A DNA stretch of 20,944 nt, taken from a virus. This document shows positions 1 through 20,944 of the stretch, one piece after another. The translations under genes were made by a program, and so were the position numbers. Positions within the stretch are counted from its first letter, which is position 1. Each line of letters opens with the position of its first letter. The notes below the pieces were generated by a model that saw nothing but the letters and a program-made list of their open reading frames with translations, was not told the DNA's origin and made no database searches. The stretch lies in the IMG/VR virus record IMGVR_UViG_3300031578_000410, positions 1 through 20,944 of that record; one strand, 5' to 3'.

Positions 1-8
1 TTTTCTCC

Positions 9-185
9 TTAAATTTCCTTTGTAAAAATATGACTAAATTTTTTTTCTTCTGGAGTTTCTTTTCTATAAACAGACCAAAGCATTTTGCCGCTTATACTTG
101 TTTCTCTAATATGTTTTTCGGTTGCTTCTTTTTTTGGACACTCGATTAATTGTTCCATTTCGTCTAATTTGTAATATTCTTTCAT
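9..185 (-). CDS. Small hypothetical protein (58 aa), divergent from the structural operon
   Basis: I do not recognise this gene. It encodes a 58-residue, charged, probably soluble protein starting MKEYYKLDEMEQLIECPKK and ending HIFTKEI, with no signal peptide or membrane segment. The start is supported by an AAGGGAG Shine-Dalgarno sequence about 8 bases upstream and by a perfect consensus promoter further upstream (239-267). It is the only convincing gene on the minus strand and faces away from the virion genes. Bases 1-8 read GGAGAAAA on the minus strand right after its stop, which looks like the ribosome binding site of a further leftward gene just outside the window. It is therefore probably the first gene of a leftward, non-structural operon. 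A regulatory role is possible but nothing in the sequence shows one. Confidence 0.7.
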   Translation of the reverse strand: MKEYYKLDEMEQLIECPKKEATEKHIRETSISGKMLWSVYRKETPEEKKFSHIFTKEI

Positions 186-238
186 CTTTTTTTCTCCCTT
201 AAAAAATTATTAATTAATCACTCACTCTTTATATTAAT

Positions 239-267
239 ATTATACACCCTTTATTGTTTTTTGTCAA
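239..267 (-). promoter_or_regulatory. Consensus sigma70 promoter for leftward transcription
   Basis: On the minus strand TTGACA (267-262) is followed after exactly 17 bases by TATAAT (244-239). Both hexamers match the sigma70 consensus perfectly. The promoter lies about 55 bases upstream of the start codon of the 58-aa minus-strand gene. It should be a strong housekeeping-sigma promoter unless repressed, and the inverted repeat at 274-315 begins 7 bases upstream of its -35 box. Confidence 0.85.
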
Positions 268-273
268 GCAAAA

Positions 274-315
274 ATCAATAAAAAATAAAAAAATTTATTT
301 TTATTTTTTATTGAT
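274..315. repeat. 18-bp A/T-rich inverted repeat between divergent promoters (candidate operator)
   Basis: The left arm 274-291 (ATCAATAAAAAATAAAAA) and right arm 298-315 are perfect reverse complements separated by 6 bases. Each arm contains a single G:C pair. The element lies between the leftward promoter (-35 at 262-267) and the candidate rightward promoter, whose -35 (311-316) overlaps the right arm. That placement suits an operator for a dimeric DNA-binding protein or a stiff A-tract upstream element. A transcript hairpin is also possible. The role is inferred; the symmetry is directly visible. Confidence 0.6.
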
Positions 316-339
316 ATATATTTTGTATATTGATATTAT
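311..339 (+). promoter_or_regulatory. Candidate sigma70 promoter for the structural operon
   Basis: TTGATA (311-316) and TATTAT (334-339) are separated by 17 bases, with one mismatch to consensus in each hexamer. They sit 24 bases upstream of the portal start codon, leaving a short 5' leader. In such AT-rich DNA similar matches arise by chance, so support comes mainly from the position: just before the first gene of a long co-directional operon and overlapping the inverted repeat. Confidence 0.45.
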
Positions 340-362
340 TGTATTTTAAAGAAGGGTGGTTT

Positions 363-1592
363 ATGTTTAGAGCTGTAGAATTTGTAAAAAATTTTTTTTC
401 AAGATCTTCTGATTCTCTAAGATCAAAAGAAAATTGGATTAATCAACTTTTTTCAAAATTAAGCATTTCAAATGAAAAAGCTCTAAAAGTCGCGACAGTC
501 TATGCTTGTAACAAAGTATTATCAGAGACTATTGGAACTTTGCCGCTGAAATGTTATGAACGTACACAAAATGGAGCTAGAGAAGAATATTCGTCTTATT
601 TTTTATCAAAAGTTTTTAATAAACCCAATTTTCTACAGACAAAATCAGAATTTTTCGAAAATCTTGTAACTCAGATCAATATGGACGGCAATCATTATGC
701 TGGAATAAATTATAAAAATGGTTATGTTAAAGAATTAATTCCCATGAATCCCTTAAATATGCAATCTGAAATTAAAAATAATAAAATAATATATACATAT
801 AATCACAATTTTGTCGGAAAAAATAAAGGACAAAAAGAATATCCTGCCAATAGAATTTTTCACAATAAAAACCTTACATTAGACGGTTTAACCGGACTTT
901 CTCCTATAGCATATGCTAGAAAAGCTATCAATCTTGCTATAGAGTCAGAAGATCATGGATATCGATATTTCAAAAATGGCACAAGAGCAAGCGGATATTT
1001 AAAGCATCCTGGACAGCTCAAAGGCCAGGCATATGACAATTTGAAAAAATCTATGAACAATAAAATGTCAGGAGAAGAAAAATTTAAAATTCAAATTCTT
1101 GAGGAAGGAATGGATTTTGTAACGGCAGCAATGACAAATGAAGATAGTCAATATCTTCAAACTAGACAATTTTCTGTAGAAGACATTGCGCGTTGGTATA
1201 GAGTGCCTCTAGAATTATTGCAACATCCTTCAAAGACTTCGTCTTATGCTAGCGTTGAACAATTTATGCTATCTTTTGTAGTGCATACAATACGACCGTG
1301 GGTCGTTAAAATAGAACAGCGCATAAATACGGGGTTAGTCCCATTTGAAGATCAAAATAGAATATTTTTTGAATTCAAAGTTGATGGACTTTTACGAGGT
1401 GACATACAAGCCAGATATCGTTCTTACGCCATCGGCAGACAGTGGGGGTGGTTGTGTGCCGATGACGTAAGACAATTTGAAAATATGAATCCAATCAAAG
1501 GGAACGCAGGCAAAATATATCTTATGCCGCTTAATATGGAAAACGTTCAAAATCCTCGAAAGAAAAAAGGAGAAAAAATAGATGGCAAATGA
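363..1592 (+). CDS. Phage portal protein, HK97 family
   Basis: This is the ring-forming portal at the capsid vertex through which DNA is packaged and ejected, and on which the neck assembles. At 409 aa it has the usual size for HK97-type portals. Visible family traits are the N-terminal TVYACNKVLSETIGTLPL segment (about 45-62), the middle block with a basic hinge near YFKNGTRASGYLKHP, and QYLQTRQFSVEDIARWYRVP (about 263-282) followed by the helix around SYASVEQ. I chose ATG 363 over an upstream in-frame TTG at 330 because GAAGGGTGGT lies just before it. It heads the operon and overlaps the protease gene by 11 bases. No terminase gene is next to it, unlike in most phages. Confidence 0.93.
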   Translation: MFRAVEFVKNFFSRSSDSLRSKENWINQLFSKLSISNEKALKVATVYACNKVLSETIGTLPLKCYERTQNGAREEYSSYFLSKVFNKPNFLQTKSEFFENLVTQINMDGNHYAGINYKNGYVKELIPMNPLNMQSEIKNNKIIYTYNHNFVGKNKGQKEYPANRIFHNKNLTLDGLTGLSPIAYARKAINLAIESEDHGYRYFKNGTRASGYLKHPGQLKGQAYDNLKKSMNNKMSGEEKFKIQILEEGMDFVTAAMTNEDSQYLQTRQFSVEDIARWYRVPLELLQHPSKTSSYASVEQFMLSFVVHTIRPWVVKIEQRINTGLVPFEDQNRIFFEFKVDGLLRGDIQARYRSYAIGRQWGWLCADDVRQFENMNPIKGNAGKIYLMPLNMENVQNPRKKKGEKIDGK

Positions 1593-2196
1593 AATTAAAT
1601 TAATTGAGCGTAGAAATATTGACGAAAAAATAGAATATAGAGCTATTGATGATAAAGAAGAAAATAAAAAACTTCGAGGATATGCGGCGGTATTTAATAG
1701 AATAGCTGATCTATATTGGTTCGACGAAGAAATTTTGCCCGGCGCTTTTACGAATGCGATTAAAAGTGACGATATAAGAGCGCTAGTAAATCATGATGAA
1801 TCTAAAATAATTGGCAGAAATATCGCGCAAACACTTCATCTTACTGAAGATAAAAAAGGCCTTTTTGTGGATATTGATCCATCTGACACTACAATCGGGC
1901 GCGATATTATAGTTTCAGTTGAGCGTGGCGATGTGACAGGCATGTCATTTGGATTTTTAGTAAATGAAGAAAAATGGATTAGTTCAAAAAGTCGAGGCAA
2001 AAATAAAAACGATCTGAGACAGTTGATAGATGTTTCTTTGCGGGATGTTTCTATAGTAACTTATCCTGCGTATGCCCAAACTTCGATAAAATACAGGTCA
2101 GAAGAAAGATCAATTGAAAACATATATAAGAATAGATATGATAACATAGAAAATAATTTAGAATATTATCGACGCTATTTTGAATTAATTATTTAA
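1582..2196 (+). CDS. Prohead maturation protease, HK97 family (peptidase S78/U35)
   Basis: This serine protease should be packaged inside the prohead, where it removes the scaffold-like N-terminal segment of the capsid protein and then digests itself. Family signatures are LRGYAAVFN (31-39), the candidate catalytic histidine H71 in LVNHDESKIIGR, the candidate catalytic serine S122 in TGMSFGF, and SLRDVSIVTYPAYAQTS (about 152-168). The usual Glu of the EVS motif appears as Asp in RDVSIV. AAGGAG precedes ATG 1582, inside the end of the portal gene, suggesting translational coupling. The length (204 aa) is typical. A basic, Tyr-rich C-terminal tail follows the protease domain and may bind the capsid delta domain. 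Confidence 0.92.
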   Translation: MANEIKLIERRNIDEKIEYRAIDDKEENKKLRGYAAVFNRIADLYWFDEEILPGAFTNAIKSDDIRALVNHDESKIIGRNIAQTLHLTEDKKGLFVDIDPSDTTIGRDIIVSVERGDVTGMSFGFLVNEEKWISSKSRGKNKNDLRQLIDVSLRDVSIVTYPAYAQTSIKYRSEERSIENIYKNRYDNIENNLEYYRRYFELII

Positions 2197-2197
2197 T

Positions 2198-2220
2198 TTT
2201 TAAATAGCAATAATTTAAAA
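2198..2220 (+). promoter_or_regulatory. A/T-rich hairpin abutting the major capsid gene ribosome binding site
   Basis: TTTTAAAT (2198-2205) and ATTTAAAA (2213-2220) form an 8-bp inverted repeat with a 7-base loop, ending exactly where the GGGAG of the capsid gene begins. Such a hairpin could protect a processed transcript or help keep the RBS open. It is weak and AT-only, so chance is a real alternative. Confidence 0.3.
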
Positions 2221-2233
2221 GGGAGAAATTAAA

Positions 2234-3493
2234 GTGCCTGATATATTGCAATTACAAAGAGAAAAAACAGTAAAACTTGAAGAGATGAGATCTATACTGA
2301 CAAAATCTCAAGAGGAAAAAAGGAATCTAACGGATGTTGAAATTACAAAATTTAACACTATTGAATCGGAAACGAAGGATATAACCGCTAGTATTAAACG
2401 AGAAGAAACTTTAGCTGCTTTGGAAAAAGAAAATGAGTTAAGAAATCAAAGCACTAAAATTCCTGCAGATGATTCTAACAATACAAATTCACCACCGGAA
2501 AATAGATTTGAAAATATTGGTGAATTTTTTGCGACAGTAGCAACAAATCGCAACGATGAAAGATTGTTGCCGTTCAAAGAAAACAGAACAGCGCAGCAGA
2601 TGGGAACTGGCTCATTGGGTGGCTTTGCAATACCAGAGCAATTCTTAAATGAAATTAAAAGCGTGACTCCGCAAGGCAGCATAATTAGGCCGCGGGCTAC
2701 CGTAATAAAAGCTGGAAGTCCACCAGATGCTAAGATAAACATTCCCGCTCTAGATCAAGGGGCCTCAAAAAATATGTATGGTGGAATTGAAGTTATTCAT
2801 GGCGGAGAAACTTTCTCTATTACAGAAACTAACGCAGCTTTGAGACAAGTTACATTAGAGCCGAAATCTTTAAAAGGTTTTATCCCGGTTTCCAATGAAC
2901 TCATAAACAACTGGTCTGCTGCTACCTCTTTCCTTCAAGCTCAAATGAGATTAGCTATCAATGGGGCAGAAGACTATGATTTTTACAGAGGCACCGGCGT
3001 TAATAGCGCCACTGGAATATTAAATAGCGCTTGTCGTGTAAATTATACGAGAGCTACAGCAAATACAATAGTATACAATGATATTGTGGGAATGTTAGCC
3101 CGAGCTAAAATGGGAGGAGTTTTAGCTTGGATTGCAAGCCAAACTACAATTCCACAATTGGCAACAATGGCTGACGCTGGATCAAATAATATTTGGATTC
3201 AAAGTTCAGTTGCAGGCATTCCAACAAATATTTTAGGGTTTCCTGTGATTTTTAGTGACAGGGCGCCAGCATTAGGCACAGCCGGTGATTTAGCTTTAGT
3301 TGATGCGTCATATTATCTGATCAAAGATGGATCAGGACCGCGTGTTGATATTTCAAAAGATTTTTTATTCCAAAATGATGAAACCGCATTCAGAATCGTG
3401 TGGATGGTAGATGGTCAAAGTTGGCTTAAAGCCCCAATCCCGTTGGAGGGATCTACTGGTAACACTATATCTCCATTTGTTGTTTTGAATTAA
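2234..3493 (+). CDS. Major capsid protein, HK97 fold
   Basis: This forms the icosahedral shell. Residues 1-70 are a charged, heptad-like helical region matching the delta (internal scaffold) domain of HK97 capsid precursors. A Ser/Asn/Pro linker (71-92) follows, then the mature region opening with MGTGSLGGFAIPEQF (123-137), the familiar start of the N-arm. The remainder, about 290 residues, is the right size for the HK97 core. The start is GTG 2234, placed 8 bases after GGGAG. The neighbouring protease would cleave between about residues 90 and 122; I cannot fix the exact site. The 419-aa length is normal for a precursor with a delta domain. Confidence 0.93.
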   Translation: MPDILQLQREKTVKLEEMRSILTKSQEEKRNLTDVEITKFNTIESETKDITASIKREETLAALEKENELRNQSTKIPADDSNNTNSPPENRFENIGEFFATVATNRNDERLLPFKENRTAQQMGTGSLGGFAIPEQFLNEIKSVTPQGSIIRPRATVIKAGSPPDAKINIPALDQGASKNMYGGIEVIHGGETFSITETNAALRQVTLEPKSLKGFIPVSNELINNWSAATSFLQAQMRLAINGAEDYDFYRGTGVNSATGILNSACRVNYTRATANTIVYNDIVGMLARAKMGGVLAWIASQTTIPQLATMADAGSNNIWIQSSVAGIPTNILGFPVIFSDRAPALGTAGDLALVDASYYLIKDGSGPRVDISKDFLFQNDETAFRIVWMVDGQSWLKAPIPLEGSTGNTISPFVVLN

Positions 3494-3522
3494 TTTTAAT
3501 TAAAAAAGGGAGACACAAATAA

Positions 3523-4305
3523 ATGAATTCATTATTAGAAAATATACAAGTTGACGCTGCAATAGTGTCAAACACTACATCAAGCGCGATATATAGTCAG
3601 TCATTTTCTATGCGAGGGTATCACAGAGCAGCCGCAGTTATTCAAGTTGGCACATTGCCAGCCACTGGCGTCGCGCAAGTTCAAATGACTATCATGGGCG
3701 GCGACGCCACAACAGCGCCTTCGGCGATGTCAAGCATTGCCGGCGCTTATGTTAATATCGGCACATCGAGCACTAGCGGATTAGTTAATAATGCTCATAA
3801 AATCAGAATTAATTGCATGGGATCAGCGGCGGCTACTGTAGCGGCTGGGCTCACGCTAAATTTTGGAACATCGACATTCCTCACTAGCGCAACAGCCGAT
3901 TCGACAGCAGGGCACTTTTTAACCGGACTTGCTTCGGTTGTGGCAAAGTCGTTAACTACATTGATACAAACTTGGTATCCGCAATATAATACTACATATA
4001 GCGCAACTGGAGCCTCAACTATCAGCGTAGATGTTGAACTTAATAATCTTGTGCCGGAAACCACAGGAATATACGCAAAAACTACAGCACAATCGACTAT
4101 CAGCGGGCTGAATGTGCAATCTCTAAAAACTCAAGGCATAGTGTCTATGAGCGCGGGAAAGCTTGTTGCGACTGCATCAAGTTTTACAAATTTTGCGATT
4201 AGGGTTGTGTCGACTGATTCAAGCGCTATTGCGATGGCTGTAAATGTTTTTAGAGATCCAGTCTATGCTCCAAAAACTATATCGGCAGGACATACAATAG
4301 TATAA
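3523..4305 (+). CDS. Beta-rich hypothetical protein after the capsid gene (candidate capsid decoration protein)
   Basis: I do not recognise a named family. The 260 residues are rich in Ala, Thr and Ser with few charges. Alternating hydrophobic stretches such as AAAVIQVGTL, VQMTIMGG and FAIRVVSTDSS suggest beta-sandwich folding. There is no signal peptide or membrane segment, so it is probably cytosolic and virion-bound. A good RBS (AAAAAGGGAG) lies about 13 bases before ATG 3523. The position directly after the capsid gene suits a decoration or head-fibre protein, which is inferred from order and composition only. Its codons are richer in G and C (GCG, GGC) than those of the portal gene. It is followed by a hairpin-bearing gap of about 100 bases. 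Confidence 0.6.
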   Translation: MNSLLENIQVDAAIVSNTTSSAIYSQSFSMRGYHRAAAVIQVGTLPATGVAQVQMTIMGGDATTAPSAMSSIAGAYVNIGTSSTSGLVNNAHKIRINCMGSAAATVAAGLTLNFGTSTFLTSATADSTAGHFLTGLASVVAKSLTTLIQTWYPQYNTTYSATGASTISVDVELNNLVPETTGIYAKTTAQSTISGLNVQSLKTQGIVSMSAGKLVATASSFTNFAIRVVSTDSSAIAMAVNVFRDPVYAPKTISAGHTIV

Positions 4306-4317
4306 TTGTTTTACCCC

Positions 4318-4357
4318 TGGGGGCACGTTTTTTTTGATTTTTTCATTCGTGCCCTCA
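4318..4357 (+). other. Stem-loop between head genes (10-bp stem, T-rich loop)
   Basis: TGGGGGCACG (4318-4327) pairs with CGTGCCCTCA (4348-4357), with one G-U pair, around a 20-base loop that is mostly T. It lies in the 101-base gap between the genes at 3523 and 4407. The T-run sits in the loop and not after the stem, so it is not a classical intrinsic terminator. It might be an RNA processing or partial-termination element that lowers expression downstream of the capsid gene. Confidence 0.4.
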
Positions 4358-4406
4358 CTCCCATTTTATCCAAAATATATATAAAAAATAGAAAGGCAAA
4401 AATAGT

Positions 4407-5168
4407 ATGGAAAATAATAATAAAAAAATATCGACAGCAATCAAAGCGAATAAAGACAAAGTATGCATCATGGGGTGCTCCGATTCAAAATCATTGGCTC
4501 CATTAAAAGATCCGAATTTTGAATTTTGGGGGGTTAATAATTTATTTTTATCTCTACCGAACGTCCCTTGGACACGATGGTTTGAAATACACGAAATAAC
4601 TTTTGACGGCATGAATTTTTTGAGGCGTGGAAAGCCAGTGTTCAGAGGATTGTCTGTAAATAAATATCTCGAACAAATTTCGCAAATACAATGTCCGGTA
4701 TATATGCAACAGAAATGGCCTTCAATCCAGAACAGCATTGTCTATCCAGTGCAAAAAGTCATAAAACAATTTGGCCGATATTTTACTAATACCATTTCTT
4801 GGGAAATAGCTTTAGCGTTATTTGAAGGATTTAAAGAAATATATATATATGGAGTTGATATGGCGGTGGGTAGTGAATATGCTCACCAACGACCATCTTG
4901 CGAATATTTTATTGGGATTGCTAGGGGCATGGGAGTTAATGTTGTCTTGCCAGATGAAGCGGATTTATTAAAAACTAGATTCCTTTATGGCTTTGAACAA
5001 CAAAAAGAAACAGCTTTTACGAAAAAAATTAAGCACGCAATTCTTTCTATGCAGCAAAGAAGACAACAAGCAGAGGTTCAACGAACTCATTTCGGAAAGC
5101 AAGTTGAACAATATATCGGCGGCGAAGTTGGACTAAATGAAATGTTAAAAATTTGGGAGGGGTGCTAA
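4407..5168 (+). CDS. Rossmann-like conserved phage protein (DUF115/MptE-like fold suspected)
   Basis: This belongs to a recurrent phage family of unknown role whose signature blocks are all present: VCIMGCSDS (19-27), WGVNN (41-45), RWFEIHE (57-63), YFTNTISW (125-132), a long block from IYGVDMAVGSEYAHQRP (147-163) through SCEYFIG (164-170), and LYGFE (193-197). The hydrophobic strand plus Gly at the N terminus and the IYIYGVDM strand-turn in the middle suggest a nucleotide-type Rossmann fold, like the DUF115 proteins tied to glycan transfer. That link rests on pattern memory. A charged coiled-coil tail follows from about 198. It is a soluble protein encoded among head genes, and its stop is one base before the next start. 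A role in modifying virion glycans or binding nucleotides is possible but unproven. Confidence 0.7.
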   Translation: MENNNKKISTAIKANKDKVCIMGCSDSKSLAPLKDPNFEFWGVNNLFLSLPNVPWTRWFEIHEITFDGMNFLRRGKPVFRGLSVNKYLEQISQIQCPVYMQQKWPSIQNSIVYPVQKVIKQFGRYFTNTISWEIALALFEGFKEIYIYGVDMAVGSEYAHQRPSCEYFIGIARGMGVNVVLPDEADLLKTRFLYGFEQQKETAFTKKIKHAILSMQQRRQQAEVQRTHFGKQVEQYIGGEVGLNEMLKIWEGC

Positions 5169-5169
5169 A

Positions 5170-5349
5170 ATGGTAAAAGGCAAATGGCGGGTTGTAGCGC
5201 CTTGCGTCAATCAAGATTGTGGAGATAGACTTGATACTGACGATATCGTCTATGAACTTTCCGAGGGGGAGCTTGGACGTCTTCTTGCATTTCAGAATAT
5301 AGAGGATATAAGTAAAAAAAATGACAAAAAAAGAAATAAAACAAATTGA
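5170..5349 (+). CDS. Small hypothetical protein (59 aa) with a Cys pair
   Basis: I do not recognise this gene. It encodes 59 residues starting MVKGKWRVVAPCVNQDCGDR; the C12-x4-C17 pair could bind metal, although no second pair is present. It starts one base after the stop of the Rossmann-like gene, with GGGAGGGG just upstream inside that gene, so translation is probably coupled. The first 47 or so codons have balanced base composition. The last dozen become almost pure A/T and encode a Lys/Asn-rich tail where the next small gene overlaps. The tail may be a fusion to degenerated sequence. No function can be assigned. Confidence 0.6.
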   Translation: MVKGKWRVVAPCVNQDCGDRLDTDDIVYELSEGELGRLLAFQNIEDISKKNDKKRNKTN

Positions 5350-5470
5350 AAAAATACATTTAAATAATTTATCTAAACAAGGATTAAATAAAATAGAAAT
5401 AAATAATTTAAAAAAAAAATTAAATAATTTTGAAACAGCTACACAAAAAAAACCTTTTGAAAAAAGATAA
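5321..5470 (+). CDS. Tiny Lys/Asn-rich hypothetical protein (49 aa)
   Basis: The 49-residue frame starts MTKKEIKQIEKIHLNNLSKQ. It is mostly Lys, Asn, Ile and Leu and could form one amphipathic helix. It overlaps the previous gene by 29 bases in another frame and has GAGGA (5302-5306), with a rather long 14-base spacing to ATG. The stop lies 14 bases before the next start. The region is far richer in A/T than its neighbours, so an open frame could be compositional chance. Its role is unknown. I list it because it fills an otherwise unexplained gap in a dense operon. Confidence 0.4.
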   Translation: MTKKEIKQIEKIHLNNLSKQGLNKIEINNLKKKLNNFETATQKKPFEKR

Positions 5471-5484
5471 ATGGAATAAATATT

Positions 5485-5814
5485 ATGACTTTACAAATAG
5501 AAGTTGAAAAAGTTTCTGTAGTAGATGCCGGACTTGAGTTCGGCGGGAAATTATTAAATGTCACGATAAATTTAAAATGCTGGGAAGAGGGCGTTGACAC
5601 TGAAATTACGGATCCCGTTATCGACCAAAATTTTACTTCGCAGTACTCGGAAATACCAGGGCTTACTATCGTGCAGCGATTAACCATCACATATAACGAT
5701 ATTTTGGCAAAGATGCAAGAAACGATTGACAGATATAAGCGGGAACAAGCGTTGCTGGAAAACGTCTTGCTCGACTCAATTGTAACTAATCTGACAGCCG
5801 CATTGGTTGGGTAA
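5485..5814 (+). CDS. Conserved phage protein upstream of LamG gene (109 aa)
   Basis: It is a 109-residue acidic protein. The N-terminal half (MTLQIEVEKVSVV, then LNVTINLKCWEEG) looks like beta strands. The C-terminal half (about 70-105, DILAKMQETIDRYKREQALL) is a helix with a heptad pattern. I recall similar short proteins beside LamG and beta-sandwich genes in other phages, without a known function. The helix suggests oligomerisation, perhaps as part of a virion appendage. Its RBS is weak (ATGGAATAAATATT before ATG), and the next gene follows after 11 bases with GGGAG. Cytosolic or virion location is inferred from context only. Confidence 0.6.
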   Translation: MTLQIEVEKVSVVDAGLEFGGKLLNVTINLKCWEEGVDTEITDPVIDQNFTSQYSEIPGLTIVQRLTITYNDILAKMQETIDRYKREQALLENVLLDSIVTNLTAALVG

Positions 5815-5825
5815 GGGAGAGAAAA

Positions 5826-6419
5826 ATGGCTTTAACGATCGGGGCATCGGCGGTTACGGATTGGACTGCTGTGGCGCAAAATACAATAGCAGAATCAGGC
5901 ATTATAACGCTATCTTCTAATTACAGTACTATGCTGCATCTCCAAGCAGCATTAGACACGACAACAGCGCATACCGGCACAAAATTTGTGGTGCAGGTGT
6001 CGAGCAATGCCACAGGAGACGAAGACTGGCAATCATTTTTAGAGTTTGTGGCATTAATCGGCACCGCGGTAACTGACTTGATAGAAGATAACCCATTGGC
6101 GGCATCTTCAACAGCGATAGCGCTGACAGGGCACTTGCTGACGACAGAAGGGATATGGCTGCTAATTGAAGATGGAACATTGGCAAATAGCGAGCTTATT
6201 TTTTTGGCTTCACAAAGCACAAATGAAATAGTGGCTTTGGATGGCACCACCAATGCACATGCACAGAATACAGCTATTTTCAATATAGCTATTTCAAAAG
6301 TAATACAAATTCCGATAAACGCAGGGATGAGGGCAAGGATGATTGTAGATAATAGTTACGATGTTGATGGCTCAACCCTAAATTTTAAATTAAGAACGAC
6401 ACAAACAACTGCGATATAA
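5826..6419 (+). CDS. Beta-sandwich-like conserved phage structural protein (197 aa)
   Basis: This protein resembles, from memory, a recurrent phage family found next to LamG genes; no function is established. Visible traits are TLSSNYSTMLHLQAALDTTT (29-48), the block HTGTKFVVQVSS (49-60), DEDWQSF, and a C-terminal strand region ending RMIVDNSYDVDGSTLNFKLR. The pattern of Thr/Ala-rich strands, with no signal peptide and no membrane segment, suits a virion-surface beta-sandwich. AAGGGAG lies just before ATG 5826 and the stop is 2 bases from the LamG start. I infer a decoration or appendage subunit partnered with the LamG protein. Confidence 0.6.
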   Translation: MALTIGASAVTDWTAVAQNTIAESGIITLSSNYSTMLHLQAALDTTTAHTGTKFVVQVSSNATGDEDWQSFLEFVALIGTAVTDLIEDNPLAASSTAIALTGHLLTTEGIWLLIEDGTLANSELIFLASQSTNEIVALDGTTNAHAQNTAIFNIAISKVIQIPINAGMRARMIVDNSYDVDGSTLNFKLRTTQTTAI

Positions 6420-6421
6420 TT

Positions 6422-7513
6422 ATGAATCAAAAGCCGATATTGGGAAGTCAAATAAATTTTGCCCATCCTTTGGCGCAAGGGCTTGTTGGCTGTTGGATCA
6501 TGAACGAGGGATGCGGAAATAAAATATACGATTTAAGCGAAAATGGAAACACCGGGACATTGAACAACGCAAGCTGGACGCTCTACGAGAACGGCAGTGC
6601 ATTAGATTTTAATGATACTAATTCCAGCGTTGAGATTGAGGATAATGATAGTCTTGACGGTTATGCGGAGATGTCATGGTCATTTTGGGTTATTCCCAGA
6701 GATATCGCCGAGAATACGGCGGGATTTATCTCAAAATGGGATGCGGTAAATGGAAAAAGAAGCTGGGCAGTTAGGCAAGCCGAAGCCAACAACGAAATAC
6801 AGTTATTTATATCTGGCGATGGAACAATCCATGCTCATGTCGAAAGTTCAGGATTTAATCTTACAAACAATGTATTAACTCATATAGTCGTTGTTAAGAA
6901 AGGCACTGTAGGTTATTTCTATAAAGATGGTCAGTTCATTAGTAGTGCAGGCGGGTTATCCTCAATTATTTATGCAGGGCCTGAAAATGTTGCTATAGGA
7001 AGATGGAGTGTACTATGGGCAGCTTACTTTGATGGGCTTATAGACAATATTCAAATCTATAATCGAGCGTTAACGCCCGATGAGGCGCAACAATTGTATT
7101 ATGAGCCATATGCGATGTTTGAATGTCTGGATTTATTGTCTTTTTTGACCTCTGGCGAACAAGAACAACTTTTAGTATTGCAGAACAGTCTACATAGCCA
7201 TATCGCTGACAATGTAGATTTGATTCAAGAGCAATTACTTGCTGTACAGAACAGTTTGCACGAGCATATAGTTGATAATATAGATTTGATTCAAGAGCAA
7301 TTACTTGCATTGCAGAACAGTCTACATAGCCATATCGCTGACAATGTAGATTTGATTCAAGAGCAATTACTTGCTGTACAGAACAGTCTACATAGCCATA
7401 TCGCTGACAATTTAGTAATAGCTGTATTATTAGCTATTAACTTTCCTACTTGGAACGATGCAACACCTGTAAAAAATTTTAAAAATATAACTCCAAATCT
7501 AACAATCAATTAA
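6422..7513 (+). CDS. LamG/ConA-like lectin-domain protein with 22-residue repeat tail
   Basis: This is a putative carbohydrate-binding virion protein. Residues about 13-230 form a LamG (laminin G/concanavalin A-like) domain: HPLAQGLVGCWIMNEG (15-30), YDLSENGNTGTL, WSFWVIPRD, VGYFYKDGQFISS, and FDGLIDNIQIYNRALT (203-218), the usual closing strand. The segment EAQQLYYEPYAMF that often ends phage LamG proteins follows. Residues 248-331 are four 22-residue repeats of the QNSLHSHIADNVDLIQ type, and a short hydrophobic segment and tail close the protein. The repeats could form a rod or trimeric stalk. It starts 2 bases after the preceding stop and is flanked by other beta-rich genes in the head region, suggesting display on the capsid or neck. 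The sugar target is unknown. Confidence 0.8.
   Translation: MNQKPILGSQINFAHPLAQGLVGCWIMNEGCGNKIYDLSENGNTGTLNNASWTLYENGSALDFNDTNSSVEIEDNDSLDGYAEMSWSFWVIPRDIAENTAGFISKWDAVNGKRSWAVRQAEANNEIQLFISGDGTIHAHVESSGFNLTNNVLTHIVVVKKGTVGYFYKDGQFISSAGGLSSIIYAGPENVAIGRWSVLWAAYFDGLIDNIQIYNRALTPDEAQQLYYEPYAMFECLDLLSFLTSGEQEQLLVLQNSLHSHIADNVDLIQEQLLAVQNSLHEHIVDNIDLIQEQLLALQNSLHSHIADNVDLIQEQLLAVQNSLHSHIADNLVIAVLLAINFPTWNDATPVKNFKNITPNLTIN
7163..7414 (+). repeat. Four tandem 66-bp coding repeats in the LamG gene
   Basis: Units start at 7163, 7229, 7295 and 7361; the last is cut short after about 54 bases. Each encodes EQLLAVQNSLHSHIADNVDL-type residues. Units 1, 3 and 4 share an identical core across the NSLHSHIADN codons, while unit 2 has diverged (HEHIVDNI). 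The arrangement suggests recent unequal exchange or slippage changing stalk length. Confidence 0.9.
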
Positions 7514-7526
7514 AAAGGAGTAAATT

Positions 7527-7913
7527 ATGGCTAAATATCAAAATGATTTAATGCTCGACGCTGGATTAGCATGGCTTCAAGATAGCGTTATAAAAATGGG
7601 AATATATACAGCGCAGCCGGTTTCTCTTGCAGAGTGCACTGCTAGCACAGCTTTAGCTTTCAGCGGCGCATTAACCACAGGAAGCTTCGTTATCGCTGAT
7701 GATTCCACTAATGGCGGACGAAAACTTACAGTAGCCGCACAGGCAACGCTTGCTGTTGTAACAACAGGTGTTGCTTCGCATGTTGCGCTTTTTTCAAGTG
7801 TCGGAACCACTGGTCTTCATTATGTTGTTACTTGTACAACCCAGGCATTGCCGAATACTAGCGGAAAAGTAACAGTGCCAGCATTCAAGATTACATTGGA
7901 TGATGCGACATAA
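7527..7913 (+). CDS. Conserved phage structural protein (128 aa), beta-rich
   Basis: The opening MAKYQNDLMLDAGLAWLQDS, the QPVSLAECT segment, NGGRKLTVAAQ (about 62-72) and the closing TSGKVTVPAFKITLDDAT match a short phage protein family I recall from virion-gene clusters, usually beside LamG or tail-fibre genes. It has no proven function. The protein is Ala/Thr-rich, probably an all-beta fold after one N-terminal helix, without signal peptide or membrane segment. AAAAAGGAG lies 8 bases before ATG 7527. The next gene starts 3 bases after its stop. A role as a small decoration or adaptor subunit is inferred. Confidence 0.65.
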   Translation: MAKYQNDLMLDAGLAWLQDSVIKMGIYTAQPVSLAECTASTALAFSGALTTGSFVIADDSTNGGRKLTVAAQATLAVVTTGVASHVALFSSVGTTGLHYVVTCTTQALPNTSGKVTVPAFKITLDDAT

Positions 7914-7916
7914 AAA

Positions 7917-8243
7917 ATGATAAATGCATATTTAGGACATTCGAATACTGTTAATTTAATTCTTAAATCTAATTCTACTGCTGTAGATTTAAGCGCAGTC
8001 AATAAAATTACACTATCGTTTAAAGATGTTTTACTTGAAAGCACCAATAGCACTGAATCTATAACATGGAATCAGTCTGGATATGCCACTGGAGAAATTC
8101 GCATTCATTTTGGAAATCAAAGCACACTTGTCGCTGGAATTTATGAGGCTCCATTAATAATATATTCTCCGACAGATACAGCCGGCGTGTTTTGGGGAGA
8201 TGTTCCATTAAATCTTATAACAGATATGGAGGCGTCTTCATGA
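7917..8243 (+). CDS. Small Ig-like/BppU N-terminal-like protein (108 aa)
   Basis: The pattern VNLILKSNSTAVDLSAVNKITLSF (split across 12-35), then GEIRIHFGNQSTLVAGIYEAPLIIYSP, resembles the small beta-sandwich N-terminal domain of phage baseplate upper (BppU-like) and related head-fibre proteins, here as a free-standing protein. This is a fold-level impression. It starts 3 bases after the previous stop without an obvious strong RBS, so translation is probably coupled. Its stop overlaps the connector start (ATGA). It closes the accessory cassette between capsid and connector genes. Virion attachment or adaptor function is inferred from context. Confidence 0.55.
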   Translation: MINAYLGHSNTVNLILKSNSTAVDLSAVNKITLSFKDVLLESTNSTESITWNQSGYATGEIRIHFGNQSTLVAGIYEAPLIIYSPTDTAGVFWGDVPLNLITDMEASS

Positions 8244-8830
8244 GATCGTTGACAATTAGTTCAATCTCAACAACAGAACCACTCACCTTGTCGGATGCAA
8301 AGGAACATCTTAAAATACAAACAACAGCAGAAGATCGGCTAATAAAGGGATACATAAAAGCGTCAAGAATTCAGTTGGAAAATAAAATAAAAAGGGCGCT
8401 CATCCCAACTTCATACAACATGAAACTAGATAGTTTTCAAGATATTATTACTATGCCATACCCGCCTCTTTCTTCTACTATCGCTAATGTTGTAATTACA
8501 TATATAAATGCCACTGGGACCACTTCTATTTGCGCTAGCACATGTTATACGGTAGATTATGAATCGGAGCCTGGCAAAATATATTTGGCTTACAACGCGG
8601 CATGGCCGACTGATATAAGATTGATCGAAAGCGCGGTTAAAATAGCATTTCGAACGGGATATACTACTGCCACAATGCCAGAAAATGCAAAATTATGGAT
8701 GAAATATAGAGTAGGCATGATGTACGAGCATAGAGAACCAATATTTGAAGGCCGAACAATTTCATACATAAAAAGAGACTTCATTGATGGATTAGTGGAC
8801 AATCTTTTAGTTTTTTCTACAGTTACTTAA
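8240..8830 (+). CDS. Head-tail connector protein, HK97 gp6 / phiE125 gp8-like
   Basis: This adaptor ring should bind below the portal and start the neck. The family pattern is clear: LTLSDAKEHLKIQTTAEDRL, in which an early helix carries the conserved DAK, then IKASRIQLENKIKRALIPTSY, a proline-rich middle (PYPPLSS), an YTVDYESEPGKIYLAYNAAWP strand region, and the C-terminal helix PENAKLWMKYRVGMMYEHRE. The length of 196 aa is normal. I chose ATG 8240 because GGAGG lies 6 bases upstream and it overlaps the preceding stop as ATGA; an earlier in-frame codon at 8192 has no such support. The next gene begins after a 39-base A-rich gap. Confidence 0.85.
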   Translation: MRSLTISSISTTEPLTLSDAKEHLKIQTTAEDRLIKGYIKASRIQLENKIKRALIPTSYNMKLDSFQDIITMPYPPLSSTIANVVITYINATGTTSICASTCYTVDYESEPGKIYLAYNAAWPTDIRLIESAVKIAFRTGYTTATMPENAKLWMKYRVGMMYEHREPIFEGRTISYIKRDFIDGLVDNLLVFSTVT

Positions 8831-8869
8831 AAATAAAAAAAATTAATAAAAAATATAGAAAGAAAAAAA

Positions 8870-9193
8870 ATGAATGCTGGAAGAATGAATAGAACAGTGA
8901 GCATAGTAAAGCCTGTTTCTACAGCTAGAAGCGCTGACGGCGCTCCGGTGATAACAATTTCTACTTTAGCAAGCAATATATGGGCAGAAGTTAAACCCAT
9001 AACAGGCAGAGAAACATTTATAAACAATGCGCAGCTTTATGAAGCTGATACTGTTTTTACAATGAGATATACAACAGCATTAACAGAATTATGTCAGATA
9101 AAATTTGACAATAATTTTTATGATATAAAAAAATATATAGATTTCGTTGATAAACATCGAACATTAGAAATTTTAGGAAGATTAATAAAATAA
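8870..9193 (+). CDS. Head closure / head-tail adaptor protein (SPP1 gp16-like)
   Basis: This protein should plug or close the head after packaging. Its 107 residues show the family layout: MNAGRMNRTVSIVKP start, a variable loop (TARSADGAPV), IWAEVKPITGRETFINNAQ (the usual W-A-V-P-x-x-G-x-E pattern), a strand pair and the closing IDFVDKHRTLEILGRLI. The size is typical for the family. The upstream A-rich gap has only a weak SD (AGAAAG). The last base of its stop is the first base of the next ATG (TAATG). Confidence 0.85.
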   Translation: MNAGRMNRTVSIVKPVSTARSADGAPVITISTLASNIWAEVKPITGRETFINNAQLYEADTVFTMRYTTALTELCQIKFDNNFYDIKKYIDFVDKHRTLEILGRLIK

Positions 9194-9708
9194 TGCCAGA
9201 ATATACTGAAATAACGATAAAAGGATTAGACGAAACTTTTAAAAAATTGCGTGAATATGGCAGCGTAATTCAGCAAAAAGCGGCAGTCGATATGACAAAA
9301 GCCGCAAGCGGTGTATTCGCTAGGGCAATAAGAAAAAATTGTCCTGTAAAAACTGGAAATTTAAAAAAAACTATAAAAAGTGTTAGAATTTTAAAAAATG
9401 TTCATGGCATAATATATTATAAAGTTGGTTTTTCTTCTGGAAAAAAAGTAAAGCATAATGGTTATTATGCGCCTTATGTCGAATTTGGATCAGCGCCGCA
9501 TACAATTCCTAAAATTGGAAAAAAAATGGCTGCATTAGGACTTACAAAAATTAAAATGAAAATTGGAAAAAATTTTTTTGTTGGGCCGATTCAGCATCCA
9601 GGATCAAAACCGACGAGATTCGTAACAAAATCGTTTGAAGAAAGTTACGATAAAGCAATAAAAACTGGCCAAAAAGCATTTAATAGAGCGCTTAAAAAAT
9701 ATAAATAA
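9193..9708 (+). CDS. HK97 gp10-like head-tail joining / tail completion protein
   Basis: This is a 171-aa, very basic (Lys-rich) neck or tail-terminator-associated protein of the HK97 gp10 family. Signatures are AASGVFARAIRKNCPVKTGNLKKTIKS (about 37-63), with the family's P-V-x-T-G-x-L-x-x-S/T core, and YYAPYVEFGSAPHTIPKIG, the usual Y-x-x-Y-V-E-F-G-T motif. The C-terminal helix RFVTKSFEESYDKAIKTGQ is also typical. It overlaps the previous gene by one base and the next starts 6 bases after its stop. Confidence 0.87.
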   Translation: MPEYTEITIKGLDETFKKLREYGSVIQQKAAVDMTKAASGVFARAIRKNCPVKTGNLKKTIKSVRILKNVHGIIYYKVGFSSGKKVKHNGYYAPYVEFGSAPHTIPKIGKKMAALGLTKIKMKIGKNFFVGPIQHPGSKPTRFVTKSFEESYDKAIKTGQKAFNRALKKYK

Positions 9709-9714
9709 AAAAAT

Positions 9715-10092
9715 ATGGCATCAATTGAGAGTGTAATATATACTGTGTTAGCAGCGGCAACTAGCATAACAAGCTATGTTGACTCTAGAATATATCCTCA
9801 GCACAGACCTCAAGCAGCGGGAAAACCATCTATAGTATATTTTAGAGTTGGCGGGCATAGAGAGATAACAATAGACGGCGGATATGTTAATCTTGAAAAT
9901 CCTAGAATTTCAATCGAGATATATTCATCGTCTATTGATGCTAGACGCGAAATAGGCGAAGCTGTGTTAACAACGATGGAAAATAGTAGTTCTATAAATG
10001 CAATAGCGGCTATGTCCCCTTTGGATTTTTATGATCCATACACAACTGAATATAAAAGAATTATAGATTTTTCAATTTGGAAGCATGAATAA
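9715..10092 (+). CDS. Tail terminator/completion protein, DUF3168-like
   Basis: This 125-aa protein probably caps the tail tube after the tape measure sets its length, then joins the tail to the filled head. Family traits are an N-terminal helix (IESVIYTVLAAATSITSYVDSRIYP), the PSIVYFRVGG strand, the ISIEIYSSSIDARREIGEAV strand-helix and the late YKRIIDFSIWKHE strand. The order gp6, head closure, gp10 and DUF3168-like, followed by the tail tube gene, is the standard siphovirus order and supports the call. There is no clear SD sequence, so coupling to the preceding gene is likely. Confidence 0.8.
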   Translation: MASIESVIYTVLAAATSITSYVDSRIYPQHRPQAAGKPSIVYFRVGGHREITIDGGYVNLENPRISIEIYSSSIDARREIGEAVLTTMENSSSINAIAAMSPLDFYDPYTTEYKRIIDFSIWKHE

Positions 10093-10157
10093 TTTTTATT
10101 TTTTTATTTATTTTTTTTTATTTATAAAAAATAAAAATTAAAAATTAAAAATAGGAG
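10091..10157 (+). promoter_or_regulatory. A/T-only leader with inverted repeat before the tail tube genes
   Basis: The 74-base gap before the first tail tube gene is almost purely A and T up to the AGGAG (10153-10157) that serves the start at 10167. AATTTTTATTTTTT (10091-10104) is exactly repeated in reverse complement at 10126-10139, leaving a 21-base loop. A 7-base AAAAATT motif is then repeated in tandem (10133-10152). It could be an RNA hairpin that protects the abundant tail tube message, or a promoter-proximal element; no convincing -35/-10 pair is visible. Confidence 0.4.
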
Positions 10158-10166
10158 TATGAAATT

Positions 10167-10583
10167 ATGGCAATGGAAACCCAAGGTTGTAAATTCTTTT
10201 GGAGCGCATCAACAGCGCAAAGCACAGCTCAAAAAGTTGGAGAAGTGACAGATTTTAGCGGTCCAGGCGGCGCGGCTGCTGTAATCGATATAACACATTT
10301 AGAAAGCACAGCTAAAGAAAAATTAATCGGCTTAAGAGACGAAGGGCAGCTTAGCCTAACTCTGAATTATAATGCCACTGACACAGGGCAGATTGCGCTT
10401 ATTGCAGATAGAGCGAGCAGATCAAAAAGAAAAGCATTGCTAAAATTCACTGATGATGCCACACATTGCGCTGTATTTGATGCATATTGTCAACAATTTT
10501 CTGTGGCTGGAGCAAAAGACGATAAGATAACTGCCAACACAGTGTTGGAAATAACTGGCGCCGTTAATTTTACTACGGCATAA
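10167..10583 (+). CDS. Major tail tube protein, copy 1 (138 aa)
   Basis: This should be a tail tube subunit polymerising into stacked rings. The core VGEVTDFSGPGGAAAVIDIT (24-43), then STAKEKLIGLRDEGQLSLTL (47-66), is a recognisable tail tube signature, followed by a variable loop (about 76-104) and AYCQQFSVAGAKDDKITAN (106-124). A well-placed AGGAG precedes ATG 10167. The next gene, 12 bases downstream, is a paralogue sharing both blocks almost identically at protein and DNA level. This copy is short for a tube protein and lacks the added N-terminal domain of copy 2. Either could be the main subunit; the stronger leader upstream favours this one. Confidence 0.85.
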   Translation: MAMETQGCKFFWSASTAQSTAQKVGEVTDFSGPGGAAAVIDITHLESTAKEKLIGLRDEGQLSLTLNYNATDTGQIALIADRASRSKRKALLKFTDDATHCAVFDAYCQQFSVAGAKDDKITANTVLEITGAVNFTTA

Positions 10584-10595
10584 AGGAGATAAAAC

Positions 10596-11255
10596 ATGGC
10601 TATTGAAACACAAGGAACACTGATTAGACGGGCTTCTACAGTGACAGTCAACTCCTCCGCTGCAACAGCAATCGATATACAGTCTACTAGTTTAGTATGC
10701 GTTGGAACTATAGATTTTACAGCATTAGGTTTTACAACTTCTATGCTAATACAATGCAATGCGAAAGACACTAATGTCTATGCAATAAAAAGTGTGGCAG
10801 CCACAGCAATCGGCATATATGGGACGTTTGAAACTACCGGCAGCACAGATATAATCGTAACTGGATATGCGATGGAAAATATTGGAGAAGTGACAGACTT
10901 TAGCGGTCCAGGCGGCGCGGCCGCTGTAATCGATATAACGCATCTTCAAAGCACGGCTAAAGAAAAATTGATCGGCTTAAGGGACGAAGGACAGCTTAGC
11001 CTAACTCTTAATTATAATGCCACTGACACAGGGCAGACTGGGCTTATTACAGATAGATCTGGAAGAGTGAAAAATATGTATGATATTATGTTTCACGATA
11101 TTTCAAAAAGTGATTCAGCTATGCCTAGTAGAGTTGATTTTTTTGCGTATTGTCAGCAATTTTCTGTGGCTGGGGCAAAAGACGATAAGATAACTGCCAA
11201 TGCAGCGCTAGAAATAACTGGCGCTGTCAACTGGTCTACTAAAGTAACAACATAA
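10596..11255 (+). CDS. Tail tube protein paralogue, copy 2 with extra N-terminal domain (219 aa)
   Basis: Both copies begin MA-x-ETQG and share the tube core (here residues 97-147, one residue different from copy 1 over about 51) and the AYCQQFSVAGAKDDKITAN block (164-182). Copy 2 adds about 80 residues (roughly 15-94). That segment contains FTALGFTTSMLIQCNAKDTN, then VYAIKSVAATAIGIYG, a beta pattern I recall in other phage structural proteins. It also has a different, longer middle loop (about 148-163). Synonymous base changes inside the shared blocks show the duplication is not brand new. The extra domain probably decorates the tail exterior or marks a specialised ring. AAAGGAG lies upstream of the start. 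Confidence 0.82.
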   Translation: MAIETQGTLIRRASTVTVNSSAATAIDIQSTSLVCVGTIDFTALGFTTSMLIQCNAKDTNVYAIKSVAATAIGIYGTFETTGSTDIIVTGYAMENIGEVTDFSGPGGAAAVIDITHLQSTAKEKLIGLRDEGQLSLTLNYNATDTGQTGLITDRSGRVKNMYDIMFHDISKSDSAMPSRVDFFAYCQQFSVAGAKDDKITANAALEITGAVNWSTKVTT

Positions 11256-11279
11256 ATAAGGTGGAGAAAATAAAATAGT

Positions 11280-11642
11280 ATGGAAAAAATAAAAGATGTG
11301 ACAGAAAATGATTTCTTTAATAAAAAAATTACAGAAGTAGTTGATATTCCAGAAATGAAAACAAAGATTAAAGTAAAAGTAATGTCTGGGTTTGAAAGAA
11401 GAATGTTTCAACAAAAAATGGCGAATGACACTAAAAATAAAGATGATGTTCCAGATCATATGTTTTCTACATTAATAGCGATGACTGCAATAACATATAA
11501 TACAGAAGAATTGATCTTTAATATCGAAAAAATTAAAGAAATAGATAATATTCCGATTACTATTCAAGAAAAAATATTTACTATTTCGGCAAATTTGAAT
11601 GGTTTAACCACAGCTTCTAGGGAAGAATATATAAAAAATTAG
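11280..11642 (+). CDS. Tail assembly chaperone, upstream frame (lambda gpG-like role)
   Basis: This is a 120-aa charged, mostly helical protein between the tail tube and tape measure genes, the fixed location of siphovirus tail assembly chaperones. It includes VDIPEMKTKIKVKVMSGFER and a helix-rich C-terminal half. AAGGTGGAG lies upstream of ATG 11280. Its last codons before the TAG are ATA AAA AAT, inside a slippery heptamer. Part of the ribosomes should slip -1 and continue into the next frame, giving a product of about 198 aa. In lambda the gpG and gpGT forms coat the tape measure and recruit tube subunits; this role is inferred from position, size and the frameshift layout. Confidence 0.8.
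   Translation: MEKIKDVTENDFFNKKITEVVDIPEMKTKIKVKVMSGFERRMFQQKMANDTKNKDDVPDHMFSTLIAMTAITYNTEELIFNIEKIKEIDNIPITIQEKIFTISANLNGLTTASREEYIKN
11619..11642 (+). promoter_or_regulatory. Programmed -1 ribosomal frameshift site
   Basis: The heptamer A AAA AAT (11633-11639) lies in the correct X XXY YYZ phase, followed at once by TAG (11640-11642). An SD-like AGGGAAG (11619-11625) sits 7 bases upstream, similar to the AGGGAG stimulator of the E. coli dnaX site. The -1 frame is open across the site, from just after a TAG at 11618 to the stop at 11875. I see no strong downstream hairpin. Confidence 0.75.
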
Positions 11643-11875
11643 AGGCAAATCCTTTTGAATTTTTTATTATGCAGCTTGCACAGGATTTGCATATGTCGAT
11701 AAACAGGCTGCTTCATGAGATGGATAGTCAGGATATTAGCAAACAAATAGCTTTTCATATTTATAAAGATAATAAAAAAGAAATAAATAAACAAGAAAAA
11801 AATCAGGTTAATTTAAAAAATAAATTTATGTCTATTATGGGTGGAAAATTGAAATCAAAAGGTAAAAATAAATAA
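11639..11875 (+). CDS. Tail assembly chaperone, -1 frameshift extension (lambda gpT-like)
   Basis: This is the second part of the chaperone, read after the -1 shift as a join of 11280..11639 with 11639..11875. It begins LEANPFEFFIMQLAQDLHMS and continues INRLLHEMDSQDISKQIAFH. That follows the gpT-type pattern of a Leu-rich helix ending in a short weak-start motif and an acidic-aromatic helix, then a Lys-rich tail. An internal ATG at 11669 could in principle start a separate 68-aa product, but no good SD lies before it and residues upstream of it look like coding sequence. The Lys-rich end may contact the acidic tape measure or its transcript. The stop is 3 bases before the tape measure start. 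Confidence 0.75.
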   Translation, partial: LEANPFEFFIMQLAQDLHMSINRLLHEMDSQDISKQIAFHIYKDNKKEINKQEKNQVNLKNKFMSIMGGKLKSKGKNK

Positions 11876-11878
11876 AAA

Positions 11879-14632
11879 ATGGCTCAAAAAGTAGGCGGAG
11901 TCTTAATCGATATTGCAACAAATGTTGCAAAAGTTAAAAAAGACTTCGAGCAAATATCTGGTCACATTAATAAATTTTCAAAAAATGCTAAAAAAATGCT
12001 TCTAGGGATCGGCGTGTCCCTCGCCGCTGCATTTAGCGTTAGAGCGCTTAAAAGATTTGTGATTGATGGAACCGCAGCTATCGATTCTTTGCAAGATATG
12101 GCTCAAAAGTCAGCGATATCAACACGCACATTTCAGGGATTGTCACAAGCCGCAAAATATGCAGGCATTGATATGAGTGGCGTAGCTACAGGGCTTAAGC
12201 GATTAAACACAAACATACTTGACGCAAATTATGGGTTAAAAGAATCTACCAGATTGTTTGACGATATGGGGATATCGTACAAAACAGCTACTGGAGAAAT
12301 GAGAAAGACTGAAGATGTATTTTTTGATATTGTAGACAAAATATCAAAAATGGGTAACAAGTCAAAAGCGGCTGCGCTTTTAGTGAAATTGTTAGGTCGA
12401 TCAGGATCGGATTTAATTCCGGTTATGAAAAATGGATCAGAAGGCATAAAAAAAGTAATAGATAGATTAGAGCGATTGGGCGGAATTATCACTGATGATA
12501 CGTTCAGCAAGATGGATAGAGTTAATCAGAATTTTAAAGATATGGGGGTGGCAATTGGATCCATCAAACTGCAAGTATTAGCTGGATTGTCCGATGCTCT
12601 ATTGACTATTACAACTGCTATGGTAGACAGTACAACAGCTTTAAGCGAATGGGAACAAGCGGGGAAAACCGCTGGGGCTGTTATGCTAAATCTTACAAAA
12701 AATTATATTGCGGCATCTGGAGCAATTAGAATTCTAAATGAAGGTTTACAATATTATACAGACTTTTTTAAAGGCAATCTTGCAAAAAATGCTGAACAAG
12801 AATATGCCATTTCTGTTCAAAATATCATCAATCATACAAACGAATTATTAGATAAATTAGATAAACCAATCGAATTAAACATAGAAACAAATATCGGGGG
12901 AGATTCTGGCAGCGGGATAGATGCAGCAGAAGCATTAGCGAAACAAGAAGCATATTTAAAAAAAATAATACAAGCGCAAAAAACAAAAGTTCAGTTGTTG
13001 GAAGAGGAACAAGAGTATGCATGGAGCATTGGAATGCAACTCAAAACAGATAGCGCGGAATATGCGGCTATTGCAAAAAGATTATCTATTATAAATGAAG
13101 AAATAAAAAACTTAAAAGTTCCCGCAGAAGCATTAGCGAAACAAGAAGCATATTTAGAAAAAATAATACAAGCGCAAAAAACAAAAGTTCAGTTGTTGGA
13201 AGAGGAACAAGGGTATGCATGGAGCATTGGAATGCAACTCAAAACAGATAGCGCGGAATATGCGGCTATTGCAAAAAGATTATCTATTATAAATGAAGAA
13301 ATAAAAAACTTAAAAGTTCCCGCTACAATTTGGGGCAATATTAAAAAAGGCATGGAAGATTATTATGATACAATTAAAGATAGAAGCTCTCAAATTCAAA
13401 ATGTTACAATAAAAGCGGCTAAAAGCATGGAAGATGCTTTTGTGGATTTTGCCATGGGAGCTAAAATAAGTTGGAAATCAATGGCTGATTCCATTATTGC
13501 AGATATTTTAAGAATTTATATAAGACAAAAATTAATAATGCCTTTGTTAAATAATCTTGGCATAGACAACGCTGGAAGCACATCTCTTGTTCCAATTGGT
13601 TTGTTGAGCGAAAATAGTGGCAGCTCTCAAAATAGTGGCAACTCTTTAGCGCGAAAAAGTTTAAAAAAAGGCGGCCTGGCTAAAGAAAATATTGATTTAT
13701 CCAATAATATGAAAAATATTGTATCTGAAAATACATTTTTCATGAGTAGCGAAGTTGAAGAATTTGTAAAAAATGCTGGCAATCAATATGATTTATTAGG
13801 TGTTAGAATGCGAAAAAATTTATATAGTTCTGTTGGCGGTGTTGGCGGTGTTGGCGGTGTTGGCGGCGTTGGCGGCGTTGGCGGCGTTGGCGGCGTTGGC
13901 GGTGTTGGCGGTGGAAGTGTTGGCGGTACTGTTGGCGGCGCTGACGCTGTTGGCGGTGGAAGTGTTGGCGGTACTGTTGGCAGTGTTGGAAGTGGCAGTG
14001 TTGGCGGAGCTGTTATAAATACTGAAGATATGGATTTATGGGAAAAATGGGGAATGAATGATATGGATTTATGGGAAAAATGGGGTTTCAATGATATGGG
14101 GAGGGAAGTTAATCGATGGATGAACGATTTTAATAAAATAACTGGCGACTCATTAAAAATAGTAGATTTAGTAAATACTAATATTGCTCAAAATACTGGT
14201 GATATTTTTACTGATATTTATCATGGCGACATTAAAGGATTAGTAAAAGATGGCCTTGATTCAGTTGGAGAAGCTGCCACAATAGTAGCGAAAGAGACAG
14301 AAAGTGTAATTACTGGAGCTGGGAAAGAAATTACAAATGCAGCTTCAAAAATTGGCATAAAAAAACCCAATTGGTGGCATCACGGAGGCATGGTTGGAGG
14401 ATATCCAAATATTGCGGAAATACCAAGATTACATAATGGCCTAAAATCTGACGAAGAATTTGCTGTTCTCCAACGCGGTGAACGTGTTTTGAGCAAAAGA
14501 GAAGTTCAAGAAGGTGGCAACATGACAATCAATATTCCCATATCCATTGGAGAACAATTTGCAGGCATAGAAAATTTGCTTAAAAAATCTATAGAAAAAA
14601 CAGTTATTGAAGTAATGAGGCAATATACATAA
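11879..14632 (+). CDS. Tape measure protein (917 aa)
   Basis: This protein spans the tail lumen during assembly and sets tail length; at infection it may form part of the channel. It has a long helical N-terminal half, a hydrophobic segment MLLGIGVSLAAAFSV (about 40-54), the typical AALLVKLLGRSGSDLIPVM block, and a C-terminal FAVLQRGERVLSKREVQ motif common to tape measure proteins. Residues 350-415 and 416-481 are a tandem duplication. Residues 652-678 are nine Val-Gly-Gly units inside a Gly/Val/Ser-rich region reaching about 712, followed by two DMDLWEKWG units (717-738). The start ATG 11879 is 3 bases after the chaperone stop with only a weak AGGT, so coupling is likely. The location after the frameshifted chaperone confirms the call. 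Confidence 0.93.
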   Translation: MAQKVGGVLIDIATNVAKVKKDFEQISGHINKFSKNAKKMLLGIGVSLAAAFSVRALKRFVIDGTAAIDSLQDMAQKSAISTRTFQGLSQAAKYAGIDMSGVATGLKRLNTNILDANYGLKESTRLFDDMGISYKTATGEMRKTEDVFFDIVDKISKMGNKSKAAALLVKLLGRSGSDLIPVMKNGSEGIKKVIDRLERLGGIITDDTFSKMDRVNQNFKDMGVAIGSIKLQVLAGLSDALLTITTAMVDSTTALSEWEQAGKTAGAVMLNLTKNYIAASGAIRILNEGLQYYTDFFKGNLAKNAEQEYAISVQNIINHTNELLDKLDKPIELNIETNIGGDSGSGIDAAEALAKQEAYLKKIIQAQKTKVQLLEEEQEYAWSIGMQLKTDSAEYAAIAKRLSIINEEIKNLKVPAEALAKQEAYLEKIIQAQKTKVQLLEEEQGYAWSIGMQLKTDSAEYAAIAKRLSIINEEIKNLKVPATIWGNIKKGMEDYYDTIKDRSSQIQNVTIKAAKSMEDAFVDFAMGAKISWKSMADSIIADILRIYIRQKLIMPLLNNLGIDNAGSTSLVPIGLLSENSGSSQNSGNSLARKSLKKGGLAKENIDLSNNMKNIVSENTFFMSSEVEEFVKNAGNQYDLLGVRMRKNLYSSVGGVGGVGGVGGVGGVGGVGGVGGVGGGSVGGTVGGADAVGGGSVGGTVGSVGSGSVGGAVINTEDMDLWEKWGMNDMDLWEKWGFNDMGREVNRWMNDFNKITGDSLKIVDLVNTNIAQNTGDIFTDIYHGDIKGLVKDGLDSVGEAATIVAKETESVITGAGKEITNAASKIGIKKPNWWHHGGMVGGYPNIAEIPRLHNGLKSDEEFAVLQRGERVLSKREVQEGGNMTINIPISIGEQFAGIENLLKKSIEKTVIEVMRQYT
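12926..13321 (+). repeat. Tandem 198-bp near-perfect duplication in the tape measure gene
   Basis: Units 12926-13123 and 13124-13321 have equal length (66 codons). By reading they differ at only two bases: 12959 A versus 13157 G (Lys to Glu) and 13014 A versus 13212 G (Glu to Gly). Both changes alter the protein. The frame is kept, so the tape measure gains 66 helical residues. Confidence 0.97.
13832..14014 (+). repeat. Val-Gly-Gly minisatellite in the tape measure gene
   Basis: Nine successive 9-bp units of GTTGGCGGT/C occupy 13832-13912. Degenerate continuations follow, including a GGAAGTGTTGGCGGTACTGT segment that occurs twice. The region encodes a flexible Gly/Val/Ser-rich linker. GC-rich codons contrast sharply with the surrounding AT-rich gene, so slippage is likely. 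Confidence 0.93.
14027..14092 (+). repeat. Two 33-bp tandem repeats in the tape measure gene
   Basis: Units 14027-14059 and 14060-14092 encode DMDLWEKWGMN and DMDLWEKWGFN. The first 26 bases of each are identical. Tryptophan-rich acidic repeats are unusual in this protein and lie directly after the Gly/Val linker. Confidence 0.95.
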
Positions 14633-14650
14633 ATGAGGCAATATACATAA
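14615..14650 (+). repeat. 18-bp tandem duplication spanning the tape measure stop codon
   Basis: ATGAGGCAATATACATAA occurs at 14615-14632 and again at 14633-14650. The first copy is the last five codons and stop of the tape measure gene. The second is a stand-alone 5-codon frame (MRQYT plus stop), whose final base opens the next gene's ATG (TAATG). Confidence 0.95.
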
Positions 14651-15024
14651 TGGTAATGTCTATTAGCACCACAACTTTTGCATTCGATCCTTCAGATATG
14701 ACGATTTTAAAATCAGACAAGGTATGCAGCTACATTAAAACTTATTCTAGTGTAGTGTATTATTCATGGGGATCTACCATCACAGGAAAAGTAATCGATC
14801 TGAAATGGAATGCAATGCCTTCGACGATGTTTGACGCTATTGATATCCTCATAAATACAGACACAACTATGATTTGGACACCCAACATTCCAGGATCGAC
14901 AAAGACATATAAAGTTAATCTTATTGGACTTGATGGAAGTTATTTTATTTCTCAAGAATCATCTTCAAAATATTATCGGAAAGATTGTAATCTTAAAATG
15001 TTGATTATGTCAGAGGTGACATAA
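14650..15024 (+). CDS. Distal tail / minor tail protein (lambda gpM- or Dit-like, 124 aa)
   Basis: This small beta-rich protein immediately follows the tape measure gene, where siphoviruses carry the protein linking tail tube to tip. The middle stretch TTMIWTPNIPGSTKTYKVN (about 73-91) resembles the aromatic-Thr-Pro turn seen in gpM-like proteins; the resemblance is weak and from memory. ATG 14650 is preferred because it forms a TAATG junction with the duplicated tape measure tail; ATG 14656 is an alternative start. Its stop overlaps the next start by one base. It should sit at the tail end as a ring or adaptor for the large hub protein. Confidence 0.6.
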   Translation: MVMSISTTTFAFDPSDMTILKSDKVCSYIKTYSSVVYYSWGSTITGKVIDLKWNAMPSTMFDAIDILINTDTTMIWTPNIPGSTKTYKVNLIGLDGSYFISQESSSKYYRKDCNLKMLIMSEVT

Positions 15025-18000
15025 TGTCACTCACTTTGGACGCAACTCTACAAACAGCTCAAGATAGCGCAAATCATAAAATAATTGTTGAGATAAAAAA
15101 TTCTCTTAATTCAGGCATTCCATTTTTGGGCAATCTTTTGACATCCGAAACTGACAATGAAGATCAGCCCACCATTATAACACATAGCTCCTCAGGTAGG
15201 ATTTGTGCCGCATATATTTTTGACGATAATATCAAATATGTGTACACAGATGAAAGCAGAGAAGAATTTTTTACAGTCACTTTAAACGATCAGACAGATC
15301 TAGGTCTTGGGTTTGATGTGGTTATTAACGATGTGTCGATCGTTGAATTATCTGACACAACAATAGGTTTAATTTTTACTTGTTATACTGCCACTAATTA
15401 TTATTTAAGAACTTCTATAATTAGTGTTGTAGGCATCGTGTCAAGCAATGCACTTATAGCGACATATATAAAAACTTCTTACACTGAAGTAACGAGTCCA
15501 TGTTGTCTATATATAGCAGCAGGGAGCTACTTGCTTGTATATATAGTAGACACTAGCTCAACTGCATCTACTGCATATAGTAGAACAAGCGCAGATTTCG
15601 CATCCTGGTCGGCTGAAGCTGCAATCAGCATAGCCGGCATATCAACTGAAGCAAAGCATAATATACATATTAATCAAATAGATACAGATGATATTTTTCT
15701 TTGTTTAGATTATGAAAATACAACAAATATTATTAATTCTTATTACTCTATATCTACTGATAATGGCAGCTCTTGGGGCGCAGCAGTCGCAATTACCGCT
15801 TATACTAATACCGCGACGATAGGAAAGCATCCTGTATCGATTCAACAAGCCACAGATCAATTACATATAATTTGGGATGAAAAAAGCAATGCATTGGCAA
15901 TCGATGCAGATACTACTGATTGGCCAGGAGATGTAGCGAGTGTAACTAGCTTACATATATATGATGAACATATATATATGATATGCACTTATACGAATAT
16001 CGGAGATAAATATTTAATCGGCGTTGTAAAAGTAAAAATAGATACTTGGGAAATAGTAGACAGTTGGACTACAACCTCTACTCCTGCGTTTAATACAAAT
16101 TTTGGAACTGAGCATTGTTGGTGGCAGTGCAATCAACACGAAGATAAATATATAGTTGTTGGATGCAATATTGGTTTTTGCGCTGTGCTTGATGTAGATG
16201 TCGACACTATTACTCATTACTATTTAAAAAATGATGTTAGCAAAAGTTTAGTAAAAAATATAGATTGGTCTCCATCGCTTGACACAGAGTATTTGCAAAT
16301 AGAATTTTGTAGTATCAACAATGGCATATTGTATCTTGTTACAACAGCCGCAAATTATGACATTGAAATAATATCTATTGATTTAGACCAAGGCTCTCCT
16401 GCGTTATATGCAACTACCACAGTTTATTATAGCTCTACATTATTGACAGAAGTAGACCGTTTGTATTTGCATACAGGATTCTTTAAAATATTTTCTGAGG
16501 CTGGTATTGCTGTTTTAGCTTCAACTGTGATTAGTTGGGCTTCTTTTTGGGGGTCTGTGTTTATTTTTGACACAACTGATAGTGAAAATTGGGTTACTTA
16601 TAAAACATTTCTTGGCTGGGATGATGATTTAGATACTAGCACTATGTTGCCACGAAGAGGTATATTAGACGCTATATATTATGATGGGGCTCTATATTGC
16701 ACATTTAATTATGAAACTAATTATTCTCAGTCAGCAAGAAAAGGAATAGTTAAGATAGTTATAGATAGCGAGGTTTCTTATTTTTTAGAACCGAGTTGGG
16801 GCAGCTATGCAGATTATGGATTTTTGAGACTTTACAAAAATGATAATAATGATTTGTTCGTTTCGTCATCATTGTATGGAATTTCAAAATATAATATAGA
16901 CATCGGAGATTGGACTCTATTTGATAATAATACAGTTCCCGGACTTGTTCCAGATAATTCTGATACTGATTTTATGCCAATTATCTATGATGAAACATTG
17001 GAATTGATTTTTTCTGGAAAAATAGACAATGCAGGCTGGGAAGGGCTGATAGGGTTCTCTGGAAGCGGAGCGCTAAGTAGCCCACAATATCGCATAGCCA
17101 CTTATTCCGCTGGTTGGACGATGAATGCGGCTTCTGATTTTATATCAGGACAATTTGATTCCAATACACAAGGATGCTTAGATCCGATAACCTCTAATTT
17201 TTGGATTTTTTGGACGCATCAAACAGGATCAGAGCTATCAATATATTGGGATAAAGAAATAACTGATTTTGATTTTTCTCCATTGTTGGTGACTGACAAA
17301 AACATAATATCAGAACGATCAATCGACAAACCAGCTAGATTAACTTTTAATATTGCGCGAGGACAACTGTTTGACGAAACTAATATTAATAGCATATATC
17401 ATAATTATTTGAAAAAAGGAACGATAATAACATATCGGCTCGGAGAAAATGTTCTAGGGACTGAATATTGGCAAAATCAAGGAACATTTCGAGTAAAAAA
17501 CAAAGATGTGTCTTTTTCTAAAGGCATAATTCCGATCATGAAAGTTATCTGCGAAGACGAACGAAGCGTTCTCGATGATATGGAACTCATCACGACTCCA
17601 GCAGATTATGATGAAAATTATCCAGAAGATATCATCGCTAATATATTAGAAAACTTAGGTTCAATTTCAAATAGCAATATTCAGATTGATACTATTGATA
17701 ATAGAGCAATATTGTATCATCAATGGATTAATTCAAAATTATTAGATATTGTAAATGAAATATGTGATAGATTTGGTTATTTTTTACGCATAGACGTAGA
17801 TAATGTTTTTAAAATTAGAAAAATTTCAGATTCTAATAGCATTGATCATATATATTCATCAACAGATAAATTAATCACATATTCACCAGACAATAATTTT
17901 TCTGATTATGTCAATCGCATAATAGCACAATCAGAAGAGCGAGATTTTAGAGAAATTACTTATGCAGAGCAAGAATTACAAACAAGAAATGGAACAATCG

Positions 18001-18689
18001 GATGGTGGCAAGGCACAGAGTCTATTCGTATTCCATACTCTGACGACAACTCTATGAAATGCACAGCAGTAAACGCAAAATTTGACACTGAATTAAATGC
18101 AATTTTCAAATGGGAAGATAGCGTAAATTGGAAAATAACGAATCACGATACTTATTGCACGTTGCAGATACAAGCTCCATTACTATTAGAAAAGTTAATA
18201 TTTGCTTTAACAGCCACATTAATAGTAGATGTGATTCCATATATCGGCGGTTTTCTATCTGCCGCTGGTTTTTTAGAAATTTTTCGTATTCTTGCAACTG
18301 TCACAAATTGGTCAATTAGAATTTTTGGAAGAATTCAAGGTTCTGTTAGGGCTGCCATTCAGTCTCAAGCAGATGATTTAGATTTTCAAAATGAAATTGG
18401 AAAAATTGTCGCGCGAACTATAGAAGAGCCATTAGCTTACACTATAGCTCAGTTGCAAGAAGTGGCCGAACATGAATTATTAATTACAAAGTTACAACGA
18501 AATAAAATTTCGATTGAAAAAATAGGACATCTGCAAGATGAGGAGGGTGACACTATTCAAATAGTTCATCCATACAGCAATAATAATCTCAAAATTTTTA
18601 TAACTTCTATAACAAGAATTGTAAATATTCCTAGTAAATCTAACGCAGCTAGTGGAATGTTTGATCAAATCGAAGGTTGGAAGTTATGA
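15024..18689 (+). CDS. Large tail hub / receptor-binding protein with propeller-like N-terminal region (1221 aa)
   Basis: Residues about 30-730 consist of repeated four-strand blocks typical of a beta-propeller or sialidase-like fold, including an Asp-box STDNGSSW (244-251). From about 755 the sequence changes to a tail-hub type: NIISERSIDKPARLTFNIAR, then a region with NEICDRFGYFLRIDVDN and DNNFSDYVNRIIAQSEE, patterns seen in gp27/Tal-like hub proteins. Residues about 1053-1095 are strongly hydrophobic (LIFALTATLIVDVIPYIGG and onward), which is unusual in a hub and might insert into a membrane. A helical C-terminal end follows. I infer a tail-tip protein joining receptor or glycan recognition to the hub. 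No catalytic residues for sialidase activity are evident. It overlaps the next gene as ATGA. Confidence 0.7.
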   Translation: MSLTLDATLQTAQDSANHKIIVEIKNSLNSGIPFLGNLLTSETDNEDQPTIITHSSSGRICAAYIFDDNIKYVYTDESREEFFTVTLNDQTDLGLGFDVVINDVSIVELSDTTIGLIFTCYTATNYYLRTSIISVVGIVSSNALIATYIKTSYTEVTSPCCLYIAAGSYLLVYIVDTSSTASTAYSRTSADFASWSAEAAISIAGISTEAKHNIHINQIDTDDIFLCLDYENTTNIINSYYSISTDNGSSWGAAVAITAYTNTATIGKHPVSIQQATDQLHIIWDEKSNALAIDADTTDWPGDVASVTSLHIYDEHIYMICTYTNIGDKYLIGVVKVKIDTWEIVDSWTTTSTPAFNTNFGTEHCWWQCNQHEDKYIVVGCNIGFCAVLDVDVDTITHYYLKNDVSKSLVKNIDWSPSLDTEYLQIEFCSINNGILYLVTTAANYDIEIISIDLDQGSPALYATTTVYYSSTLLTEVDRLYLHTGFFKIFSEAGIAVLASTVISWASFWGSVFIFDTTDSENWVTYKTFLGWDDDLDTSTMLPRRGILDAIYYDGALYCTFNYETNYSQSARKGIVKIVIDSEVSYFLEPSWGSYADYGFLRLYKNDNNDLFVSSSLYGISKYNIDIGDWTLFDNNTVPGLVPDNSDTDFMPIIYDETLELIFSGKIDNAGWEGLIGFSGSGALSSPQYRIATYSAGWTMNAASDFISGQFDSNTQGCLDPITSNFWIFWTHQTGSELSIYWDKEITDFDFSPLLVTDKNIISERSIDKPARLTFNIARGQLFDETNINSIYHNYLKKGTIITYRLGENVLGTEYWQNQGTFRVKNKDVSFSKGIIPIMKVICEDERSVLDDMELITTPADYDENYPEDIIANILENLGSISNSNIQIDTIDNRAILYHQWINSKLLDIVNEICDRFGYFLRIDVDNVFKIRKISDSNSIDHIYSSTDKLITYSPDNNFSDYVNRIIAQSEERDFREITYAEQELQTRNGTIGWWQGTESIRIPYSDDNSMKCTAVNAKFDTELNAIFKWEDSVNWKITNHDTYCTLQIQAPLLLEKLIFALTATLIVDVIPYIGGFLSAAGFLEIFRILATVTNWSIRIFGRIQGSVRAAIQSQADDLDFQNEIGKIVARTIEEPLAYTIAQLQEVAEHELLITKLQRNKISIEKIGHLQDEEGDTIQIVHPYSNNNLKIFITSITRIVNIPSKSNAASGMFDQIEGWKL

Positions 18690-19783
18690 GAACATATAAT
18701 AAACGATTCTTGACATCAAATATAAAAAAAATATCTGAAAAAAATCTTGAAATAAAAAGCGGCATTGTATGGAGCATATCTACCGCAAATAAATATTGCA
18801 TGATTAAAATTCAGGGAAGCACAGATCAAATAAAAGCCTGGTATCCAGCATCATGGGGAACTCTGCCAGGATGGGTAAAAATAGGGGCTCCTGTGCAAAT
18901 GAGACATCGACTGGGACTCAGAGGGTCAATGGAGATATTCGCGCAAGGTCAAATATTGCCGATTGATTCTTTAAACCCCACTTTACCAACAGCAGACGAT
19001 AGAATAATTGAAGGCTGCAAAATAGGATCAATACCGAACGAGCCGCAAATGATGGCATTAATACATACTGGAGTTGTAAGAATTGGAGGTTCAACGATAA
19101 CAATTGACGCGATAAAAATGAGTGCAACATGTAATTATCGTATGGGCATGGGTGGCAGAATGAATGATGTGGCAGCGATCTCTACTATCGCTGTGGCCCC
19201 ATCCTGCGTAAGCAATCTCCGATATGATTTATTTCAGGTTGGCGCTGATGCAGTAATTGATCTCATAACTGGGACTACTTTTCGTAATACAGCAACAGCA
19301 GCAACAATTTCGAGTGTTACTACAGATCATGTCGAAATTGGACGCATATTGATACCTTATGGAAAAACTCAAATATTAAATAAAGATGCAAATGTGGAAT
19401 GGATAGTAGGAAAAGGAATTTTTTTAAACACAACATGGGATAACAATGATCTTTCCGCCATACAAACTACAGCGGCAATAACAATCAAAGTTATAGATCA
19501 ATATGGACTTGATATCAACAGAGATCAGGGCTCAGGCTGGAGAATGGAATTAGAAATAGCTCAAGGGACTGGATCGGTGTCATCAACCGAAGGAAGCAGC
19601 ACTTCTTTAATTGGAGCAAATACAGGAACTACAAGCAATTCATACACGTTTACTTACACAAGACTTGGCACAGCATTAGATATAAGCCCGATATTAACAG
19701 CAAAAGCAATATCAAATTATGATATTGAGTCTGATATAATGATACTATTAAGAGATTCATCGAACAACATTATAACAGATTAG
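18686..19783 (+). CDS. Putative baseplate/tail-tip protein with OB-like and Ig-like segments (365 aa)
   Basis: I do not recognise a named family. The N-terminal part (about 25-95; GIVWSISTANKYCMIKIQG, then KAWYPASWGTLPGWVKIGAP) looks like a small beta-barrel of the OB type found in tail spike hubs. The C-terminal third (AAITIKVIDQYGLDINRDQG and YTFTYTRLG) resembles bacterial Ig-like (Big-1) strands. The centre has Met/Gly-rich turns (NYRMGMGGRMNDVAAIS). I chose ATG 18686, overlapping the hub stop as ATGA with GGAAG just before it; the TTG at 18677 is less likely. It lies between hub and fibre genes, so a tip-complex subunit is likely. Confidence 0.55.
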   Translation: MRTYNKRFLTSNIKKISEKNLEIKSGIVWSISTANKYCMIKIQGSTDQIKAWYPASWGTLPGWVKIGAPVQMRHRLGLRGSMEIFAQGQILPIDSLNPTLPTADDRIIEGCKIGSIPNEPQMMALIHTGVVRIGGSTITIDAIKMSATCNYRMGMGGRMNDVAAISTIAVAPSCVSNLRYDLFQVGADAVIDLITGTTFRNTATAATISSVTTDHVEIGRILIPYGKTQILNKDANVEWIVGKGIFLNTTWDNNDLSAIQTTAAITIKVIDQYGLDINRDQGSGWRMELEIAQGTGSVSSTEGSSTSLIGANTGTTSNSYTFTYTRLGTALDISPILTAKAISNYDIESDIMILLRDSSNNIITD

Positions 19784-19793
19784 GGAGATAACG

Positions 19794-20546
19794 ATGAGTA
19801 GTAATTATCATACACCATATACGACAGCCACACTTTTTAAAGATACAGACATGAACCCACCTCTTGCGTCTTTAGACGCTGCTATAACATCAAGTAAAGC
19901 CATTACATGTTGCGGTGGTTCATTGGCATGGGATTCTACTGCTGGCACGTTGTCCTGGGCACTTGATGTGCATATTGCATCAATTGGATCAGATGGCAAA
20001 ATGTTTGCAAACATATTAGAGGCTGGAGCTATTACGATTCCGATAAATGGGATTGCATATGTACCATTATCAACAGTTAATAATGCTACTGTATCAGCCA
20101 CATATGTTACATTTTCAACTGCATCAACAGCGTTAATTCCTAACAATAGATTCATCTTAGGTGTGAATAATACAGCTAATCAATTTTACCCGGATCAGTT
20201 GAGTCTACATATTGATAGCATCTTAAACGATGTACAACATGAATCATCTATTACATGCGCATCTACTTTTGAGGTTAGCTTTGCTACTGTAGAGACAAGG
20301 TATCTCTCATTAACAACCAATGCTTCATGTATCATTAGTAATGGAACGAATGGCCACAAATACAAATTAAGAGTAACGCAGGACACTACCGGTAGTTGGA
20401 CACTGGACATCGGAGCTACAGCAGGAAGCATAAAGTGGAAAGGCGGGGCAGCTCCGACAATAAGCACAGGAGCTACAGTATCGGACATATTAACTTTTAT
20501 ACGCAGTAATGGAACTTGGTTTGGAGAAGCAGATCAGGGTTACTAA
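19794..20546 (+). CDS. Tail fibre-like / receptor-binding appendage protein (250 aa)
   Basis: This is a beta-rich protein with low charge. Its C-terminal part (about 190-250) carries a pattern common at the ends of phage fibre and appendage proteins: KYKLRVTQDTTGSWTLDIG, SIKWKGGAAPTISTGATVSD and ILTFIRSNGTWFGEAD. The N-terminal part (NYHTPYTTATLFKDTDMNPPLASLDAAI) could attach it to the tail tip. GGGAG precedes ATG 19794. Its stop overlaps the HNH start as TAATG. The location at the end of the tail module supports a host-recognition role; the receptor is unknown. Confidence 0.65.
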   Translation: MSSNYHTPYTTATLFKDTDMNPPLASLDAAITSSKAITCCGGSLAWDSTAGTLSWALDVHIASIGSDGKMFANILEAGAITIPINGIAYVPLSTVNNATVSATYVTFSTASTALIPNNRFILGVNNTANQFYPDQLSLHIDSILNDVQHESSITCASTFEVSFATVETRYLSLTTNASCIISNGTNGHKYKLRVTQDTTGSWTLDIGATAGSIKWKGGAAPTISTGATVSDILTFIRSNGTWFGEADQGY

Positions 20547-20896
20547 TGAAACGACCATTGAGACCATGCAAAGAATATGGATGCAAAGCATTGGTAAAAC
20601 GTGGTTATTGTGAACTTCATTCAAACATTAGAAAAGAAAAATACAGAAATAATAATAAGCTGTATGATCAGGCGCGAGGGTCGAGACATGTTCGCGGCTA
20701 TGATACAAGATGGACAAAATTTAGGTTGTATTATTTAAGGCAACATCCAATTTGTTCTAAATGTGCTAACCCGGCTACATTAATACATCACATTGTAGAT
20801 CTTAAAAAACATGGCGATAAATATGAAGACTCTAACCTTCAACCATTATGCGTTGCCTGCCATAACAAAATTCATAAGAGACATAAGCTGCATTGA
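20546..20896 (+). CDS. HNH endonuclease
   Basis: This 116-aa nuclease has a Zn-binding N terminus (CKEYGCKALVKRGYCELH), a basic middle (RGSRHVRGYDTRWTKFR), and the HNH core: ICSKC, LIHHIVDLKKHGDKYEDSN, then LQPLCVACHNKIHKRH. All key residues (the His pair, Asn and the final His, with two Cys-x-x-Cys pairs) are present, so it should be active. Such stand-alone phage HNH proteins often lie beside the terminase genes and help cut packaging sites in cos phages. ATG 20546 overlaps the preceding stop (TAATG) and is preferred over the upstream in-frame start at 20516. Here it follows the tail genes, so terminase genes may lie just downstream of the window. Confidence 0.92.
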   Translation: MKRPLRPCKEYGCKALVKRGYCELHSNIRKEKYRNNNKLYDQARGSRHVRGYDTRWTKFRLYYLRQHPICSKCANPATLIHHIVDLKKHGDKYEDSNLQPLCVACHNKIHKRHKLH

Positions 20897-20912
20897 TAGC
20901 ATAGTAGGGGGA

Positions 20913-20944
20913 GTGTTTTTTATTTTAGCTGTTTTCTTCAGTAC
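20913..20944 (+). CDS. Possible start of a downstream small hydrophobic protein (partial)
   Basis: A GGGGGAG (20907-20913) sits after the HNH stop and is followed by an open frame rich in Phe, Ile and Leu (FFILAVFFS) that runs out of the window. The only standard start in that frame, GTG 20913, overlaps the SD itself, so the true start is unclear. It could be a membrane protein such as a holin, but only ten codons are visible. Confidence 0.2.
   Translation, partial: MFFILAVFFS

Follow-up and report, generated by a model that had tools for sequence, protein, structure and literature searches.

Adjacent plain and decorated tail tube genes with matched predicted docking surfaces in uncultivated siphophages

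The question raised by this locus is why a virus should encode, side by side, two tail tube proteins that are almost identical in two blocks and differ elsewhere, and what keeps those blocks alike. The first gene (copy 1, 10167-10583, + strand) encodes a plain tube protein of 138 residues with a fold like that of lambda gpV, and matches PF16460 (E 9e-15) and PHROG 158 (E 1e-25). The second gene (copy 2, 10596-11255, + strand) encodes a decorated tube protein of 219 residues whose architecture resembles that of T1 gp41, and also matches PF16460 (E 2e-10). The scores against this Pfam family (Phage_TTP_11), 55.1 bits for copy 1 and 40.9 bits for copy 2, both exceed the gathering cut-off of 28.4 bits.

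Genomic setting of the tube genes

The window analysed here is the entire IMG/VR record IMGVR_UViG_3300031578_000410, with a length of 20,944 bases. A second contig, IMGVR_UViG_3300031673_000178, is identical to it at 12,657 of the 12,657 bases compared and, being near-identical, was not counted as an independent sample. According to Pfam and PHROG the window holds a siphophage head and tail module, with portal, prohead protease, capsid, connector and tail terminator genes. The tail terminator or completion protein (9715-10092, + strand; PF11367, E 5e-9; PHROG 347) is followed by the two tube genes, a tail assembly chaperone with a -1 slippery site (11280-11875, + strand; PHROG 344, E 2e-6) and the tape measure protein (11879-14632, + strand; PF09718, E 1e-18). 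Both tube genes, lying between the terminator and the chaperone and tape measure genes, occupy the position of the tail tube in lambda-like phages.

The chaperone is encoded as an open -1 fusion. Its G-like ORF (11280-11642, + strand) contains the slippery sequence A_AAA_AAT (11633-11639) just upstream of the stop, and a -1 shift leads into the T-like frame, which ends at 11875, giving the usual G/GT layout. The tape measure gene contains an in-frame tandem duplication of 198 bp (12926-13323), which must be very recent because its copies are 99% identical; by tape-measure logic it would add roughly two rings to the tail. The interval between capsid and connector genes (3523-8243, about 4.7 kb) consists mostly of unassigned genes. 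Here, amid the head and connector genes, an ORF (6422-7513) encodes a laminin-G-like domain followed by about 3.6 copies of a 66-bp repeat (7177-7415), each of which encodes a 22-residue 'QNSLHSHIADNVDLIQEQLLAV' unit; this is an unusual location for a laminin-G-like protein of the surface type. An HNH endonuclease gene (PF01844, 20516-20896) lies at the end of the record, and no RNA families or tRNAs were found in the 20,944 bases of the window.

Sequence relationship of the two copies

The two proteins are 73% identical over 122 residues, a similarity far beyond chance (E 1e-51), and at the DNA level the copies share two direct repeats, one of 198 nt (88% identity) and one of 118 nt (80% identity). 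The first-pass annotation had described two near-identical protein blocks in adjacent reading frames, with differences that are mostly synonymous, and both statements hold. Residues 25-75 of copy 1 and 97-147 of copy 2 differ by one amino acid in 51, with 11 of 153 nucleotides changed and nine codons altered silently. Residues 106-124 of copy 1 and 184-202 of copy 2 are identical over all 19 positions, with four silent nucleotide changes, so that 13 silently changed codons over both blocks stand against a single amino acid change. The extent given for block 1 needs qualification: near-identity does apply to residues 25-75, but the 88% tract continues to about residue 81-87. As delimited by the direct repeats and by sliding identity, shared block 1 spans 10231-10428 in copy 1 and 10876-11073 in copy 2, and shared block 2 spans 10476-10583 in copy 1 and 11139-11246 in copy 2 (all + strand).

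Two further statements had to be given up. The stretch between the blocks, described as wholly different, aligns at 37% identity and has the same predicted helix and strand in both copies. The roughly 80 residues thought to be added at the N-terminus of copy 2 are instead an internal insert, the starts of the two proteins being in correspondence (MAMETQG and MAIETQG). Fusion of an unrelated domain to the N-terminus of copy 2 was ruled out, as the alignment with plain copies shows an insertion. Frameshifting or readthrough from one gene into the other was also rejected: the reading frame of copy 1 is closed by TAA, and 12 nt further on copy 2 opens with its own ATG and has an AGGAG (Shine-Dalgarno-like) site.

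Predicted structures and the inserted domain

AlphaFold2 models, and their comparison with solved tubes by Foldseek, give both copies a β-sandwich with one helix and a long β2-β3 loop. Copy 1 is predicted as the bare fold (pLDDT 75), with the YDC107 tail core and lambda gpV as its top matches (E 3e-7 to 1e-6). The model of copy 2, built with a 32-sequence alignment, also adopts the tube fold (pLDDT 83.5). It begins with a strand (residues 9-18) that leads into the inserted domain, continues through two strands (88-95 and 99-106) to an unstructured loop (107-132), and is completed by a strand (133-139), a helix (145-156), another strand (159-165) and the last hairpin (179-214). The top match of copy 2 is the T1 tail tube (9l0f), which aligns over the whole length (E 4e-6) at a sequence identity of 12%; ubiquitin E1 chains are matched as well.

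The extra domain of copy 2 comprises about 70 residues and is placed inside the first β-hairpin both by the alignment with plain copies and by the model. It extends approximately from residue 19 to residue 87 (10650-10856, + strand, limits approximate; model strands 24-86). A Pfam search with the insert gave nothing significant, and its Foldseek likeness is to T1 and ubiquitin E1 only. The comparable insert of one relative, L138, has a weak match to PF16190 (E1_FCCH, E 0.04).

Solved structures of siphophage tubes show a barrel of 24 strands made up of the inner strands, and contact between rings is mostly provided by the long loop, which is usually disordered in monomers (PMC9022992). In JBD30 this loop is flanked by loops of the adjacent ring, which belong to the C-terminal portion of the fold (PMC11445458). 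When the shared blocks are mapped onto known tube structures they fall, as had been anticipated, at the predicted tube interface, in the inter-ring loop, the lumen strands and the strands of the last hairpin. Block 1 would correspond to the inter-ring loop (residues 107-132 of copy 2, predicted to be unstructured in the monomer) with its two strands. Block 2 would correspond to the last hairpin (strands 100-117 and 120-137 in copy 1, 179-195 and 198-214 in copy 2), at ring and lumen contacts.

Distribution of the tandem pair

Relatives were sought among contigs of uncultivated viruses, and each locus retrieved was then scanned with a profile. Tandem pairs were found in uncultivated viruses at 34 loci, representing 29 genomes once close duplicates had been removed. 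The second gene carries an insert on its N-terminal side in 22 of the 34 pairs and a C-terminal domain in place of the insert in two (L112 and L134); both genes are plain in ten. In all 24 pairs of a plain and an extended gene the plain gene comes first, the extended copy always being second. The C-terminal extensions (L112:2433-3122 and L134:4218-4898) comprise about 90-100 residues, look Ig-like and give weak PKD or Big_5 matches. One locus has a third tube gene (L004:6692-8314, 541 residues), in which a propeller-like region of about 320 residues precedes an insert-bearing tube protein. This region matches DUF6242, Kelch and KIB1-4 weakly, and no relatives of it were found in viral contigs besides L004.

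Single-gene relatives were also found, some with the plain gene only and some with the decorated gene only (L005/L036, L037 and L138). As some lineages retain one tube gene, plain or decorated, neither partner is obligatory. In the bacterial genome set a prophage search gave three loci only, with one tube gene found in each. Among cultured or named phages of the window's tube family, no tandem pair was seen in three of the four nearest annotated relatives, each with one annotated major tail gene. The fourth, the archaeal (Methanosarcinales) virus vir515 (BK063672.1), has a diverged tandem pair: its plain tube gene is followed directly by a 332-residue paralogue, 33% identical, in which the tube core is C-terminal. 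The vir515 pair is much more diverged than that of the window and has about 200 extra residues in its second gene. This extended paralogue (BK063672.1:16479-17477; L162:2945-3943), which adjoins the major tail protein, is annotated as hypothetical. The tandem pair of tube genes is old and widespread.

Comparison with known tube systems

The first-pass annotation had presented plain and extended subunits as hard-coded in two genes. The two genes are confirmed, but the arrangement is not unprecedented, as hard-coded paralogues occur in actinophages and mixed tubes are made by frameshift in SPP1, with a plain to decorated ratio of 3:1 (PMC6316719), and in lactococcal 936 phages, where the decorated subunits of PhiC0139 form a spiral (PMC4759559). 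SPP1 (gp17.1 and gp17.1*) and the 936 phages (MTP and MTP-TpeX) combine plain and decorated subunits in one tube, as is proposed here for the window. They do so, however, from one gene and a +1 frameshift, so that the cores are identical by construction, whereas the window has two genes, an insert near the N-terminus, and a decorated form that is not a programmed frameshift product of the plain gene.

Copy 2 resembles T1 gp41 (PDB 9l0f; PMC11945409) in having a short first strand, an inserted domain, a β-sandwich and a long hairpin loop. The extra domain lies in the first hairpin in both, at about residues 19-87 in copy 2 and 16-94 in T1, where it is Ig-like and faces outward and the hairpin loop spans 114-134 (PMC11945409). 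The T1 tube is built from this one protein, whereas the window pairs the T1-like copy 2 with a plain paralogue. Lambda gpV (PDB 7t2e, 8k36) shares the fold of copy 1 (Pfam families PF16460/PF16461) but, unlike the window pair, comes from a single tube gene and carries an Ig-like domain at its C-terminus.

Actinophages, the most familiar case of two hard-coded tube genes, resemble the window in that each genome hard-codes paralogous tube genes, some with extra C-terminal parts (PMC11080557). Two or three 'major tail proteins' are found, for example, in Microbacterium phages Camille and Damascus, in Gordonia cluster DJ, and in Arthrobacter, Streptomyces and Rhodococcus (ReqiPoco6) phages. One Camille tube gene matches 480 places in 243 phage records, with two or three copies in most of the records listed. 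These proteins belong to PHROG 2645, whereas the window copies match PHROG families 158, 584 and 41 instead, and a core profile of the window's family gave no significant detection of the Camille tube copies. The first two actinophage copies are split by another gene in the records examined, whereas those of the window are adjacent.

Matched evolution of the shared blocks

Had the two copies simply diverged since an old duplication, copy 1 would be no closer to its own copy 2 than to the copy 2 of another genome. The blocks are much closer than this. Over the 29 genomes their identity is 73% within a genome against 53% between copy 1 and the copy 2 of other genomes, and the same copy compared across genomes reaches only 54-55%; none of 20,000 permutations attained the observed within-genome value. 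The effect is small in the middle segment, with 33% identity within genomes and 25-30% across them.

Among the seven genomes that make up the window's clade, the difference between paralogue and orthologue identity is +0.11 for block 1, +0.21 for block 2 and -0.20 for the middle segment, with bootstrap intervals that exclude zero, and for the middle segment it is positive in 0 of 21 genome pairs. Along the protein the change between regions is sharp: orthology is tracked up to residue ~25 and again over residues ~79-105, and the genome over residues ~25-75 and ~103-135; the inserted domain likewise tracks orthology across genomes. In the tree of the blocks a single clade of all copy-1 rows is rejected (p-AU 2.7e-5), and the two window copies are sisters.

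The matching is partial and depends on lineage, as the own pair is closer than the best orthologue elsewhere in only nine of the 29 genomes (both blocks together) and the reverse holds in 20. It is weaker in the most divergent genomes, for example L021, L025 and L062. Nor does it follow generally from the possession of two tube genes, because actinophage pairs barely show it: in 13 phages, a control made slightly noisy by Argan and BronxBay, whose second gene is a large minor tail protein, identity was 0.41 within genomes and 0.40 across them, with no sliding window above +0.07.

Gene conversion and purifying selection

It had been suggested from the outset that selection or gene conversion holds the blocks while the rest diverges, and signals of both were seen. 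Silent divergence was compared with the saturation value expected from the codon usage of each genome. For block 1 of the window it is 0.28 against an expected 0.81 (z -5.6), and block 2 is also below saturation (z -3.0). The silent sites of block 1 are similarly far below saturation in L008, L043, L062 and L114, with tracts that differ, and those of L015 mostly in block 2. These deficits point to segmental gene conversion in the window and in all five of these relatives.

Most pairs have reached saturation at silent sites. In L010 this is the case (pS 0.99) although the block 1 protein is 100% identical, and the saturated pairs L010, L055, L112 and L118 have block 1 proteins that are 89-100% identical, which argues that purifying selection also acts on the blocks. 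In the window pN is 0.03, and the pN/pS of about 0.1 in its blocks indicates that both genes are under constraint. Judged from silent sites, recent segmental gene conversion explains the matching in some genomes, including the window, with selection acting too. Nothing relevant on gene conversion affecting tube genes was found in a search of the literature.

A probable shared tube and alternative explanations

The explanation that we regard as probable is that bare and decorated subunits are built into the same siphophage tube, their ring-contact surfaces being matched by conversion and purifying selection. The two genes would supply lambda gpV-like and T1 gp41-like subunits respectively, and we infer that both proteins co-assemble. 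The surfaces held in common would be those that need mutual fit, namely the lumen strands, the last hairpin and the long loop that extends into the next ring, where it probably docks against the last hairpin. As both proteins would share one tube, surfaces that meet must remain compatible and outward ones are free. Repeated short conversion tracts between the tandem copies, together with purifying selection, would keep the former matched, and the helix, the outer strand and the inserted domain, predicted to face outward, would evolve separately. By analogy with relatives, the insert is probably an exposed decoration that may bind cells or glycans. The subunit ratio would follow from expression of the two genes and not from a frameshift. 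There is perhaps an even chance that the mixed tube is hard-wired in a wider sense, conversion and selection keeping the docking surfaces compatible as the displayed domains (insert, C-terminal or propeller-like) are exchanged.

It is unlikely, though worth weighing, that copy 2 is instead confined to one special ring, or to a short segment, adjoining the tip or located at the neck, where it would serve as initiator or terminal piece and would not be part of a mixed wall. Contractile injection systems use separate tube proteins as initiator or terminal rings. Ring-contact surfaces would have to match there too, so that the block matching fits this arrangement, as does the constant second place of the extended copy. 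Decorated subunits alone, however, apparently build the whole tail in L005/L036, L037 and L138, and the variety of added domains resembles surface decoration more than position-specific adaptors.

A neutral origin seems less probable again. Conversion between tandem repeats can occur without co-assembly, and the stretches most alike recombine most easily; the matching might then be a by-product of recombination between proteins that are alternatives and not partners, a process that predicts the silent-site deficits of the window, L008, L015, L043, L062 and L114. Such a process does not sit well with the low pN/pS of the window blocks, with the near-identical block 1 proteins of the saturated pairs, or with the persistence of the pair and its gene order in 29 genomes. 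Recent independent duplication in each lineage, which would yield high within-genome identity by recent common descent and could apply to a few plain-plus-plain pairs, deserves very little credence, as most pairs have saturated silent sites and the first 20 residues, the inserted domain and the middle segment track orthology, the last contradicting it outright in the window's clade.

Implications

Two things are new here: the pairing, as separate genes, of plain and decorated subunits in the lambda-like tube family, and the way in which the predicted docking surfaces of the pair evolve in step. The bacterial defence system DSR2 recognises the tail tube (PMC10981675), and it may be speculated that a second subunit with an altered surface could matter for tube-sensing defence systems. 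If bare and decorated subunits do share one tube, these viruses would be a natural source of tube subunits in pairs, one bare and one displaying, and the matched blocks would constitute a map, drawn from natural variation, of the tube surfaces that must stay compatible for two different subunits to stack, which is usually obtained only by mutagenesis.
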